Part shown: in pieces, positions 1 to 64,000 of the stretch
Numbering within the stretch: the stretch's first letter is position 1
How the letters are laid out: every line of letters begins with the position of its first letter
NCBI GenBank assembly: GCA_030680295.1
Contig: JAUXVU010000020.1
Span: 228,248 to 292,247, forward strand
Source: Moraxellaceae bacterium
Lineage (GTDB): Bacteria > Pseudomonadota > Gammaproteobacteria > Pseudomonadales > Moraxellaceae
Reading direction: 5' to 3'
DNA: 64,000 nt
Notes under the pieces: model-generated
Database searches by the model: none
What the model was told of the DNA's origin: nothing
The model's input: only the letters and a program-made list of their open reading frames with translations
Made by a program: the position numbers and the translations under genes

Positions 1-309
1 TATGCCGCCTATGCAGGCACCAAGGCACCTGTTGAACACTTCACACGTGCCGCCGCGAAAGAGTTCGGCGAACGTGGGATTTCGGTGACCGCCGTCGGTC
101 CTGGCCCAATGGACACACCATTTTTCTATGGTCAGGAGTCTCCTGAAGCGGTGGCTTATCACAAAACTGCGGCCGCACTTTCTCCATTCAGCCCAACGGG
201 ACTCACTCATATTGAGGATGTAGTACCCTTTATACGTCACTTGGTTAGCGATGGCTGGTGGATTACCGGGCAAACCATTCTGATTAATGGTGGTTACACC
301 ACAAAATAA
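1..309 (+). CDS. SDR family oxidoreductase, C-terminal part (5' end outside window)
   Basis: The reading frame is open from base 1, so the gene starts before the window and only the last 102 residues are seen. The first residues contain the short-chain dehydrogenase catalytic pattern YxxxK (YAGTK), followed by the helix and the VxPGPxxT stretch (AVGPGPMDTPF) that shapes the substrate and cofactor end of the fold. The C-terminus ends in GGYT, typical of the family (GG-[YF]). It is expected to be a cytosolic NAD(P)-dependent dehydrogenase or reductase; the substrate cannot be told. A small membrane-protein gene follows 11 bases later and a LysR regulator after that, all on the same strand, so they may form one transcription unit. 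Confidence 0.9.
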   Translation, partial: YAAYAGTKAPVEHFTRAAAKEFGERGISVTAVGPGPMDTPFFYGQESPEAVAYHKTAAALSPFSPTGLTHIEDVVPFIRHLVSDGWWITGQTILINGGYTTK

Positions 310-320
310 ATGAGGTGGCG

Positions 321-578
321 ATGCGCACACTAACTCTGATCGTCATTGGTTTGCTGCTGGCCGCAGGTTTACTGCGGCTGGCACCGGCCGCATATCGCAC
401 AGCTACTGTTGTGGCGTTCACAATCCTCTGGCTCGGCGTGTGTGGCTGGAATTTACAACTTGGCCTGTCACACGGTTATACGATGGCTGAAGAGCTACCC
501 ATTCACCTTGCTTTATTTGGTCTGCCAGCAGCTTTCATCTGGAGTGTTTGGTGGCGGCAGCGCGGCCAAAATGAGTAA
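321..578 (+). CDS. small membrane protein, unknown function
   Basis: An 85-residue protein with about three hydrophobic segments (residues 1-20, 28-45 and 60-75) and a basic tail. The ATG at 321 is chosen because a good ribosome-binding stretch (GAGGTGG) precedes it; a GTG two codons upstream is also possible. It sits between an SDR oxidoreductase and a LysR regulator, with short gaps on both sides, and is probably co-transcribed. I do not recognise the family. It is likely an inner-membrane protein and its role is unknown. Confidence 0.7.
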   Translation: MRTLTLIVIGLLLAAGLLRLAPAAYRTATVVAFTILWLGVCGWNLQLGLSHGYTMAEELPIHLALFGLPAAFIWSVWWRQRGQNE

Positions 579-583
579 GCAAA

Positions 584-1501
584 ATGGATCGCTTTGAGCA
601 GTATCGTGTCTTTGCACATGTTGCTGAACTGGGCAGCTTCATCAAAACTGCCACGCTATTACAAATGCCTCGCGCCTCCGTATCTGCTGCGGTTCAACAG
701 CTCGAAAGCCAGCTTGGGACACGCCTGCTTCATCGCACCACCAGAAAGGTAAGCCTGACCACAGATGGTGAGCAATTACTTGATCGTATCTACTTGCTGC
801 TGGCTGAAGTGGAAGACATTGATCATCTGTTTCAGCGCCAGCAACAGCATATAGCCGGTCGCTTGACCATTGACGCCCCTAGCCGTATCGCCAGACGAAT
901 GATTGCCCCCGCACTTCCGGAGCTACTCAGCAAGCATCCAGATTTACAAATTAGCCTGAGCTCCTCTGACCTTGCGGTGAACTTAGTACAGGAGGGTGTC
1001 GACTGTGCAATTCGCATAGGTACACTTTACGATGGCAGCTTAGTCGTACAAAAGCTGGGCCATATTGCGCTCATCAATTGCGCCAGTCCGGAGTACTTAC
1101 GACAGCACGGTAAGCCTCACCATCCCGATGACCTCACCAACAACCATTGGGCCGTGGGTTACGCTGCCGCTCGAAATGGCCGTGAAGCGCCATGGGAGTA
1201 TCACTCACCACTTGGCAGCAAACAGCTATTTCAGCTACCCACTAAAGTGACTGTCAGTAATGCCGAAAGTTATATCGCCTGTTGTCTAGCTGGCTTGGGC
1301 CTTATTCAAGTGCCACGTTTTGATGTTCAACACCTGTTGGACAGTGGCGAGTTGATCGAAATCATGCCTGACTATTGTGCCGCTGACATGCCAGTAGCGT
1401 TGGTTTACCCACATCGTCGACAGTCATCCCGCCGATTAAAGGTATTCCAAGAATGGTTTGCCGCATTGATCAAACCATATCTGGTAACAACCGATTCATA
1501 A
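584..1501 (+). CDS. LysR family transcriptional regulator
   Basis: A 305-residue protein of normal LysR length. Residues 1-60 form the winged helix-turn-helix (FIKTATLLQMPRASVSAAVQ, then LESQLGTRLLHRTTRKVSLT), and residues about 90-295 form the two-lobe periplasmic-binding-like effector domain. It belongs to the large subgroup related to CrgA and AaeR, whose effectors vary. It starts five bases after the small membrane gene, in the same direction as the SDR gene. That differs from the usual divergent LysR layout, so its target may be its own operon. The stop overlaps the end of convergent yggU by six bases. Confidence 0.92.
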   Translation: MDRFEQYRVFAHVAELGSFIKTATLLQMPRASVSAAVQQLESQLGTRLLHRTTRKVSLTTDGEQLLDRIYLLLAEVEDIDHLFQRQQQHIAGRLTIDAPSRIARRMIAPALPELLSKHPDLQISLSSSDLAVNLVQEGVDCAIRIGTLYDGSLVVQKLGHIALINCASPEYLRQHGKPHHPDDLTNNHWAVGYAAARNGREAPWEYHSPLGSKQLFQLPTKVTVSNAESYIACCLAGLGLIQVPRFDVQHLLDSGELIEIMPDYCAADMPVALVYPHRRQSSRRLKVFQEWFAALIKPYLVTTDS

Positions 1502-1780
1502 CGTCTTATCTCGCATTAGTCTGGCTTCAACTTCCGCTAAATTTAAGCCATTAATCAGCACTGACTTTCGTTGTGAAGAGCTGCCGCTTTCAATCTGTAT
1601 TTGCGCCGCAGGCAACCCAAGTTGTTGGGCTAGAATTTTAATAACGGCCTTATTGGCCTGCCCCCTTTCCGGCGGTGCCGCCACCTTTACTTTAAGAGAC
1701 TTATCTAACCAGCCCACTACCTCATCCCTAGAAGCCGAGGGAATAACCTTGAGGTCGATTCGTACCGAGTGATTACTCAC
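1496..1780 (-). CDS. yggU: DUF167 / YggU family protein
   Basis: A 94-residue protein with the DUF167 signature (basic ASRDEVVGW near residue 17 and PPERGQANKAVI near residue 38). YggU-type proteins are small alpha/beta proteins of unknown biochemical role, found widely in bacteria. The start is GTG; its first base is shared with the TAG stop of the upstream ankyrin gene, which suggests translational coupling. In many relatives yggU lies beside yggT and proC; here those genes are 39 kb away, so this copy has been separated from the usual cluster. Confidence 0.85.
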   Translation of the reverse strand: MSNHSVRIDLKVIPSASRDEVVGWLDKSLKVKVAAPPERGQANKAVIKILAQQLGLPAAQIQIESGSSSQRKSVLINGLNLAEVEARLMRDKTL

Positions 1781-2217
1781 TACCTAAGGGCACGACTTAA
1801 AAAGATACGCTGGAACCAACCAACAGAAGGCTGAGAAACTGCTTCTGGCATTATTACACCAAGGCTCATCAGCTTTTCTTGCAGCGTATTTAAGTTAGCT
1901 TGGCATGCCGCTTGGATAGGCGTCATAGCATCAAATTCGGAATACAAATGCGGGTTGGCACCCGACTCCAGCAAATACAGTGCAACCTGTTCTTGCCCTG
2001 CCAAGGCACAGGCCACCAGCGGTGTGGACAAGAATTCAGGGTGAGCGTAATTAATGTCGACCCCGCACTTCACATGATATTTGACTAGCTCTATGTCACC
2101 TTCACAGGCCGCGTTAAACAGTTCTTTCCAGTTTCCACCGTCCATATCATTCCATCCACTAGGCTTTTTCGTTGGGGTTGGGCTGGCGCATTTGCGACTA
2201 TACTCCTTGGCATCCAC
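1780..2217 (-). CDS. ankyrin-repeat protein
   Basis: A 145-residue protein with two to three ankyrin repeats. Visible repeat cores are LFNAACEGDIELVKYHVKCG (about residues 33-52), TPLVACALAGQEQVALYLLE (about 65-84) and TPIQAACQANLNTLQEKLMS (about 98-117). There is no signal peptide, so it should be cytoplasmic and act through protein-protein contacts; the partner is unknown. The longest start is at 2217, but an internal ATG at codon 25 (position 2145) lies just before the first repeat and may be the true start. Its stop overlaps the start of yggU, so the two are probably co-translated. Confidence 0.8.
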   Translation of the reverse strand: MDAKEYSRKCASPTPTKKPSGWNDMDGGNWKELFNAACEGDIELVKYHVKCGVDINYAHPEFLSTPLVACALAGQEQVALYLLESGANPHLYSEFDAMTPIQAACQANLNTLQEKLMSLGVIMPEAVSQPSVGWFQRIFLSRALR

Positions 2218-2228
2218 AGGTTAAATAA

Positions 2229-3440
2229 GTGGCACTATTGATGGATGATGACGCTATTTTAGTTGGTACACCGGCGGCACTCTCGCTAGCAATTGTTGCG
2301 CTGTGGCTGGGTTATCACATCAACAAACGCGTGCCCTTTCTGCATCACTACAATATTCCAGCGGCTGTCACCGGTGGGCTTCCCATCAGCTTAATTGTGG
2401 CGCTAATCGAAGCCGCGGGATTAGCACAACTACGCTTTAACCTAGAGCTGCGCGATATGTTGCTGATCGTGTTCTTCAGCACGATTGGCTTGTCGGCAAA
2501 ATTTGCCCAAATGCTAGAAGGCGGCAAAGCACTCACCATCATGTTAGTGCTGGCGGTAGTGTTTCTAGCCGCGCAAAACCTGCTGGGCACGGGCCTAGCC
2601 AATATGCTCGGTGAAGACCCGTTATATGGTCTTATTGGCGGCAGCATCTCACTGGCCGGTGGTCACGGCACGGCGCTCACTTGGGGGCAAATGTTCGAAG
2701 AGCACTTTGAGTTAGCCAACGCCAGCTCACTGGGCCTGACCTTCGCCACCGCGGGACTCATTACTGGCGGACTCATCGGTGGGCCGGTTGCGGCCTATCT
2801 CATTAAACGTCATCAATTGCAGCCACCAGCCGAAAACCTTGAGCTACTAAGTGTGACTGCCAGCACTTCACGAACCTATGTGCTGCACGCTGAAAGCATG
2901 TTGCGCGCCACCTTTATGATCGCCATTTGTTTTGGCCTGGGCGCCTTGGTGTATGACTGGATTGCAGATCGTGGCATTCGTGTCCCTGCCTTTTTAACCG
3001 CGATGTTTTTAGGCATTGTTATTACCAACGGCATGGACTTATTCAAAATCAATTTCGATAAAAATCCGGTGCAGTTTATTGGCGACATTAGCCTACAGCT
3101 GTTTCTGGGCATGAGTCTGATCAGCCTGCCGCTGCTGTCATTACAAGGCGCAATGGGCGGCATCATGTTGGTCATGATGATGCAGGCGCTGTTGATCAGT
3201 GCCTTTACTGTTTTTATTGTTTTTCCGCTGCTGGGCCGCGACTACGATGCGGCCTGTATCAGTGCTGGCTTTATTGGCATGGGTGTGGGGGCAACACCCG
3301 TCGGTATCGCTAACATGAACGCCATTACCAGTCGCTTTGGTCCTAGCCCAAAAGCCTACCTCGTCATTCCGTTACTGGGCGCCTTCTTTATCGACATTGC
3401 CAATGCGCTGCTGGTGCAATTGATACTGGGCTTTTATTAA
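2229..3440 (+). CDS. gltS: sodium/glutamate symporter
   Basis: A 403-residue polytopic inner-membrane protein matching GltS in length and layout, with two inverted halves separated by a cytoplasmic stretch near residues 195-220. The conserved glycine-rich re-entrant regions GGSISLAGGHGT (about residue 137) and GMGVGATPVGIANM (about residue 348) are both present. GltS imports L-glutamate with sodium. The call starts at a GTG at 2229; an ATG at 2241 is an equally good start. The 3' end overlaps by about 69 bases a leftover 3' fragment of a shikimate kinase gene on the other strand, which suggests that gltS and aroK were originally convergent, overlapping neighbours. Confidence 0.92.
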   Translation: MALLMDDDAILVGTPAALSLAIVALWLGYHINKRVPFLHHYNIPAAVTGGLPISLIVALIEAAGLAQLRFNLELRDMLLIVFFSTIGLSAKFAQMLEGGKALTIMLVLAVVFLAAQNLLGTGLANMLGEDPLYGLIGGSISLAGGHGTALTWGQMFEEHFELANASSLGLTFATAGLITGGLIGGPVAAYLIKRHQLQPPAENLELLSVTASTSRTYVLHAESMLRATFMIAICFGLGALVYDWIADRGIRVPAFLTAMFLGIVITNGMDLFKINFDKNPVQFIGDISLQLFLGMSLISLPLLSLQGAMGGIMLVMMMQALLISAFTVFIVFPLLGRDYDAACISAGFIGMGVGATPVGIANMNAITSRFGPSPKAYLVIPLLGAFFIDIANALLVQLILGFY

Positions 3441-3603
3441 GGCGCAGACTTCATCTGCATTCAGCCCGGCACCCTGCACCGTAATGTCAGCATACTTTTT
3501 ATAAAGCGGCAGGCGCTCATCAAACAGTTGCGCCAATGACTGATCTGGGTCTTTTACTAGGCCACGGTTAATGAAATCTTGCACCCGTGCCTCTAACGTT
3601 GCC
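3372..3603 (-). pseudogene. displaced 3' fragment of a shikimate kinase gene
   Basis: About 75 codons equivalent to the C-terminal half of shikimate kinase, including DERLPLYKKYADITVQGAGL. The frame has no 5' half: homology stops abruptly at 3603, next to a C-rich palindrome. Bases 3463-3603 match 4811-4951 inside the intact kinase gene at 135 of 141 positions (counted by eye). Beyond the repeat the two C-termini differ (here ALIKAQYQLHQQ, there AEIVAKLRTVYS). This copy overlaps gltS convergently and is probably the original 3' end of the kinase gene, left behind when the lipoprotein segment was inserted. Confidence 0.8.
3463..3603. repeat. direct repeat, copy A (shikimate kinase 3' region)
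   Basis: 141 bp that match 4811-4951 in the same orientation with six mismatches. With copy B it flanks the lipoprotein gene at 3704-4735. Confidence 0.9.
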
Positions 3604-3607
3604 TCCC

Positions 3608-3623
3608 CCCCCTAATTAGGGGG
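3608..3623. repeat. perfect 16-bp palindrome at the edge of the duplicated segment
   Basis: Five C, TAATTA, five G, preceded by three more C, lying five bases beyond the point where homology between the two kinase copies ends. It could be a terminator stem or the trace of a mobile-element end; no matching inverted repeat was found at the other side of the segment. Confidence 0.6.
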
Positions 3624-3703
3624 TGGTCAGGTTTTTTTGCATGGTTAATCTGAAAGTACTGCATTCACACCCAGCTTTCGATTACTCACATGGAATAAAG
3701 CAC

Positions 3704-4735
3704 ATGAACAGAACCCACAACATAATGCTTGCAATGCTAATCGTCAGCCTGTCAGCTTGCGCATCGGTAACTAGTACCAATGATGTTCGCAAGCCGGCCG
3801 AGCAGCGCTCAGGTTTCATGGGGCTGTCGGTTACCGACGACATCAAAGTACAACGGGAAGGGCCTTTCAAGGGGGCTCAGCGAGTGTCAATCGCATCGTT
3901 CAAAGTCAGTTTCGTGCATGGCAAAATCGAGGCAAGTCATGCTGGCGGAGGCCTATCTCATCGCGGCGGCAATGCGGCAGCGGGCCTTACACTCACTGGC
4001 GTTAGCGAATCAAACATGCAGAAGTTGACTGACGCAGCCTACGCTGACTTTGTGCAACGCCTAACACAGGCGGGCTACCATGTGGTCGATCGTACCGAAC
4101 TAAAGAACCAGCCCGACTTCGCAAAGGTCAAATCAGAAGCCTCACCTCAACGCAAGAGTGCCTCTCTGTTCGGTGACAAAACTGAGATTACGACCTTCGC
4201 ACCAAGCAGTCATGGTGATATGTACTGGTTCGAAAGCGAGTCAGAGAAAAGTGGTGGCTTCGGTTTCGCCAACGCAACAACCGCTGCAATGGCCCAGTAC
4301 GGTAAAACTGGCATCAAAGTACTGTCTGTAAATTACGTGATCGATTTCGCCGGAGGCAGCGGCTATGGCGGGCGTTTTGCTAGACGAGCCAAAGTCGAGG
4401 TTGGCCAGGCACTAACATTGGCACCAGACGGCGGCGTTACCATCCTAGGCGGCGAAGGTCGCTCAGTTGCAGGACATTCGAGCTGGATCAAGCTCGGCCA
4501 GCCACTGCACGCAGACGAACCTTTTGGCAGCATGGTGCAAACTACATCTAACACCGCCAAAGGAGTTGAAACAGCACTAAACGTTCTCGGTGCCTTTGCT
4601 GGCTACGGTGCTAGCACTAGGACACGACGTGACTTCGAAGTACAGGCCGATCCTAAACGCTATCAGGATCTTAGTGGCAAGCTACTAACGCAGGCCAACG
4701 ACAAGCTCATCACACGTATGACCAGCCTGCGCTAA
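3704..4735 (+). CDS. lipoprotein, unknown function
   Basis: A 343-residue protein with a lipoprotein signal peptide: hydrophobic core after the basic start, then the lipobox LSAC with the lipid-carrying cysteine at about residue 19. The ATG at 3704 is chosen because it places this signal peptide at the N-terminus; the frame is open further upstream. The mature protein is rich in Gly, Ser and Lys, has no repeats that I recognise, and is likely anchored in the outer or inner membrane facing the periplasm. The gene lies between two copies of the 3' part of a shikimate kinase gene and overlaps the intact copy's stop by four bases, so it seems to have arrived with foreign DNA. Confidence 0.75.
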   Translation: MNRTHNIMLAMLIVSLSACASVTSTNDVRKPAEQRSGFMGLSVTDDIKVQREGPFKGAQRVSIASFKVSFVHGKIEASHAGGGLSHRGGNAAAGLTLTGVSESNMQKLTDAAYADFVQRLTQAGYHVVDRTELKNQPDFAKVKSEASPQRKSASLFGDKTEITTFAPSSHGDMYWFESESEKSGGFGFANATTAAMAQYGKTGIKVLSVNYVIDFAGGSGYGGRFARRAKVEVGQALTLAPDGGVTILGGEGRSVAGHSSWIKLGQPLHADEPFGSMVQTTSNTAKGVETALNVLGAFAGYGASTRTRRDFEVQADPKRYQDLSGKLLTQANDKLITRMTSLR

Positions 4736-5259
4736 TTGCGCAGGCCTGAGGCATGACTATAGACCGTCCGTAATTTGGCCACGATCTCTGCACACAAATC
4801 ATCCGGGTTAAGCCCGGCGCCCTGCACCGTAATGTCAGCATGCTTTTTATAAAGCGGCAGGCGCTCATCAAACAGTTGCGCAAATGACTGATCTGGGTCT
4901 TTTGCTAGGCCACGGTTAGTGAAATCTTGCACCCGTGCTTCTAACGTTGCCAAATCCACATCCAAAAAAACCACAACCCCCGCTGACTTCAGGTGACGCA
5001 TAGCCTTATCGCTATAAACCGCACTGCCTCCAGTGGCAATCACGCAGCTCTGCTGCGTTAGGCCTAATAAAACGCCCTCTTCAATCTTGCGCAACTCGGC
5101 CTGTCCGTCCGCATCAACAATCGCCTGTAAGGTTCGTTGCTGCGAGGTCTGAATCAGCACATCGGTATCGACAAAATCCAGCGCCACCTGCTTAGCCAGC
5201 AGCACACCCACCGTGCTTTTGCCTGAGCCTGGCATGCCAATCAAAATGATATTTTGCAT
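4732..5259 (-). CDS. aroK: shikimate kinase
   Basis: A 175-residue P-loop kinase of normal length. Walker A is GMPGSGKST at residues 8-16; the shikimate-binding aspartate lies in DFVDTDVLI (about residue 33), the glycine-rich GTGGS-like stretch is ATGGSAVY (about residue 75), and the lid arginine lies in RGLAKDPDQS. It phosphorylates shikimate with ATP in the pathway to chorismate. The C-terminal third is the duplicated segment (4811-4951), so the gene may be a chimera whose tail came from the inserted DNA. It starts one base beyond the phzF-like pseudogene and is probably transcribed with it. Confidence 0.85.
   Translation of the reverse strand: MQNIILIGMPGSGKSTVGVLLAKQVALDFVDTDVLIQTSQQRTLQAIVDADGQAELRKIEEGVLLGLTQQSCVIATGGSAVYSDKAMRHLKSAGVVVFLDVDLATLEARVQDFTNRGLAKDPDQSFAQLFDERLPLYKKHADITVQGAGLNPDDLCAEIVAKLRTVYSHASGLRN
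4811..4951. repeat. direct repeat, copy B (inside intact shikimate kinase gene)
   Basis: 141 bp, about 96 % identical to 3463-3603 in the same orientation. It encodes the kinase lid and C-terminal strand. Confidence 0.9.
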
Positions 5260-5260
5260 A

Positions 5261-6046
5261 TTAATGAGCGATCCAAATGGTGGCCTGCATAAAGGTCACT
5301 GCACGTCCTGTCAGAAACACACGATCACCCTCGAGTCGACAACCCACTTCACCACCACGACGTGAACATTGAAAGGCTGTCATGCTGCTGCGACTTAAAT
5401 GCTTGGCCCAATAAGGTGCCAAAACGCAGTGCGCAGAGCCGGTTACCGGGTCTTCCGGAATACCTAACTTGGGTGCAAAAAAGCGACTCACAAAATCAGT
5501 CTTTAAACCGGGTGCTGTCACCATCACCCCACGCAAATCCAGCTCAGCTAATAAGGACATATTAGGCGTTAGCGCCCTCACCATAGCCTCGTTAGCAAAC
5601 ACCGCAATGTAGTCATCTGCCGCTAAAACCTCCAACGGCTGTGCACCCAAAGCGCGAACCAAAAGCTCCGGCACATGACAGGCTGTCGGCTCTTTTGCTG
5701 GGAAGTTCATTTCGTATAACTCGCCAGAGCAACGCACAACTAATTCGCCATTTCGAGTGTGAAATGAAATGGCCGGGCCGGCAAAACCCTCATGCTGAAA
5801 CAGCACATGGGCGGTCGCGAGGGTGGCGTGGCCGCATAAATCTACCTCTGCCACTGGCGTGAACCAACGCAGCTCAAAGCCTGCGTCTATTGGGACATAG
5901 AATGCGGTTTCGGAAAGGTTATTTTCTTCGGCAATGGCCTACAGCTCAGCATCCGCCAACCATACAGACAACGGCACCACAGCGGCAGGGTTGCCGCCAA
6001 ATACTTTGCTTGAAAAGGCATCTACTTGATACTGCGTTAGTTTCAT
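5261..6046 (-). pseudogene. PhzF-family isomerase gene with an in-frame amber stop
   Basis: Reading from ATG at 6046 gives the typical PhzF start (MKLTQYQVDAF, then GGNPAAVVPL) and then TAG at codon 36 (5939-5941), in the place of a glutamine in AEL-Q-AIAEENNLSETAF. The same frame then continues uninterrupted through VDLCGHATLATAHVL and the C-terminal half-signature EDPVTGSAHCVLAPYW to the stop at 5261. A single C-to-T change (CAG to TAG) explains it. PhzF-like proteins are cytosolic isomerases/epimerases of mostly unknown substrate. Restart at the ATG at 5854 would lose the first strand set and the active-site glutamate region (SETAF), so the product is probably inactive unless the amber codon is suppressed or is a sequencing error. 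Confidence 0.85.
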
Positions 6047-6075
6047 GTCGAAACCTATGTTGAACACGGGATCAG

Positions 6076-6378
6076 TTAGCTATCACCCAGCATATATAAA
6101 CGAAGTTGCCGCTCACCTCTCATCACATACAGTATGAAAGCACGCCCCTCATCTACACGATAAAAAATACGACAGGGTGGCACCACCAATTCCCTATAGA
6201 TGGAGTTGGGCAACTCCAAAGGAGTCCGCCCAGACAAGGGGAAGTCTTGTAAGCGCTCGACTGCTTCAAAAACTTCCTTAACCAAGCCACGCGCTGCTTC
6301 AGGCTTATCTAGCGCAATATATTCTGCGATATAGCTTAGCTCTTGAAGTGCAGGATCCGTCCAAACTACTTCAGCCAT
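6076..6378 (-). CDS. ParE/RelE-family toxin
   Basis: A 100-residue protein with the ParE-like pattern: VVWTDPALQELSYIAEYIA at the start, the central LQDFPLSGRTPLELPNSIYREL and the basic C-terminal strand RIFYRVDEGRAFILYVMRGE. ParE toxins poison DNA gyrase, while RelE relatives cut mRNA; the sequence fits the ParE side better. It overlaps the upstream antitoxin gene by 13 bases, the standard toxin-antitoxin layout with antitoxin first. Expression is probably controlled by the antitoxin through the inverted repeat upstream of that gene. Confidence 0.88.
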   Translation of the reverse strand: MAEVVWTDPALQELSYIAEYIALDKPEAARGLVKEVFEAVERLQDFPLSGRTPLELPNSIYRELVVPPCRIFYRVDEGRAFILYVMRGERQLRLYMLGDS

Positions 6379-6623
6379 TTACACATCTTCTGTCTAGCCT
6401 CACTTTGGCTGTACGTCTTTCCTTCAAGTACAGCACGCTCTCCTCGTGAGAGCCCTTCAAGCAACTCAAGTCGACGTTGCATAAACTCGTAATCTTCAAC
6501 ATCGACAAGATACGCAGATGGCTGCCCATGCTCTGTAATAAGCACCGGCTCCTTTGATACATGCAAATCTGCCAGAATCTTTGTGGCTTGACGTTTAAGA
6601 TTAGTAACAAGCTCAACTTTCAT
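6366..6623 (-). CDS. Phd/YefM-family antitoxin
   Basis: An 85-residue protein. The ATG at 6623 is chosen because MKVELVTNLKRQATKILADL is the conserved Phd/YefM N-terminus that binds DNA; the frame is open 11 codons further upstream without family similarity. The centre carries EPVLITEHGQPSAYLVDVEDYE, diagnostic of the family, followed by a charged tail that would wrap the toxin. It overlaps the ParE-type toxin gene and should both neutralise the toxin and repress the operon. Confidence 0.88.
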   Translation of the reverse strand: MKVELVTNLKRQATKILADLHVSKEPVLITEHGQPSAYLVDVEDYEFMQRRLELLEGLSRGERAVLEGKTYSQSEARQKMCKWLK

Positions 6624-6646
6624 ATGCTTACTCTGACTCAGCCCAA

Positions 6647-6685
6647 AAAGTATCACTATAGTAGCACTTTCTGCTGCGATACTTT
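6647..6685 (-). promoter_or_regulatory. inverted repeat, probable toxin-antitoxin operator
   Basis: The 8-bp arms AAAGTATC (6647-6654) and GATACTTT (6678-6685) lie 24 bases upstream of the antitoxin start. On the minus strand a TATAGT -10-like hexamer lies between the arms. Autoregulatory binding by the antitoxin is inferred from position and symmetry only. Confidence 0.45.
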
Positions 6686-6724
6686 CATGTTTAAAGCAGG
6701 CTTGTGCCTTAGTACAACCAGCGC

Positions 6725-7168
6725 CTATTCAGCAAGTGTCTTGTCACAGTATGTGCGTAATGCCATTAGCGGAATGGCAAACATAAGAACAAAACTTGCA
6801 TTAAGCACAGCGTTTTGCCAAAAGCCGGAAAGCAATGAATATGCCGTGTCTGGAATAAACCAAGCAACCAGCGAAAACACAAACATACGCCATGCGTTTT
6901 TGGAGCCGCGGCGCAATGGTCCCAGTGTCAGAAACATGAATACAACGGCCCAACCAAACATGACCGAACCTAACACAGCGTGAACAAGGCCAATGTAGGC
7001 TAACGCCTCTGCCCCAAACGTACTGAGATGGTCTGCAGATGCATACACCAACAAACTAAACCCTTGCTGAGTAAGGCTGGGCATGACAACAAGTATCAGC
7101 CCAAACAACATAAGGCTAGCAGTGACCATTACCAAAAAGCGCCACCAAAAAAATTGATTACTATTCAT
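6725..7168 (-). CDS. membrane protein, unknown function
   Basis: A 147-residue protein with four predicted membrane helices (about residues 8-28, 48-70, 74-92 and 118-138). The ATG at 7168 is chosen because the nine codons upstream overlap the preceding gene's end without adding a sensible segment. It is the last gene of a tightly packed minus-strand cluster that begins with the RNase at 10104. No family is recognised. Confidence 0.7.
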   Translation of the reverse strand: MNSNQFFWWRFLVMVTASLMLFGLILVVMPSLTQQGFSLLVYASADHLSTFGAEALAYIGLVHAVLGSVMFGWAVVFMFLTLGPLRRGSKNAWRMFVFSLVAWFIPDTAYSLLSGFWQNAVLNASFVLMFAIPLMALRTYCDKTLAE

Positions 7169-7179
7169 GATGCCTAACC

Positions 7180-7545
7180 TTATATGCTCAGCCAAAGTAG
7201 CGCCATAGCAATGGTTGCAGGGACGGACTGAACAAACAAAATTTTCTTATCCACGGATACGGCACCGTAGACGCCAGCAACAAACACACAGGCTAAAAAG
7301 AAAAATTTAACTGGGTCGCCCTGCGGGCCAAGCCACAAGCCCCAAAAAAGTCCGGCAGCAAGAAAGCCGTTATATAACCCTTGGTTTGCCGCTAAAACCT
7401 TGGTCTGCGCAGCAAACTCTTTGCTTCTAATGGCGCTGCCGAAGACTTTTTTACCAAGAGGTTGGTCCCAGAAAAACATTTCAACAACCAAAATACCGAC
7501 ATGCAAAACGGCAATTGCCGCCACTACAATTTCTGCTAATGACAT
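7180..7545 (-). CDS. DUF1304 family membrane protein
   Basis: A 121-residue protein with four hydrophobic segments and the DUF1304 pattern: an N-terminal helix with HVGILVVEMFFW, then a loop with KVLAANQGLYNGFLAAGL. The family consists of small inner-membrane proteins of unknown role. It lies 12 bases after the DJ-1/PfpI gene and 11 bases before the next membrane gene, so it is part of the same operon. Confidence 0.85.
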   Translation of the reverse strand: MSLAEIVVAAIAVLHVGILVVEMFFWDQPLGKKVFGSAIRSKEFAAQTKVLAANQGLYNGFLAAGLFWGLWLGPQGDPVKFFFLACVFVAGVYGAVSVDKKILFVQSVPATIAMALLWLSI

Positions 7546-7557
7546 GATGAAAGTCTC

Positions 7558-8163
7558 CTAAGCGTGTTTACACCATTCGTATTCCATTTGCCTTGCCGTT
7601 TTTTCAGCTAGCGCCAAGCCGAATAACCTTGCCACCAAATGCAAGCTCATATCAATGCCTGCAGAAATCCCGCCCGATGTCACAAACTTACCCTCATCCA
7701 CCCAACGCTGGGAATCAATGACGGTCAAATCAGGATAGTCCCGGCGCAGATCCGCAATATCTTCCCAATGCGTGGTCACTCTTAAGTTTGCAAGCAACCC
7801 CGCTTCCGCCAGCAAAAAAGCACCGGTACAAACTGAAGCCACTAGCTTTGCGTTAGCAGCAGTTTGAGTAATCCAACCAATAACATTGGGCTTTTTGAGC
7901 TCCGCTGTATGCACACCACCGACAACAATCAATACATCTATCTTGGGATGATCAGCGAAACTGTAATGCGGGTTGACGCTATAACCGGCTCTGGCAATAA
8001 CCGGCTGGTTCTGTTCTGACACCAGAAAAACATTAAACAAGTGCTGGGGTTTGGCCAACCGATTGGCCGTGCTAAAAACTTCATAAGGGCCAGAAAAGTC
8101 CAACACCTCTGCGCCTTGGTATATGTAGATGCCTACGTTCAACGGAAAGGTGGTTGCTGGCAT
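7558..8163 (-). CDS. DJ-1/PfpI family protein
   Basis: A 201-residue cytosolic protein of the DJ-1/PfpI (class I glutamine amidotransferase-like) fold. The nucleophile elbow is SVCTGAFLLAEAGLL, with Cys at about residue 113, and the following TTHWEDI supplies the conserved histidine of the isonitrile-hydratase-like branch. Strand motifs IYIYQGAEVLDFSGPYEVF and DVLIVVGG are clear. Relatives include isonitrile hydratase and the N-terminal domain of GlxA-type regulators; the AraC domain is absent here, so an enzyme is more likely than a regulator. It sits two bases from the next gene in the dense minus-strand cluster. Confidence 0.85.
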   Translation of the reverse strand: MPATTFPLNVGIYIYQGAEVLDFSGPYEVFSTANRLAKPQHLFNVFLVSEQNQPVIARAGYSVNPHYSFADHPKIDVLIVVGGVHTAELKKPNVIGWITQTAANAKLVASVCTGAFLLAEAGLLANLRVTTHWEDIADLRRDYPDLTVIDSQRWVDEGKFVTSGGISAGIDMSLHLVARLFGLALAEKTARQMEYEWCKHA

Positions 8164-8165
8164 TT

Positions 8166-8546
8166 CTAGTTTTGGCTCCGACTAACGACATAAAGCACTC
8201 CGGCAATGCAAAGCGCGATCACAGCCACAACATCGGCAATCACAACTTTTTGAATAGCATCGTTGTAACCACCCACAGTCCAGGCGATGACCATGAAAGA
8301 CAGCACACTGATAAAACCGGCAAAAAACGCCAACGGCTGAAGTGACGGTTGAAATGCGGCATACGCCATGAATAGCCCCAATAAACCGAACAACACTGCG
8401 CGATGGCGCATAAGAATCACAAGATTGGGGTCATCAAAAGTGATGCCATAAAGCGCTGTTAATCGCTGAGCACCTAAGACGCCGGACACCGGCAGTAAAT
8501 GAATAATGCCAACCAGAATCAAAAGACCGGCAATGACTTTTTCCAT
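8166..8546 (-). CDS. small membrane protein, unknown function
   Basis: A 126-residue protein with four predicted helices and a short cytoplasmic tail. It has a conserved-looking loop between helices 1 and 2 (LYGITFDDPNLVILMRHRAV), which I have seen in proteins of unknown function. It is placed between a GNAT gene and a DJ-1 gene with gaps of 20 and 2 bases, so it is likely co-transcribed. No function can be assigned. Confidence 0.72.
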   Translation of the reverse strand: MEKVIAGLLILVGIIHLLPVSGVLGAQRLTALYGITFDDPNLVILMRHRAVLFGLLGLFMAYAAFQPSLQPLAFFAGFISVLSFMVIAWTVGGYNDAIQKVVIADVVAVIALCIAGVLYVVSRSQN

Positions 8547-8566
8547 GACGGCTGCCTCCTACTCAG

Positions 8567-9019
8567 TTAACTTAAGGCAAAGTGATAAACATAAAATTGC
8601 TCATCTCGCTTCCAACCTGCGGATTGATAAAGCGCTTGAGCAGTCTGATTGGTTATTGCCGTTGATAGCGAAACACGAACAGCACCTAAGGTTTTTGCAA
8701 ATTCTGTAGCAGCGGACATCAGATTTGAGGCAACGCCTTTCCTGCGAGCTTGCTCATGCACGAAGAGATCGTTAAGCACGAATACACGGGCAAGCGATAC
8801 CGACGAAAAACTTGGATAGAGTTGCGTAAAGCCAACCGGTGTATTGCCCTCATATGCAATAAACAATGCCGACTCGCCATGATTGAAGCGATCGAGCAAA
8901 AACGCTTGCACAGCAGGCGTATCACTTGAGCACCCGTAAAACTGACGATAGTTATCAAAGAGCGGAACCAGCGCCTCCAGATCAGTTAAAACAGCTTGGC
9001 GAACAGTAATGCTACTCAT
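8567..9019 (-). CDS. GNAT family N-acetyltransferase
   Basis: A 150-residue acetyltransferase. The acetyl-CoA-binding motif A is visible as VLNDLFVHEQARRKGVASNL (about residues 82-101), with the Q/RxxGxA-type loop RRKGVA; the C-terminal QALYQSAGWKRDEQFYVY is the usual beta6-beta7 end. The substrate is unknown; similar enzymes acetylate small amines or protein N-termini. The start overlaps the end of the SRPBCC gene by eight bases. Confidence 0.88.
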   Translation of the reverse strand: MSSITVRQAVLTDLEALVPLFDNYRQFYGCSSDTPAVQAFLLDRFNHGESALFIAYEGNTPVGFTQLYPSFSSVSLARVFVLNDLFVHEQARRKGVASNLMSAATEFAKTLGAVRVSLSTAITNQTAQALYQSAGWKRDEQFYVYHFALS

Positions 9020-9419
9020 GATGCTCCAAAAGTTTCTTTAATGTATGCAGGTCTTTGGCAACGGCTTGTGCATCATCAGTAAACTGCTGATCTGACATGC
9101 CCGATTGACGTATAAGCGTGAATACAAATTCGCTGCCATCACCATTAGGCACCACCCGCATGGGGTTGTGAACAACCACTCCCGAACCCAGCACTACATC
9201 ATGATCCATGACACCCAACTGATTCGTCTCTGCAAACTTAATTCCCACCTTGCCAAATGGCGCCTCGGCCACCCATGCATCACCCTGTCGCCGAACTTCA
9301 GATCGAGCCAATCCAGCTGCCCAGCGCGGTAAGTTTTCGGGGTTGGAGGCGAACGCATACACAGCGTCTGGCTTGCGATGAATATAGGTGCTGATGTGTT
9401 TAACGCCGTGGATTGCCAT
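9012..9419 (-). CDS. SRPBCC family protein
   Basis: A 135-residue START/Bet v 1-like (SRPBCC) protein. The N-terminal strand-helix unit is IHRKPDAVYAFASNPENLPRWA, and the long C-terminal helix spans about residues 112-134. These proteins bind hydrophobic ligands or act as small enzymes; the ligand is unknown. It lies three bases downstream of the barstar gene and overlaps the GNAT gene, so all three are probably one message. Confidence 0.82.
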   Translation of the reverse strand: MAIHGVKHISTYIHRKPDAVYAFASNPENLPRWAAGLARSEVRRQGDAWVAEAPFGKVGIKFAETNQLGVMDHDVVLGSGVVVHNPMRVVPNGDGSEFVFTLIRQSGMSDQQFTDDAQAVAKDLHTLKKLLEHHE

Positions 9420-9422
9420 ATG

Positions 9423-9734
9423 TCATGCCCCAGAGTCGCGCTGTATCACGATCTGTAACTCCAAGCCTTGCGATGCAGCATAGGATTTAAGATCGGTCAT
9501 CAGCTGAGCCCAAGCCGCCAAATCAGCCTCATTCACATCACAAGCTTTATTTATCGAGAACCGCCAAGTCGTTGGGCCTGCAAGCTCATCCACGTAGTCC
9601 AGCAACAGGTCATAAGCGGCATCCCAGTTATCACCAAAATAGTCGGGAAAACTGAAGGTCTTTCGAAGACTGCTCAGCACTGTTTGTTTATTCAGCTTGC
9701 CGTTTTCATCCAGCGTTATGGTCTGTGTATTCAT
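9423..9734 (-). CDS. barstar-like RNase inhibitor
   Basis: A 103-residue protein with the barstar pattern: a strand, then KLNKQTVLSSLRKTFSFPDYFGDNWDAAYDLLLD, where FPDYFGxNWDA is diagnostic and carries the RNase-binding helix (cut here at 20 residues per motif: FPDYFGDNWDAAYDLLLD). The ATG at 9734 is chosen because the upstream extension overlaps the RNase gene in another frame. It begins one base after the stop of the barnase-like RNase gene. The product should stay in the cytoplasm and block RNase that has not been exported. Confidence 0.9.
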   Translation of the reverse strand: MNTQTITLDENGKLNKQTVLSSLRKTFSFPDYFGDNWDAAYDLLLDYVDELAGPTTWRFSINKACDVNEADLAAWAQLMTDLKSYAASQGLELQIVIQRDSGA

Positions 9735-9735
9735 C

Positions 9736-10104
9736 TCAATGCCCCTGAATGCGGACAAACGACTGGTAGTGATCTTCGGTGTAATAAAACACTTCGGGTG
9801 GGTCGCCACCGGTCACCACACGGCGCGGCCCACGATGCGATAAACCCGGTGTGTCGACCGTGTATTCGCGGTAATAACCTCTAGGTTTTATCGGCAGCAG
9901 TCGCTCGCGGTTTTCAAAGGTAATGCCATCGCGCTGATACGGAAAAGGCCCATTTTCAGCAATGCGCTGCAGTGTGTTGTGCAGTTCTCGTTCCTGAGCG
10001 GAGAGCTCAGTGATGCTGGAAGTACTGGAGGTGCCAATATTGCCGCTCTGTAGCTGGTACAGGCCAACGACAATAACGACCAGCGCAAGCAGGAGTTTTT
10101 TCAT
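9736..10104 (-). CDS. barnase / RNase Sa-like secreted guanyl-specific ribonuclease
   Basis: A 122-residue protein with an N-terminal hydrophobic segment (residues 3-17) that looks like a signal peptide or anchor. The catalytic domain covers about residues 50-120. RGYYREYTVDTPG contains the probable catalytic glutamate (E80), RGPRRVVTGG the phosphate-binding arginines (R92-R95), and TEDHYQSFVRI the catalytic histidine (H112). Enzymes of this N1/T1 family cleave RNA after guanosine. The adjacent barstar gene supports the call. It is the first gene of a cluster that runs down to 6725, and could be an extracellular nutrient RNase or an antibacterial toxin. Confidence 0.88.
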   Translation of the reverse strand: MKKLLLALVVIVVGLYQLQSGNIGTSSTSSITELSAQERELHNTLQRIAENGPFPYQRDGITFENRERLLPIKPRGYYREYTVDTPGLSHRGPRRVVTGGDPPEVFYYTEDHYQSFVRIQGH

Positions 10105-10172
10105 GGGTGGCTCTACTTCTTTTTCGGCATTATGACCTTTCTACTAACACCTAACCACCACCCAAAACTTAC

Positions 10173-10805
10173 TTATCCTCGCTCACCAGACTGCAGATGA
10201 TTCGCAAAGCCGTGATTCACATCACGATGCTTGGCCTCATCTGCCCTCACCGCAATAATGACCTCTCTTAAGCGGGCATCTGCAGGCAGCTTCCAGTAAT
10301 CAATCGCAATCTGGGGCGCGGCAATATTTTTATATTTGCCGCCATCCACGCCTTCCAAGTATTCGGTGTAGCTATACACCGCTTCTTCCAGATAACCAAC
10401 CACTCGGTGAGCCGTTTTGCTGGACAGCAAATAGAGCAGGAAAAACGCGTTATAAAAAATCCCTTGGGCAATGATGATCAGCAAGCGCTCGAACCAAGTT
10501 GGTTTGGCCACCTCAATAAACGTCAGCAAATGCATACGTTCGTTTTCCGCCTCTTCCAACAAAATATGAATCCAGCCGTCGTCGTCCTTCATTTGCCGCA
10601 GTGAATGAAGGTGCTGCATGGTGCCGCCCACCATGCCGGGCACCGCTGCGACGGTTTCCAACACCACAGATCGGTGGCCATAACGCCCGGCAAAAAACAC
10701 ATCAGCAAAAAAGCGCATAAAACGCACTAAGGCCAGGGCAAAGCGGTCAGAAAAGTCTTGCGGCGAATAATGCGGTGCTTGGGTTTGATCTTGGGTATCG
10801 CTCAT
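10173..10805 (-). CDS. aox: alternative oxidase
   Basis: A 210-residue di-iron ubiquinol oxidase. Iron ligands are visible in the four helices: E50 in [10 protein letters not shown], the [12 protein letters not shown] motif (83-94), the [14 protein letters not shown] helix (about residues 138-151) and [12 protein letters not shown] near the C-terminus. Alternative oxidases bind the inner face of the membrane and reduce oxygen to water without pumping protons. In marine bacteria they are often induced by nitric oxide. The gene is alone on its strand here, with a 190-base divergent region shared with the ferritin-like operon; no clear regulator site was seen. Confidence 0.93.
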
Positions 10806-10996
10806 CGTACCTCCAGCGCTGTAAGGGTTAGCAACACTAATAACAGCTTAAAGCGGCAATATCACGGATGTTGCAGACGCTTTGGCATCATGCCGATTAT
10901 TCCGCTACGTGCGCTGGCGTACAGAAAACGCTCAACCGTGTAGTGATACTCAATGTCGGTGTCACTCAAATGTGAAGCTCACCCTTGGAGAAAGAC

Positions 10997-11563
10997 ATGG
11001 CAACTAATAAAAAGCCGTACATCAAAAAGCAATTACAAGAACGGCTGCTTGAGGCACTAGAAACAGAGCGTGCTGGCATCAAAATTTATGAGGCCGCACT
11101 GGTATGTGCCATCAACATGAACCTAAGAAGTGAATGGGGCGAATACCTTAAGCAGACACGCAGCCACGAGCACGTACTGCTGACGGTATTTGAGGAAATG
11201 GGGCTGGATCCAGACACCAAAAACCTATGCCGCGACGAAGTAACTCGCATCGGCGACTCGCTGGTTTCGATAATGCTAATGGCAAAAGCAAACGGCACTG
11301 CAGAGACCGCACAGCTAGTGGCTGGAGAGTGCGTGGTGCTGGCAGAAACAAAAAATAATCAAAATTGGGAACTGATTGGACACTTGGCAGAGCACGGTAA
11401 GGGTCAAGAAACCAATGCACTCAAAATCGCATTCAGATTGGTAGAGCAAGCAGAGGAGCGTCACCTCTATCACACCAAGAGTTTTGTACGTGAATTGTGG
11501 GTTGAGTCATTCAGCTTCCCGGCAGTGTTACCACCCTCCGTGGAAATGCTCAGAGCAAGTTAA
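10997..11563 (+). CDS. ferritin-like four-helix protein, unknown function
   Basis: A 188-residue protein, mostly helical. It has ferritin-like metal-ligand spacing: LETERAGIKIYEAAL (about residue 22), TRSHEHVLLTVFEEM (about residue 54), GECVVLAETKNNQNW (about residue 111) and EQAEERHLYHTKSFV (about residue 153). ExxH-type pairs in helices 2 and 4 suggest a di-metal site. The ATG at 10997 follows a good ribosome site (TTGGAG). Stress-related ferritin-like proteins (DUF892 and similar) have this look. It leads a three-gene group with a membrane protein and a 23-residue peptide and is divergent from the alternative oxidase. Confidence 0.72.
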   Translation: MATNKKPYIKKQLQERLLEALETERAGIKIYEAALVCAINMNLRSEWGEYLKQTRSHEHVLLTVFEEMGLDPDTKNLCRDEVTRIGDSLVSIMLMAKANGTAETAQLVAGECVVLAETKNNQNWELIGHLAEHGKGQETNALKIAFRLVEQAEERHLYHTKSFVRELWVESFSFPAVLPPSVEMLRAS

Positions 11564-11596
11564 TCAATTTTTCTAATAACAGCGTTGGAGAACACC

Positions 11597-12499
11597 ATGA
11601 CAGAAATCTACATAGCGCCAAATCCGCCCAGAATAGCAACCACTATCGATGATCCATCTAACCAACATAGCGCCGTTTCATGGGCAGCAATTTTTGCTGG
11701 CGCAGCCGGTGCTGCAGCATTGTCGCTGTTACTGCTGTTTCTCGGCACCGGGTTAGGCCTTACTGCCGTATCACCATGGGCTTCGGAAGGCATTAGTACT
11801 GCTTCGTTTGGTTTTGCAGCAATCGCCTGGCTAAGTTTTACCCAACTTACCGCGTCTGGCATGGGGGGTTATTTAGCTGGTCGGCTGCGCACCAAATGGA
11901 CCACTGTGCACAGCGACGAGGTCTACTTCCGCGATACAGCGCACGGCTTTCTGACTTGGGCAGTTGCATCACTGTTGGTTGCAGCGCTGCTAACGTCTGC
12001 GGTGGGTGCCATCATTAATGGTGGCATTCGTGCCGGCGCGGCTAGTGCGTCTGCAGCGCTAGGGACTAGCACAACCAACACTGTCGAAGCTAGCAGTTCA
12101 CTCGAATACGCAATCGATTCGATGTTCCGCAACAAGTTTTCAACAGCACAAACTCGCGAAACAGCTAGTGAAACTGTCGTGATACCTGCTGCTGAAGTGA
12201 CGCGGATATTCGTCCGAGCTCTAAGCAACGGTACTTTGCCACAAGAAGACAAACGCTATGTTAGTCAGCTCATCGTTCAGCGCAGCGACCTAAGCCAGCA
12301 TCAAGCCGAACAGCGTGTGTTAGAAGGCTTCGATGATTTGCAAGTCACACTAAAACAAGCAACCGATGAGGCGCGTGAAGCGTCAGCTTATGTAGCACTT
12401 TGGATGTTTGTGGCACTACTGATGGGCGCTTTTACAGCAAGTCTGATGGCCGTTTTTGGCGGACGTCAACGTGACGCTGCAAGCACACCCACTCATTAA
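11597..12499 (+). CDS. membrane protein, unknown function
   Basis: A 300-residue protein with an N-terminal soluble stretch, three membrane segments in the first half (about residues 31-54, 67-90 and 116-142), a soluble middle of about 110 residues, and a final helix (about 262-285). The N-terminal part, HSAVSWAAIFAGAAGAAALS, resembles a family of proteobacterial membrane proteins often found near stress genes. The ATG at 11597 is chosen for its GGAG site. It lies 33 bases after the ferritin-like gene and 13 bases before a strongly translated small peptide, so the three are probably one operon. Confidence 0.72.
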   Translation: MTEIYIAPNPPRIATTIDDPSNQHSAVSWAAIFAGAAGAAALSLLLLFLGTGLGLTAVSPWASEGISTASFGFAAIAWLSFTQLTASGMGGYLAGRLRTKWTTVHSDEVYFRDTAHGFLTWAVASLLVAALLTSAVGAIINGGIRAGAASASAALGTSTTNTVEASSSLEYAIDSMFRNKFSTAQTRETASETVVIPAAEVTRIFVRALSNGTLPQEDKRYVSQLIVQRSDLSQHQAEQRVLEGFDDLQVTLKQATDEAREASAYVALWMFVALLMGAFTASLMAVFGGRQRDAASTPTH

Positions 12500-12512
12500 T
12501 AAGGAGGCTGTT

Positions 12513-12584
12513 ATGCGCTCAATCTTACTTTTCTTCCTTGGAATTCCGATTCCACTCATCATCCTTATCGCGTTGTTTATGTAA
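12513..12584 (+). CDS. 23-residue hydrophobic peptide
   Basis: The frame runs from ATG at 12513 to TAA at 12582-12584. The peptide begins MRSILLFFLGIPIPLIILI and ends in ALFM: one membrane helix with a central PIP kink. A near-perfect Shine-Dalgarno (AAGGAGG, 12501-12507) precedes the ATG by five bases, which is the main reason to call such a short frame. It ends the operon with the ferritin-like and membrane genes, and its 3' part overlaps cstA on the opposite strand. I recall similar short peptides annotated near stress membrane proteins, but the function is unknown. Confidence 0.65.
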   Translation: MRSILLFFLGIPIPLIILIALFM

Positions 12585-14018
12585 ACCACGCAGCAGAAAA
12601 GCAAAGCTACCCACCGCCACGGTGACGCCAATTAACTGGCTGTATTCACTGGGCAAGTTAAAGCCTATTTTGTCCGTCAGGATGTAGGCCACACAGATAC
12701 TGGTGCCAATCACCGCGGGAATACTGGTGATCCAATGGAAAGCGCCGCGTTGCACTAAATACTTAGTAGCCAACCACAGCACACTAGTCGACAGCAACAT
12801 GTTAGAAAACGCGAAGTAACGCCAAATCAGTGAGAAATCGAGCAAGGTCATCAGATACGCCACGCTTAAAATCGGCACTGCCAACAGCAAACGGTTTCTC
12901 AAGCTCTGTGGAATTTTAAAGGCGTCCATCATGGTTAAACGCAAGGAACGAAACGCAGTATCACCCGAGGAGATCGGAAAAATGGCGACCGCAATGACCG
13001 TCATTAAACCGCCAAAAACACCTAAATAACTGGTCGCAATATGATTGACTACAAAACCGGGACCACCTTGGTCCAGCATGACTTTTAGCTCGGCATAACC
13101 GCCGGGAAACGCGGCCATGCCGGCTGTGGCCCATACGCATGCGACAATGCCTTCGCAAACCATGGCACCGTAAAAAATGGGCCGGGCATATTTTTCATTG
13201 GTGACACAACGCGCCACAATCGGTGACTGCGTTGAATGAAAACCGCTAATCGCACCACAGGTGATGGTTAAAAACAGCAAGGGCCAGATTGGCAAACCAC
13301 TGGGGTTAGGCTCCAGAAAGTCATGCGTATGTTGACCGCTGACATAATCAAATATTCCACCCAAGGTTGGCAGGTGTGGCGCATCCATCAGCAACACCAC
13401 GGCAATCAGGAGCGTCATCACAATCATCAGGCCGCCGAAGATCGGGTAAAACCGGGCCACAATTTTATCGATGGAAATCATGGTGGCCATTAAGTAGTAA
13501 CCCAGAATGACCAGCACCCAGAATAGGTTGTTGCCAAAAATTGTGCCTTCAAACGCGGATAGATTACTCAACAGCCCCGCCGGGCTCATGATAAATACCA
13601 CGCCAACAAAGAACAGCAGCATCGAGGTGAACACCAACATCACCCCTTTAAACACCACGTTGTAATAACGCTTGGCAATTTCCGGCAGGCTTTTGCCATC
13701 TTCCTTCAGGCTCATCACGCCGGAAAAATAATCATGCACCGCGCCGCCCAGCACATTGCCAATCACAATCCACACCAACGCCACTGGACCATACAAAGCA
13801 CCCAGAATTGGGCCAAAGATAGGGCCTACGCCGGCGACATTAATAAACTGAATTAGAAAGGCTTTAACGGGATGCAGCGGCACATAATCGACGCCATCAT
13901 TTAAGCGCTGCGCCGGTGTCACGGCGGAAGGATCAATGCCGGCCTGCTTTTCAACAAAGGGGCTGTAGAGTTTATAACCCAGTAACAACGCCCCAATACA
14001 CAGCAAAAAAATCAGCAT
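12525..14018 (-). CDS. cstA: carbon starvation protein A family peptide transporter
   Basis: A 497-residue polytopic membrane protein of the CstA family, in the shorter size class (the E. coli proteins have about 700 residues). It has conserved N-terminal HPVKAFLIQFINVAGVGPIFGP and GNVLGGAVHDYFSGVMS and about 13 membrane segments. CstA proteins import peptides or pyruvate during carbon limitation. The ATG at 14018 is preferred over an upstream TTG. The last 60 bases overlap the small peptide gene on the opposite strand. Confidence 0.9.
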   Translation of the reverse strand: MLIFLLCIGALLLGYKLYSPFVEKQAGIDPSAVTPAQRLNDGVDYVPLHPVKAFLIQFINVAGVGPIFGPILGALYGPVALVWIVIGNVLGGAVHDYFSGVMSLKEDGKSLPEIAKRYYNVVFKGVMLVFTSMLLFFVGVVFIMSPAGLLSNLSAFEGTIFGNNLFWVLVILGYYLMATMISIDKIVARFYPIFGGLMIVMTLLIAVVLLMDAPHLPTLGGIFDYVSGQHTHDFLEPNPSGLPIWPLLFLTITCGAISGFHSTQSPIVARCVTNEKYARPIFYGAMVCEGIVACVWATAGMAAFPGGYAELKVMLDQGGPGFVVNHIATSYLGVFGGLMTVIAVAIFPISSGDTAFRSLRLTMMDAFKIPQSLRNRLLLAVPILSVAYLMTLLDFSLIWRYFAFSNMLLSTSVLWLATKYLVQRGAFHWITSIPAVIGTSICVAYILTDKIGFNLPSEYSQLIGVTVAVGSFAFLLRGLHKQRDKDDEWNRNSKEEK

Positions 14019-14038
14019 TCGCAAACGTCCTTAGGCTT

Positions 14039-14638
14039 TTATCGCGCCATACCAATGTAGTTTTTATTTTTCTGAATTCTGTCTATCCACGCCAATACGA
14101 AGGGATACCGGCTAAGGTCAAAACCACCCTCATCAGCCACATGGGTGTACCCATACAAACTAATATCTGCTGTTGTTAGTGCATCACCAACTAAATAGGG
14201 TGACGTCGAAAGCTGCTTCTCCATAACGGCCAGCGCCTTATGTCCACCGAGCTGCTTAGCTTCATACTCGGCCCTGCGACTCTCAGGCAAACCTAAGTAC
14301 TTCGCGATAAAGCGCGCAACGGCGATATAGGGCTCATGGCTGTATTGCTCGAAAAACTGCCACTGCTGAACCTTCGCAAGCTTAAAACCGTCCAAAGGAA
14401 TCAACTCACTGCCCGTCGCCAAATAATTAAGAATCGCATTGGATTCTGATAGGCAGCGCCCGTCTTCTAGCTCCAGCAGTGGAATCTTTCCATTTGGATT
14501 CTTCCGCAAAAATTCTGCCGTCGATGTATCACCCGCCATGATGTCGACATGAACCCACTCATGCTCGATATTAAGCAATGAACACAGCAGCTTAATTTTG
14601 TAGCAGTTGCCAGACTGAATATCGCCGTAGATTCTCAT
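14039..14638 (-). CDS. glutathione S-transferase
   Basis: A 199-residue cytosolic GST. The thioredoxin-like N-terminal domain (MRIYGDIQSGNCYKIKLLC) has the SGNCYK site where the Ser/Cys activates glutathione. NPNGKIPLLELEDGRCLSES is the cis-proline and Glu-Ser glutathione-binding element. The helical C-terminal domain has TTADISLYGYTHVADEGG with the N-capping motif. It conjugates or reduces xenobiotics with glutathione; the substrate is unknown. It starts about 50 bases downstream of a DUF2798 gene. Confidence 0.92.
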   Translation of the reverse strand: MRIYGDIQSGNCYKIKLLCSLLNIEHEWVHVDIMAGDTSTAEFLRKNPNGKIPLLELEDGRCLSESNAILNYLATGSELIPLDGFKLAKVQQWQFFEQYSHEPYIAVARFIAKYLGLPESRRAEYEAKQLGGHKALAVMEKQLSTSPYLVGDALTTADISLYGYTHVADEGGFDLSRYPFVLAWIDRIQKNKNYIGMAR

Positions 14639-14691
14639 AGATGCACCTGTATAAGCACTTAGCCATTAGGCTAATAAGCTGGCATGACGAG

Positions 14692-14931
14692 TTAGGTGTT
14701 ATTGGATTCTTCTTTTAGCACCAAGTTCACCAGCTTTTGAGCAACTGGCGCCACTAGGGTGATTGTTGGAAATGCCACAATGAATGCAAATAGCCACGCC
14801 TTGAGCCAGATATAAAGAATATTGCTAACAAGGCCCACATTAAAAACGCTGATAACAAAAGACATGATGCAAGACATCATCAAGGCCATAAAAAATGCGA
14901 ACACAATTTTCTGATGTTTGCGATCAATCAT
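14692..14931 (-). CDS. DUF2798 family membrane protein
   Basis: A 79-residue protein with two membrane helices (about residues 8-28 and 43-66). KIVFAFFMALMMSCIMSFV and the APVAQKLVNLVL end match the DUF2798 family of unknown function. The stop codon is inside a CCTAAC sequence, reminiscent of cassette genes, but a full attC site is not convincing here. Confidence 0.82.
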   Translation of the reverse strand: MIDRKHQKIVFAFFMALMMSCIMSFVISVFNVGLVSNILYIWLKAWLFAFIVAFPTITLVAPVAQKLVNLVLKEESNNT

Positions 14932-14979
14932 TGCCGTACCTTTTGTTATTGATAAGGAGATGCGCCAGACTCACACTTT

Positions 14980-15456
14980 TTATAGTTTATGAGAAGCCCC
15001 CAACAACTCCCTCACTGCCTTCAAACTATTGTCCTGCTTAGACAGCTCACTTTTAGCAAACGCCTCAATCGCTTTTTCATGAGCATACACATAGGCAAAA
15101 AACTGCTGATCGGCTTCGTTAGCATGCTGCTTCAAACGCAAAAACTTTTCTTGAAATGGCACGGTGCCATCTTTTAAAAGCTTCATGGCCAAGCGCCAAG
15201 GCATTAGACCAAGAGCAGCACCTTCCGCACGACCTTTTAATGCCCAGCCTTTGGGCTCCACCACGGCCTGTCCAGACTCCTGCATATAGGCCAAATAACG
15301 ATTTAGTGTGTGCTCTTCCAGCGCCTTTAACGCCAGCCACTTTTGTTTTCGCTCTTTATTTCGGGTCAGCTGTGCCGCGGTATCAAATAGAGCAATCCCA
15401 TACACTTCAGACTCGTGTATGCGTTGTAAGTCATTTTTGAATTGCGGATACGTCAT
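14980..15456 (-). CDS. helical protein with ferritin-like look, unknown function
   Basis: A 158-residue, strongly helical protein. Possible metal-binding patterns are ESEVYGIALFDTAAQLTRN (about residue 15), ALKALEEHTLNRYLAYMQE (about 42) and YVYAHEKAIEAFAKSEL (about 122). The family is not recognised, and the ferritin-like reading rests on helix pattern and ExxH spacing alone. It is the second gene of a possible pair with the acyltransferase upstream (27-base gap). Confidence 0.68.
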   Translation of the reverse strand: MTYPQFKNDLQRIHESEVYGIALFDTAAQLTRNKERKQKWLALKALEEHTLNRYLAYMQESGQAVVEPKGWALKGRAEGAALGLMPWRLAMKLLKDGTVPFQEKFLRLKQHANEADQQFFAYVYAHEKAIEAFAKSELSKQDNSLKAVRELLGASHKL

Positions 15457-15483
15457 AAGTGGTCACCCAACCTTGGTTGCATT

Positions 15484-16179
15484 TTATTTAGAAGCCGTGA
15501 GCATTGCCTGCAAACGACGCTCAAGCATGGCATGAAATGAATTTATTTCTTCTACATTATCATCAGTGCAATTTTCAGGCGGGGCAATTGGCTCACTCAG
15601 GTAATGAACCAGTTTGACCGGTTTAGGCACAATCGTTCCGTAGGCGCCAAAAGCCACTGGTGCCGCCAAGCGATAGCGCTTATACACCCAGTCCGTCATC
15701 GGGTTCGGTACCACGTGATAAAGATCATCAGCCGCTGGGCAAGCAGAAAGAATGACCGGCGAACCAGTACGTACTGCCAATTTTGCAAACCCTTTTCGAT
15801 CACTAATGTTCAGCTGATACTTTTGGCTGCTGGATCGCAATGCCTCTCGCATGCCACCGGGCGCTACTAACACCAGCTCCCCATTGCGCAACAGTTTTTC
15901 CGCATTTTTCTGTGAGCCTTCAACAAAACCATAAGCCGCCGCCAAGTCGCGAAACACTGGAATTTTGAACATATAACGATCACCCAGCAGGTGAACATTA
16001 CGGCCTAGCTTGCTTCTAACAGCAGCAGCAAGCAGACCACTGTCATAGGTGGCGAGTGAATGATTGACCACAATCAACGCGGGCCCACTGGCCGGAATGT
16101 TCGCCAAGCCCTCGACACTGTGGTCATGATAACTGGCCACACGCGCCATAAATTTATCTGCAACATTGATAATGTTCAT
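15484..16179 (-). CDS. PlsC-like lysophospholipid acyltransferase family protein
   Basis: A 231-residue protein with the acyltransferase catalytic motif NHSLATYD (the NHx4D form, about residues 38-45), the substrate loop AYGFVEGSQKNAEKLL and the PGGMRE block. These enzymes move acyl chains onto lysophospholipids or related lipids at the inner face of the membrane. There is no clear membrane helix. The ATG at 16179 is used in place of the TTG one codon upstream. The ferritin-like gene follows. Confidence 0.85.
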   Translation of the reverse strand: MNIINVADKFMARVASYHDHSVEGLANIPASGPALIVVNHSLATYDSGLLAAAVRSKLGRNVHLLGDRYMFKIPVFRDLAAAYGFVEGSQKNAEKLLRNGELVLVAPGGMREALRSSSQKYQLNISDRKGFAKLAVRTGSPVILSACPAADDLYHVVPNPMTDWVYKRYRLAAPVAFGAYGTIVPKPVKLVHYLSEPIAPPENCTDDNVEEINSFHAMLERRLQAMLTASK

Positions 16180-16240
16180 CAAGACTCTCTCTGTGATACG
16201 CGCAGGTTAACCGTCAGTTACCTGCGCACGCACTCACAAC

Positions 16241-17944
16241 TCATTGGTTTCGGTTGTAAACGCTCTGGCCTTCTTTGATTGTTTCCAACACGACGATGGT
16301 GTTGATCTTCATCGAGTCAATCGTGAGTGGATTGTCGGAAAGGATTACCATGTCGGCCAACTTGCCCGGCTCAAGTGAGCCTTTGATCGCTTGTTCACCG
16401 AACTGCTCAGCGCCCCAGAGGGTGATCATCTTCATCGCCTCATAGGGAGTCACGCGCTCATCAGGGCCGATGACGGCTCCAGAGCGAGAGGTGCGATTGA
16501 CGGTAGCCCATGCGACCTGCATCAGATTGGGAAGCGCAACTGGCGCATCGGTGTGACTGGTCGCGTGCAGTCCCGTGTCAAGTATCGAGCGCATGGGCGA
16601 AATCCGCGCAGCCTGTTCTGGGCCGACAATTTGCTTGTACCAATCACCCCAGTAAAAGGTGTGCATCGGGAACATCGAAGGGAAGATGCCCAGCGACTTC
16701 AGCGCCTTTACTTGATCGGGCCGGATGAATTGGCCGTGAATGAGGATGACCTGTCCCGGCTTGACGCCATGTTTCGCAACCACCGGCCTCAACGCTGCAA
16801 ACAGCTGATCGATGGCCGCGTCGCCATTGGTATGCACCTTAACCGGCCAGCCTTTCCTGTAAGCCTCGTCAAGATAGGCCTCGACCTGTTTCGTGTCAGG
16901 AATGGCCGGGTAGCCCGCATAACCCAGTTTCTGGCCATCGGGCGGCATTCGATAAGCGACGGTACGCCAGGCCGTGCGACCTTGGGGTGAACCGTCTAGC
17001 GTAATCTTGAGACCAGCAAGGCGGTAGCGATTCTTGTAAGTCGTAGAAAAACCGCGATCGATCTCGGCGCGGTTGGAATAATCCATCCAGCCAGTGAAGT
17101 CGATATCGACGAGGCCACGCTCTGCAGCATTCACCATGTCGGCATGCATGGCGCCGAACATGCGGCCCTCGTTAGCAGTGGTGTAACCATAACTCTTAGC
17201 CATTTCCAGCCCACGCTTTAGGAAAACGTCCTTCCCGGCTTGGGTGGTCGGCGTAAGAAACTTCACCATGGGGGGCATGGCGGCGAGCTCCTCAAGCACC
17301 CCGTTCGGCGACTTGCCGTCAGCCTCGCGTCGGATGACACCACCTTCCGGTTCGGGCGTGTCAGCGTTGTAACCGATCGTTTTTAAGCCCAGCGTATTAA
17401 CCGCCATGAAATGGCCCGAGATGTGTGTCGCCATTACCGGAACCGTGGTCGAGACCTTGTCTAGGTCTGCACGGGTGGGGTGTCGACCGAGCAGCGCATC
17501 GTCATAGCCGACGCCGAAAACCCAACCAGTCAACCCAACGTCTGGCCCGGCAGCAAAGGTTTTCAGCCTTGCCACAAGATCATCCATGGTGTTGACCGTG
17601 CCGTCCGGGGGAGCGAGCAAGTTGGCACCGACAGCTTGAGTGCCAAACTGCTGGGCATGGGCATGGCCATCAATGAATCCGGGCATCAGTGTCTTTCCGG
17701 CAAGGTCCACAACCTTAGTCGTCGCTCCCTTATGCGACTTTTCGATGTCTGCTTTCGCGCCTACTGCCAAGACCTTGCCATCCTTAACCGCCAAGGCCTC
17801 AACATTGGGCTGAGCGTCATTCATGGTAACAATATGGCCGCCAGCATAAATGGCATCAGCCTGCACTCTCGGAGCTGATGGTTTGCAGCCCGAAGCCAGC
17901 AGCATAAGTGTGCACGCCACAAATATTGATTTGACGAAGTCCAT
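16241..17944 (-). CDS. amidohydrolase family lipoprotein (YtcJ-like)
   Basis: A 567-residue protein with a lipoprotein signal (MDFVKSIFVACTLMLLASGC, lipid on Cys 20), so it should be tethered in the envelope. The amidohydrolase metal site starts with GFIDGHAHAQ (about residue 93). VKVHTNGDAAIDQL (about 360) and ILIHGQFI (about 388) give further ligands, and the late SHTDAPV holds the last aspartate. YtcJ-type enzymes hydrolyse amide or similar bonds in small molecules; the substrate is unknown. GC-rich codon choice here looks higher than in flanking genes, which may mean recent acquisition. Confidence 0.88.
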   Translation of the reverse strand: MDFVKSIFVACTLMLLASGCKPSAPRVQADAIYAGGHIVTMNDAQPNVEALAVKDGKVLAVGAKADIEKSHKGATTKVVDLAGKTLMPGFIDGHAHAQQFGTQAVGANLLAPPDGTVNTMDDLVARLKTFAAGPDVGLTGWVFGVGYDDALLGRHPTRADLDKVSTTVPVMATHISGHFMAVNTLGLKTIGYNADTPEPEGGVIRREADGKSPNGVLEELAAMPPMVKFLTPTTQAGKDVFLKRGLEMAKSYGYTTANEGRMFGAMHADMVNAAERGLVDIDFTGWMDYSNRAEIDRGFSTTYKNRYRLAGLKITLDGSPQGRTAWRTVAYRMPPDGQKLGYAGYPAIPDTKQVEAYLDEAYRKGWPVKVHTNGDAAIDQLFAALRPVVAKHGVKPGQVILIHGQFIRPDQVKALKSLGIFPSMFPMHTFYWGDWYKQIVGPEQAARISPMRSILDTGLHATSHTDAPVALPNLMQVAWATVNRTSRSGAVIGPDERVTPYEAMKMITLWGAEQFGEQAIKGSLEPGKLADMVILSDNPLTIDSMKINTIVVLETIKEGQSVYNRNQ

Positions 17945-18031
17945 CTGATGATCTCCTGAATGGGCTCGACGCAGCCTAATGTTTTGCTGAATTGTTAAAC
18001 GAATGCTCGATATAAGTCTACGGTTATAGTC

Positions 18032-18631
18032 TTAGGCCTTGAGTGCTTTGCTAGCTGCCAACTCACGCCGCCGGTAAAGGATTAAGCCTATGAGTAAAAC
18101 ACATGCAGATGCGACGGCTGCCGGAAACAATACGGTGGCAACAGAGTAACTTTCAAGCGCCATAACAACGAGACTATTACGTGCCGCAAATAGTGCAAAA
18201 AACGGCAGTGATTCTGAGTATGGCTGGGCATAAGCTTTTCTGACCGTTGGCCCGAAGCCAAGAAGATCAACGATGGTAAGCACGACAACTGCCCAAGCGG
18301 GATTGGAGGTGAAATACCAAAGTGGTAAAGAGGCTAGTGCTGATATAAAAAACAACCAATCCACTTTGGTAATGGCCACATCCGCTCGTTTTATATATGC
18401 CGCTATGGCAATGAGTATGGTGATTGCGCCAGAAACACCAATTGGCCATGCACCAACACCACCGTCAGCTTTGAGCTGGGCTAGGAAAACCACAAATGTG
18501 GTGCTGCCCCATATGACCCAAGAAAACACATGCGGCTTGATGGTGCCTTGCAAAATGCCACGCAGATATGGATAGAACGCGATGAATGTGAGGGCTATCG
18601 CAATGGCGCTAAGAATTTCTTTATAGAACAT
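18032..18631 (-). CDS. seven-helix membrane protein with PQ-loop-like repeats
   Basis: A 199-residue protein with about seven membrane segments. Two similar stretches, FYPYLRGILQGTIKPHVFSW (about residues 19-38) and FGPTVRKAYAQPYSESLPFF (about residues 126-145), have the proline-plus-polar look of PQ-loop/SWEET transporters and sit at equivalent places in the two halves. That suggests an internally duplicated 3+1+3 fold. This assignment is my reading of the pattern and not a firm family match. The gene is isolated from its neighbours by gaps of 87 and 45 bases. Confidence 0.68.
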   Translation of the reverse strand: MFYKEILSAIAIALTFIAFYPYLRGILQGTIKPHVFSWVIWGSTTFVVFLAQLKADGGVGAWPIGVSGAITILIAIAAYIKRADVAITKVDWLFFISALASLPLWYFTSNPAWAVVVLTIVDLLGFGPTVRKAYAQPYSESLPFFALFAARNSLVVMALESYSVATVLFPAAVASACVLLIGLILYRRRELAASKALKA

Positions 18632-18676
18632 TTGCGACCCTCTTTTCGGCGAAGTTTTAGCTATATTCGCGATTTG

Positions 18677-19687
18677 TCAGCGCGGGTCAATCCACTCGAT
18701 ATAACCAGTACCTGCCACGTCACGCTGCTTGAAGCGACCGCGATACTCGTAGCTTCCTGCATAACCGCCCGCCATGCCGTACTGAAAGTCACCATTGGTC
18801 ACACCTTCGATGGTGATCAGTTCATGGCCTTGGTCATCGTCCACCCGCCATGAAAAAGTCTTGGGCAGGCGCAGGCTGTGCCCGGCGGGGGTGGTGACCC
18901 GCTCCGACTGATACTCTTGAACAGTGAGGTTAAAGCCGCGTGAATAAATACCACCATGATCATCCAACGAACGAATGTATACCCGCTGTTGCGCTACCAG
19001 TCCAAGTGGGCCGCGCACCTCCACCATCAAAACTTGAGTCGTCTCATCAATGTTCAGAATTTGGTAGGTAAAGAACCGAAATGGCAGGTTTACATTGAAT
19101 GCGCGGGCGTACTCCCAAGTGCACAGCCCGGCAATCGACGTCTTAGTGCCGCCATGCTCAATCGTGCCCTCGTATTCACACAGCAGCGACCAATGTTCGT
19201 AAGCGCCGCCAATCATTTTCCCAAAATGCGCGATCTTGTCGGTGGCCTTTAGTTTCAGGTCGATGTCGATAGCATGGCCTTGTTGGCGGACAGAGAAGTC
19301 CGGATAGGTTCCTTCTAACACCAAGTGCTGGCCGAAACGCAGATAGCTGCCATCAGGCCTCAAATCACAATCCTTCGAAATGCTGTAGCCCCGGAAAAGA
19401 TCGGGAGTGCCAATGGACGTGCCCACCAGCACGCTGGCAGTATCCCGTGCCGTAGTTTGGATCAGCTGTGGGTTGCAAAACAGCTTCACCTTGGGCTGGC
19501 CCGCCACTACGATAACGTTGAGAAAGCGGTAAGGAACAGGCAGATTGGGCAGCATCAAGCCGTAATGCACCGTGCTATACAACCCCTGCGGCGGACAGAT
19601 CGTTGTGTCGGGATCGAAAGGCTGGCCACTAAAGTCGGCAGAGCGATCCAACAACTGGGCCACACTGGAGGCCGAAGGTAAGTTCAT
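18677..19687 (-). CDS. DUF6670-like protein, unknown function
   Basis: A 336-residue, beta-rich soluble protein without signal peptide. The pattern of paired strand blocks (CDLRPDGSYLRFGQHLVLEG in the middle, GGYAGSYEYRGRFKQRDVAG at the end) suggests the double beta-barrel, lipocalin-like fold seen in AttH-like and DUF2804-like proteins. I recall relatives in Acinetobacter and Pseudomonas under the name DUF6670, but this is from memory. It lies next to the start of the attC-bearing region but shows no attC site at its own ends. Confidence 0.7.
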   Translation of the reverse strand: MNLPSASSVAQLLDRSADFSGQPFDPDTTICPPQGLYSTVHYGLMLPNLPVPYRFLNVIVVAGQPKVKLFCNPQLIQTTARDTASVLVGTSIGTPDLFRGYSISKDCDLRPDGSYLRFGQHLVLEGTYPDFSVRQQGHAIDIDLKLKATDKIAHFGKMIGGAYEHWSLLCEYEGTIEHGGTKTSIAGLCTWEYARAFNVNLPFRFFTYQILNIDETTQVLMVEVRGPLGLVAQQRVYIRSLDDHGGIYSRGFNLTVQEYQSERVTTPAGHSLRLPKTFSWRVDDDQGHELITIEGVTNGDFQYGMAGGYAGSYEYRGRFKQRDVAGTGYIEWIDPR

Positions 19688-19813
19688 GTCAAATCTCCTG
19701 ATATAGTCACGAAGTAGAGCAACGCCCGGGCCAACAACAAGGCCAGACTACTTTGCTTGGTTATGCGGTATATGTGTAGACATGCCAAGTACTTTTATTT
19801 GTATTAAGCGAGT

Positions 19814-19855
19814 CGTAAAACGTTTGAGCCTGATGATTGTCTTGAGCTGTTAGCC
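19814..19855 (-). repeat. attC-like site 1 (short, degenerate)
   Basis: On the minus strand GGCTAAC starts the site and a degenerate GTTTTAC ends it. The inner CTCAAG and GCTCAAACG boxes are kept. It follows the remnant of a GNAT cassette. Confidence 0.55.
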
Positions 19856-19963
19856 GTTCACAGAAATTTGCATTGATTAAAACTGTACACCACTTTTTAC
19901 ATGTGGCTCGCCTACTGGAACAAAGCAAATTGATGAGTTAACAGTGAAGCCTCCGGGACTCCG
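19851..19963 (-). pseudogene. remnant of a GNAT acetyltransferase cassette
   Basis: The segment repeats the last part of the acetyltransferase gene at 23133-23606 together with the beginning of its attC site. It shares CGTTCACAGAAATTTGCATTG-type blocks (compare 23137-23157) and TTGATGAGTTAACAGTGAAG (compare 23241-23260). About 17 bases are deleted between them and substitutions disrupt the frame. It is a decayed second copy of that cassette, cut off at about 19963. Confidence 0.75.
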
Positions 19964-20062
19964 AAGAAAAAAGCGCTTAAAGTCCTCCGGCTGCAGCCGC
20001 GGCCAATGTTTTTCGTCTGCATTTAGCGGAGGATATAAAGTCCAAGCTCAATTACCCCTCCA

Positions 20063-20593
20063 CTAATTCAGTGGAAGCTCTGCGAGTCGGTGTAATAGCA
20101 GCTCAATATTTTTCCGAATAGCGCCTTCGTTTGCTAGACGCAATCGCTTCACGGCAACGAATGAATCGCCGACCGTTGCAGTATGAGAACTGTTAATAGT
20201 TTGATTCATCAACTCTTGGCCGGAAGCTCTATTTTTCAATACATAGTTAACGTCAGCTCGAACCTTAAGGTCGATACCAAATAACGGTTGATCAAGCTTT
20301 ATTAATGAGGGGTGTAGAACGTATTTTGAGTTACTTGAGGAAAGCACACCGTTATTGGCCAAGGTGTCTTTTAGTGCAGTTTCAAACTCTTTAGAGCCTA
20401 CTTGAGATGTCCAGAGCGGATTTGTAGCTTTACCACCAGCGGCTGGAGCAACAGTAATACTGTCGGCCATTCGTACTTTAAGCGAGTCAATTGTTTTGGT
20501 GCTGGTCATACCCGCGACGGAAGCGCCACTTGCACATCCTTGTAGATAAAGCACAGAAACAAGCAAACCAACAATGGTTAATATTTTCTTCAT
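20063..20593 (-). CDS. lipoprotein, unknown function
   Basis: A 176-residue protein with a lipoprotein signal (MKKILTIVGLLVSVLYLQGC, lipid on Cys 20). The ATG at 20593 is chosen because it gives this signal; the frame is open 34 codons upstream with unrelated sequence. The mature part has alternating strand/helix pattern (IDLKVRADVNYVLKN, VGDSFVAVKRLRLANEGAIR). It resembles periplasmic lipoproteins such as those with DUF4410-like folds, but I cannot confirm this. No attC site was recognised on either side although it lies inside the array. Confidence 0.72.
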   Translation of the reverse strand: MKKILTIVGLLVSVLYLQGCASGASVAGMTSTKTIDSLKVRMADSITVAPAAGGKATNPLWTSQVGSKEFETALKDTLANNGVLSSSNSKYVLHPSLIKLDQPLFGIDLKVRADVNYVLKNRASGQELMNQTINSSHTATVGDSFVAVKRLRLANEGAIRKNIELLLHRLAELPLN

Positions 20594-20672
20594 GAGCAAA
20601 GTCCTTTTTGCAAAGTTAATATGAAACAAGTACGAGAATATCAATCGGCAAAATTTAAAGAAAGTGTATTTT

Positions 20673-20978
20673 TTATAAAGCAGGCTTCTTAGCAATTAAA
20701 ACATCTTGCTGCCATTTACTAGGCTCTTTGTCAGTGCGATGAATACACCCCGCCCAGCAACACGGCCGCTTCTTACCCTCAAGAAGCTCCTCAATCGTCC
20801 GGTTAATACGCTTAACTCGGGTCTTTTCTTGTTTTGCATCTTCAATCCAGCAAATAAACTCATTACGTGCGATGGGTGTTAGCTTTTCCCAAAGCTCAAC
20901 AGTCTCCAGCATTTGGCTTAAGGCCATGGCCAAGTCAGCAGGCATTTCATGTACAAGACCGCCGGAAATATTAGGCAT
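20673..20978 (-). CDS. YdeI/OmpD-associated-like C-terminal domain protein, copy 1
   Basis: A 101-residue protein starting MPNISGGLVHEMPADLAMAL. The core ARNEFICWIEDAKQEKTRVK and the cysteine pair in RPCCWAGCIHRTDK match the bacteriocin-protection YdeI/OmpD-associated family, whose biochemical role is unknown. The ATG at 20978 is chosen because the paralogue at 24866-25183 starts at the same point. The two copies differ in about a quarter of residues. It sits between attC-like site 2 and the lipoprotein gene. Confidence 0.82.
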   Translation of the reverse strand: MPNISGGLVHEMPADLAMALSQMLETVELWEKLTPIARNEFICWIEDAKQEKTRVKRINRTIEELLEGKKRPCCWAGCIHRTDKEPSKWQQDVLIAKKPAL

Positions 20979-21043
20979 AATTTTCAACCTACTCACTGCG
21001 TACTGCTAGAGCATTTGGACTTTCTTGGTATTGAATTGAGTTC

Positions 21044-21098
21044 GTTTAACATTCCAGTTCATAGCCGGCACGCAGTCCGCTGCAACCGGTAGTTATTC
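21044..21098 (-). repeat. attC-like site 2
   Basis: On the minus strand GAATAAC opens and GTTAAAC (a perfect GTTRRRY core) closes a 55-bp imperfect palindrome with inner boxes ACCGGTTGC and GCCGGCTATGAACTGG. The stop of the SRPBCC remnant (TAA, 21093-21095) lies in its first box. Confidence 0.65.
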
Positions 21099-21360
21099 TT
21101 CACATAAATCCTTAAAAAGCTGAAGCGCTTGAGGCCATGCGTTCATCATTTCTTCAAAAGCCTCATCCGTTAGTGGCACTTCCATATTCTGAGGACTGAC
21201 CATAGCAACATGCTTCATCTTGATAGCCTCATTAGGCACAACATGTTCGACTATGACCTTTGTGCCACCTTGGGTTTGGTCAAAAAATGAAATGTGTTGC
21301 CCTTCTTTCCACTCGCCTTCATAGGTCATACCCTCGTGATCCAGGTTGCCTAACATTACG
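21093..21360 (-). pseudogene. 5'-truncated SRPBCC/AHSA1-like cassette gene
   Basis: In frame from about 21360 to the stop at 21093 the product reads NLDHEGMTYEGEWKEGQHIS, FFDQTQGGTKVIVEHVVPNE and EEMMNAWPQALQLFKDLCEE, the second half of an SRPBCC (AHSA1-like) protein. The first half is missing and is replaced by the end of the methyltransferase gene in a different frame. A start at 21428 would give a hybrid without an N-terminal domain, so it is likely dead. Confidence 0.6.
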
Positions 21361-22179
21361 CATTTGTTCCCAAGTTTGCGCCATAAGCTTCTTGGTTGGT
21401 CCCCAACGGTAACCCCCCAGCGCACCACTCTGCTGTATAACCCGGTGGCAGGGAATCAGTAAAGCCACTGGATTTGCTCCAATGGCGTTACCAACCGCCC
21501 TTGCAGACTTTGGAGCACCGAGTGATTTGGCTACGTCGGCATAGCTGGCCACAGCGCCCGTTGGTATTTTCAGCAGAGCTCGCCACACAGCGATTTGAAA
21601 ATTGGTTCCTGCCACATGGAGCGATAACGGACCATGCTTGGAAGCCGTATCACTGCTAAAAAATGCATCAATAGCATGGCGCGTAGAGGGGAGGCTCTCC
21701 CTGATTGAACTGTGCGGCCAAGCGTTATGCAAGTTATCTAGCAACTCATCCATGCTGTTGAAGTCCATGAACTCTGCCCGGCAAACACCACGCTGGGTTA
21801 CCGCAACAAACATGGGTCCCAACGGGGTAGCGTGTACACCGTACTCGATATGAACCTGCTTACCTCGACTTTTATACTCGCCGGGTGTAACAGCTTCCAG
21901 CTGCACAAAGTGATCATGTAATCTTGAATTGCCGCTTAACCCAAGCTCATGTGAAACCTCGAGCAATGAACGCGAACTCTCCAGCAACACTTTGCCCCGC
22001 TCCAATGTCAGGACCTGTAAAAAGCGCTTCGGCGTAGTACCCGCCCATCGACAAAACAGCCTTTGAAAGTGGTACGGGCTCAGATGTACATGGGCGGCTA
22101 TCTCTTCAAGGCTGGGCTGATCAATTGCCCGATCAACCAAATAGGCCATAGCGCTTGCGATTCGGTCATAGTCTGACAT
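21319..22179 (-). CDS. AraC-domain plus methylated-DNA--cysteine S-methyltransferase
   Basis: A 286-residue fusion. Residues 1-105 form an AraC-type helix-turn-helix (LEEIAAHVHLSPYHFQRLFC). Residues 115-285 form an O6-alkylguanine-DNA alkyltransferase with FQIAVWRALLKIPTGAVASY, the helix-turn-helix RAVGNAIGANP and the acceptor LLIPCHRVI (Cys 244). It repairs O6-alkylguanine by suicidal transfer to this cysteine. The Ada zinc-type first domain is absent, so it is not a full Ada sensor. The last dozen residues, after about position 274, look foreign and lie over the SRPBCC remnant, so the original stop has probably been lost at a fusion point. It follows the SDR gene by 11 bases. Confidence 0.9.
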   Translation of the reverse strand: MSDYDRIASAMAYLVDRAIDQPSLEEIAAHVHLSPYHFQRLFCRWAGTTPKRFLQVLTLERGKVLLESSRSLLEVSHELGLSGNSRLHDHFVQLEAVTPGEYKSRGKQVHIEYGVHATPLGPMFVAVTQRGVCRAEFMDFNSMDELLDNLHNAWPHSSIRESLPSTRHAIDAFFSSDTASKHGPLSLHVAGTNFQIAVWRALLKIPTGAVASYADVAKSLGAPKSARAVGNAIGANPVALLIPCHRVIQQSGALGGYRWGPTKKLMAQTWEQMRNVRQPGSRGYDL

Positions 22180-22190
22180 GGCGCGGTCTC

Positions 22191-22958
22191 TCAGACACGA
22201 TTTATGGATACCCCGCCATCTACTAACATCGCAGAGCCAGTTGTGAAACTAGAGGCATCGGATGCTAAGTACAATGCGGATTGAGCAATTTCATCTGGTG
22301 TCGCCATACGCTTGAGAGCATGCAGGTTATGCACAAACGCCAATGCTTCTGGCGTATTTGCAAATTCACGTCCCGCTGGTGTATCAGTACCACCGGGCAA
22401 AAGGGCATTGACCCGGATATTCTGAGGCCCGTGCTCTGACGCCAGCACTTGAGTCAGTCCAATAAGGCCAGCCTTACTGGCTGCGTAGGCCGCCATGCCT
22501 GGCATGCCTGCTGTGTAGCCAACGAAGGTAGAGGTGAAAATTAACGAACCTCCTTTTCGGGCAGCCATGGCAGGCAGCTGGTACTTTGCGCCCAAAAATG
22601 CGCTGGTTAAGTTGGTCGCAATAACCTGATTCCAGTCCGCTTGCGACATCTCCGGGACAGGGCCCATAGCACCTAGGATAGCCGCATTGTTGAAAGCGAT
22701 ATCCAGTCCGCCAAAGTGGCTTACCGCTTTATCTACCAAAGCTTTGGCAAAAGCTTCTTCGCCAACATCACCGGCTAGTGCCACTGCCTGCCCGCCTTCC
22801 CTGTTGATTAAGTCCACAAGGTCATCAAGCTCCTTCTGTCGCCTTGCAGCCACAACGACGGCAGCACCTTCTCTTGCAAAAAGCTTCGCGGCGGCGAAGC
22901 CAATACCGGTGCTGGCGCCGGTAACAATAGCGACTTTGTTGGCAAGTCTGGCCATCAA
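22191..22958 (-). CDS. SDR family oxidoreductase
   Basis: A 255-residue classical short-chain dehydrogenase. The cofactor loop is VTGASTGIGFA (about residues 13-23), with basic AARR after strand 2 favouring NADP. NNAAILGAMGP is the NAG-type motif, and catalytic Ser and YAASK lie at about residues 143 and 157. The C-terminus MLVDGGVSI is typical. The substrate is unknown. A clear GGAGG site precedes the start. It forms a likely two-gene operon with the alkyltransferase, and no attC site separates the two. Confidence 0.92.
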   Translation of the reverse strand: MMARLANKVAIVTGASTGIGFAAAKLFAREGAAVVVAARRQKELDDLVDLINREGGQAVALAGDVGEEAFAKALVDKAVSHFGGLDIAFNNAAILGAMGPVPEMSQADWNQVIATNLTSAFLGAKYQLPAMAARKGGSLIFTSTFVGYTAGMPGMAAYAASKAGLIGLTQVLASEHGPQNIRVNALLPGGTDTPAGREFANTPEALAFVHNLHALKRMATPDEIAQSALYLASDASSFTTGSAMLVDGGVSINRV

Positions 22959-23067
22959 TCATTCCTCCTAGCTCTGTTCACTATAAAAGGGCATATGCCC
23001 GAACAGAAGCCATACTAGGAGGACAAACAACTACTGCCGACCCGAATCTTGCTGTATTTCAATTGCG

Positions 23068-23138
23068 CTATAACGTTTGAGTTAAGGGCGCGGCCCGTCC
23101 CAGTAAGCGAAGCGAGCGGTTTGAACCAGTTGTTAGCC
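23068..23138 (-). repeat. attC-like site 3
   Basis: 71 bp. On the minus strand it runs from GGCTAAC through TGGTTCAAACCG and CCCTTAACTCAAACG to GTTATAG. The TTCAAAC and TTAACTCAA boxes match the common attC inner boxes of chromosomal integrons. The stop of the acetyltransferase gene is in its first box. Confidence 0.82.
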
Positions 23139-23606
23139 GTTCGCAGAAATTTGCATTGGTTGAAACTGGACACCATTTTTTACCTGTGGCTCGCCTACTG
23201 GAACAAAGCCAAAAGCGGAGTACACAGGCACAGCAAAAATTGATGAGTTAACAGTGAAGCTTCCGGGATTCCCAAGATTTTCAGCTTCGGACTTCAGGAA
23301 CTGCCAAAGCTTTCTTCCGATGCCTAAACGATGAAAGTCTGGATTGACGAATAAGTGATAAATATGGGTGTTGTTACGAAGTGCTGCCACGCCAGCTAGC
23401 TTGCTGTTTATGAAGCAGAGAGCGTAGATGAAATCTGCACTGTTAATGTATTTAGAAATTGATTCTTGTGAGATGCTATTTATGAAGCCCTCAGCACCGC
23501 TCCCAGATGGATCTGAGAGGCAGTAGTGAGCAACGCTTTGAACTAACTCGGCGATAATTTCTGAGTCCGCTTCGCGGGCCAACTGGATTGCGAGATTTTT
23601 TGTCAT
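23133..23606 (-). CDS. GNAT family N-acetyltransferase (cassette gene)
   Basis: A 157-residue acetyltransferase. Acetyl-CoA motif A is LFVNPDFHRLGIGRKLWQFL (about residues 85-104), with the RLGIG loop, and the C-terminal AVPVYSAFGFVPVGEPQVKN is the usual end of the fold. The substrate is unknown. The stop lies in attC site 3 and attC site 4 ends three bases before the start codon, so this is a textbook single-gene cassette with almost no promoter space. A decayed second copy is at 19851-19963. Confidence 0.88.
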   Translation of the reverse strand: MTKNLAIQLAREADSEIIAELVQSVAHYCLSDPSGSGAEGFINSISQESISKYINSADFIYALCFINSKLAGVAALRNNTHIYHLFVNPDFHRLGIGRKLWQFLKSEAENLGNPGSFTVNSSIFAVPVYSAFGFVPVGEPQVKNGVQFQPMQISANG

Positions 23607-23608
23607 AG

Positions 23609-23706
23609 GGCTAACGCCTCAAACACCGGCTTGGTGAAGTTGGCGGCTTTTCTGGAACAAAAAAGGTGACCGCTTTACCAAGTCCGAGTGCTTTGACTTG
23701 TTATAC
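23609..23706 (-). repeat. attC-like site 4
   Basis: 98 bp. On the minus strand it opens with GTATAAC and closes with GTTAGCC; inner boxes AAGTCAAAGC and GTGTTTGAGGC and a long central stem support attC. The stop of the upstream cassette gene is in the first box. Confidence 0.78.
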
Positions 23707-24252
23707 GCTGACATTGGTCTCGACTCCCTTGCTCTTGATGGAGACTAAAAACTTGTACAGAGATTCATTATCAAATGCTTTTGCAGCGAAATCCAATTTG
23801 AAAGATTTACCTGCACTAGGAAAAAAAGTAAGCCTTGATGCTACTTGATCGTTTATAGCGCCATGCCCAGAAGACAGCATTTCCAAAGAATTGGCGTTTG
23901 CACCAATGTATATTTTTTGAATAGTGTTGATTGGGACTTCTTTATCAAGGGTGCGCCAGCCATCTATACCTTTTACTAGCAAGTTTTCACCTTCAACTGC
24001 TAGCCGATATGAGGACAGTGATTTAGTAAGCCATTTAAAGTAAAGAAATAAACAAAGGATAAGTAAAACTCCGCCTATGGGTAGGCCAATTTGCCTTGCA
24101 AGATCTTGCTCTATCCCTACGAAGTTGGTGAGCAGCCACATAATAAGACCGACGAAAATCATGCCATAAAATACAATTGCTACTAGAGCCAAGGGCAACC
24201 AGCCGACAAATGATTTTAAGATCTCTTTTTTGGTATTAACTCTGACTTCCAT
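23701..24252 (-). CDS. two-helix membrane protein, unknown function (cassette gene)
   Basis: A 183-residue protein with two membrane helices (about residues 16-40 and 52-72) followed by a beta-rich soluble part of about 110 residues that resembles a PH-like domain (YRLAVEGENLLVKGIDGWRT, then VPINTIQKIYIG). The ATG at 24252 is chosen because it lies just past attC site 5; the frame upstream only translates the attC site. No family is assigned. Membrane proteins with a cytoplasmic PH-like part are common among bacterial proteins of unknown role. Confidence 0.72.
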   Translation of the reverse strand: MEVRVNTKKEILKSFVGWLPLALVAIVFYGMIFVGLIMWLLTNFVGIEQDLARQIGLPIGGVLLILCLFLYFKWLTKSLSSYRLAVEGENLLVKGIDGWRTLDKEVPINTIQKIYIGANANSLEMLSSGHGAINDQVASRLTFFPSAGKSFKLDFAAKAFDNESLYKFLVSIKSKGVETNVSV

Positions 24253-24267
24253 GATTACTCTTTGTGC

Positions 24268-24323
24268 GTATAACGTTTCAATCAACCGACGCTTCAGCGG
24301 TCGGCTGCATTGTTTTGTTAGGA
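24268..24323 (-). repeat. attC-like site 5
   Basis: 56 bp. On the minus strand it runs from TCCTAAC through AAAACAATGCAGCCGAC and GTCGGTTGATTGAAAC to GTTATAC. The two inner boxes pair well, leaving a 7-base loop, so this is one of the best sites. Confidence 0.85.
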
Positions 24324-24760
24324 GTGCTTTCGCCGTATGTGCCCCAGCGGATGGTAAGTTTACAATCCCCCATGCCACCAATTTCAAGTAAATGCTCATT
24401 GGGCGATGGAGTGTGATGGAAAGCTACATCCAACCAATTAACCACATAGTACGACATGTTCACGAGCTTTCCTTGACTGGTCTCTATTGAAATATACTCG
24501 TCAACGAGATGACCGGTTTTGCAATAATGAAACTCCACAATTTCTCCCTGAATTTCCTTAAGAGCTGGTTCCCCCATTATTTTTAGTATTTCTTCTGTGG
24601 GCATTCCAGGCTGTATATCTGCTGCTTTACTCAAGTCGTTCTGAGTGTAATTGGAGAGATCGGCCAGCCTTTCTTCCTCGGGCCACAATATTGATATGAC
24701 CACAAGTGCCAAGACTGCATTAAGAACGTACGACCAATTACTTTTAAACCAAATTTTCAT
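24278..24760 (-). CDS. membrane-anchored BamE-like protein (cassette gene)
   Basis: A 160-residue protein with one N-terminal membrane helix (about residues 9-25) and a soluble domain. IQPGMPTEEILKIMGEPALK followed by a strand resembles the SmpA/BamE fold, which often sits in the periplasm. The ATG at 24760 lies just after attC site 6. The last dozen residues (NKTMQPTAEASVD) are encoded by attC site 5 itself, so the natural stop has been lost into the recombination site, a common feature of cassette genes. Function unknown. Confidence 0.72.
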   Translation of the reverse strand: MKIWFKSNWSYVLNAVLALVVISILWPEEERLADLSNYTQNDLSKAADIQPGMPTEEILKIMGEPALKEIQGEIVEFHYCKTGHLVDEYISIETSQGKLVNMSYYVVNWLDVAFHHTPSPNEHLLEIGGMGDCKLTIRWGTYGESTPNKTMQPTAEASVD

Positions 24761-24775
24761 TGAGTGACCCTTTAC

Positions 24776-24855
24776 TCCTAACGTCATGCTAAATGGCGCA
24801 GCCATGAGCCTTTGATGTGGAGACTATTGCGTCCATTTTGAGCGCTTTGTTATGT
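24776..24855 (-). repeat. attC-like site 6
   Basis: 80 bp. On the minus strand it opens with ACATAAC and closes with GTTAGGA, with inner boxes AAGCGCTCAAAATGG and CCATTTAGCATGAC. The downstream end lies 16 bases before the next start codon. Confidence 0.72.
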
Positions 24856-24865
24856 GTGTCCCTGT

Positions 24866-25183
24866 TCAATTCGCTATTGATTTTCTTTGCTTTTTTTCGA
24901 TTAAAACATTTTGCTGCCATTTGCCGGGCTTTTTATCAGTGCGATGAATGCAGCCCACCCAGCAACACGGCCGTTTCTTACCTTCAAGAAGCTCTTCAAC
25001 AGCCCGATTAATTCGTTTCACTCGGGTCTTCTCTTGTTTTGCATCTTCAATCCAGCAAATAAATTCATTACGAGCGATGGCCGTCAGACTCTCCCAGAGT
25101 TCAGTAGTTTCCTTTTTTTGTCTCAAAGCGCTGGCCAAATCAACTGGCGTTTCATGGACAAGACCACCGGAAATATTAGACAT
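24866..25183 (-). CDS. YdeI/OmpD-associated-like C-terminal domain protein, copy 2 (cassette gene)
   Basis: A 105-residue protein beginning MSNISGGLVHETPVDLASAL. It shares with copy 1 (20673-20978) the block ARNEFICWIEDAKQEKTRVK and the RPCCW-GCIHRTDK cysteine motif. The C-terminus has a longer basic tail (IEKKQRKSIAN). The ATG at 25183 follows a GTTGGAA stretch. The frame is open to 25264 near attC site 7, but the paralogue supports the shorter form. Family role unknown; E. coli YdeI-like proteins have been linked to resistance to antimicrobial peptides. Confidence 0.82.
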   Translation of the reverse strand: MSNISGGLVHETPVDLASALRQKKETTELWESLTAIARNEFICWIEDAKQEKTRVKRINRAVEELLEGKKRPCCWVGCIHRTDKKPGKWQQNVLIEKKQRKSIAN

Positions 25184-25255
25184 AAAATTCCAACCTACAA
25201 ATTGTATCCTGCCAGACAACTGTCCTGAATAAATCGATGACGGGTGGCTCGAAAC

Positions 25256-25333
25256 ACATAACATTGGGCAAAACCGGCTGGCTGGAGGCGGGCGAAGCCC
25301 ACTGAAAGCCAGTCCATGTTGATGGACTTATGA
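25256..25333 (-). repeat. attC-like site 7 (degenerate)
   Basis: 78 bp. On the minus strand it opens with TCATAAG (last base of the box altered) and closes with GTTATGT; a central GGGCTTCGCCC hairpin and flanking CTGGC and GCCAG boxes remain. Confidence 0.55.
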
Positions 25334-26047
25334 GCTCGGGCGTCCAATCCAGTAAAGATAACAAAACGCAAAAATTTGAATGGTAACCGATGCTTCATAA
25401 ACCAATAACCTATTCACGTGAGATAGCACCCATTTTGACAATATGGAGCTCGCCTTTAGTGCGACGAGAACGCTGTAAGCAAACGGGGTTACAAAAATCC
25501 AAATCAAGATGTAGTAAGCGCCGAAGAAAATAACAAATCCTAGGAACATCCACCACGCAGCCTCGATGCTGGATGTTGGTGCCAAACCAAACGGCTCAAA
25601 GAACGGATAGAACGCGCGCATGAGCCCAGCTTTTGGCTCTAGATAATCAAGGAACAGGATGCCCCAAGGCCAAAATAGAGACCAGCCAACCATAGGAACG
25701 AATGGTTGCAGTGCATCGCTGTGTTTAAAGCTCCAACGGAAAGAGAACCATGCAAGGAAACATATAAAGAAACCACTTGATGTCCAAAACATCAGCGCTT
25801 GAGATTTGGCGAAAACTGCAACAACAGTCAATAGCCCAGTAGCTATTGAAAGTTTCTTGAAGTGCGAAATCAGTACATCCAGTTCGGCGCGCACATCAGC
25901 ATTCGCACGCCATGTAAACGCTTTTAGAAGTCCAATTTCTGTCAGGCCGACTAATTTCTGCCAGCGTGGGGACTTCGCCACAATTCCCTCGTTGAACCAG
26001 AAGAAGGAAATGGCGCCAAGTATTACTACGAAATCGGCAAATCTCAT
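25328..26047 (-). CDS. polytopic membrane protein, unknown function (cassette gene)
   Basis: A 239-residue protein with about six hydrophobic segments (near residues 5-20, 68-85, 88-105, 118-132, 163-185 and 222-236). A soluble stretch of about 40 residues follows the first helix. No family is recognised. The start is ten bases past attC site 8 and the stop is in attC site 7, so it is a single-gene cassette. Confidence 0.7.
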   Translation of the reverse strand: MRFADFVVILGAISFFWFNEGIVAKSPRWQKLVGLTEIGLLKAFTWRANADVRAELDVLISHFKKLSIATGLLTVVAVFAKSQALMFWTSSGFFICFLAWFSFRWSFKHSDALQPFVPMVGWSLFWPWGILFLDYLEPKAGLMRAFYPFFEPFGLAPTSSIEAAWWMFLGFVIFFGAYYILIWIFVTPFAYSVLVALKASSILSKWVLSHVNRLLVYEASVTIQIFAFCYLYWIGRPSS

Positions 26048-26056
26048 ATTGATAAG

Positions 26057-26130
26057 AGCTAACGTCTGGTTAAGGGGCAGGCTTTAGCCCGTCCCGAGTG
26101 TACGCAGCGAACGGCTTGAACCACTAACTA
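26057..26130 (-). repeat. attC-like site 8
   Basis: About 74 bp. On the minus strand it contains GTGGTTCAAGCCG and CCCCTTAACCAGAC, which match site 3 closely, and ends GTTAGCT. The first box is altered (TAGTTAG in place of CTAAC). The stop of the next gene lies in it. Confidence 0.75.
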
Positions 26131-26940
26131 GTGGTTCTCACCGTCAGATGTGAATTCTATTTTTGGAGGTAGTTCGGACATGGCATAGTGGACGAATTGC
26201 TGCCCAAGCGCAGTTAATTCATAACCTTCATGTACATCGAATGCAGATACAAGGGGCTTAGGTCCGCTTCCTTGCGGCTTTCTGGCGGCTGGTTTTGCAA
26301 TGAAATTACCAAATCGATCTGTGTCTCTGTGCTGCCGTATTATGCCGCCGGTGCTTAAGTCGCGAAATAATAATTTATAAAGATCTGCGTCTGCTGAGTC
26401 TTCCCGCACTGTACCCTTTCCGATCTTTTCCCATATGCCGCAACGCGTTATTCCGGCGCTATTGTAAATGGCGCCAATTACTTGAAAATGCATCTCTGAA
26501 TATGTATTTATCCAGTCAATATACATTCTTACCACGTCATCGCTTGAGGCTGAAGTAGCGGCGGCATTTGACAGAATGTTCCTAATATAAATACGTTTTT
26601 CTTCACTTTCAGCGCCGGCCCACTCGCGGAATGTCTTTTTAACTAAAGATTGATATTCTTTACTTTCTATTCTTTTGGTGACTGTTTCATCTTGAAGGTC
26701 AAGCCTAGCCATTATCTCTATAATGGTTTCTTCTTTTTCTTTGAGTTCGTCTCGAAGCATTCGCACCCAATGCTCGAAAAAACGATTTACCTTTTCTTGC
26801 TCGCCTTCTGACCACGCGCCTGCAATAGCGGAAAATACTCCTCCTGCAAAAGGCACTGCACCTCCAATAGCTTGTAAGGCGCCACGTGAATATTTTGCGA
26901 TTTTTCCTTCTTTAGGAAGTTCAAGGCTGTCATCATCCAT
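26128..26940 (-). CDS. unknown cassette protein with hydrophobic segment and winged-helix-like tail
   Basis: A 270-residue protein. Residues about 22-45 (ALQAIGGAVPFAGGVFSAIA) are a glycine- and alanine-rich hydrophobic stretch. A long helical region follows (about 50-145, including EWAGAESEEKRIYIRNILSN). Residues 150-260 look like a winged-helix or DNA-binding module (FQVIGAIYNSAGITRCGIWE ... YELTALGQQFVHYAMSEL). I do not recognise a named family. The stop is in attC site 8 and the start lies 16 bases past attC site 9. A defence or regulatory role is possible but not shown. Confidence 0.72.
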   Translation of the reverse strand: MDDDSLELPKEGKIAKYSRGALQAIGGAVPFAGGVFSAIAGAWSEGEQEKVNRFFEHWVRMLRDELKEKEETIIEIMARLDLQDETVTKRIESKEYQSLVKKTFREWAGAESEEKRIYIRNILSNAAATSASSDDVVRMYIDWINTYSEMHFQVIGAIYNSAGITRCGIWEKIGKGTVREDSADADLYKLLFRDLSTGGIIRQHRDTDRFGNFIAKPAARKPQGSGPKPLVSAFDVHEGYELTALGQQFVHYAMSELPPKIEFTSDGENH

Positions 26941-26956
26941 GGCGTTCCCCTTATTG

Positions 26957-27016
26957 CTCTAACGTTCGCTTCAGGTGCGCGGAAAAGCCGCATCACTCTG
27001 TAAACGCTTGTTAGCC
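26957..27016 (-). repeat. attC-like site 9
   Basis: 60 bp. On the minus strand GGCTAACAAGCG opens and CGAACGTTAGAG closes, with a central GCGGCTTTTCCGC stem. It is among the clearest sites of the array. Confidence 0.85.
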
Positions 27017-27639
27017 ATGCCCACGGCACACCCATGCAGTGCATTTATTCGGACTGCCAATTTAGAGCTCCATTCTTTGCTAGGCAGGCTAGGCCGAGGG
27101 TATTTGAGTTGAGCCACGAAACCAAGTGCCTGATAAAAAGCTACATTACCGAGGTTTTTGCCGAATTTATCACGTAACCCATCAAGCCCAATAGAGCCGG
27201 AACCATAAAACGCAATTGCTAAGTAGGCAGATGCAATTCGACGCTTCGAGACTCTCCGCACGAGCATCAATGCAAGAATTTGCTCCCTCATTTTACGGGG
27301 GATTGTTCGTTCGTGACGGCCGGTTACAACGCGCACAAACTGCTGCTCGATGGTACTCGCACCCTGAATCTGACCCAGACTAATACGGACCCAAACAGCC
27401 CTAAACATTGCGATAACGTCGATCCCAGGATGAAGCTTGTTGCGATGATCCTCAGCGAGAATTACTGCATCAACAAAGGGATCTGGAACAGACTCTCCTA
27501 ACCGAGTTGTGAGTTCGAGACAATCTTCGAGATCCGCATGAAGGCTCGCAGATCCAAACCAACCTAAAATTATCGATATCAGGCTCATTGGAGTTGCAAG
27601 CACTATAAGGATGGTTTTCAAAACTCGTTCCGTTGCCAC
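26971..27639 (-). CDS. small GT51 peptidoglycan-glycosyltransferase-like protein (cassette gene)
   Basis: A 222-residue protein with one N-terminal membrane helix (about residues 7-29) and a glycosyltransferase-51 domain. The catalytic glutamate lies in AEDHRNKLHPGID (E63), the second motif is GASTIEQQFVRVV (93-105), and RKMREQILALMLVRR follows. There is no transpeptidase domain. Such monofunctional enzymes polymerise lipid II into glycan strands. The start is a GTG that overlaps the upstream gene by 22 bases; an ATG at 27588 would cut the membrane helix. The last residues (ANKRLQSDAAFPRT) are encoded by attC site 9. An integron-borne GT51 protein is unusual. Confidence 0.8.
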   Translation of the reverse strand: MATERVLKTILIVLATPMSLISIILGWFGSASLHADLEDCLELTTRLGESVPDPFVDAVILAEDHRNKLHPGIDVIAMFRAVWVRISLGQIQGASTIEQQFVRVVTGRHERTIPRKMREQILALMLVRRVSKRRIASAYLAIAFYGSGSIGLDGLRDKFGKNLGNVAFYQALGFVAQLKYPRPSLPSKEWSSKLAVRINALHGCAVGMANKRLQSDAAFPRT

Positions 27640-28124
27640 TTCACTTCGCCGTCTTGATTGGCAACCATCGAACTAAAGCTCCCCGCCATTTCGTCATCAG
27701 AATTAACAATTAGATCGTAGAAGTTGGTCGACTCACGACCATGACCGTCTTCGACAACATGGAGTACGACACGATCTTTCGAAAAATAGCTCTTCTGTAC
27801 AAACCCTTCGACAACACCTCTGGTACGATTCTCTGCTTCGTATTCTCTCTCACCAGTCGATGAATTCTCGTAAACTTTCTCGACAGTGCCTTCAATTCGA
27901 TTTCCCTCGCGCCAGAGCATTGCAACATATCTCAAAATCATACCTTTATATGGGTTATAGGCTGAGTTCACGGTGTGCATTTCAAAGAACCAACGCCCAG
28001 TGATTTGCGGTAGCGGGAAAACCTTCTCACGGATCCAGAAGAATAGAAAAGCCAGAATGCCGCCACCGATTACAGTCGCAAGCAGGCTATACAAAAAATT
28101 TAAAGCGAACAATTCTTTGGTCAT
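27618..28124 (-). CDS. membrane-anchored beta-rich protein (cassette gene)
   Basis: A 168-residue protein with one N-terminal membrane helix (about residues 8-31), a short basic linker, and a beta-rich domain that starts ITGRWFFEMHT (lipocalin-like GxW at 43-45) and continues with alternating strands to the C-terminus (RVVLHVVEDGHG, DEMAGSFSSMVANQDGEVKW). This layout resembles the membrane-plus-beta-barrel effectors of CBASS immunity (Cap15-like), but that is a structural guess. The ATG at 28124 is chosen after GGGAGGGGCGC. The gene overlaps the GT51 gene by 22 bases and no attC lies between them, so both belong to one cassette. Confidence 0.72.
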   Translation of the reverse strand: MTKELFALNFLYSLLATVIGGGILAFLFFWIREKVFPLPQITGRWFFEMHTVNSAYNPYKGMILRYVAMLWREGNRIEGTVEKVYENSSTGEREYEAENRTRGVVEGFVQKSYFSKDRVVLHVVEDGHGRESTNFYDLIVNSDDEMAGSFSSMVANQDGEVKWQRNEF

Positions 28125-28147
28125 GCGCCCCTCCCATTTACTGGTAC

Positions 28148-28225
28148 AGCTAACGTCGCACACTACGGCTTGAGCAACGTATGCATCCGGCACCTTCAGG
28201 CGCAAATTGATGCACCTTGTTAGTT
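28148..28225 (-). repeat. attC-like site 10
   Basis: 78 bp. On the minus strand it opens with AACTAAC and closes with GTTAGCT; inner boxes include GGTGCATCAATTTGCGCC and TTGCTCAAGCCG. The stop of the 28220 gene is in its first box. Confidence 0.75.
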
Positions 28226-28735
28226 ACGTAGTGCATCTTCGATTAAATCCCATCGCCCTTCGTATTCAGCGATATTCCAAAAATACGCCGCCGCCCCTTC
28301 CTCCACAGCAATAGCTCGTACCGAGCTGTCTTTTCGCTGTTGCCCTTTTTTTCCAAGTACTGAAAGCCACTCACGATGGCGAGCTGAAACGTTATCGGCC
28401 ATCTCTTTACTTGGTACTATGTAATAACGAAATGGAAACTCGGAGCCCGGCGTCGGGATTCCGCCGATAATCCAGAAAAAATTTGATCCGTAAGCTCGCT
28501 CGGCCTTCTTTCCCACGCTGCAAGTCTTATTCCCAGGAACAAATGTCTTTACCTGTATATGAACAAACTTTGTGCCATCACGGTTGCTGCAAAGCACATC
28601 AGTATTCGGCGTATTACCGAGTGTTACGACGGCAGCATAGCCGCGACGACACAGCTCCCCAGCGATAAAGAACTGGCTTGAATTGCCACGATAGCTTTTG
28701 TCTTTATCTGATAAGTTCACAAATACCTCATACAA
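28220..28735 (-). CDS. PD-(D/E)XK-like protein, possible nuclease (cassette gene)
   Basis: A 171-residue protein. The pattern E27 (AGELCRRGYAAVVTLG), D46 (GNTPNTDVLCSN) and Q61-x-K63 (HIQVKT) fits the E-D-(D/E/Q)XK core of the restriction-endonuclease-like fold, as in many small proteins of unknown role. The later part (SNFFWIIGG, FRYYIVPSKEMADNV) resembles the extension of DUF-type PD-(D/E)XK proteins that act on DNA. There is no methylase next to it. The stop lies in attC site 10, so it is a single-gene cassette. Nuclease activity is inferred from the pattern only. Confidence 0.7.
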   Translation of the reverse strand: MYEVFVNLSDKDKSYRGNSSQFFIAGELCRRGYAAVVTLGNTPNTDVLCSNRDGTKFVHIQVKTFVPGNKTCSVGKKAERAYGSNFFWIIGGIPTPGSEFPFRYYIVPSKEMADNVSARHREWLSVLGKKGQQRKDSSVRAIAVEEGAAAYFWNIAEYEGRWDLIEDALRN

Positions 28736-28792
28736 CTATCGTTCGAACTAAGCCGAACCACGAAGCGGAACGGCCCGAATGAGAAGCTAGAG
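28734..28792 (-). repeat. attC-like site 11 (degenerate)
   Basis: 59 bp. The inner boxes CATTCGGGCCGTTCC and GGTTCGGCTTAGTTCGAACG and a GCTTCG turn remain. The outer boxes are altered (CTCTAGC and GATAGTT), so it is probably inactive. Confidence 0.55.
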
Positions 28793-29209
28793 CACAGCAA
28801 GCGCAAAACGACCCACCATGAACCACAAAACAAGACTAGACACGAAATATGCAGTGAACCTGAAGTTCACGATATTAATCGTGCAATGAATAAGGCTGTG
28901 CAACGCTCGCAAGGAAACAAACGCCCATGCCGCATACAGATAAGTGGAATCAACACTGGCAGTGACAAAAAGTACAATACAGAGCGCGTAGAAAATAACA
29001 GGCAACTCAAACAAGTTTTTCAGATTGTTTGATGAGTTGTTGATATTGGCTGGAATGGCCGCATTAAGTAGCTCTGGTGTGGCGATGGACTGTGGGTTAA
29101 TGCCACTTTTTAATATGAACGGAAGACGCCGCGCATACATATAGGCCCACACAATTCCGGTGAGCAGAAACATGGTAACGACTGGTTGAAGAATGAGTTT
29201 TTGGTTCAT
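28787..29209 (-). CDS. MAPEG family membrane protein
   Basis: A 140-residue protein with four membrane helices and the MAPEG pattern: NSSNNLKNLFELPVIFYALC (about residues 57-76), where the NLFExP block binds glutathione-like ligands in the family, and AWAFVSLRALHSLIHCTIN (about 94-112). MAPEG proteins include membrane glutathione transferases. Its stop is in attC-like site 11, which makes it the last gene that can be tied to the array. It starts 29 bases after the preceding gene. Confidence 0.88.
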   Translation of the reverse strand: MNQKLILQPVVTMFLLTGIVWAYMYARRLPFILKSGINPQSIATPELLNAAIPANINNSSNNLKNLFELPVIFYALCIVLFVTASVDSTYLYAAWAFVSLRALHSLIHCTINIVNFRFTAYFVSSLVLWFMVGRFALAVL

Positions 29210-29237
29210 CGAAATTCCTTTTCCGGTAATTTAACGC

Positions 29238-29558
29238 TTATTTAGCATCGCTAGACTTTTCCACTTCTAGGTACTGAATAGTGAGCGGCCAAAATAATGA
29301 ATAAATCCATAAGCCTAATGATATTGCCACGCCCAAAACAACCGTGCCAAACAATGCAAAAAATACACCCATGAACTGACCAAGAACTATGGCTTTTGCC
29401 CCTGTCACGGGCTGACTATTCCAGCTCATATTGACCAAATCGACTGATGCAAGTAGGCCAAGAATAGTAAAAATAGGGACAAGACCAAAAATCAGGCCTT
29501 TGGCTATAAGTGAAAACACAGTGGCAATGTGGAGTCTTTTGATTTCGACTTTACTCAT
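29238..29558 (-). CDS. two- to three-helix membrane protein, unknown function
   Basis: A 106-residue protein with a short charged start, two or three membrane helices (about residues 16-42 and 62-92), and a charged C-terminal tail (EVEKSSDAK). It lies between the MAPEG gene and the DUF4236 gene, all on the minus strand with 28- and 42-base gaps. The family is not recognised. Confidence 0.68.
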   Translation of the reverse strand: MSKVEIKRLHIATVFSLIAKGLIFGLVPIFTILGLLASVDLVNMSWNSQPVTGAKAIVLGQFMGVFFALFGTVVLGVAISLGLWIYSLFWPLTIQYLEVEKSSDAK

Positions 29559-29600
29559 AAACTCTTCCTAAGTTTTTGTAGCTCCAACACCAGCAGCAAA

Positions 29601-29903
29601 CTAACTAAATATTGCAATAAGAACAATAACAATAATAAAACCAATAAAAAGTTGAAGCCCAGTTCCTTGCTCGACTGATGGGGTGCTAGTTTCCACTCCG
29701 CTACCTTTACTCTTACTCGAAAGCTTGTGAGTGCTAGACAGGCCAGTACCAGGCAGGCTGCTTGTAAGTTGTGTACCCTTTTTACCGCCGGCATTCACAG
29801 TAATGCCTTTGCCACCCAGTGAAACACTTGATACTCCCTTTGATGTGACATTGAGCTTAATGCCGGGAGCAATTTTTATCCTTTTCCTAAATTTTATTGC
29901 CAT
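29601..29903 (-). CDS. DUF4236 domain protein with C-terminal membrane helix
   Basis: A 100-residue protein. The N-terminal RKRIKIAPGIKLNVTSKGVS and SVSLGGKGITVNAGGKKGTQ are the DUF4236 signature, a small beta domain of unknown function found in many phage- and plasmid-rich regions. A serine-rich linker and a C-terminal hydrophobic helix (about residues 82-99) follow. A GGGGGAAG stretch precedes the ATG. No attC site was found at either end. Confidence 0.88.
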   Translation of the reverse strand: MAIKFRKRIKIAPGIKLNVTSKGVSSVSLGGKGITVNAGGKKGTQLTSSLPGTGLSSTHKLSSKSKGSGVETSTPSVEQGTGLQLFIGFIIVIVLIAIFS

Positions 29904-30222
29904 GGAACTTCCCCCGCAGCTCTTATAGTAATTTCAGCCATATAACACTCTGCTGCCTAACCCAAAGTACAGCTGACTAATGTCACCAAAGCTAATTTCT
30001 AATCAGCCCATAAGCAACATGAATTTTCGCCGGTCATTCAAGAAACAATAGTTGGCATCTAAAGCCAGCGGGCGAGCACCCATGGCCGACCGTCGGGCGC
30101 CATGGATGGCGACCGCGAGCCTACAAGGATGTATTCACCACGGGTCGGACATGGGCGCTCGCCCACTGGCCACAGAACACTTACAATGCACCCCCACCAA
30201 ACCCCGCAAATCGAGCTGCATC
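29904..30222. other. 319-base intergenic region between DUF4236 and trmB genes
   Basis: No gene is supported. It contains the 107-bp palindromic repeat at 30064-30170 and an isolated GTTAGGC (minus strand, 29955-29961) without a partner box. The rest is AT-rich and probably holds the promoters of the two divergent genes. Confidence 0.7.
30064..30170. repeat. 107-bp imperfect palindromic element
   Basis: The outer arms, 30064-30084 and 30150-30170, are complementary at 19 of 21 positions (left arm GCCAGCGGGCGAGCACCCAT). A second, inner pair (GGCCGACCG with CGGGTCGGA) lies just inside. The centre has GATGGCGACCGCGAGC and AAGGATGTATTCA. Similar intergenic repeats are common in gammaproteobacteria, where they are non-autonomous, REP- or MITE-like units. 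Only this copy is seen in the window. Confidence 0.75.
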
Positions 30223-30924
30223 ATGAGCGAACAAACCAGGCCACGTCCTTTCACCGATCGCATTAAAACGTTTATGCCACGGACGTCGCCGCTCAACACC
30301 TCGCAGAAGCAAGGTTTAGAACAACACGCCAGCACCTATCAGTTGCACATGAGCAACGGTGTGCTAGACCAACAAGCCGTGTTTGGCCGTGTGGCACCGC
30401 TCACTTTAGAGATCGGTTTTGGCATGGGGCAAAGCCTGATTGCCATGGCGCAGGCCAGCCCAGAGCGGGATTTTATTGGTATCGAAATTCACAAGCCGGG
30501 CATGGCGCAGCTGTGTTTTGATGCCGGCAGTCACGGCCTGACCAATTTGCGCTTTTATGGTGAAGACGCGGTGCAGGTGTTAGAGACCGCCATCAACGAT
30601 GGGCAAATCGACACCGTGCAGTTGTTTTTCCCAGACCCATGGCAAAAAGCACGGCATCACAAACGTCGTTTTGTGCGTCCAGACTTAATTGAGTTGGTGC
30701 GCCGCAAACTGCGCGTGGGCGGACGTTTTCACATGGCCACCGACTGGCAGCCTTATGCCGAATGGATGCTGGAACATATGGAAGTTGCACCCGGTTTTGC
30801 GAATGCGCAAGCACCGGGTGAATACTTTCCTCGCCCTGCTTGGCGCCCGCTGACCAAATTCGAACAGCGTGGCCATATTGCAGGGCATGGCGTGTGGGAC
30901 TTAATTTATACCCGCGTTAATTAA
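30223..30924 (+). CDS. trmB: tRNA (guanine-N7-)-methyltransferase
   Basis: A 233-residue enzyme that makes m7G46 in tRNA with S-adenosylmethionine. LTLEIGFGMGQSLIAMA is the SAM-binding motif, IGIEIHKPGMAQL the acidic loop, and QLFFPDPWQKARHHKRRF the catalytic and tRNA-binding block. The ATG at 30223 is chosen because family similarity (RPFTDRIKTF) begins there; the open frame upstream runs through the palindromic repeat. The 3' end overlaps the next gene on the other strand by four bases. Confidence 0.96.
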   Translation: MSEQTRPRPFTDRIKTFMPRTSPLNTSQKQGLEQHASTYQLHMSNGVLDQQAVFGRVAPLTLEIGFGMGQSLIAMAQASPERDFIGIEIHKPGMAQLCFDAGSHGLTNLRFYGEDAVQVLETAINDGQIDTVQLFFPDPWQKARHHKRRFVRPDLIELVRRKLRVGGRFHMATDWQPYAEWMLEHMEVAPGFANAQAPGEYFPRPAWRPLTKFEQRGHIAGHGVWDLIYTRVN

Positions 30925-31193
30925 CGCTGACAGCGGCTGTTGTCGCGCTTGCTTTCAATTTCTTCAACCACGCCGTCATCAATGTCCACTTCGGCACAAA
31001 CACCGACTTTAAGTGGGCCATGATCTTCGTCCAGCTTCACATTGGCGGGCACATCAAAGCTACGTCCGCCAATGACCCAAGTGCCCGCTTTACCATCAGG
31101 GCGGCTTTCAATCATGCCGTAAAAATCATCGTCCGCCATAACAGGGGTCGATAATGCAATCACTAATGCAGCCATTCCAAATCGTAATTTCAT
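30921..31193 (-). CDS. small secreted protein, DUF5666-like
   Basis: A 90-residue protein with a cleavable signal peptide (MKLRFGMAALVIALSTPVMA, cut expected after Ala 20). The mature 70 residues (DFYGMIESRPDGKAGTWVIG then GRSFDVPANVKLDEDHGPLK) resemble a single OB-like DUF5666 unit, with two cysteines that could pair. It should be periplasmic; function unknown. It is 20 bases downstream of a membrane-protein gene. Confidence 0.78.
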   Translation of the reverse strand: MKLRFGMAALVIALSTPVMADDDFYGMIESRPDGKAGTWVIGGRSFDVPANVKLDEDHGPLKVGVCAEVDIDDGVVEEIESKRDNSRCQR

Positions 31194-31213
31194 AAAAAAC
31201 TCCGTGAATGAAC

Positions 31214-31663
31214 TCATAGGACTACGGCGCGCAATACCCCGTAGAACAACACCACAAAGCCGCCAATTTCGGCAATAACCAATGCCCACATGGCCACTGG
31301 CACGACCCATGGCGGCAATACACCACGCCCCAACACCGACGGTTTGCGAATTTGGTTGTCTGTATCTTTTAACGCGCCATGAATCATGTACGTCAGAATG
31401 GCACCGGCAAAAAACACCAGCGGAAACAGCACAGACCAAAACGCAACGGTTTCGGGCAAATCGGCAATGCGGGCAAAATACGCTAATAGAATGGCCGCAA
31501 AGCTGTACATTAAAGACGTTCGATGAGCGATATCGACATACGGGTGCGCTAATGCATCCGGACTTTTACGCATTTGCAGGTATTTCCACACGCCGGTTAA
31601 CAGGCCATTAAGGAAAAACACACCGGCGGCCACAATGGCCAAACTTTCTGCTGCAGACATCAT
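31214..31663 (-). CDS. membrane protein, unknown function
   Basis: A 149-residue protein with four membrane helices (about residues 8-26, 46-66, 75-96 and 118-145). HPYVDIAHRTSLMYSFAAIL has the histidine-containing helix 2 seen in uncharacterised proteobacterial proteins. It lies between the DUF2804 gene (10 bases upstream) and the secreted small protein, probably one operon. Confidence 0.72.
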   Translation of the reverse strand: MMSAAESLAIVAAGVFFLNGLLTGVWKYLQMRKSPDALAHPYVDIAHRTSLMYSFAAILLAYFARIADLPETVAFWSVLFPLVFFAGAILTYMIHGALKDTDNQIRKPSVLGRGVLPPWVVPVAMWALVIAEIGGFVVLFYGVLRAVVL

Positions 31664-31673
31664 TTTCTCCTAA

Positions 31674-32651
31674 TTACCAAACCGCTCGATGAGCTTCGAC
31701 CACACCAAATCCGCGCACACGCTCCAAGCCATTGGCCGTTTGCACATTGCCATCAAAATGCCCAAAGGGCTGAGTAAAGTCGCTGGTTAACACAGCCATA
31801 TTAAGATGTTCGACACGTTTGCCATCCGGGGTGAAGGTAATGTCTACGCGCTTGTCCAGCGTGTAAATATGCCAAGGCTGCATCAGGTTGTCCGGGTCAT
31901 AATTAAACACGGCCTGCGCCAACGGGATGATTTCATCACCTAACCACAGGGCGTTTTCCATGCCATTTAAGAAGTGTGCAACAAGGTTAATAGCCACGCG
32001 CTGACCACAGACAGTTTGGCCATCTAGACTTGCCCAATTCCATACGGTTTCGCGTGGTGGATAACCTCGGGTGAAGTCCATTGACGCACCGGCACTGAAA
32101 CGATGGGTGGCGCCTTTCATGGTCAGGTTCACTTCGGCGTCTAAACCACACAGCTTATAGGTGTGGTGAAACGGGCGGCCCGGTGTGGCACTGACCACAC
32201 TCATACCGCGGGCATGGTCCTTGACATGAGCACACAGTTGTAAGTCTTTGCTGTCACAAGTCAGTGACCAGCCATCACCCTTACGCACACACTGCCAGCG
32301 TTTATTGCCCATGCTTAGCTGCCAAGGCTGGCGCCAGTCGGCATTAAAGTCGTGGGCAAAACCCATGGGCAAACGAATGCTTTCTTCAGTGAGTTTGCCG
32401 CTGCTGCGGTCGAACACATAACAAAAGGCGGTGGCTAAATAACCGGCATCAACAATGGCAAAACCAACGGCAAAACGTGCCGAGAAAAAACCAAAGTACA
32501 CCCACGCCTTGCGCTGCCAACGGCGTTTGGAGTTCAGGCCTTTGCCATCCCAGGTGCTGGTATCTAGATCATGAATAAAGCCAGCATATTGGCCATTGGC
32601 CGCCGGACGACCGTCAGCCTGACATAAAGCATAGGGTGCTGCCGCTAACAT
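31674..32651 (-). CDS. DUF2804 family protein
   Basis: A 325-residue protein whose pattern matches DUF2804. RWQRKAWVYFGFFSARFAVG is at about residues 43-62, and GASMDFTRGYPPRETVWNWA and LGDEIIPLAQAVFNYD come later. The family has a lipocalin-like double barrel and has been linked to lipid or hydroxyl-fatty-acid metabolism by context only. The ATG at 32651 is used because GGAG precedes it at good spacing; a GTG four codons upstream is also open. It is divergent from the voltage-sensor-like gene. Confidence 0.85.
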   Translation of the reverse strand: MLAAAPYALCQADGRPAANGQYAGFIHDLDTSTWDGKGLNSKRRWQRKAWVYFGFFSARFAVGFAIVDAGYLATAFCYVFDRSSGKLTEESIRLPMGFAHDFNADWRQPWQLSMGNKRWQCVRKGDGWSLTCDSKDLQLCAHVKDHARGMSVVSATPGRPFHHTYKLCGLDAEVNLTMKGATHRFSAGASMDFTRGYPPRETVWNWASLDGQTVCGQRVAINLVAHFLNGMENALWLGDEIIPLAQAVFNYDPDNLMQPWHIYTLDKRVDITFTPDGKRVEHLNMAVLTSDFTQPFGHFDGNVQTANGLERVRGFGVVEAHRAVW

Positions 32652-32767
32652 GATGTGCTCCACAAAAAATATCCGTTCGGCAGTTTAGCGCAGCATTGCT
32701 TGTTCTGCTGCAGTGTCAGCGTCACAATCGCTGGCATTATTTGCCGAAAAAGTTGTGGAGACAGCGC

Positions 32768-33538
32768 ATGGTTGAACTCAGTGCGAGTGAAAAGGCCGCC
32801 AGCAAACCCCTAGTGCGCACGCACTGGAGCGAGTGGGTATTGTTAGTGTTGGCGGTGATATCCGTTGGCTTATTGGCCTGGGAAAGCTGGGGCAGCGTGA
32901 CCGAGGAACAGCGTCGACACATTATTTTGACTGACTACGCCATTTGTTTTTTGTTTTTCTGCAACTTTATGTGGCGCTGGCGCGGTGATGGCTGGACCTA
33001 TGGTTTTGTTGGCCGCAACTGGTATGACGTGCTGGGTATGATTCCAGTGTCCGACCCTGCCTTGCGTAGTTTCCGTTTGATTCGGGTGTTTATTCTGCTG
33101 GCCCGTGTCAGTGTTGCCACCGACCGTGTCTTGGGCGAAGAATTTACTTATCGCCTGCTAAGCCGCATCAAGCAAAAAATCGTTAACAGTGTGAGTGGTG
33201 CAGTAACCGTTGCTGTGTTGGATGAAGTTGCTGATGTGTTAGTGAAAGGCACCTATACCCAAAACATTTCGCGCTCGCTTAGCCAAAACCAAGAACAGCT
33301 ACGCAATATGGTGCGTGAAAAACTTCGCGACGATCCGCAAGCCGGTCGCTTTAAACGCCTGCCTTTTTATGATACTGCTGTTGAAAATATCACCGACACT
33401 GTGCTGCGCGTGACCGAAGAGGTGCTGTTAGACCCACGCACCGAAGCACTGGTAGCCGATATGCTAAAAGAAAATATTCAGCAAATTCGCAGCGCCATTG
33501 CTGCACAAGAAGGTCAACCCAAACGAAGTGACGAGTGA
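32768..33538 (+). CDS. voltage-sensor-like membrane protein without pore domain
   Basis: A 256-residue protein. Four segments are visible in the first half: S1 (about residues 20-37), S2 (about 57-74), S3 (about 84-94) and an arginine-bearing S4-like helix RSFRLIRVFILLARV (about 98-112, Arg every third residue). After S4 no pore helix or selectivity filter is seen; the remaining 140 residues are soluble and helical. It could be a proton channel-like or a signalling voltage-sensor protein. The ATG at 32768 follows GTGGAG. The patatin gene starts four bases after its stop, so they are co-transcribed. Confidence 0.72.
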   Translation: MVELSASEKAASKPLVRTHWSEWVLLVLAVISVGLLAWESWGSVTEEQRRHIILTDYAICFLFFCNFMWRWRGDGWTYGFVGRNWYDVLGMIPVSDPALRSFRLIRVFILLARVSVATDRVLGEEFTYRLLSRIKQKIVNSVSGAVTVAVLDEVADVLVKGTYTQNISRSLSQNQEQLRNMVREKLRDDPQAGRFKRLPFYDTAVENITDTVLRVTEEVLLDPRTEALVADMLKENIQQIRSAIAAQEGQPKRSDE

Positions 33539-33542
33539 TGAC

Positions 33543-35342
33543 ATGGATGCGTTAACACTGCTACAGGCCGTTCCTTTATTTGCCAGCGCTGATAGCGATG
33601 AGTTGGCAAAACTAGCGGCGCAAGGCGAGTTTATTCAGCTGGCCAGTGGTGAGTGTTTGTATCAAGAAAATGACCCGCCGCGTCACTTCTTTATTTTGGC
33701 CAGTGGCCGCCTGCAAGCCAGTCATAACGGACTCATCCTGGGGCATATAAGCCGCATGGAAGTGGTGGGCGAAATGGGCGTTATTGCCGCGCAAGTGCGT
33801 AACGCCACCGTGCATGCCCTGCGTGACAGCGTGTTATTAAGTGTTAAAGCCGCGGACATGATGTCGTTTTTGCGCATTCAGCCAGAGGTGCTGTTGGCAT
33901 TAACACGGCTGGTGATTGAGCGTGGCCGTGACTACCAGAACCTGCATCGCCCCAGTGCCACACGCATAGCCGGCACCTTGGCCATTGTGCCCGCCATGTC
34001 GCATCTGCCATCGGTGGTGTTAGCCGAAATGCTGACTGACTATTTACGTGGCTGGCCAGTAACACGACTGATTACGTCGGCACATGTTGATAACCTGTTT
34101 GGTACAGGTTTTGCGCAAACGCCTTTGGATAATCGTGACGACGACCAGCGTCTGCGCCGTTGGTTAAACGATCTTGAAAACAAACATGCCTACTTGGTGT
34201 TTGCCGCCGATAACGACCATGACAACTGGTCGTTGCGCTGCCTGCGCCAAGCTGACCGCATTTTAATTTTAGGCGAAGCCAACAGTCCGCCCGATGATGT
34301 GCCGGTGCTGCAAGCCCTGCAAAAAAATGGCCTAGTGACACCAGTTGAATTGGTACTGCTGCGGCCTGAAGGCGATCCGTCCCCTCACACTCATGCTTGG
34401 ACTGAAGCCACTGGCGCACGTGCGCATTACTTTTTGCACCCGTGGTCTAAACCGGAACTGGCTGCTTTGGCACGCCAGCTGTCAGGTCGCGGCATAGGCT
34501 TAGTGCTGGGTGGTGGTGGCGCGCGTGGTTTTGCGCATATCGGCCTGGTGCGTGCGCTGGAGCAGTTACAAATTCCAGTGGATGTAGTCGGCGGCACTAG
34601 CATGGGCGCCTTTATTGGCGCCTTAGTAGCCTGCGGTTTTGACAGTGTGGAAATGGAACATATTGCCCATGAAACCTTTGTTGCCCGCAACTACCTAAAC
34701 GACTACACCATGCCACGGGTGTCGCTAATTCGTGGCGAACGTTTTCATGAACGCTTATGCACGATTTTTAATGATCGCCGCATTGAAGACTTACGCCGCA
34801 GTTATTACTGCATTTCGACCAACCTCACCACAGGCCATGCCGGTGTGCATCGTCATGGGCCATTAGCCAGTTGGGTGGGCACCAGCATGTGTGTACCGGG
34901 GGTGGCACCACCGATTGCTTATGAGGGCGACCTGCTCTGTGATGGCGGCGTCGTGAATAACTTGCCTACCGATGTCATGCAAAACCTTGAGCGCGGTTTG
35001 ATTATTGCCTGTAATGTCAGCAGCGATGGCGACATTCGTGCCTTGGGTGCCGGCATTGGTGTGCCGGACCAAGCGGCTTTATTAAACTGGAAAGGTAATG
35101 ACCCCGCGCCCAGCCTGACTGAAATCCTGATGCGCACGGCCACACTCACCAGTGACACCATCACCCAACAGGCATCTATCGACCGCGCTGACGTGTATTT
35201 GCGTATGCCGATTGCTGACTTTGGCATGTTTGATTGGGAACAAATGGAGTTGCTGATTCAGCGCGGGCATGAACACGCTTTACGTGTGCTGACACCACTA
35301 CGCGATCGCTTATTAAGCAGTAGCGGACAGTTTACGCAATAA
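33543..35342 (+). CDS. NTE-type patatin-like phospholipase with cyclic-nucleotide-binding domain
   Basis: A 599-residue protein. Residues 5-120 form a cyclic-nucleotide-binding-like domain (SGECLYQENDPPRHFFILAS). A central region of about 170 residues follows, then a patatin domain (about 305-480) with GLVLGGGGARGFAHIGLVRA (oxyanion hole), the nucleophile GGTSMGAF (GxSxG) and the catalytic Asp in LLCDGGVVNN. Such enzymes hydrolyse membrane lysophospholipids. No N-terminal membrane helix is present, unlike eukaryotic NTE. It follows a voltage-sensor-like gene by four bases. The 3' end overlaps the next gene on the other strand by 30 bases. Confidence 0.92.
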   Translation: MDALTLLQAVPLFASADSDELAKLAAQGEFIQLASGECLYQENDPPRHFFILASGRLQASHNGLILGHISRMEVVGEMGVIAAQVRNATVHALRDSVLLSVKAADMMSFLRIQPEVLLALTRLVIERGRDYQNLHRPSATRIAGTLAIVPAMSHLPSVVLAEMLTDYLRGWPVTRLITSAHVDNLFGTGFAQTPLDNRDDDQRLRRWLNDLENKHAYLVFAADNDHDNWSLRCLRQADRILILGEANSPPDDVPVLQALQKNGLVTPVELVLLRPEGDPSPHTHAWTEATGARAHYFLHPWSKPELAALARQLSGRGIGLVLGGGGARGFAHIGLVRALEQLQIPVDVVGGTSMGAFIGALVACGFDSVEMEHIAHETFVARNYLNDYTMPRVSLIRGERFHERLCTIFNDRRIEDLRRSYYCISTNLTTGHAGVHRHGPLASWVGTSMCVPGVAPPIAYEGDLLCDGGVVNNLPTDVMQNLERGLIIACNVSSDGDIRALGAGIGVPDQAALLNWKGNDPAPSLTEILMRTATLTSDTITQQASIDRADVYLRMPIADFGMFDWEQMELLIQRGHEHALRVLTPLRDRLLSSSGQFTQ

Positions 35343-36470
35343 GGCTGCGGTCTCGTCATCCAAGGTCGGCAAATAACTTTCCATGATGTCGATGGCCTCG
35401 GCGCGCTTGGCGTCAGGCAGGCGTTTCACAATATCAAACACGGTGTGCCACTGCGCGCGCATCAAGGCGGCATAGGCCACGCGCTCCAAGGTTCTGCGTG
35501 ATAACTGTGCCAATGCCAAGGCTAAACCATCACGAGTCGATTCGTCCATCTGCGCGGCCAGTGACAACATGGCCGGCCACTGTCGGCAAGCATCAATCGC
35601 TAGCAAAATACGATGCAGCAATTCGGGCTGACGAATTTCCGGTAGCTTCACCACTTTCGCCTGAGCCTGCGTAGACAGGCTAGCCACTACAGGAATTAAG
35701 TCTTCCCAAAGGCCTTTTTCATCAGCAGCCAACACCACCTGTGACAACACGTCATTACCAAGCTCAACCACCCGTTCGCCTAAGGAACGCTTTAAGGCAA
35801 AACCGACATAACTCAGCAGTGCCAACACACTGGGCCAGCGCGCCGACTGCTCAGGCTTAGACACCAAGGCTAGTGCCGCATCAATACGCTCACTGGGCAG
35901 CACATTAATTAAATGGTCCAAACGGTTGGGCGACTCGATATGAAACACGATATCGAGCAAGTCCCCTTCATCCGGAATTGAAGCTGCCACTTCACTGACC
36001 ACATCATCTGGCAGCAACCCCACAAAACGCCCCATGGTGACGTAGTCTTTGCGTGTTAATAACTCAGCGGCAATGGCCTTAATCTGCAACACCGGCAACA
36101 ACATCACCAGTTCACGCGCAGAGCGTGGATCTAAGGAAGTAGCAATGTCGGCCAAAAATGGAGCTGGCAAAAAGCGGGCAATATTAGCCACCCGCCAGGC
36201 TGGTAATTCCGCCGCTAAACGTGCAGTTAACGAGGCCCGCAACCATACTCGCGCCAACAGCGCAGACACCATGGACGGCAGCCAGCGGGCGGCATTGGCC
36301 AGCCAGCGCACCAAAGCGCGTTGTTCATCAAATAAAAAGTCAGACACCGCCGCGCGGAAATGACGCAGGGTTTCCTGTGGAATGGGCTGTAAAAATGCCA
36401 GTTCTTGTTCGCTGACGCCCAAGGTGCGTGCCAGCTTAATGAGCTCGGCTTGTGTGGCTAGACGGGTCAT
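35313..36470 (-). CDS. helical-repeat protein, unknown function
   Basis: A 385-residue soluble protein, nearly all helix. Repeated units of about 30-35 residues (for example LVMLLPVLQIKAIAAELLTR, FVGLLPDDVVSEVAASIPDE, LINVLPSERIDAALALVSK) give a HEAT- or MgtE-N-like superhelix that probably binds protein. No catalytic motif is seen. The start overlaps the stop of the small gene upstream by four bases, so the pair is co-translated. Confidence 0.75.
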   Translation of the reverse strand: MTRLATQAELIKLARTLGVSEQELAFLQPIPQETLRHFRAAVSDFLFDEQRALVRWLANAARWLPSMVSALLARVWLRASLTARLAAELPAWRVANIARFLPAPFLADIATSLDPRSARELVMLLPVLQIKAIAAELLTRKDYVTMGRFVGLLPDDVVSEVAASIPDEGDLLDIVFHIESPNRLDHLINVLPSERIDAALALVSKPEQSARWPSVLALLSYVGFALKRSLGERVVELGNDVLSQVVLAADEKGLWEDLIPVVASLSTQAQAKVVKLPEIRQPELLHRILLAIDACRQWPAMLSLAAQMDESTRDGLALALAQLSRRTLERVAYAALMRAQWHTVFDIVKRLPDAKRAEAIDIMESYLPTLDDETAALLRKLSATA

Positions 36471-36697
36471 AAGGCACCGCCCCAGCGCTTAGCCACTAGC
36501 CAGCGCAAAGGCTTGGGCAATGATTGGCGTAAGTCTTGGCGCACCGCAATTTGTTCGCGCTCACAGGCTTGGCTGATATAACCCATCAGCTGCTGAATCT
36601 CTTCCGCACTCAAGGCTTCAAATGCGGCCATGCCATGCACAGGTCGGCGCAGGCGCTGTGCCAGTTGCGCTAACAATTGCTGCTGTTCCGTGGCCAT
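36467..36697 (-). CDS. small helical protein, unknown function
   Basis: A 76-residue basic, helical protein starting MATEQQQLLAQLAQRLRRPV. The ATG at 36697 shares its first base with the stop of the yaiI-like gene and is preferred over an upstream in-frame start. It overlaps both neighbours by one and four bases, so the three genes should be one message. No family is recognised. Confidence 0.7.
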   Translation of the reverse strand: MATEQQQLLAQLAQRLRRPVHGMAAFEALSAEEIQQLMGYISQACEREQIAVRQDLRQSLPKPLRWLVAKRWGGAL

Positions 36698-37158
36698 TAC
36701 TGCTCCCGTTGACGTCGGTTTAACCAACTGTCTAACTGATTGGCAAAGCGCTGTTTATCCGCCACACCCATGGGTGGTGGTCCACCGCGCACCAAACCAG
36801 CATCGCGCAAATCACTCATCAAGTCACGCATGGCCAAACGTTGGCCAATACTTTCACGAGTGTGCCGGTCACCGCGTGGGCTCACCGCATCAACCCCGTT
36901 TTTCACCACTTCCGATGCCAGCGGAATGTCTTGGGTAATAACTAGATCACCCGGCTTGGCGCGTTGAGCAATGTAGTTGTCGGCTACATCAAAACCTGCA
37001 GCCACTTGCACCGCTTGCACGGACAAACCCTTAGGCAGACGAATAGGCTGGTTAGCGACAAAGGTAATACTGACCCCGGTGCGCTCTGCTGCACGCAGCA
37101 ACATGTCTCGCACACCTTGTGGGCAGGCATCCGCATCCACCCAAATAGCCGCCGCCAT
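36697..37158 (-). CDS. yaiI: YaiI/YqxD family protein (DUF188)
   Basis: A 153-residue PIN-like protein with the DUF188 start IWVDADACPQGVRDMLLRAA, the central AGFDVADNYIAQRAKPGDLV and LAMRDLMSDLRDAGLVRGGP. The conserved aspartates suggest a metal-dependent nuclease site, but activity has not been established for the family to my knowledge. The ATG at 37158 places the DUF188 motif at the N-terminus. It begins eight bases after the stop of hemW. Confidence 0.9.
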   Translation of the reverse strand: MAAAIWVDADACPQGVRDMLLRAAERTGVSITFVANQPIRLPKGLSVQAVQVAAGFDVADNYIAQRAKPGDLVITQDIPLASEVVKNGVDAVSPRGDRHTRESIGQRLAMRDLMSDLRDAGLVRGGPPPMGVADKQRFANQLDSWLNRRQREQ

Positions 37159-37166
37159 AATCACTC

Positions 37167-38342
37167 CTAGTCTGGCAAAAACGCATCCACCACACGGTTT
37201 AAAAACTGCAGGCCTAACGGTGTGGTTTGCCAACGAGCATCACCCGGCATTAAAAGGCCCTGCGCTTGTAATTGTTGACGCTGACGAGCTAACCCATCCA
37301 TAGGTAAGCCCGTGCGCTGAGGCATAAGCTCAGCTTCAACACCGTCAACCAAGCGCAGGGCGTTTAGCATAAATTCAAACGGCATGGCTTGGTCAGTGAT
37401 GTGCTGATCAGCGGTAGCAAACTGCTGATCGTTGACCGCGGCCAAATAATCCTTGGGTGCACGCGTTTTTTGTCGGCGCCACACCTGTAGCTGATCATTC
37501 ACCACGGCAGAAATTTTGCCATGCGCACCAGCGCCTATGCCTAGGTAATCACCAAAGCGCCAATAGTTCAGGTTATGCCTTGCCTGTCGATTGGATTGGG
37601 CATAAGCCGACACTTCATACTGCGCAAAACCGGCCTGCAGAAGCATTTGGTGACCTTGCTCTTGAATATCGGCCAGTACGTCTTCATCGGGCAAAATTGG
37701 TTGCTGACGATAAAACACGGTGTTGGGTTCGATAGTGAGCTGATACCACGACAAGTGCGTTGGTTTTAACGCAATGGCCTGCTGCAGGTCGGCCAATGCT
37801 TGCGCCACACTTTGCTGCGGCAAGCCGTGCATTAAGTCTAGATTCACATTATCAAAGCCAGCTGCACGCGCTGATGCGATAGCCGTTAACGCTTCTTGCC
37901 CTGAATGCACACGACCTAAGGCCTGCAATTGTTCTGTTTGAAAACTTTGCACACCAATCGAGAGCCGATTAATGCCCACCTCACGATAAGCAGCAAACAA
38001 GCCCTGCTCTACCGTGCCCGGGTTGGCCTCTAGGGTGATCTCAATGTCGTCTGCCCAACGCAGCTGTTGTTTTAGGCCTGCGAATAAACGGGCATAAGCG
38101 GCGGCGGAAATCAGCGAGGGTGTGCCACCGCCAATAAAAATAGACTGTATAGGCCGGTTAGCTAAATGTGCTTGCGGAAAGGCGTTAATGTCTGCGCTTA
38201 AGTCGAGTAACAGCGCATCGATGTATTCGGCCTCGGGCAGGTCACCGTTGGCGGCATGGGAATTAAAGTCGCAATAGGGGCATTTGCGCACACACCACGG
38301 CATGTGGATGTACAGGCTCAATGGCGGCAATTGTGGCGACAT
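37167..38342 (-). CDS. hemW: radical SAM family haem chaperone HemW
   Basis: A 391-residue protein of normal length. The N-terminal radical-SAM cluster motif is CVRKCPYCDFNSH (CxxxCxxCxF), followed by IFIGGGTPSLIS and the C-terminal HemW domain. It binds haem and hands it to respiratory enzymes; it was long misnamed an oxygen-independent coproporphyrinogen oxidase. The ATG at 38342 is chosen eight bases after the rdgB stop. It is in the hemW-rdgB-metW-metX order typical of Pseudomonas relatives. Confidence 0.94.
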   Translation of the reverse strand: MSPQLPPLSLYIHMPWCVRKCPYCDFNSHAANGDLPEAEYIDALLLDLSADINAFPQAHLANRPIQSIFIGGGTPSLISAAAYARLFAGLKQQLRWADDIEITLEANPGTVEQGLFAAYREVGINRLSIGVQSFQTEQLQALGRVHSGQEALTAIASARAAGFDNVNLDLMHGLPQQSVAQALADLQQAIALKPTHLSWYQLTIEPNTVFYRQQPILPDEDVLADIQEQGHQMLLQAGFAQYEVSAYAQSNRQARHNLNYWRFGDYLGIGAGAHGKISAVVNDQLQVWRRQKTRAPKDYLAAVNDQQFATADQHITDQAMPFEFMLNALRLVDGVEAELMPQRTGLPMDGLARQRQQLQAQGLLMPGDARWQTTPLGLQFLNRVVDAFLPD

Positions 38343-38350
38343 ACCTGCGC

Positions 38351-38965
38351 TCAAAGACCGGTCTCAGCCCAACGCAGTCGCAGCTCACGCAGAGCCTGTG
38401 CCCGATGACTGATCAAGCGTTTACGCTCCGGCGCTAACTCAGCACTGGTGCAGCCCTCATTGGGCAGCCAAAACACTGGGTCATAACCAAAACCATTGTT
38501 GCCCGCTGGCATAGGGGTAATTTCGCCTTCCCACGTAGCTTGGCAAATCACCGGCAACGGGTCTTCGGCATGGCGCACCATAGCTAATACACAAACAAAT
38601 CGCGCCGTGGGGGCACGACTGGCATCGGCCTTGGCCATCTCACGCAGCAGTCTGGCAATATTGTCTTTGTCGGTGCCGGGTTTGCCTGTTTCTAAAAAGG
38701 CATAACGAGCCGAATAAATGCCGGGGGCACCATCGAGTGCATCCACCACCAAACCAGAGTCATCCGCCAACGCTGGCAGGCCAGTTAATAAGGCGGCATG
38801 ACGTGCTTTTAAAATCGCGTTTTCGACAAAACTTAAACCGGTTTCATCGGCATCCGGCACATTCCAATCACTTTGCGGCACCACTTCGACGGCCACATCT
38901 GTTAACAGGTCTTGCAGCTCACGCAACTTGCCGGCATTGCCAGACGCTAGGACTAAACGGTTCAT
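38351..38965 (-). CDS. rdgB: XTP/dITP diphosphatase
   Basis: A 204-residue enzyme that removes non-canonical purine nucleoside triphosphates. The start LVLASGNAGKLRELQDLL is the substrate-binding SGNxxK block; ALADDSGLVVDALDGAPGIY and NGFGYDPVFWLPNEGCT (metal and base recognition) are complete. The start overlaps the metW stop by four bases, consistent with a translationally coupled metX-metW-rdgB-hemW operon. Confidence 0.96.
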   Translation of the reverse strand: MNRLVLASGNAGKLRELQDLLTDVAVEVVPQSDWNVPDADETGLSFVENAILKARHAALLTGLPALADDSGLVVDALDGAPGIYSARYAFLETGKPGTDKDNIARLLREMAKADASRAPTARFVCVLAMVRHAEDPLPVICQATWEGEITPMPAGNNGFGYDPVFWLPNEGCTSAELAPERKRLISHRAQALRELRLRWAETGL

Positions 38966-39555
38966 GCGCGGCTCACTCGATAAATGGCGATTTCGCCAAA
39001 CAAATTGGGCAGCAAACGGCTTAACAAATTGTCTTGCTGATCTTGGTCCACCGCTAAACGATCATGAATGATCAGGCCCTTTTCTAAGCACAAAGCCTTG
39101 AAGTCATGATAGGTGCAGAGATGAATATTGGGTGTGTCATACCAGCGATGCGGCAAAGCGCGTGATTCCGGCATGCGACCTTTGCTGGCCAGATACCAAC
39201 GTGTGCGCCAATGACCAAAGTTAGGAAAGGTGACAATCACTTCGCGGGCTACCCGCACCATGTCATCTAACAGCACCGAGGGGTTTTGCACCGCTTGAAG
39301 AGCCTGTGTCATCAGTAACGTGTCAAAGCTGTCGTCAGCAATATTGGCCAAGCCATGGTTTAAGTCTTGCTCAATCACATTAATGCCACGCTCCACCGCG
39401 ATGGTAATTTTGTCGGCATCAATTTCTAAGCCATAACCGCGCACGTTTAAGCTATCGCGTAAATGCGCCAGCAGCTCGCCATCACCACAGCCAAGGTCAA
39501 TAACGCGCGAATTGGGTTTTACCCACGCCTGCACCAGCGCTAAATCAAGCCGCAT
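38962..39555 (-). CDS. metW: methionine biosynthesis protein MetW
   Basis: A 197-residue methyltransferase-fold protein with the SAM-like motif [16 protein letters not shown] at about residue 18. MetW is needed together with MetX for homoserine acylation in Pseudomonas-type bacteria. The ATG at 39555 ([17 protein letters not shown]) is used; it overlaps the 3' end of metX by 11 bases. Confidence 0.93.
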
Positions 39556-40720
39556 GATGAGCCTCCAACTGGTCGGCAATACGCCGCATATAGGCACCAA
39601 AAATGGCTAGGTAACGTGGGTTATCTAGCAAGAAAGCATCATGGCCTTGTGGTGCATCAATTTCGGCATACGACACTTCTTTGTCAGCACGCACCAAAGC
39701 ATCGACAATTTCGCGCGAGCGTTCCGGCGAAAAGCGCCAGTCCGTGCTAAATGACATCACCAAAAAGCGGCAAGTGGCTTTGGCAAATGTCTTAGCCAAA
39801 TCATGGTCGTAGTCACGCGCCGGGTCGAAATAATCCAACACGCGTGTCATTAATAAATAGGTGTTGGCATCAAAGCGTTTAGAAAACGACTCACCCTGAT
39901 AACGCAGATAAGACTCGACCTGAAACTCCGCGTCAAAACCATAACGATAACCGTCACTGCGCAACACACGGCCAAACTTTTCACGCATGGCATCATCAGA
40001 CAAATAGGTGATATGCCCCACCATACGCGCCAAGGTTAGGCCCACTTCCGGCACTTCGTCATGTTCGTAAAAATGACCACCGTGATATTTCGGATCACGC
40101 AAAATAGCCTGACGCGCCACTTCGTTAAACGCTATGTTTTGTGCTGATAATTTAGGTGCGCTGGCAATTACCACGGCATTGGCAATGCGGTCGGGATAAT
40201 CAATGCTCCAGCGCAGCACCTGCATGCCGCCCAAGGAACCACCCACCACCGCAGCCCAGCGCTTAATGCCCAACATATCGGCGACATAACCCTGCACTTT
40301 TACCCAGTCACGCACCGCCACAATCGGAAAGTCGGGGCCATAGGGTTTGTCGGTTTCCGGGTTAATAGACGCTGGGCCCGTGGAGCCATGACAACCACCA
40401 AGATTGTTGGTGGCCACCACAAAAAAGCGATTGGTGTCGATAACTTTGCCCGGGCCAATGGCCACATCCCACCAACCGGGTTTGGCCGTGGCTGGGTCTT
40501 CATGTGGATGAAAACCGGCGACATGATGATGCCCAGACAGTGCATGGCAAATTAGCACCGCGTTGCTGGCATCAGCATTTAACTGGCCATAGGTTTCATA
40601 GGCTATATCGTAAAACGGCAAGGTGCGGCCATTCGCCAAGGTTAATGGCTCAGCAAAATGCAGGGTCTGTGGTGTGACAACACCCACATTACCCACCGTT
40701 GTTCGATCCAGTTCTGACAT
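39545..40720 (-). CDS. metX: homoserine O-acyltransferase
   Basis: A 391-residue alpha/beta hydrolase. The nucleophile elbow is [16 protein letters not shown] (Ser in GGSLGG), the catalytic histidine lies in [12 protein letters not shown], and the N-terminal [17 protein letters not shown] block holds the oxyanion hole. It activates homoserine for methionine synthesis; whether it uses acetyl- or succinyl-CoA cannot be safely read, though in relatives with MetW it is often succinyl-CoA. It lies three bases from yggT and overlaps metW. Confidence 0.94.
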
Positions 40721-40723
40721 CGT

Positions 40724-41305
40724 TTAAGCGCCCGCTAACATGGCAATGACTGACGGATAAGATGCTTTTAATAAGATCTCGAGAATCTGAATACCTAAAA
40801 ACGCGATAATTGGCGACAAGTCAAAACCGCCCATGGCTGGCAACAAACGGCGGCAAGGCGCCAAAATGATCTCAGCAATTTCAAACAACGGCACCAACGC
40901 CGGATTTACACCGCCAGAAGCCATCGACACCCAGCTTAAAATAACGGTGCCTAAAATTAGCCAGAAGAAAAAGCTAGTAGCACCCAGCAGCAATGAGAAA
41001 ACTGCGTTCACTACCAATAGACCCGGCGTAAAGGCTTGGTTGGCAAGCTGTGCCATGATGCCAATTTGCAGTAGCTTGATGATGAAAATCAGCGCAATTG
41101 GCGCCAAATCGGCACGACCAATGGTCGGCAAGATACTTTGAAAAGGCTTAACCAATGGGGTAGTGATTTTGGCCACAAACTGCGAAAACGGGCTGTAATA
41201 GTCCACGTCTGCCAACTGCATCAAAAAGCGCAACCACAGCAGCAACAGTGCCACACTAAATACTGTGCCAAGCAGTAACATCATAATTTGTGACAGCGGA
41301 TCCAT
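40724..41305 (-). CDS. yggT: YggT family membrane protein
   Basis: A 193-residue protein with two YggT repeats, each a pair of membrane helices followed by a PL-x-P-hook: FVAKITTPLVKPFQSILPTI (about residue 43) and LFEIAEIILAPCRRLLPAMG (about residue 142). YggT proteins have been linked to osmotic shock resistance and cell-envelope organisation. It follows proC by 15 bases in the usual yggS-proC-yggT order. Confidence 0.93.
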   Translation of the reverse strand: MDPLSQIMMLLLGTVFSVALLLLWLRFLMQLADVDYYSPFSQFVAKITTPLVKPFQSILPTIGRADLAPIALIFIIKLLQIGIMAQLANQAFTPGLLVVNAVFSLLLGATSFFFWLILGTVILSWVSMASGGVNPALVPLFEIAEIILAPCRRLLPAMGGFDLSPIIAFLGIQILEILLKASYPSVIAMLAGA

Positions 41306-41320
41306 CAGTAACTCCCTAAA

Positions 41321-42172
41321 TTAGTCTGCAGCGCCCAGCTCTAAAGCCAGCTCGGTGCCACGATTTGCGCAGGCTTTCAGCGCGGTCTCAAAAATATGTA
41401 TTAAGTCGGATTCGTTAAATACCCGTAAAGCGCGCTCAGTCGTACCACCAGGAGAGGTGACTCGTTTACGTAGCTCAGCCGGGCCAACGTCCGAAGTGAT
41501 TGCCATTTGGGCTGCACCCAAGGCAGTTTGCAGGGTCAACGCACGAGCATCTTGCTCGTCTAAACCCAGCTTAACACCAGCAGCAATCATGGCTTCCATG
41601 ACATGAAAAAAGTACGCAGGTCCTGATCCTGACACCGCAGTGACGGCATCAATTAAGTCTTCTTGCTCAACCCATAAGGTCAAACCCACGGCACCCATGA
41701 CACGCTCGACGAGATTTTTACCATCGGCATTCACTGCCGCCGAGGCAAATAAACCGGTGGCTCCAGCTTGCACCAATGACGGGGTGTTGGGCATGGCTCG
41801 TACAATCGGCAAAGCGTCACTGACTGAAGCAGCGCCCAGCCAACGTGATAAAGCATCAATAGGAATACCAGCGGCAATGGAAATAATTAATGGACGGCGT
41901 GCCTGCATTTGTTTTGCCAGCGGCTTTAACACTGCCGCCATAACTTGCGGCTTTACCGCCAGCACAACCACATCGGCCTTCTCTAATAATTCGGCATTGT
42001 CTGTGGTGGTGCGTAAGCCATGTGCTGAATGTGCACTCAGCTGCTCTTCACTACGGTCCGACAACCACAATTGTTTTGCAGGCCAACCCTGCGCACGCAA
42101 ACCGCCCACTAAAGCTGTGGCCATATTGCCCGCGCCAATAAACCCTATGCATGGAAACTGCTGAAGACTCAT
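41321..42172 (-). CDS. proC: pyrroline-5-carboxylate reductase
   Basis: A 283-residue enzyme. The NADP-binding start is IGFIGAGNMATALVGGL, and VVLAVKPQVM and the proline-site signature PAYFFHVMEAMIAAGVKLGL follow. It makes L-proline from pyrroline-5-carboxylate. The ATG at 42172 is preferred to a GTG three codons upstream. yggS lies 19 bases upstream. Confidence 0.95.
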   Translation of the reverse strand: MSLQQFPCIGFIGAGNMATALVGGLRAQGWPAKQLWLSDRSEEQLSAHSAHGLRTTTDNAELLEKADVVVLAVKPQVMAAVLKPLAKQMQARRPLIISIAAGIPIDALSRWLGAASVSDALPIVRAMPNTPSLVQAGATGLFASAAVNADGKNLVERVMGAVGLTLWVEQEDLIDAVTAVSGSGPAYFFHVMEAMIAAGVKLGLDEQDARALTLQTALGAAQMAITSDVGPAELRKRVTSPGGTTERALRVFNESDLIHIFETALKACANRGTELALELGAAD

Positions 42173-42191
42173 AACCGCCACACCTGTTTTG

Positions 42192-42899
42192 CTAATTCGT
42201 ACTCACACGCTCGCCAAAAATTGCTGTGCCTATTCGAACCATGGTCGAACCGGCAGCTATCGCGGCGGCCAAGTCATCCGACATCCCCATCGACAGCGTA
42301 TCAAACGGCGGCTGCGTTAACGCAGGCAGTCTAGCGACTAATTGCGAATGTGTCTTGGCAAGCGCTGCTAAAGCATGCTGATTTCCCGCCTGAGGAATAC
42401 ACATCAGCCCGCGCAAACTAATATTCGGCAGTTCCAATACTGCTTCTGCTAGCGCTGGCAAATCTTCCAAGCTGCAACCAGATTTACTGTCCTCATCATC
42501 AATATTAACTTGCAGGCAAATATTCAAGGGCGGCAAAAAGTCCGGACGTTGCGCTGAAAGCCGTTGAGCGATTTTTAGTCGGTCCACGCTATGCACCCAA
42601 GCAAAGTGCTCCGCCACTTCACGGGTCTTGTTGCTCTGCAACGGACCAATCAAATGCCACTCAATGCTTAAGTCATGCAAAGTCTGCATTTTGCCTAAAG
42701 CTTCTTGCACATAGTTCTCGGCAAAGCAGCGCTGACCTGCTTCATGCAGGCAACGAATCGCATCTGCACTATGTAATTTGCTAACAGCCAATAGCTGCAC
42801 ACTGCCGGCCGGTCTGTCTGCATTTTTTTCCGCCTGTGTGATCTGTTGTTGCACTTGCTGCCAGCGTGCTATCAGCGCCGTCTCGTCGTGACCAGTCAT
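42192..42899 (-). CDS. yggS: PLP homeostasis protein (YggS / COG0325)
   Basis: A 235-residue TIM-barrel protein that carries pyridoxal phosphate on the lysine of LLAVSKLHSADAI (about residue 36). EWHLIGPLQSNKTREVAEHF (about residue 80) and the phosphate-binding SMGMSDDLAAAIAAGSTMVR signature are complete. It buffers PLP and affects amino-acid metabolism. It is divergent from the pilT paralogue, as in Pseudomonas. Confidence 0.95.
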   Translation of the reverse strand: MTGHDETALIARWQQVQQQITQAEKNADRPAGSVQLLAVSKLHSADAIRCLHEAGQRCFAENYVQEALGKMQTLHDLSIEWHLIGPLQSNKTREVAEHFAWVHSVDRLKIAQRLSAQRPDFLPPLNICLQVNIDDEDSKSGCSLEDLPALAEAVLELPNISLRGLMCIPQAGNQHALAALAKTHSQLVARLPALTQPPFDTLSMGMSDDLAAAIAAGSTMVRIGTAIFGERVSTN

Positions 42900-42951
42900 A
42901 TTGGCAAAACCTTAAAACATGATCTTTATTATAGGCTGATAACAGCAGCCT

Positions 42952-43950
42952 ATGAGTGTGCGGCACATGCACAAGCTACCGACATGGTTATTAAATGCAT
43001 GGCGCTTAGCAAAAGCCGTCGGCAGCAGCGATCTGCACCTGCTCAGCAGTCAAAAACCACGTTGGCGCATCCATGGTCAGTTATGCATCGCGCATGATCT
43101 GCCACCCTGCCCGCCAGCGCCTTGGCCCGACATCACACCCATTGCCATAGGGCATGCCCTAGAACACGATGGTGCCTGGTCTGAGCCAGCATTAGGCCGT
43201 GTACGCTGGAACCTAAGTGCCAATGAATCGGGTCTGCTGCTTTGTCTGCGCTTAATTAATGAACACATACCCTCTGCCACCGCCCTGCAAATCACCCAGC
43301 CACAACTTGCATTAATGCAGCACAAACAAGGTCTGGTCTTGGTGACAGGTGCTACTGGTTCGGGCAAATCCAGCACCCTAGCTGCATTGGTACAGCACTG
43401 GCGCAGCCAACATCAGGGGCATGTGTTAACCCTAGAAGACCCCATCGAGTTCTGCTACCCCAGCGCCGATGACCTGGTCAGTCAGCGTGCTATAGGCCGT
43501 GATAGCCACAGTTTTGCCGACGCCCTGCGTGCAGGCCTGCGCCAAGACCCTGACCTGATTTTAATTGGCGAACTACGTGATTTAGAGACTGCCCGCTTAG
43601 CACTTAGCGCTGCCGAAACTGGGCATTTGGTGTTAACCACCTTGCATACACGCACGGCCATTTCCGCCATTGATAGGCTGCTTTGCCTGTTTCCCGGCAA
43701 CGAACAAGCGCAAGCCAGAATGCAGCTGGCCGACAGCTTAATCGCCGTCTTAGCGCAAGAGCTGATATGGCGGCAAGGTCAGGCGGCCGCCTGCCGCGAG
43801 GTGTTAATCAACACGCCCGCAGTGCGTCACCTCATTCGTGACCAGCAAATCAACCAAATCCACAGCCTGATGCAAACCGGCCAAAGCCTAGGCATGCAAA
43901 CCCGAGATCAGGCCTATGCCCGCCTAAGCTTATGCACTGATGGCCTGTAA
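42952..43950 (+). CDS. PilT-like secretion ATPase paralogue
   Basis: A 332-residue ATPase of the type IV pilus retraction family. Walker A is GATGSGKSS (133-141), the Asp box TLEDPIEF, Walker B RQDPDLILIGELRD and the His box TGHLVLTTLHT are complete, so ATPase activity is expected. The N-terminal PAS-like part is shorter and less conserved than in PilT (SDLHLLSSQKPRWRIHGQL), and the C-terminal AIRNLIRE motif reads AVRHLIRD. It occupies the pilT place beside yggS, but no pilU or pilGHIJK/chp genes follow in the window. Confidence 0.88.
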   Translation: MSVRHMHKLPTWLLNAWRLAKAVGSSDLHLLSSQKPRWRIHGQLCIAHDLPPCPPAPWPDITPIAIGHALEHDGAWSEPALGRVRWNLSANESGLLLCLRLINEHIPSATALQITQPQLALMQHKQGLVLVTGATGSGKSSTLAALVQHWRSQHQGHVLTLEDPIEFCYPSADDLVSQRAIGRDSHSFADALRAGLRQDPDLILIGELRDLETARLALSAAETGHLVLTTLHTRTAISAIDRLLCLFPGNEQAQARMQLADSLIAVLAQELIWRQGQAAACREVLINTPAVRHLIRDQQINQIHSLMQTGQSLGMQTRDQAYARLSLCTDGL

Positions 43951-45714
43951 ACGATTACTGCCTGCCAACACTTGGAAGGTCTTGCGCATGTTCACGCGCT
44001 CTTCACCAATCAAGTTTGGGTCGGTAATGCTAGCGGCATAACGCCACTGCGCAGTGGTGCGCTCGCGGGTCACATCCACCAGCAAATATCCCTTAGTTTT
44101 TAACTCGCTGTATTTAATGTGTGGGTTAGCTACCGGAATCACCGTAGACACCAAGTCAGCAACTTCATCGGGAAAGCCGGGTGATGTCACCGACGGTGTC
44201 ACAAACTCAACACCAAACGGCTGTTGCAGGCGGTCACCTAATAAAATGAAGGGGTTCTCATAAAGCTCGATGGCCCAGCTGGTGTGAATATCACCGGTCA
44301 GCACCACCAAATTTTGCAGGCCAATAGCCTTCACAAACTCACGTATGCGATTACGTTCTGCGGTGTAGCCATCCCACTGATCGTTATTAAGCGCCACCAA
44401 GTTGCCCAGCAGTTGTTGCCCTAATAATTTCACTGCCGGTAACTCAACTAAGTTGAGTTGGCCAAACATGACTTGTTGACCCAAAAACGTCCATGTGGCG
44501 CCTTGGTTTTTGGCTTCCAGCAATTTCAATTGCAGCCATTGGCGTTGCTGGTCACCCAACAGTGAACGATTGGCATCATTTCGGCTGGGGTCTATAGCAG
44601 GCAGGGACGCTTGCTCATCACGCCCCACAATACGGGTGTCGAGCATGATCATGTCCAACAAGCTACCTACCCGAATGCGGCGGTAAATCACTTCACGAGC
44701 GTCCGGCACCAAAGTGATGCTGTCGCGGGCAAACTGCTCACGCAGGGGCATCCAGTTAAAGTAGGCGCGAATAGCAAAGCCTAAGCGCTCGGCATAATTG
44801 CCCTCGGCACCTTCGGTATGATTCTCTGCCCCTTCACGCCAGGCATCATTGGTAATTTCGTGGTCATCCCACACCACAATCATTGGGTAACGGGCATGCA
44901 GGCGTTGTAACTGCGGGTCGCGCTTATATTGCGCATGACGCAAGACATAGTCTTCACGCGAAATCATTTCATGCGGTGGCTCTGGAATACGGTTTAAACC
45001 CGCCACATCGGCATATTGACCTTCCCCATACTCATAAATGTAGTCACCTAAATGCACCACAAAGTCCAAATCTTCTTGCTGGCTGACCATCTCGTAAACA
45101 CTAAACAGGCCTGCCGGAAAGTTTGAGCAACTGGTCACAGCAAAGCGCGCTTGCTGCACTGAGTCACCTACACCTAAGGTGCGCGCACGACCAATACGAG
45201 ACACTTGTGATCCAGCACGGAAGCGGTAATAAATAACGGATGCCGGCGGCAAAGCGGTCAGCTCACCCAAACCAAATCGCGTGCCACGGTATAACTCAAC
45301 ATTGCCCAAATCGACTTTGATGGTGTAGTCACGTGCAGCTTTGGCTAGGAAAAAGCCCAGCTTTTTGACCTGTGCAGGTGTAGCAAATGCGGTTGGCCAT
45401 GCGTCGTCGTCATCCATCCACTCAGCACCCACCACATATTCAAGACTCACCGGAATGTCTTCGCTTTGCTCACGTGTTGCTGGTGTCAGTGCCGTCCAAA
45501 CAATCAGCTGATCATGGCTTGGATCGCCACTGGCCACGCCATTTACAAAGGCTTGCGGCGCAATTAGCTGGTCAACACGTTCGGGGCGCACTTGTTCGCC
45601 GGGCAGTGTGGTTTGGCCATCGTTATTGCGGTCATTAGAGCCTAGGCAGGCCACTAATGCAGGCAGAGTCGCACCAGTAAGCAGGGTATTACGCAAAAAT
45701 TGACGACGTTGCAT
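43930..45714 (-). CDS. phoD: PhoD-type alkaline phosphatase
   Basis: A 594-residue protein with a twin-arginine export signal (MQRRQFLRNTLLTGATLPAL), so it should be exported folded to the periplasm or beyond. The PhoD domain has FVNGVASGDPSHDQLIVWTA, the metal-binding HLGDYIYEYG, MIVVWDDHEITND and LVVLTGDIHTSWA. PhoD enzymes release phosphate from mono- and diesters using calcium and iron. No Pho box was sought with certainty. It overlaps the end of the pilT paralogue by 21 bases on the opposite strand. Confidence 0.93.
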   Translation of the reverse strand: MQRRQFLRNTLLTGATLPALVACLGSNDRNNDGQTTLPGEQVRPERVDQLIAPQAFVNGVASGDPSHDQLIVWTALTPATREQSEDIPVSLEYVVGAEWMDDDDAWPTAFATPAQVKKLGFFLAKAARDYTIKVDLGNVELYRGTRFGLGELTALPPASVIYYRFRAGSQVSRIGRARTLGVGDSVQQARFAVTSCSNFPAGLFSVYEMVSQQEDLDFVVHLGDYIYEYGEGQYADVAGLNRIPEPPHEMISREDYVLRHAQYKRDPQLQRLHARYPMIVVWDDHEITNDAWREGAENHTEGAEGNYAERLGFAIRAYFNWMPLREQFARDSITLVPDAREVIYRRIRVGSLLDMIMLDTRIVGRDEQASLPAIDPSRNDANRSLLGDQQRQWLQLKLLEAKNQGATWTFLGQQVMFGQLNLVELPAVKLLGQQLLGNLVALNNDQWDGYTAERNRIREFVKAIGLQNLVVLTGDIHTSWAIELYENPFILLGDRLQQPFGVEFVTPSVTSPGFPDEVADLVSTVIPVANPHIKYSELKTKGYLLVDVTRERTTAQWRYAASITDPNLIGEERVNMRKTFQVLAGSNRLQAISA

Positions 45715-45786
45715 GACAATGGCCTCAAATATTAAGGCCATCATCATAGAATTAGAAAATTACATTTGTATGAAAATAGCTTATTT

Positions 45787-47034
45787 TCAGACCAAATGTT
45801 GACGCACTTTACCCTGCAACAAGCGACCGAAATAAAGTGAGTTTTGACCGGTTGATAACCAGTCATCACCACTAGCAGTCCAGCACAGCTCCGGGTCAAT
45901 TAGCAAAGCGCCTGCGCCAGGCACAGCAAAAGCTCCAGCACTAATGCCCAATACCTTAGCCGGGTTGCTGGTTAAGGCACGCACCAATTCCATGGCGGAC
46001 AAATCACCGTTAGCCACCAAGCGCAAACCTAAGGGTAACACCGTTTCTAAGGTCGACATGCCCGGTAGTGTTTCAGCAAAAGGTGCAAGTTTGGCGGCTT
46101 TGTTTAAGGGCTGGTGGTCCGAGCAAATGGCATCAATGACACCGGTACGCACACCGGCAATTAACGCTAGGCGATCGGTTTCGCGGCGCAGTGGTGGACG
46201 CACATGCGCCATAGAATTAAAGCCATCAATGGCGGCTTCCGTTAAATGCAACTGGTGCATGGCCACATCGGCAGTGACTGGCAAACCTTTATCTTTAGCC
46301 AAACGAATCAGTTCTACCGAGGCCGCACAGGACAGCTGCCCAAAGTGTGCATGCACACCGGTTTGCTCAACCAAAATTAAGGCAGTGGCCAGTGCCACTG
46401 TTTCCGCTGCATCGGAAATGCCGGTAAGACCTAGGCGCGCCGCCATAAAACCATCGTGTGCCGGGCCTAATGCCAGCGCCGGTTCTTCTGGCGAGAAAAA
46501 TACCGTCAGACCCATCGATGAGGCGTATTCCAAACAACGCAGTGTGGTCTCGGCATTGTTGATGGGTCGACGGGCATTGCCCACGCCAACACAACCCGCC
46601 GCTTTTAAACCGCCCATGCTGGCCAGTGTTTTGCCATCCAAAGCGCGAGTTAAAGCACCAATCGGATATACCTTGGTGTGGCCTGCGTGATCAGCTTTCT
46701 CGATGACTTGCTGCGCCAAGGCGGCATGATCAATAACAGGATCGGTATCAGGCGGCACCGCAACATGACGAAAACCAGCGGCGCGTGCCGCACGTGTTTC
46801 ACTGGCGATGGTGCCGTGGCGACGTGGGCCCGGCTCACGCAAACGGGCGCAGGTATCAACAAAAGCTGGGGTTAACCAGCAGCCGTCAGCGGACTGTACT
46901 TGATCAACGGACACGGTATCAGCGGCTGCGCCAAACAATAATTTGCCTTCGGCACTTACCGCTACCGAGGTCACTTCATCACGATTTTGTGCCGGGTCGA
47001 TTACACGCACACTGGTATATCGAATGGCGCTCAT
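45787..47034 (-). CDS. pyrC': inactive dihydroorotase paralogue PyrC'
   Basis: A 415-residue dihydroorotase-like protein. The metal-binding HxH of active enzymes (DxHxHLREPG) reads [10 protein letters not shown] at residues 60-69, so both histidines are missing. The later HANV-type ligands are also not evident, while the C-terminal CSDHQPLN keeps the barrel. In Pseudomonas such a PyrC' does not catalyse but forms the PyrB-PyrC' dodecamer. It directly follows pyrB with a four-base overlap, which fits that role. Confidence 0.92.
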
Positions 47035-48053
47035 TGGGCATCTCCCTCTAACACACGGGACTGCACCGCCGCTTGCGCAGCTAACTGGCCCTCGACTGTC
47101 ATTGCCAGCACCGCCATACGCACCGCGATACCGTAATTCACCTGTTTCAAGATCAACGAATTAGGCCCATCGGCCACTTCTGATTCAATTTCGACACCAC
47201 GGTTAATTGGCCCTGGATGCATCACTAATACATCAGGACTAGCCACTTTCAGGCGCTCACGGGTCAGGCCATAAAGTCCGTAGAACTCGCTCGAACCCGG
47301 CAGCAGTGCAGATTCCATTCGCTCATTTTGGATGCGCAGAGCAATGGCCACGTCCACATCACGTAGGCCGGTGGTCATGTCTTCAAACACGTTCACGCCT
47401 AGCTCTTCAAAATCACGCGGCAGCAAGGTACGTGGCCCAATCACACGAATTTCTTTGGCGCCTAAGGTTTGCAGGGCATGAATTTCTGAACGTGCAACCC
47501 GCGAATGGCGGATGTCGCCAATAATGGCCACGGTTAGGTTTTCAAAACCACCGGCATGGCGGCGAATCGTCAGCATGTCCAGCATGGCTTGGGTGGGATG
47601 AGCATGTCGGCCATCACCGGCATTAACCACCGCAATATGTGGCGTAACTTGGCTGGCAATAAAGTGGGCAGCACCCGAGGCACCATGGCGCACCACAAAC
47701 ACGTCCGCGGTCATGGCTTCTAAGTTCCACAACATGTCGCGCAGGGTTTCACCTTTGCTGGTGGAGCTTTTAGAAATATCGATATTAAGCACGTCGGCAG
47801 AAAGCCGTTTGGCCGCCACTTCAAAGGTGGTACGAGTACGCGTGGAAGGCTCAAAGAACAAGTTCATCACGGTGCGGCCCGCCAACAGGGGCTCATTGCG
47901 AATGCCACCATGGCCGTCTAAAAAGCTATCGGCTCTATCCAGAATGGTGGTCAGCATCTCACGCGAGAGGCCTTCAGTACTTAAGAAATGGCGCAGTTGG
48001 CCATGATCATTGAGCTGCAGGCGACTGGCCTGATGCGCGTGGGACAAGTGCAT
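47031..48053 (-). CDS. pyrB: aspartate carbamoyltransferase catalytic chain
   Basis: A 340-residue enzyme with the carbamoyl-phosphate site [18 protein letters not shown] and the aspartate-site [19 protein letters not shown]. The PyrB N-terminal extension seen in Pseudomonas class A enzymes is present as a short form (about 15 residues before the core). No pyrI gene is present, as expected for the PyrB-PyrC' class. It catalyses the first committed step of pyrimidine synthesis. Confidence 0.95.
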
Positions 48054-48095
48054 AGTGTCGGCATCCGCTATCCATTTGTGCGGATTGTAGCTGAG

Positions 48096-48512
48096 TCAGG
48101 GCGCCGATGGGGGATCTGTGTGATCTGGTTTGACCGATGGACGAGGCCGCGGTGGTGGTGTGGGTGGACGCAAGGGATTCACAAACAATCGCAGGTAACG
48201 ACCAATGGTTTTTATCACCTCCCAAACCCGCAGCCAATGCTCATTGTCGCGCTCACTATCAAGCAAGCTGACATCAGCAGGTTGCTGCAACAACCGCTCA
48301 AGTTCACTCATCAGATCTAGACGTGCCTGTGGTGACATCCGTGGCAGCTGTGCATACGCCGTGCGATCGCCTAAATGAAAGGCCAGAAAGCGCCGACCAA
48401 CCACTTCGTATAAGCAGTCCCACGTTTTAATGTCAGCCAAGGGAATACGCACAGTGGCGCGTGGAAGGCCCGGACTAATCACTAACTGCTGTTCGGCGAT
48501 TGATACTTTCAT
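48096..48512 (-). CDS. unknown protein in the pyrR position
   Basis: A 138-residue protein with a beta-rich first half (IPLADIKTWDCLYEVVGRRF then LAFHLGDRTAYAQL) and a proline- and arginine-rich tail (about residues 112-138). No signal peptide or clear catalytic motif is seen. In Pseudomonas pyrR lies between ruvX (yqgF) and pyrB; this protein has no phosphoribosyltransferase signature, so PyrR-type regulation is not supported here. It ends 43 bases before pyrB. Confidence 0.7.
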   Translation of the reverse strand: MKVSIAEQQLVISPGLPRATVRIPLADIKTWDCLYEVVGRRFLAFHLGDRTAYAQLPRMSPQARLDLMSELERLLQQPADVSLLDSERDNEHWLRVWEVIKTIGRYLRLFVNPLRPPTPPPRPRPSVKPDHTDPPSAP

Positions 48513-48527
48513 AAAACAAAAACCTAA

Positions 48528-48980
48528 CTAAACACGTAACCAGTTTGGCTCGCTATACCAGTCACTGACAATTAAACAGGCAGCGGTCGAATCTAGTGAA
48601 GGCATACGGCCACTGCGATAATCCGCCACGGATTTTAGCGTCGCGCGCGCCTCACGGGTGCTCAGTCGTTCATCTTGTCGGTACACCGGAATTTTGGGGA
48701 AACGAGCGGCCAAACGGCGGGCAAATTTTAGCGACAAATGACTGATATCAGACACGGTGTCATCCATATTCAGTGGGTTGCCGACAATAATGGCTTGCGG
48801 GCCCCACTCAGCCACCAAGTCATCAATCACTTGCCAGTTGGGAATGCCGTCACGCGCTGAAATAGGTGTTAACGGCGAACCCAGCCCGGTAACGGACTGC
48901 GCACTGGCAACACCAATGGTTTTGGTTCCGAAATCAAAACCCAGCACCGTGGCAGGCAACGGTTTTGACGCCTCAGGCAT
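48528..48980 (-). CDS. ruvX: Holliday junction resolvase-like RuvX / pre-16S rRNA nuclease
   Basis: A 150-residue RNase H-fold protein. Motifs are VLGFDFGTKTIGVASAQ (first catalytic Asp), AIIVGNPLNMDDTVSDIS and YRQDERLSTREARATLK (active-site Glu/Asp). It processes the 5' end of 16S rRNA precursor. It overlaps yqgE by eight bases, the usual coupling. Confidence 0.94.
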   Translation of the reverse strand: MPEASKPLPATVLGFDFGTKTIGVASAQSVTGLGSPLTPISARDGIPNWQVIDDLVAEWGPQAIIVGNPLNMDDTVSDISHLSLKFARRLAARFPKIPVYRQDERLSTREARATLKSVADYRSGRMPSLDSTAACLIVSDWYSEPNWLRV

Positions 48981-49542
48981 GCCCTACCTCATGCGACAAA
49001 TGATGCCAGTCCAACCCTAAATGTTTCATGCTGGCTTCCCAACGCGCTTCATAGGGCAGGTGAAACAAAACGTCATCACTAGCCGGTACGGTCAGCCACA
49101 CATTGGCAGCCAATTCTTCTTCCAGCTGGCCCGGTTCCCAGCCGGCATAACCCAGCGATACCAAGAAGTCGCTGGGGCCATGGCCTTGTGAGATCGCATC
49201 CAAAATATCGCGCGAATGGGTAATGCCAATGTTGTCACTGCTTTGCAGAGTAGAAGTCCAAGGACCTTGACCTTGGTGCAATACAAAACCCAACTCTGGA
49301 TGCACAGGGCCACCATGCAACACCGGTTGATTTGGGCGCTGCAACGGCTTTAAGGGCGGCAAACGGATGTCATGCAACAGCTGGTCAAACGGTAATTCGC
49401 TGGGTTGATTAATGACTATCCCGGCGGCACCTTCAGGGTTGTGTCGAAAAACATAAATGACCGCACGTTGAAAGCGCGGATCGTCCAGCTCTGGCATAGC
49501 AACCAGAAACTGATGGGTTAAATTGACGTTATCTATGCTCAT
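48973..49542 (-). CDS. yqgE: YqgE/AlgH family protein
   Basis: A 189-residue protein with the signature LTHQFLVAMPELDDPRFQRA and YVFRHNPEGAAGIVINQPSE, then VLHGGPVHPELGFVLH and FLVSLGYAGWEPGQLEEELA. It is a cytosolic protein of unknown exact role that always lies before ruvX; in Pseudomonas it was named algH for a link to alginate regulation. Confidence 0.94.
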   Translation of the reverse strand: MSIDNVNLTHQFLVAMPELDDPRFQRAVIYVFRHNPEGAAGIVINQPSELPFDQLLHDIRLPPLKPLQRPNQPVLHGGPVHPELGFVLHQGQGPWTSTLQSSDNIGITHSRDILDAISQGHGPSDFLVSLGYAGWEPGQLEEELAANVWLTVPASDDVLFHLPYEARWEASMKHLGLDWHHLSHEVGHA

Positions 49543-49584
49543 AGCAACACTATGGGGATGTCTGCAGCCGGATACAAGAGCAAA

Positions 49585-50448
49585 TTAGTTAGACGTTTCC
49601 AATCGATCTGAGAAACGCCAAGTGCGCACAATCTGCAAAACATCGATCTGCCCTTTTAATGCCGACGGGAACTCAGCAAACGGGATGGAGTCACGCACAG
49701 ACTGCTGTGCAGCCTCATCCAGCAGACGATGCCCGGATGAGCGCAACACACGTATTTCATGCAAACGACCACTCGCCGTTAAGGCCACCATCAGACGTAC
49801 CTCACCCCGTAACTGAGTCGCCCTGACCTCTGCCATTAGCTGTCGGTTGCCAGTCATTTCAACTCGTTCACGAAACTGCTCAACATAACCTGCCCAATCA
49901 TCCGCCCTTGCACTAACTGATGACACGGTATGCACTCGTGGACGTTTGGCTTCGGTTTGCCGACGTGCCGCCAGCCGCGCCTCCAGCAAGGCAATTTCCT
50001 GCGCTACTTGGTCCAGCTCATCATTGGCGTTTGCTGCAAGCGCTAACGTTTGCTGCTCTGCCTGACGGCGCGCCTGTTCTTGGCCAGCTACACTCACTAC
50101 TGGCGTAGCACTCTGCGACTCGGCACGCTTGGTAGACTGCTGGCGCTGCTCGGCCACACCCGGGGTGGGTGAGCGCTGTGTGGTGGTAGTCAAGCGTGCT
50201 TCTGCTAACTGCCCACTGCCCTGCTGTGCCGCCTGGGCAACAAAGTCAGCCTGTATTGGCGCCGACTTGCTTTGGGTTGGCACCCACGTCACTTCCATTA
50301 CTGGTGCGGTTGAAGCACGCGGCGGCACAAATTGAATGCCAAAAATAATCAATGCATGCAGCATCACTGCCAGCACCACAGTAAAACCCAGGCGGTCAGC
50401 AGCGGTAATTGGGCTAGGGGTTGGCGGTTTGGTGACTGGCGTGGTCAT
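49585..50448 (-). CDS. tonB: TonB-type energy transducer
   Basis: A 287-residue protein with one N-terminal membrane helix (about residues 18-38), a long Gln/Ala/Arg-rich periplasmic linker with coiled-coil character (about residues 110-165), and a C-terminal TonB-like domain (about 200-280, [20 protein letters not shown] and [20 protein letters not shown]). The position between gshB and yqgE matches the tonB3 gene of P. aeruginosa, which has been linked to twitching motility and pili. The stop of the methyltransferase gene overlaps its start by four bases. Confidence 0.88.
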
Positions 50449-51110
50449 GATTGCTCACGCCGGCCATAATAAAAATTAACCAAACGAAACTCATCAAACT
50501 CGTTTAAGTCCGGCAAGGTTTCGCTCATTACACTGTACAGCCGCTGATAGTGTGGCGCAGTCAGTGACTTCACGCGTGAGTCAGTCAGCCAAACTTCATT
50601 AGCAGCATCTAAAAATGCCGGTAAAAAGGAACGGTTAGCGCTGTCATAAAGCACATCGGCGGCAAACAACACATCCACACGCTCGTTTAGCTGGAAAAAG
50701 TCATCCAATAGCTCAACTTGCACACCATTAAGGCGCGCATTCGCGGCGCTGGCCTGTAACGACAACGGATCGATATCACAGCTGATCACCCGCTTAGCGC
50801 CCGCCTTCGCCGCTGCAACCGCCACCACACCCGAACCAGCGCCAAAGTCCAATACCGTTTTGCCGCGCACCAGCTCGGGCTGCTGCAGTATTTGTCGTGC
50901 TTGCGCCAAACCCGAGGCCCAACAAAACATCCAGTAGGACGGCTCATTTAGCGCCCAATCCATCTCTTCTGGGCTTAAGGCATCGTGTGGAAAATCGTCG
51001 TTTAGCAGGTAAAGCTGAAGCCCGGCACAGTCTGGCAAGGTCACCGCATTAATGCGTGCGTGCAACAAAAAAGGTGCAATAGATTGCGTCAGCAAAGCCG
51101 CATCCGACAT
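50445..51110 (-). CDS. class I SAM-dependent methyltransferase
   Basis: A 221-residue protein with SAM motif [21 protein letters not shown] (about residue 76), motif [20 protein letters not shown], and [11 protein letters not shown] as the catalytic NPPY-equivalent. It resembles ETF-beta lysine methyltransferase / PrmA-like enzymes that modify proteins. It lies three bases from gshB and overlaps tonB, so it is part of the gshB operon. Confidence 0.85.
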
Positions 51111-51113
51111 GGC

Positions 51114-52073
51114 TTAAATTCCGCAGCGCGCTAAGGCTAACTTTTGCTCGATTGCCGCAATCAGTTTGTCAGCAATACCGTAATTAAACGCGGCATCAAT
51201 TTCACGAATACAGGTTGGGCTGGTCACGTTCACTTCGGTCAAGTACTCACCAATGACGTCCAGGCCGACAAACAACAACCCACGTTTTTTAAGCTCAGGG
51301 CCAACTCGCGCGGCAATGCGCTTTTCGGCTTCATTAATTGGGCGTGCTTCGCCACGTCCACCAGCGGCTAAATTGCCACGAATTTCATCACCCTGTGGAA
51401 TACGCGCCAACACATACGGCACTGGCTCGCCATCAATCATGAGAACGCGTTTGTCACCGTCTTTGATTTCCGGAATATAACGCTGTGCCATGATCGGTCG
51501 TGAGCCGTTGTCAGTTAGCACTTCTAGCGTAGCGCCAATATTATTTCCGCCCGCCTGTAGGCGAAAAATACCGGTGCCGCCCATGCCATCCAAGGGCTTC
51601 ACAATGACGTCTTGATGCTCAGCGATGAACTGACGAATATCGATTGCGCGTGATGTCACCAGCGTTGGCACCATGCAATCGGCAAAGGCGGTGGCAAACA
51701 GCTTTTCATTGCAGTCACGTAGTGACTGCGGCTTGTTCACCACTAACAAACCCGCCTGCTCAGCACGCTCTAACAAATAGGTGGCATAAATAAAGTTCAT
51801 GTCGAACGGAGGGTCTTTACGCATTAGCAGCGCATCCATCGTAGCCAATGGCTGGGTTACAAATTCGCCCAGCTCAAACCACTTTTCCGGATTTTCAAAC
51901 ACTGTTAGCGGCGCCATGCGCGCCTGAGTTTGGCCTTGCTGCAGGCTTAAATCACTTGCCTCTAAATACCACAACTCATGACCTCGTTTAGCGGCTGCCC
52001 ACAGCATGGCCATCGTTGAATCTTTTTTATAATTCACCGACGCAATCGGGTCCATCAGTACCGCTAATTTCAT
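51114..52073 (-). CDS. gshB: glutathione synthetase
   Basis: A 319-residue ATP-grasp enzyme. Features include LAVLMDPIASVNYKKDSTMA at the start, the ATP-binding VIVKPLDGMGGTGIFRLQAG (about residue 144) and the C-terminal LTEVNVTSPTCIREID. It joins gamma-glutamylcysteine and glycine. gshA is not in the window. pyrE lies three bases upstream on the same strand. Confidence 0.95.
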   Translation of the reverse strand: MKLAVLMDPIASVNYKKDSTMAMLWAAAKRGHELWYLEASDLSLQQGQTQARMAPLTVFENPEKWFELGEFVTQPLATMDALLMRKDPPFDMNFIYATYLLERAEQAGLLVVNKPQSLRDCNEKLFATAFADCMVPTLVTSRAIDIRQFIAEHQDVIVKPLDGMGGTGIFRLQAGGNNIGATLEVLTDNGSRPIMAQRYIPEIKDGDKRVLMIDGEPVPYVLARIPQGDEIRGNLAAGGRGEARPINEAEKRIAARVGPELKKRGLLFVGLDVIGEYLTEVNVTSPTCIREIDAAFNYGIADKLIAAIEQKLALARCGI

Positions 52074-52076
52074 GGT

Positions 52077-52739
52077 TTAAGCCCCGCTATCTGTATCATT
52101 AATACCGAACTCATCACGATAAGCACGAACAGCCTGCAAGTGTTCTGCATGCAGTCCTGTTTCTTCCAGATAGTTAATAATTTGAGTGAGTGAAATAATC
52201 GACAACACCGGCAGCCCAAAGTCGCGCGCCACCTCCTGTATGGCCGATAGCTCGCCTTGACCACGCTCTTGCCGGTCTACCGCCACCACTACCGCGACAG
52301 CTTGCGCTCCAGCACCCTGCACCAGGGTCATCACCTCACGAATCGCAGTGCCCGCGGTAATCACATCGTCAATAATCAAAACGCGACCAGCCAATGGCGA
52401 GCCCACCATGACACCGCCTTCGCCGTGCGCCTTGGCTTCTTTACGGTTAAAACACCACGGCATATCAATATCAAACTGTTCGGCTAACTGCACCGCTGTT
52501 GCCGAGGCAATGGGGATGCCTTTATAGGCTGGGCCAAACAACACGTCAGCCTCTATGCCACTATCTTTAATTGCCGCCGCATAAAACTTACCTAATGCGG
52601 CCAAACGCTTGCCAGTATTAAAAAGTCCGGCATTAAAAAAGTACGGTGACACACGACCTGACTTCAACGTGAACTGGCCAAAGCGCAGCACTTCTTGGGC
52701 AATAGCAAATTTTATAAACTCGCGTTGGTAGTCGCGCAT
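52077..52739 (-). CDS. pyrE: orotate phosphoribosyltransferase
   Basis: A 220-residue enzyme. The PRPP-binding motif is [20 protein letters not shown] (about residue 120), and [18 protein letters not shown] and [12 protein letters not shown] are typical. It converts orotate to orotidine 5'-phosphate. The ATG at 52739 is chosen because [13 protein letters not shown] is the family start. The gene is divergent from the MFS transporter. Confidence 0.95.
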
Positions 52740-52844
52740 CTTTCTCTCAGCTGTGGTTAAAAATTCTAGCCGCGATGATAACCCGCTTAAGCTAGTAGAG
52801 CATCTGTGCCAGAATGCGGCATCGTCATCTAAAAATAAAAAAAC

Positions 52845-54107
52845 ATGTTGAAACCCGTTAAAAGCCATCACCGCGTTGCTGGATTTGCCAGCATGGCCGG
52901 CACCACCATCGAATGGTATGACTTCTTTCTCTATGGCACCGCCGCAGCGCTAGTGTTTAACCGTTTATTTTTCCCAGAGCTCGATCCGCTCACCGGCATC
53001 TTTGCCGCTTTTGCAACTTACGCCGTGGGCTTTATTGGCCGACCGTTGGGGGGCATTGTGTTTGGTCATTACGGAGATCGTATTGGCCGCAAATCCATGT
53101 TGATTATTACGCTTCTACTAATGGGCATTCCCACCGTCATCATTGGCCTGCTACCTACTTACGATCAGATTGGTTATTGGGCCGCCCTGCTCTTAGTCAT
53201 TTTACGCTTTCTGCAAGGCATGGCAGTTGGCGGCGAATGGGGTGGCGCGGTGTTAATGGCGGTTGAGCACGCCCCGGAAGGCCGCAAAGGCTTTTATGGC
53301 AGCCTGCCACAAACAGGCGTGGGTGCAGGCCTTGTGCTGTCCACTTTGGCCATGAGTGCCGTCGCCACCTTACCGGAAGAAGACATGCTGAGTTGGGGCT
53401 GGCGGCTACCGTTCATTGCTAGCATTGTGCTGCTGGGTGTGGGTTGGTTTATCCGCGTGAAAGTGCCGGAATCGCCAGACTTTGCCAAGGTACAAGCAGA
53501 ACAAAAAGCGCAAGCCATGCCACTGAAAATAGTATTAAAAGACCATGGTGCCGCCACCTTTAATATTATTGGTGCACGCATTGCCGAAAACGCTTGGTTT
53601 TATTTATCAGTTACCTTTGCCCTTGCCTATACCACTTCGCAACTCGCGCTTCCTAGAGCGGAAGTGCTAACTGCTATCACAGTGGGTGCTGCGCTCTCGC
53701 TAATCACCATGCCGTTAGCGGGCTGGTTATCAGATCAGGTCGGTCAAAAGCGGTTATACATGGTCGGTATGATATTGCTGCTGATGTATGTCTACCCATT
53801 TTTTGCCATGCTCGGTACGCGCGATATGGCGATAGTGTGGTGGGCCTTGGTGATCGCCATTGGTATTATTTTCCCCTTGCTCTACGCCCCCGAAGCCCTG
53901 TTATTTGCTAAACAATTTCCTGCGCAGGTGCGCTATAGCGGCATCTCGTTTGGGGTACAAATTGCCGGCGTATTAGGTGGTGGCTTGGCCCCCATGATTG
54001 CCACTGCCCTGCTCGCAAAAGGTGGCGGCGAGCCAATTTATGTCGTTCTTTATCTCACCGGCATGATTTTATTGGCACTGGTTTGTACTGCTCGTATGCG
54101 CGCTTAA
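52845..54107 (+). CDS. MFS transporter of the metabolite:H+ symporter family
   Basis: A 420-residue protein with 12 membrane segments. The start [20 protein letters not shown] is diagnostic of the ProP/KgtP/ShiA-like family, and [13 protein letters not shown] is the cytoplasmic loop 2-3 motif. ProP-type C-terminal coiled coil is absent. Substrates in the family include proline, betaine, citrate, shikimate and dicarboxylates; which one applies here is not known. Confidence 0.92.
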
Positions 54108-54263
54108 TGCCCTGACGCTGCCCGTAAGACCATGCGCTTTGATTTAATCGGCCAAGATATACCCCATACGGGGGATGTCCCCTCCTCCTCAGCAAACTAA
54201 GGTTTAGGTGTTTCGTTTAACCAACTAAATGCCTTTTATAACTTGGATGTTGAGGAATTAATC

Positions 54264-55664
54264 ATGAATAAACTAAATGTAAGTGCAATTGCACTCGCTG
54301 CTGCTGTTGGCTTAGCCGCCTGCGGTGGTGGCGGCAGTAAAAGTAATAATGCCCCCGTCGATACTGCGCCAAGCACCGAGACACTCACGTTTGAGGGCTC
54401 ATTTATTGATGGCGCAAATTATGTTTCAAGCGCGCGCAGTGGCGTTACGGGACTGGATTGTGAGGACGTTAAGCCCGGTTGTTTCGACGTACTGTCTGCT
54501 GGCGACACTGTTACATTTACGTTGGGCAGCATCGAATTACCCCCCATCACAACTGCAGCTGGCGTAACCCGCGTAACAACACTTGATATTGCACGTGCTA
54601 TTGACCCAGAGGCCGACCCAGACAGCCTAGCGTTTAAAGCAGTTTATGCTGTTTTGGCGGCATTAGATGCTGAGCCTGATGTCGAGGAAGGTGGCGTTAA
54701 AGTATTTAAAGTTAAGCCTGCTGCTGGGGATGCCGAAGCTCAGAGCTTAAAAGAAATTGTTGAAGCTGCGAATGATGAAAGTGAGCTGACAGATGCTCTA
54801 GCTAATGCAATTACAGAATCAACTGGTCAAGACTTTGCTGCAGATGATGTCGATTTAACCGCTGGTGATGACTCAGAAATTGCCGCTGAGTTTAATGCTG
54901 GCTTTGAGGGCGGCTTACTACCTGTAGGATTTTTTGATGACGACACCCCAGCAGACTTTGCCGCTCGACTTTCTTTAACAACAGCCGATCTACTAGGACG
55001 CTGGACCGTGTCGTATGAAGAAGATGACATTGTTGAAGTTTCAGGCGCCTTTTTTAAAGCTAGTGGCCTTTTTGATACTGCAGAAACATTAGCAGGATCA
55101 GGCTTTGCATCTTTCTCACCAGATGCTAAGTGGAACGTTGTTAATCGTGTCTTTACGGTCAAAATTGATGATGAAGATGAAGGTGCTGATTGCTACTTAA
55201 CTGAACGAAATGAAAATAGTTCAGTGCTAACATTTGCCTGTCGCGAAGTAGATGAAGATACAGATACTGTTGTTGACACTGAACTAACGCTCACCAAAGC
55301 CGATGACCTGCTAACAGTACTCACTGCTGGTGATGGCACTTGGAATGAGGTGTTTGAAGCTCGGTTCTATGACGAAGGTGAAGAGCCTGGCTCAACAGTG
55401 ACGTTTGGCCCTGGCAATACCATCACTGTTAGTGAAGGTGAGGGAGATGAAGAAACAGGGACTTTTTCACTTAATGGGCTAATGCTGTTGGTGGATGTCG
55501 ATGGTGATGAGTTCACTTGCTACTTTGCCGGTCGACAAGCTGCAACAGCTCCTAACACTATTGATGGTGTTTTCTTCCGCTGCTTTGAAAACCTTGATGC
55601 TGTTGGTGAAGATCTACTATTGACGAAAGAAAGCGGCATGGCGCCCCTTGAGAACACTTTTTAA
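54264..55664 (+). CDS. acidic lipoprotein, unknown function
   Basis: A 466-residue protein with a lipoprotein signal (MNKLNVSAIALAAAVGLAAC, lipid on Cys 20) followed by a GGGGS linker. The mature part is very rich in Asp and Glu (for example KIDDEDEGADCYLTERNENS) and has beta-strand-like pairs in the second half that end with FECR-type cysteines. Calcium-binding or surface exposure is possible but not shown. The ATG at 54264 follows TTGAGGAATT. A strong terminator ends the gene. Confidence 0.78.
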   Translation: MNKLNVSAIALAAAVGLAACGGGGSKSNNAPVDTAPSTETLTFEGSFIDGANYVSSARSGVTGLDCEDVKPGCFDVLSAGDTVTFTLGSIELPPITTAAGVTRVTTLDIARAIDPEADPDSLAFKAVYAVLAALDAEPDVEEGGVKVFKVKPAAGDAEAQSLKEIVEAANDESELTDALANAITESTGQDFAADDVDLTAGDDSEIAAEFNAGFEGGLLPVGFFDDDTPADFAARLSLTTADLLGRWTVSYEEDDIVEVSGAFFKASGLFDTAETLAGSGFASFSPDAKWNVVNRVFTVKIDDEDEGADCYLTERNENSSVLTFACREVDEDTDTVVDTELTLTKADDLLTVLTAGDGTWNEVFEARFYDEGEEPGSTVTFGPGNTITVSEGEGDEETGTFSLNGLMLLVDVDGDEFTCYFAGRQAATAPNTIDGVFFRCFENLDAVGEDLLLTKESGMAPLENTF

Positions 55665-55697
55665 TTAATTACTCTATGCAGAATTAATAGCTTTAAT

Positions 55698-55725
55698 GGG
55701 CGCTTACCTAAGCGCCCTTTTTTTT
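55698..55725 (+). terminator. rho-independent terminator
   Basis: A nine-pair GC-rich stem (GGGCGCTTA / TAAGCGCCC) with a two-base gap, followed by eight T. It closes the acidic lipoprotein gene and comes 53 bases before the exonuclease III-like gene. Confidence 0.92.
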
Positions 55726-55777
55726 AAGCCCTATCTTTGTTACAACACCGCTTCACGCTTAATTCATCAGGACATCC

Positions 55778-56563
55778 ATGCGCATCATTTCTGCCAACCT
55801 CAACGGTATCCGCTCCGCCGCCAAAAAAGGCTTCTTCGACTGGATGACGCAAGATAGCAATGCTGACATAGTGTGCATTCAAGAAACTAAGGCACAAGCA
55901 CATCAACTTGATGACGACGTGTTTAACCCACCAGGCTGGTTTCGCTTTTTGTTTGATGCTGAGCGCCCCGGTTATTCCGGCACGGCCATTTATAGCCGCG
56001 CACAACCCGATGCTGTCAGCACCGGACTAGGTTTTGAGCTTTGCGATACTCAAGGTCGCTGGATAGAAGCGCGCTTTAAGGACCTGACCGTGATCTCACT
56101 CTATTTGCCTTCAGGCTCAGCGAATGACGATGCACAGGCCCGCAAAGATGTCTTCCTTACCGAGCTAATGCCTATCCTAAAAAAGCGTCAGGCCAACGGT
56201 GAAAAACTGATTATCTGTGGCGACTGGAATATTGCCCACAAAGAAATCGATTTAAAAAACTGGAAAGGCAACTTAAAAAATTCCGGTTTTTTACCGCATG
56301 AGCGCGCTTGGCTCACAACACTTTTTGATGGCGTAGGATTTGTCGATGCCTTCCGCGAAGTAGACACGCGCGCCGAGCAATACACGTGGTGGAGCAACCG
56401 CGGCCAGGCTTACGCCAATAATGTGGGGTGGCGCATTGACTATCATATTGTGTCGCCAGCATTAGCTCCTTGCATTCACGCTGCCAGTATCTACAAAGAT
56501 ATTAAGTTTTCTGATCATGCCCCATTGATCATTGACTATGACCTAGCCAAAATTAGTAGTTAA
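55778..56563 (+). CDS. xth: exodeoxyribonuclease III / Crc-like protein
   Basis: A 261-residue EEP-fold protein. The catalytic set is intact: N8, E36 in IVCIQETKA, ICGDWNIAH (Asp/Asn), and the C-terminal FSDHAPLIIDY. Exonuclease III removes nucleotides at abasic sites. By position near pyrE, rph and yicC it corresponds to crc of Pseudomonas, whose protein has lost nuclease residues and acts with Hfq in catabolite repression. The kept active site suggests a real nuclease or a bifunctional ancestor-like form. Confidence 0.92.
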   Translation: MRIISANLNGIRSAAKKGFFDWMTQDSNADIVCIQETKAQAHQLDDDVFNPPGWFRFLFDAERPGYSGTAIYSRAQPDAVSTGLGFELCDTQGRWIEARFKDLTVISLYLPSGSANDDAQARKDVFLTELMPILKKRQANGEKLIICGDWNIAHKEIDLKNWKGNLKNSGFLPHERAWLTTLFDGVGFVDAFREVDTRAEQYTWWSNRGQAYANNVGWRIDYHIVSPALAPCIHAASIYKDIKFSDHAPLIIDYDLAKISS

Positions 56564-56581
56564 TCTTTGGAGGTTAAATTT

Positions 56582-56950
56582 ATGCGCAAGTCCCCGTTGT
56601 TTGTTTTAGTTGCAGGTGCACTCGTTCTATCAGGTTGTGCCAGCAAGCCCGAGCCTACATTTGGTCAGCTCTTAGGTGATCGTGCTAGCGAATATCGTTC
56701 CGTTAAAAATGACTGGCAAGCCGGTGCAACACTGAAAGCAAATGGCGAACGTGATATTTCTCGTGGTCAAAGTGATATCAAGAAAGGCGAGGACATGATT
56801 AAGCGTGGACAGCGCTTAGTAGAAAGCGGACAGTCAAATGTTAAGCGCGGCGAAACTCGCGTACAGCAAGGCACAGAGCGCATGCAGCGCGCCGAAGCCA
56901 ACTATAGCGAACTCACTGCAACGCCAGCCGTGCCAGAGATGGCGCAATAA
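56582..56950 (+). CDS. small coiled-coil lipoprotein
   Basis: A 122-residue protein with a lipoprotein signal ending LVLSGC (lipid on Cys at about residue 20). The mature part is a long amphipathic helix with a rough seven- to eleven-residue repeat (RGQSDIKKGEDMIKRGQRLV then ESGQSNVKRGETRVQQGTER), resembling Lpp-like or LEA-like coiled coils. It probably lies in the periplasm attached to the outer membrane. A GGAGG site seven bases before the ATG at 56582 supports the start. It comes 18 bases after the nuclease gene. Confidence 0.8.
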   Translation: MRKSPLFVLVAGALVLSGCASKPEPTFGQLLGDRASEYRSVKNDWQAGATLKANGERDISRGQSDIKKGEDMIKRGQRLVESGQSNVKRGETRVQQGTERMQRAEANYSELTATPAVPEMAQ

Positions 56951-57012
56951 CACAGGCGCACCAAGACCGGCTCGCTTATACTCTGCGTTTTACGATGTAA
57001 GCGAGCCTTTTT

Positions 57013-57609
57013 ATGCCAGCTCCCGAAGCCGCCACGCTGCAACGATGGCGACAAGATATTCAGTTTCAAGCCACGCTCTGCGATCAACCACTGGTCTTCC
57101 GCACCACGTGGGGCATTTTCTCGCCTGAAGCCATTGATGACGGCACCCAGCTGCTGCTAACGCTAATGGACGTGCGCCCAACAGATGACTGCTTAGATAT
57201 TGGCTGTGGTTATGGCCCTATCGGCATGACCTTGGCAAAACTTGCGCCACAAGGCCAAACACTAATGGTGGACAAAGATTTTATGGCGGTGGAATACGCC
57301 AATAAAAACTGTCAGGCCAATGGCATTAGTAATGCGCGCGCCATGCTGTCGAACGGTCTGCAGCATATTCCAGCCGATGCACGCTTTGATATCATCGTTT
57401 CTAACTTGCCCGCCAAGGCCAGCAAAGAGCAGCACTATTTATTTCTGTATGACAGCCTAAAACATCTCAAGCCCGGTGGCCGCTTTTATGTAGTCACCAT
57501 TAATGGCCTGCGTGAATTTATGGCACGCACCTTAAAAGAAGTATTTGGTAATTACGACAAGTTAAAACAAGGCAAGGTCTACACCGTGGCAGTGGCTGAA
57601 AAGCACTGA
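57013..57609 (+). CDS. class I SAM-dependent methyltransferase (RsmC-like)
   Basis: A 198-residue protein with DDCLDIGCGYGPIGMTLAKL (SAM motif I, about residue 56) and IIVSNLPAKASKEQHYLFLY, where SNLPAK stands in for the NPPF active-site motif of RsmC/RlmG-like rRNA guanine methyltransferases. It lacks the N-terminal duplicate domain of RsmC. The substrate is probably a ribosomal RNA or other nucleic acid, but this is inferred from family. It is followed by a strong bidirectional terminator. Confidence 0.85.
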   Translation: MPAPEAATLQRWRQDIQFQATLCDQPLVFRTTWGIFSPEAIDDGTQLLLTLMDVRPTDDCLDIGCGYGPIGMTLAKLAPQGQTLMVDKDFMAVEYANKNCQANGISNARAMLSNGLQHIPADARFDIIVSNLPAKASKEQHYLFLYDSLKHLKPGGRFYVVTINGLREFMARTLKEVFGNYDKLKQGKVYTVAVAEKH

Positions 57610-57620
57610 TAGCGACCATA

Positions 57621-57648
57621 AAAAACCCCAGCAGTGCTGGGTTTTTTT
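57621..57648. terminator. bidirectional rho-independent terminator
   Basis: AAAAACCCCAGCA, one base, then TGCTGGGTTTTTTT. It serves the methyltransferase gene on the plus strand and, on the minus strand, overlaps the end of the 53-residue lipoprotein gene. Confidence 0.9.
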
Positions 57649-57650
57649 AG

Positions 57651-57812
57651 TTAGCAATTACCTTTTTTGGCTTGGCCTGGGGGGCAATGTTTGCCGCCTC
57701 CATTGTCAACATCAATAACTACAGGCTTTAGCTTTACGCTTGGTCCACGAATCTCACAAGCGGTGAGTGTAGGTATCAACATGACACACAGAACAACAGC
57801 TAACTTCTTCAT
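57651..57812 (-). CDS. 53-residue small lipoprotein
   Basis: ATG at 57812 to TAA at 57651-57653. The product starts MKKLAVVLCVMLIPTLTAC, a complete lipoprotein signal with lipobox LTAC, then EIRGPSVKLKPVVIDVDN, a short Gly stretch and the end HCPPGQAKKGNC with two cysteines. I recall small proteobacterial lipoproteins with the same CPPGQAKKGxC tail, so it is likely a real, conserved gene. An AGAGA stretch lies before the start. Its terminator is the shared hairpin just downstream. Confidence 0.82.
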   Translation of the reverse strand: MKKLAVVLCVMLIPTLTACEIRGPSVKLKPVVIDVDNGGGKHCPPGQAKKGNC

Positions 57813-57901
57813 TTAGTCTCTCCGACAATAACATAAGCTTTTAAGCCACTGCTTAAAAGCTAGTCGAGCATCATGACACACTAAGCGTGCAGGCGTTGCA
57901 A

Positions 57902-58618
57902 TTACCAGCCTAAAGCCGTTTGTTGCGCTTGTACTAACTCAGCAATACCGGCTTCAGCCAAATCCAACAAGGCCGTTGCTTCTTGGCGGGTAAACGCCGC
58001 GCCTTCAGCCGTGCCTTGCACTTCAATAATACCGCCATGCTGGGTCATCACCACATTCATGTCAGTGTCACAGCTCACATCTTCGGTGTATTCCAAGTCC
58101 AGCAATGGTGTGCCCTTCACAATACCTACTGAAATTGCCGCCACTAAGCCAGTCAGCGGGTCTTGTTTAATCATTTTTTCACGCAACATAAATGACAACG
58201 CATCTACTAATGCCACTGCACCACCTGTAATGGCTGCTGTGCGTGTACCGCCATCGGCCTGCAACACATCACAGTCAATGGTAATGGTGTGCTCACCGAG
58301 CTTTTTCATATCGACCATGGCACGCAACGAACGACCAATTAGACGTTGAATCTCTAAAGTACGACCGCCCTGCTTGCCCTTGCTGGCTTCGCGCTGATTA
58401 CGGGTGTGTGTAGCCCGCGGCAGCATGCTGTATTCCGCCGTAATCCAGCCCTCACCTTTACCTTTCAAAAAGCGCGGTACACCCACTTCCACGCTGGCTG
58501 TGCACAACACCCGTGTATCACCAAAACAGACCAATACAGAGCCCTCGGCATGACGCGTAAAGTTGCGAGTGAAAGTAATGGGACGAAGTTGATTGGCTTG
58601 GCGACCACTAGCGCGCAT
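57902..58618 (-). CDS. rph: ribonuclease PH
   Basis: A 238-residue phosphorolytic exoribonuclease that trims tRNA 3' ends. Motifs include [20 protein letters not shown] at the start, [38 protein letters not shown] and [20 protein letters not shown] with the phosphate-binding site; the length is normal. It is divergent from yicC with 58 bases between, as in many gammaproteobacteria. Confidence 0.97.
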
Positions 58619-58676
58619 GGCTGTTTCCTGTCTAACGATTTAAGATGCTGCAGTATACCTGTTGCTAGAGCCCAAT

Positions 58677-59555
58677 ATGACCGTTAACCAACCTGTAGTT
58701 AGCATGACCGCCTTTGCCCGCAGCGAAATCAACACGCCTGCTGGCCAACTCAGCCTCGAAATCCGCTCAGTAAACAGTCGGCATTTGGAGCTGAGCTTTC
58801 GCCTACCCGACCTGCTGCGTGAGCGCGAATTTGCTTGGCGTGAGTTAATTCGTGGTCGTATTAATCGAGGCAAAGTCGAGGTCAGCCTGCGTTATGCCCC
58901 TGCGCAAGGCAGCGAGGTCAACGCCTTGGTGCTTAACCAGCCATTGCTGGCCCAGCTCATTGAGCGCATGAAAGAAGTGGACCGGCTTATTCCGCACATT
59001 GCGCCAGCAAGCTCATTAGACATCTTGCGTATGCCCGGCGTATTGCTTAGCGAAGAAGCCGATCACAGCGCGCTGATGACTCAGGCCGATGCCTTATTAA
59101 CACAAGCGCTCGATGACTTTAACGCCATGCGTGCACGCGAAGGTGCGGCACTTAATGAACTGATATTGCAGCGTCTTACGCTGGTCGAAGCCGAAGTTGC
59201 TACCGTACGTGAGCGCTTACCGCAAATCATTAGCAGCTTTCAGCAGCGCCTACGCGCACGTTTTGATGAGCTCAGCATCAACGCCGAACGCTTAGAACAA
59301 GAGCTGATAATGTTTGCACAAAAAATGGATGTGGCTGAAGAATTAGATCGCCTGCTGACCCATGTTAGTGAAATTCGCCGTGTGCTTAGTCAAGGGGGAG
59401 CCGTCGGTCGTCGCTTGGATTTCCTGATGCAGGAATTAAATCGTGAAGCCAATACCTTAGGTAGCAAGGCGGTGACAGCTGAAAGCTCGTGGTCTTCGGT
59501 GGAGCTAAAAGTATTGGTGGAGCAGATGCGCGAGCAAATCCAGAATATTGAATAA
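58677..59555 (+). CDS. yicC: YicC family endoribonuclease-like protein
   Basis: A 292-residue protein with the start MTAFARSEINTPAGQLSLEI and EIRSVNSRHLELSFRLPDLL, and the C-terminal signature GRRLDFLMQELNREANTLGS. YicC has been reported to act as an endoribonuclease in E. coli. The ATG at 58677 (MTVNQPVVSMTAFARS) is used; the frame upstream starts only with TTG. gmk, its common neighbour, is absent here. Confidence 0.93.
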   Translation: MTVNQPVVSMTAFARSEINTPAGQLSLEIRSVNSRHLELSFRLPDLLREREFAWRELIRGRINRGKVEVSLRYAPAQGSEVNALVLNQPLLAQLIERMKEVDRLIPHIAPASSLDILRMPGVLLSEEADHSALMTQADALLTQALDDFNAMRAREGAALNELILQRLTLVEAEVATVRERLPQIISSFQQRLRARFDELSINAERLEQELIMFAQKMDVAEELDRLLTHVSEIRRVLSQGGAVGRRLDFLMQELNREANTLGSKAVTAESSWSSVELKVLVEQMREQIQNIE

Positions 59556-59583
59556 GGTTTTATCGCTTTAAGGAAATCATGCA

Positions 59584-60168
59584 ATGAAATACCTATTTGC
59601 ACTGCTTTGTTGTTTTAGCCTTCCCGCACTAGCGGGTGAATGGCAGCTGCATAGTAATCGTGATGGTGTGGAGGTCTTTACAGCAGAGGTGCCGGGCCAA
59701 AACTTAAAAGCGTTTCGCGGTGTAGCCGTTATTGATGCGCCGATGGATAAAGTGCTGGATGTTCTTGCTGATCTTCCGCGCATGCCTAGTTGGTTTTATC
59801 AAATGCGGCGCGCCGAACTAGTCTCGGGCAACCCCACTGAAGGGCGCATCTACTTTGTGATTGCGGGCATTTGGCCGGTGAGTGACCGAGATGCCGTCAT
59901 AGATGTCGACACGCACAACATCAATGACGCTGTAATGATTCAATCCATAGGCAGACCTGCAGCAAAACCAGCACAGAGCTGTTGTGTGCGTATCCCATCC
60001 TTGCAGTCTAGCTGGTTAGTATCTTCACTAAGTTCAACGCAAACCCAAGTAATTTTCACCACACAGTCTCATCCAGGCGGTGTCATTCCGCTCTGGCTGG
60101 CTAATCGAGTGGCAGTGGATATGCCTCGCCAAACACTCAATGGTTTGCGTCGCGAGGTGATGCAGTAA
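59584..60168 (+). CDS. START domain protein, secreted
   Basis: A 194-residue protein with a signal peptide (MKYLFALLCCFSLPALAGEW, cut after ALA). The START/SRPBCC domain has VFTAEVPGQNLKAFRGVAVI, DKVLDVLADLPRMPSWFYQM and RDAVIDVDTHN. It probably binds a lipid or hydrophobic ligand in the periplasm. It follows yicC by 28 bases and may share its message. Confidence 0.85.
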   Translation: MKYLFALLCCFSLPALAGEWQLHSNRDGVEVFTAEVPGQNLKAFRGVAVIDAPMDKVLDVLADLPRMPSWFYQMRRAELVSGNPTEGRIYFVIAGIWPVSDRDAVIDVDTHNINDAVMIQSIGRPAAKPAQSCCVRIPSLQSSWLVSSLSSTQTQVIFTTQSHPGGVIPLWLANRVAVDMPRQTLNGLRREVMQ

Positions 60169-60173
60169 GCGCC

Positions 60174-60797
60174 TCAGTCATCTTTCGGCAACATCGCCTT
60201 CAATGGTGCTGACATGCGGTCTGGGTTGGCGCCAATAACGCCACGATAACGCTCAAGAATGGTTGCCATATCAGCCGCCATGTCACCGGTGGGGTAAAAA
60301 GCGGGCGTAATACGCAGCTCTTTATTTCCAAAATCTAAAATGAACGGAATGATTGGCACGCCCGCTTTGACCGCAATCAGATAAAAGCCGCGTTTAAATT
60401 CCTGCGAGCCATGTCGAGTACCCTCGGGAGCAATACCCAAATAGAAGTTCTCTGCTTGTTTTAGGTAACTAGCCGACTGCTCAACCAGTCCTTGAGATTT
60501 GCTACGAAAGACCGGCATTACGCCTAACCAACGAAAAAATGGTCCCATGGGTCCTTTAAATAATTCAGCTTTAGCCATTACGCGGATTTTTAAGCGTAGC
60601 GATAAAATAGTCGCCGCCGCCACCAAGCCGTCACGGTTCGAAGTGTGCGGCGCACCAATAAACACTGCCTTGGACACAGTCGGAAACTCACCGGTAATTT
60701 TCCAGCCCATGCTGCGCAACCACAACTCACCAAGTCGTTGAGAGAAAGCAGTCCCGCGGCGGGGCACATTAGGGCCTAAGTCTTTAGCAGTGATCAT
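60174..60797 (-). CDS. 1-acyl-sn-glycerol-3-phosphate acyltransferase-like protein
   Basis: A 207-residue PlsC-domain protein. The catalytic motif is GAPHTSNRDGLV (HTSNRD, HX4D with D at about residue 56); FFRWLGVMPVFRSKSQGLVE and YLGIAPEGTRHGSQEFKRGF (EGTR) follow. It acylates lysophospholipid or a related acceptor. Similar genes next to yicC-type clusters are of unknown specificity. It is transcribed away from the acyl-CoA dehydrogenase terminator. Confidence 0.88.
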   Translation of the reverse strand: MITAKDLGPNVPRRGTAFSQRLGELWLRSMGWKITGEFPTVSKAVFIGAPHTSNRDGLVAAATILSLRLKIRVMAKAELFKGPMGPFFRWLGVMPVFRSKSQGLVEQSASYLKQAENFYLGIAPEGTRHGSQEFKRGFYLIAVKAGVPIIPFILDFGNKELRITPAFYPTGDMAADMATILERYRGVIGANPDRMSAPLKAMLPKDD

Positions 60798-60845
60798 GGC
60801 ATGGGGCCTATTATTGTCGTGGGCCGACTATAGCAAAAGCTATAC

Positions 60846-60884
60846 AAAAAAAACCCACGACCAATAGACCGTGGGTTTTGTTTT
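60846..60884 (-). terminator. rho-independent terminator, bidirectional form
   Basis: AAAACCCACG and CGTGGGTTTT pair around a ten-base loop, with A-runs and T-runs outside. It ends the acyl-CoA dehydrogenase gene on the minus strand. Confidence 0.88.
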
Positions 60885-60900
60885 GCGACCAGCTGCGAAC

Positions 60901-62073
60901 TTAGAACGTACGTGAAATCAGCTCTTTCATGATTTCGTTAGTGCCGCCGTAAATACGGTTAGCACGGGTATCGATATACGCTTGAGCCACTGGGTATTCC
61001 AGCATATAGCCGTAACCACCGTGCAGCTGTACACACTCATCAACCACTTTTGAAATCAGATCTGACACCCAGTACTTAGCTGCTGCGGCAGCATCAACCT
61101 GCAAGGTGCCGTTGATTTGCTCTTCAATACAACGGTCAACAAAAACACGCGCAATTTGTGTTTCTGAGCGCAATTCCGCTAGCTTGTAACGTGTGTTTTG
61201 ATACGCCGCGACTGGCTTACCAAACACTTTGCGGTCGCGTACATAGGCCAAGGTGTGTGCCAATACTTGCTCACAACCTGCAGCACAGATGATGGCAATC
61301 ATTAAGCGTTCCCAGGCCAGCTCTTTCATCAACATGATAAAGCCCATGCCTTCGGCACCAATGATGTTCGACTTTGGCACACGCACGTTGTCGAAGAACA
61401 GCTCACAAGTGTCTTGGCCCTTCATGCCCACTTTATTTAATGGACGGCCTTTGCTGAAGCCTTCGCGATTCGCTTCAACCAACAACAACGAAACACTTTC
61501 TGCGCCCTTGGATGGGTCGCCAGTCTTCACCACCACCACGGCGATATCGCAAAGATAACCGTTGGTAATAAAGATTTTGCTGCCATTAACGATGTAGTCA
61601 TCACCATCAGCAACCGCTGTTGTACGCACAGCCTGCAAGTCAGAACCGGTGCCTGGTTCAGTCATAGCAATCGCACCTACGGCTTCACCGGTGGCCATTT
61701 TCGGCAACCAAGTTTGCTTTAACTCTTCACTAGCAAAGTTATTTAAGTAGTTAGCCACGATGTCGGAGTGCAGCGAAAAGCCGGAAGCTGAGTCACCAGC
61801 ACGTGCTTGTTCTTCCATCATGATGACGCTGTATAGACGGTCTACACCAGAACCACCGTATTCCACTGGCATGGTGGGGCACAGTAGGCCTAACTCACCG
61901 GCCTTGTTCCACAGGTTACGGTCAATGTGTTGTTGCGCTTCCCACTTTTCACGGTGAGGGGCCATTTCTTCTTCAAAGAAGCGACGGGCGGTACGACGGA
62001 AGTCTTCATGTTCCGCAGTAAAGATCGTGCGCGGGATCATGGCATTCATAGGATTCGGGACATTGAGGCTCAT
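60901..62073 (-). CDS. acyl-CoA dehydrogenase
   Basis: A 390-residue flavoenzyme. IAMTEPGTGSDLQAVRTTAV (FAD-binding) is at about residue 130, the catalytic glutamate region is ANRIYGGTNEIMKELISR (YGGTNEI) at the C-terminus, and VQLHGGYGYMLEYPVAQAYI precedes it. It oxidises acyl-CoA to enoyl-CoA; the long- or medium-chain type cannot be told. The ATG at 62073 is chosen. A TetR regulator lies divergently 107 bases away. Confidence 0.94.
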   Translation of the reverse strand: MSLNVPNPMNAMIPRTIFTAEHEDFRRTARRFFEEEMAPHREKWEAQQHIDRNLWNKAGELGLLCPTMPVEYGGSGVDRLYSVIMMEEQARAGDSASGFSLHSDIVANYLNNFASEELKQTWLPKMATGEAVGAIAMTEPGTGSDLQAVRTTAVADGDDYIVNGSKIFITNGYLCDIAVVVVKTGDPSKGAESVSLLLVEANREGFSKGRPLNKVGMKGQDTCELFFDNVRVPKSNIIGAEGMGFIMLMKELAWERLMIAIICAAGCEQVLAHTLAYVRDRKVFGKPVAAYQNTRYKLAELRSETQIARVFVDRCIEEQINGTLQVDAAAAAKYWVSDLISKVVDECVQLHGGYGYMLEYPVAQAYIDTRANRIYGGTNEIMKELISRTF

Positions 62074-62180
62074 CGGAAAACTCCGGACAGACAAATAAAT
62101 TCAGGTAAAATACAATACGGTCGTAATGCAGGTTGGCATTCAAACAGCCACCCCTTTTGCTGTCAAGGAAAAAATGACTG

Positions 62181-62861
62181 ATGAGTTCTGAAAATCAAAC
62201 AAAACCATTACGCCGCACGCAAAGCGAGCGCAGTGAAGCCATGCGCCAACGTTTAATTGACGCCACCATAGAATGTTTGGCTCGTGATGGTTATGCCGGC
62301 ACCACTATCAGCACCATCATTGCCCAAGCTGATGTGTCTCGCGGAGCGCCGATTCATCACTTCCCCACCAAGGCATCACTGATCGAAGCCAGTGCCAGTT
62401 ATTTAATCCAGCGCTTATACGTGTTGTTAGGCAAAGCCATCCGCAGCTTAGAAAGCTCTGACGACAGACTACAAGACATGATTTTGGCCAGCTGGCGCCA
62501 GCTATTTAATCGTATGGAACACGACGCCATGATGGAGCTGATGTTAGCCAGCCGTCGTGACGCTGAATTAGCTGGGGTGATGCGCCAACTTTGGGTAGCC
62601 GGTCGTGATGTGTTGGATAAAGCCAGTGAGCATTATTTTGAAGCGCTGAACGATGACGTAGAGATCAGCCACTTATTCATTTTGACGCATTGGTTGATGG
62701 GCGGCATGGCCATGGAGCACCACTTAATGGATGGTGATCACGTGGTCGAGCACTTTTTAAAGTTATGGACCACACTGTTGGCCGGTCATATTCGCAGCCG
62801 TCCTGATGTCACCAGCCCACCGCCACGCCCCGCCAATTGGAAGCGCTTAGTGAGTAAGTAA
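62181..62861 (+). CDS. TetR family transcriptional regulator
   Basis: A 226-residue repressor with helix-turn-helix AMRQRLIDATIECLARDGYA then GTTISTIIAQADVSRGAPIH and HHFPTKASLIEASASYLIQR. The effector domain ends in a proline-rich tail. Divergence from an acyl-CoA dehydrogenase suggests it controls fatty-acid breakdown in response to an acyl-CoA; the intergenic region 62074-62180 should hold its operator, but I could not pick a clear palindrome. A short hairpin (62865-62878, GTGTCT/AGACAC) lies after the stop but has no T-run. Confidence 0.93.
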   Translation: MSSENQTKPLRRTQSERSEAMRQRLIDATIECLARDGYAGTTISTIIAQADVSRGAPIHHFPTKASLIEASASYLIQRLYVLLGKAIRSLESSDDRLQDMILASWRQLFNRMEHDAMMELMLASRRDAELAGVMRQLWVAGRDVLDKASEHYFEALNDDVEISHLFILTHWLMGGMAMEHHLMDGDHVVEHFLKLWTTLLAGHIRSRPDVTSPPPRPANWKRLVSK

Positions 62862-62920
62862 GGTGTGTCTAAAGACACTACAAAAGAGTGTGTAAACTTT
62901 GCTCAATTTAGTAATTTACT

Positions 62921-63508
62921 TTAATTGTCAAAATACATCTCCACCCTATTATTCTCAATGACAACTCGACTACTATTAATCCAATCTTCTTTTGAAATGC
63001 CACTCAGCATAAGTCTAACTTTACTTTCCATATATAGAACAAAGCCTAGTGGGGCAAAGCTTCCCTCTCTATAGATATAGTCTTCAGAATTTTTTACATT
63101 CATTACCACCTGACAACCCACTCTCTCCTTACAGCGTTTAATCATGCCATCCCTTTCATGACTTTTCTCAGAAAAGCTTATCAGTATCTCACCAACTTCA
63201 TTTGGTTTCCTTAAAATAAGATGCCTTCCCTCAGCTTCACTATCAAGCATGTCAAAACCGTATACATTAAATGGTAGCCGCACTTGATCATAATGTGACT
63301 TTCTAGAAACAACATACCAACCCTTTGGCACAACTACTTGACTAACATCATCCATATCAAAATTAATTATTATTGGGCTACCCCACGTCATATTTTGCGC
63401 CAAGAGGACTAAGCGTTCATGCTGATACAATGCCAGCAATATTATTAGGAAAAAAAAGTAACCCCAAAATTTTATTCGGCAGATTAGGCCCACAAAAAAT
63501 TTAATCAT
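62921..63508 (-). CDS. membrane-anchored protein, unknown function, low GC
   Basis: A 195-residue protein with an N-terminal membrane helix (about residues 12-28) and a soluble part with two cysteines in MIKRCKERVGCQVVM. Base composition is clearly lower in GC than its neighbours, a sign of transfer. It lies directly after the end of a CdiA/FHA-type gene, where immunity or toxin-related genes are usual, so it may be an orphan immunity or decayed toxin-associated gene. No family is recognised. Confidence 0.68.
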   Translation of the reverse strand: MIKFFVGLICRIKFWGYFFFLIILLALYQHERLVLLAQNMTWGSPIIINFDMDDVSQVVVPKGWYVVSRKSHYDQVRLPFNVYGFDMLDSEAEGRHLILRKPNEVGEILISFSEKSHERDGMIKRCKERVGCQVVMNVKNSEDYIYREGSFAPLGFVLYMESKVRLMLSGISKEDWINSSRVVIENNRVEMYFDN

Positions 63509-63521
63509 TTGGCTTCATTCT

Positions 63522-63647
63522 TCATAATCTGACCTGTCGATTTAAGTGGTAATATAGCCGTTTTTGCACCGATCTAATATCTTCAACTGTATAAGGTATT
63601 TCACCGTGCCTTTCATTATCTTCCCACTCTTTATTTTCGGCTTCCAT
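63522..63647 (-). pseudogene. possible frame-shifted CdiA tail or small ORF (41 residues)
   Basis: In the next frame after the early stop of the CdiA-type gene, a 41-codon frame reads MEAENKEWEDNERHGEIPYT then VEDIRSVQKRLYYHLNRQVR and ends with TGA at 63522-63524. It has no ribosome site of its own and overlaps the CdiA-type frame by 17 bases. It looks like the end of a toxin or a spacer that a frameshift or deletion has uncoupled from the main gene. Confidence 0.45.
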
Positions 63648-64000
63648 TTGCTGCACTGTCGCCGCCACTGGCGGCACTGCTCACAGTCCCAACCACCGCA
63701 CCCACGGCGTTGGTTAGGGCCAGCAGTTGTTGTACTTCGTTTTCACTAAGACGGTCACGCTGCAACCTGCCATTGTCATCAAAGGCACTGGGGTACAGCT
63801 GTTTCGCCAAATAATCCGCCGCCGCTTCTGCACCAGCAGCCGCTACTGCGCCAGTGGCCGCATTGCCGTTGTTGGCATAGGCCATGACTGCACCCAGCAC
63901 GGCATGGCTTAATAGCTGTGCGGCTTGGTCATCACTTAAGGTGCTGCCAATAAACTGCGAGGCATACGGCGCAATGGCATTGGTGGCTACTTGACCGGCC
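63631..64000 (-). CDS. CdiA/filamentous-haemagglutinin-type protein, C-terminal part (5' end outside window)
   Basis: The frame is open to the window edge. It contains the pre-toxin helical region typical of CdiA and related two-partner exoproteins: DDQAAQLLSHAVLGAVMAYA, ATGAVAAAGAEAAADYLAKQ and LSENEVQQLLALTNAVGAVV followed by SAASGGDSAANGS. In full-length proteins this leads into a VENN motif and a variable toxin. Here the frame ends at TAA seven residues after GGDSA (ANGSRK), with no VENN and no toxin, so the gene is truncated or frameshifted. Confidence 0.82.
   Translation of the reverse strand, partial: AGQVATNAIAPYASQFIGSTLSDDQAAQLLSHAVLGAVMAYANNGNAATGAVAAAGAEAAADYLAKQLYPSAFDDNGRLQRDRLSENEVQQLLALTNAVGAVVGTVSSAASGGDSAANGSRK

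What the first reader, a model, noticed from the sequence alone, without database searches (positions are those of the whole stretch)
19814..28792. Integron-type cassette array with no integrase in the window (CALIN-like)
Seen: eleven imperfect palindromes with GTTRRRY / RYYYAAC outer boxes and pairable inner boxes lie between minus-strand genes, and many stop codons fall within the first box. Several sites (3, 5, 9) are close to the classical form. Known: these are the features of attC sites of gene cassettes. Inference: this is a chromosomal cassette cluster that has lost, or lies far from, its integrase; the orientation puts the missing attI/intI side near 29-30 kb.
Basis: partly seen in the sequence, partly recalled or inferred. 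Interest (0 to 1): 0.78.

Follow-up and report, generated by a model that had tools for sequence, protein, structure and literature searches.

The report
Stranded integron gene-cassette row (CALIN)
This stretch of a bacterial chromosome is a row of small gene cassettes with no intact integron integrase gene found in its assembled genome; the cassettes were likely put there by an integrase that the lineage has likely since lost, which makes it a known and fairly ordinary kind of element (a CALIN).

Summary
The finding holds. A covariance model built from 37 attC sites of other genomes, none from the window, hits the window at E<1 in eight places, all on the minus strand between 23.0 and 28.2 kb: five strong (E<0.001), three weak. 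The other three of the claimed eleven are doubtful or decayed. In four consecutive cassettes the attC's R'' box is a 7/7 complement of the start of the same cassette, as expected of units that were once circles. The 2.60-Mb, 99%-complete assembly has no integron integrase over the family cut-off. So this is a CALIN, a known kind. Outside the window the same genome has integrase-less cassette clusters on C3 and at two places on C36, and on C6 one cassette with its attC facing a 78-codon stretch that resembles the C-terminal end of IntI. A relative in the same genus, G001, keeps an intact intI beside a 12-site array. How the window cluster came to lie apart from an integrase (off-target insertion, deletion or rearrangement) stays open. 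The organism is close to Perlucidibaca/Paraperlucidibaca.

The parts
28735..28792 (-). S1: decayed attC; R'' core AAC reads AGC, R' core GTT reads GAT
   Evidence: best local alignment to own C3 attC 24.6, 100 shuffles mean 15.4, max 19.8; no R1 match at E<=10
28220..28735 (-). 171-aa ORF, cassette gene between S1 and S2
   Evidence: no Pfam match; stop codon in R'' of S2
28148..28225 (-). S2: attC, weak
   Evidence: R1 18.8 bits, E 0.043
26971..28205 (-). two overlapping ORFs between S2 and S3: 195 aa (27618-28205) and 222 aa with a transglycosylase match (26971-27639)
26957..27016 (-). S3: attC
   Evidence: R1 33.1 bits, E 1.5e-5; 6/7 with its cassette's start
26128..26940 (-). 270-aa ORF, cassette gene
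   Evidence: no Pfam match
26057..26133 (-). S4: attC, weak, R'' core mutated
   Evidence: R1 19.1 bits, E 0.036; 78-88% identical to attC stretches of G152, G299 and G001
25328..26047 (-). 239-aa ORF, cassette gene
   Evidence: no Pfam match
25256..25333 (-). S5: attC, weakest, R'' core mutated
   Evidence: R1 14.5 bits, E 0.46
24866..25264 (-). OmdA-family cassette gene, first copy
   Evidence: PF13376 E 1.2e-17
24776..24855 (-). S6: attC
   Evidence: R1 43.6 bits, E 4.7e-8; 7/7 with its cassette's start
24278..24805 (-). 175-aa ORF, cassette gene
   Evidence: no Pfam match
24268..24323 (-). S7: attC
   Evidence: R1 39.6 bits, E 4.2e-7; 7/7
23701..24399 (-). 232-aa ORF as listed from its first start codon; cassette gene
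   Evidence: no Pfam match
23609..23706 (-). S8: attC, best site
   Evidence: R1 48.8 bits, E 2.5e-9; 94% identical over 97 bp to an attC of G191 (that site is one of the 37 in the model); 7/7
23133..23606 (-). GNAT acetyltransferase cassette gene
   Evidence: PF13673 E 3.2e-34
23068..23138 (-). S9: attC
   Evidence: R1 26.1 bits, E 7.6e-4; 7/7; about 80% identical to stretches beside intI in G152 and G299
21093..22958 (-). short-chain dehydrogenase (22191-22958), AraC/Ada-type methyltransferase (21319-22179) and 111-aa ORF (21093-21428)
   Evidence: no attC supported between them
21044..21098 (-). S10: attC candidate at background level
   Evidence: R1 9.6 bits, E 7; stop codon in R''; 5/7
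20063..20996 (-). second OmdA-family gene (20673-20996) and 210-aa ORF (20063-20695)
   Evidence: PF13376 E 1e-18; OmdA copies 82% identical over 99 aa
19815..19967 (-). relic of a duplicated GNAT cassette end (19845-19967) with a truncated attC-like end (19815-19855)
   Evidence: 75% identical to 23128-23277; attC part not above shuffles

Best explanation
The minus strand of window 23.0-28.2 kb is a row of attC recombination sites with small genes between them and no intact integron integrase gene in the assembled genome, that is a CALIN, whose cassettes were likely inserted by an integron integrase that this lineage has likely since lost. Shown: the attC sites, their common orientation, the cassette unit (R'' box complementary to the start of the same cassette) and the absence of an integrase over the family cut-off in the assembly. 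Inferred: IntI joined circular cassettes by attC recombination on the folded bottom strand; a likely former integrase is the one whose probable C-terminal stump lies on contig C6, facing a single cassette with a well-scoring attC. Predicted: S6-S9 are still substrates, so these cassettes would move if an integrase were supplied in trans, while S1, S4 and S5, with mutated core triplets, would not. How the window cluster came to lie away from an integrase is not resolved; off-target insertion by an IntI elsewhere in the genome is my first choice by a small margin, because four clusters show no trace of an integrase beside them.
For: Model from other genomes' attC sites: 8 matches at E<1, all minus strand, 23.0-28.2 kb. 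BLAST: 23611-23707 is 94% identical over 97 bp to an attC of G191; 26058-26123 and 23067-23143 match stretches close to intI in G299 and G152 at 78-85%. R'' against own cassette start: 7/7 for 4 of 8 window pairs (permutation p about 0.001) and 9 of 19 pairs over four own clusters, against 0 of 19 for the next site's box; 100,000 shuffles, mean 1.16, at most 7. Stop codon within R'' at 6 of 9 sites. TIGR02249 over cut-off: 0 of 1 own genome. C6 stump: 101 bits on profile positions 237-313, best NCBIfam match integron integrase (105 bits; next generic tyrosine recombinase 85, XerC 83), with an attC of 54 bits about 0.8 kb away on the other strand.
Against: Three of the eight sites are weak (E 0.036 to 0.46), and the model contains a close relative of S8 (from G191), so S8's score and its BLAST match are not independent. 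Two home-made scans showed no clear excess and single-strand folding is mixed. The assembly is in 44 contigs at 99.02% completeness, so an intI in a gap is not excluded. The C6 stump is too short to prove IntI identity. No empty site was found in relatives, so loss of the integrase is inferred.
Confidence: 0.86

Rival explanations
1. Piece of the host's former chromosomal integron: the window cluster once lay next to an intI, perhaps the one now reduced to a stump on C6, and was carried off by a chromosomal rearrangement or left behind when the head was deleted.
For: Gene order breaks at the cluster: thiG and trmB are 1.7-2.4 kb apart in G017, G001 and G040 and 7.3 kb in G029, but 79.7 kb here, with the cluster against trmB. 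A decayed site and a cassette relic at the two ends fit a fragment that is rotting.
Against: No IntI-like stretch beside the window, C3 or C36 clusters in the stretches examined; two window segments have copies beside the C36 cluster, which points to duplication or repeated insertion rather than a single cut.
Confidence: 0.4
2. Assembly artefact: an intact intI exists in an unassembled gap and the genome holds a complete integron.
For: 44 contigs, 99.02% complete; contig C3 begins inside its cassette row.
Against: The window cluster lies inside contig C4 with other genes on both sides, and on C3 the side where an intI would be expected lies inside the contig without an IntI match.
Confidence: 0.06
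3. Chance palindromes or an unrelated repeat family between genes.
For: Weak home-made scans; mixed folding.
Against: Eight same-strand matches in one stretch at E<1 and none elsewhere in the window; the 7/7 cassette-end match; close matches to attC sites beside intI in other genomes.
Confidence: 0.02

Closest known systems
[quoted passage not shown] IntegronFinder 2.0, PMC9024848, passages read)
   Same: Two or more attC sites in a row, one orientation, no integrase gene beside them; 8 supported sites against a reported mean of almost 6 per CALIN.
   Different: Nothing in kind. The genome has three further clusters and a probable intI stump elsewhere.
   Same: Same genus by the tool's grouping; similar attC types (82-88% over 67-74 bp); cassettes with matching ends.
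   Different: G001 has an intI over the cut-off (466 bits) beside 12 attC sites, and 11 of 11 pairs are 7/7.
CALINs and inactivated intI of Xanthomonas (PMC12444791, abstract and passages read)
   Same: Cassette clusters away from the intI locus; intI inactivated in several lineages.
   Different: There CALINs sit at conserved loci across species and intI at ilvD; here no shared locus was found.
attC sites without intI in Treponema phagedenis (PMC3607928, abstract and passages read)
   Same: attC sites remain while intI seems lost.
   Different: Here a probable part of an intI is still seen, on another contig.

Membership tests
CALIN | at least two attC sites by a covariance model | tested here: met
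   8 at E<1, 5 at E<0.001, with a model of my own, not that of IntegronFinder
CALIN | no integron integrase near the attC cluster | tested here: met
   no IntI match in the window better than E 2.8; none over cut-off in the assembly
CALIN | attC sites in one orientation | tested here: met
   10 of 10 matches at E<=10 on the minus strand
Integron gene cassette | one unit from R' core to the next R' core, R'' complementary to the unit's own start | tested here: met
   7/7 in 4 of 8 window pairs, 3 to 6 of 7 in the other four
Integron gene cassette | recombined by an integron integrase | not testable with these tools
   needs an assay
Complete integron | intI over the family cut-off | tested here: not met
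   0 of 1 own genome
Complete integron | attI site and cassette promoter at the head | not tested
   GTT-containing boxes near 29232 and 29958 seen by eye only
Sedentary chromosomal integron as counted in PMC11023631 (complete integron or CALIN with at least 11 attC) | at least 11 attC sites | tested here: not met
   8 at E<1, 10 at E<=10 including one inside a gene
IntI (C6 stump) | TIGR02249 over its cut-off of 265 bits | tested here: not met
   101 bits, 105 bits; only positions 237-313 of 315, so called probable

The most novel reading that the evidence does not exclude
The genome is a fossil of cassette scattering: an integrase, now cut down to a stump on C6 that still faces its last cassette, planted cassette rows at four chromosomal places (the window, C3 and two on C36), and many of these cassettes are still in mobile form, waiting for an integrase in trans. 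The match between a cassette's two ends would then tell which rows are still alive.
Probability: 0.25. Interest if true: 0.5.

Novelty: new member of a known kind. Interest (0 to 1): 0.32.

Why it matters
CALINs are about as numerous as complete integrons in a large survey (2961 against 2760; PMC9024848, passage), and three origins have been proposed for them (PMC8618304, passage). A genus in which one genome keeps intI with its array, and another has a probable intI stump plus several separate rows, would let those origins be told apart with a few more strains. The cassette-end match is a simple check that a suspected row is made of cassettes.

Tried and rejected
Home-made attC scan that demanded R''/R' pairing within a site: 1 site in the array at the lowest threshold, shuffles 1.3 on average; set aside because in an array R' belongs to the next cassette. 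Looser scan: 5 sites on the minus and 4 on the plus strand of 18-31 kb at the lowest threshold, and near-symmetrical results in other loci; used only to harvest attC candidates from other genomes, from which I chose 37 by eye.

Rfam: no match in the window at gathering scores. No tRNA or tmRNA gene in the window. PADLOC on ten window ORFs: no match at E<=0.01.

Erosion of the cassette-end match in integrase-less rows: with all sites, 9 of 17 own pairs against 89 of 113 pairs from loci fetched beside intI; own and other genus clusters pooled, 15 of 26, Fisher p 0.04. But window sites had been taken at E<=10, the others at 0.01. At equal threshold it is 8 of 12 against 89 of 113, p 0.46. No erosion is claimed. 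Pairs more than 2 kb apart were dropped; of the 24 loci searched, 14 gave pairs. In one search one C3 site (286-346, boxes cut) and one G001 C6 site were left out; G001 C6 is 2 of 6 there and 3 of 6.

Empty-site search: the trmB and proS neighbourhoods of relatives gave no joined flanks. A search of named genomes with the DUF6670 protein found no relative. The roughly 80 kb between thiG and trmB looked like ordinary chromosomal genes by eye (not run against families), so a mobile island was not pursued.
Full report
Observation. The minus strand of 19.8-28.8 kb reads as small genes with imperfect palindromes between them. To test this without circularity I looked for integron integrases in relatives: 12 of 99 genomes of the family have a TIGR02249 match at E<=1e-40 (11 of 99 over the cut-off), and 117 of 293 of the order at E<=1e-100. 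From stretches beside such genes I picked 37 attC sites, by a scan and then by eye, aligned them, read the paired columns off the alignment and built model R1. No window sequence went into it.

Result in the window. With filters off R1 gives 10 matches at E<=10, all on the minus strand; 8 have E<1 and 5 have E<0.001. BLAST agrees: window 23611-23707 is 94% identical over 97 bp to an attC of G191, and two further sites match stretches close to intI in G299 and G152 at 78-85%. The G191 site is one of the 37 in the model, so these two results are not independent for S8. At six of nine sites a gene's stop codon lies in R''. Results that do not help: two home-made scans and single-strand folding, z from -3.78 to +1.02 over nine sites.

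Cassette unit. By established knowledge of integrons (recalled), a cassette that was once a circle has the other half of its own attC at its start, so R'' of a site should complement the R' box of the previous site. In the window this is 7/7 for the four consecutive cassettes that end at S6, S7, S8 and S9, 6/7 for S3, and 4, 3 and 5 of 7 for S4, S5 and S10 (permutation p 0.0008 to 0.0013). Over four own clusters 9 of 19 pairs are 7/7 and none of 19 for the next site's box; 100,000 shuffles reached at most 7. In loci fetched beside intI it is 89 of 113, in the G001 array 11 of 11. At equal detection threshold own clusters (8 of 12) do not differ from those loci.

Integrase. The assembly (2,602,093 bases, 44 contigs, 99.02% complete) has 12 TIGR02249 matches, none over the cut-off; the best has 101 bits over profile positions 237-313 only, at C6:472524-472757. 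Against NCBIfam this 85-aa stretch scores best with integron integrase (105 bits), then a generic tyrosine recombinase (85), XerC (83) and XerD (82); in BLAST, IntI genes of relatives give up to 87 bits and own Xer-like genes up to 64. On the opposite strand lie a 186-aa ORF and an attC of 54 bits at C6:471702-471779. That attC and a GTT box at L009 4359-4365, taken by eye as the start of its cassette, match 7/7. I read this as a beheaded integron: no further IntI similarity lies between the stump and the cassette. It is a probable, not a proven, IntI.

Rest of the genome. R1 finds 18 sites at E<=1 in the whole genome: C3 seven, C4 (the window) five, C36 five at two places about 37 kb apart, C6 one. 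Searching the fetched stretches, where E-values are laxer, gives C3 eight, C36 two and five, C6 one, each at E<1, plus one 14-base match at E 5.9. tblastn with the IntI of G001 finds nothing at E<=0.01 in the window or in the 19-20 kb stretches around the C3 and C36 clusters. C3 begins inside its row, so its far end is cut off. In the genus, 6 of 7 genomes have attC matches at E<=0.05 and 2 of 7 an intI at E<=1e-40 (G001, G049); G049 has no attC match at that threshold.

Surroundings. thiG and trmB lie 1.7-2.4 kb apart in G017, G001 and G040, 7.3 kb in G029, and 79.7 kb apart here, with the row against trmB. Of six other genus genomes, one has a 38% relative of the gene at 18.7-19.7 kb (E<=1e-20) and none a relative of the gene at 16.2-17.9 kb at E<=1e-60. 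Two window stretches have copies beside the first C36 cluster: 20060-20675 at 84% and 21360-22202 at 76%; a 62% relative of the 210-aa protein lies beside attC matches in G017. Two OmdA genes in the window are paralogues and 19845-19967 is a relic of the GNAT cassette end. So cassettes here have been duplicated, and the clearest decay is at the two ends of the row.

Organism. NCBI places the two genera in Pseudomonadales (Perlucidibacaceae) and Moraxellales (Moraxellaceae). A search for papers with Perlucidibaca and integron listed three, with one mention of each word (listing only).

Mechanism. Shown: attC sites, orientation, cassette units, no intact intI in the assembly. Inferred: assembly by IntI, loss of IntI, present immobility. 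Predicted: S6-S9 would still recombine. A review names three origins for CALINs: off-target insertion, loss of intI, rearrangement (PMC8618304, passage). I cannot decide; clusters without integrase traces lean slightly to off-target insertion, the break in gene order at trmB to rearrangement. That the bottom strand of attC recombines as a hairpin with extrahelical bases is from PMC2727003 (abstract and passages). The paper on attG insertion sites (Loot 2024) I saw only as a reference and as cited in PMC12444791.

Known or new. CALINs are a standard class (PMC9024848, passages); clusters away from the intI locus and inactivated intI are reported in Xanthomonas (PMC12444791, abstract and passages), and attC without intI in Treponema phagedenis (PMC3607928). 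This is a new member of a known kind. The interest is modest and rests on the genus, where intact, stump-bearing and integrase-less states occur side by side.

Noticed in passing
L009:3703-4776 (own contig C6:471702-472775): One cassette (186-aa ORF) with a 54-bit attC facing a 78-codon stretch like the C-terminal end of an integron integrase: a probable beheaded integron.
   Followed up: partly
L114:286-14390 (own contig C3): Eight attC matches in a row; ORFs between them include defence-like proteins: PHP plus ATPase (PADLOC Ppl, E 1.7e-25), two TIR-domain proteins, an FRG-domain protein (PDC-S15, E 3.4e-39) and a short DarT-like match.
   Followed up: partly
L115:2457-10260 (own contig C36): Second cluster with two attC matches; copies of the window's Ada-type gene and 210-aa gene lie upstream, and by eye a GTTATAGC box and a shared short stretch precede both Ada copies.
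   Followed up: partly
window 22962-23030: Strong hairpin upstream of the short-chain dehydrogenase gene, z -4.83, not attC-like by alignment; perhaps a regulatory site.
   Followed up: no
window 28787-29903: MAPEG, 106-aa and DUF4236 ORFs between the first decayed attC and trmB; GTT boxes at about 29232 and 29958 suggest they may be cassettes too, with no attC supported.
   Followed up: no
own contig C4:178.7 kb to 258.4 kb (window 30.2 kb): About 80 kb of other genes separate thiG from trmB, which are 1.7-7.3 kb apart in four relatives.
   Followed up: partly
L117 (own contig C33, 3075 bases) and L009:11175-16095: C33 holds three tyrosine-recombinase-like reading frames in a row; by eye, large recombinase-like ORFs also lie in a row in L009.
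   Followed up: no
L116:14605-16188 (own contig C36): A 527-aa ORF that by eye looks like a reverse transcriptase lies about 3.5 kb beyond the last attC match of that cluster.
   Followed up: no
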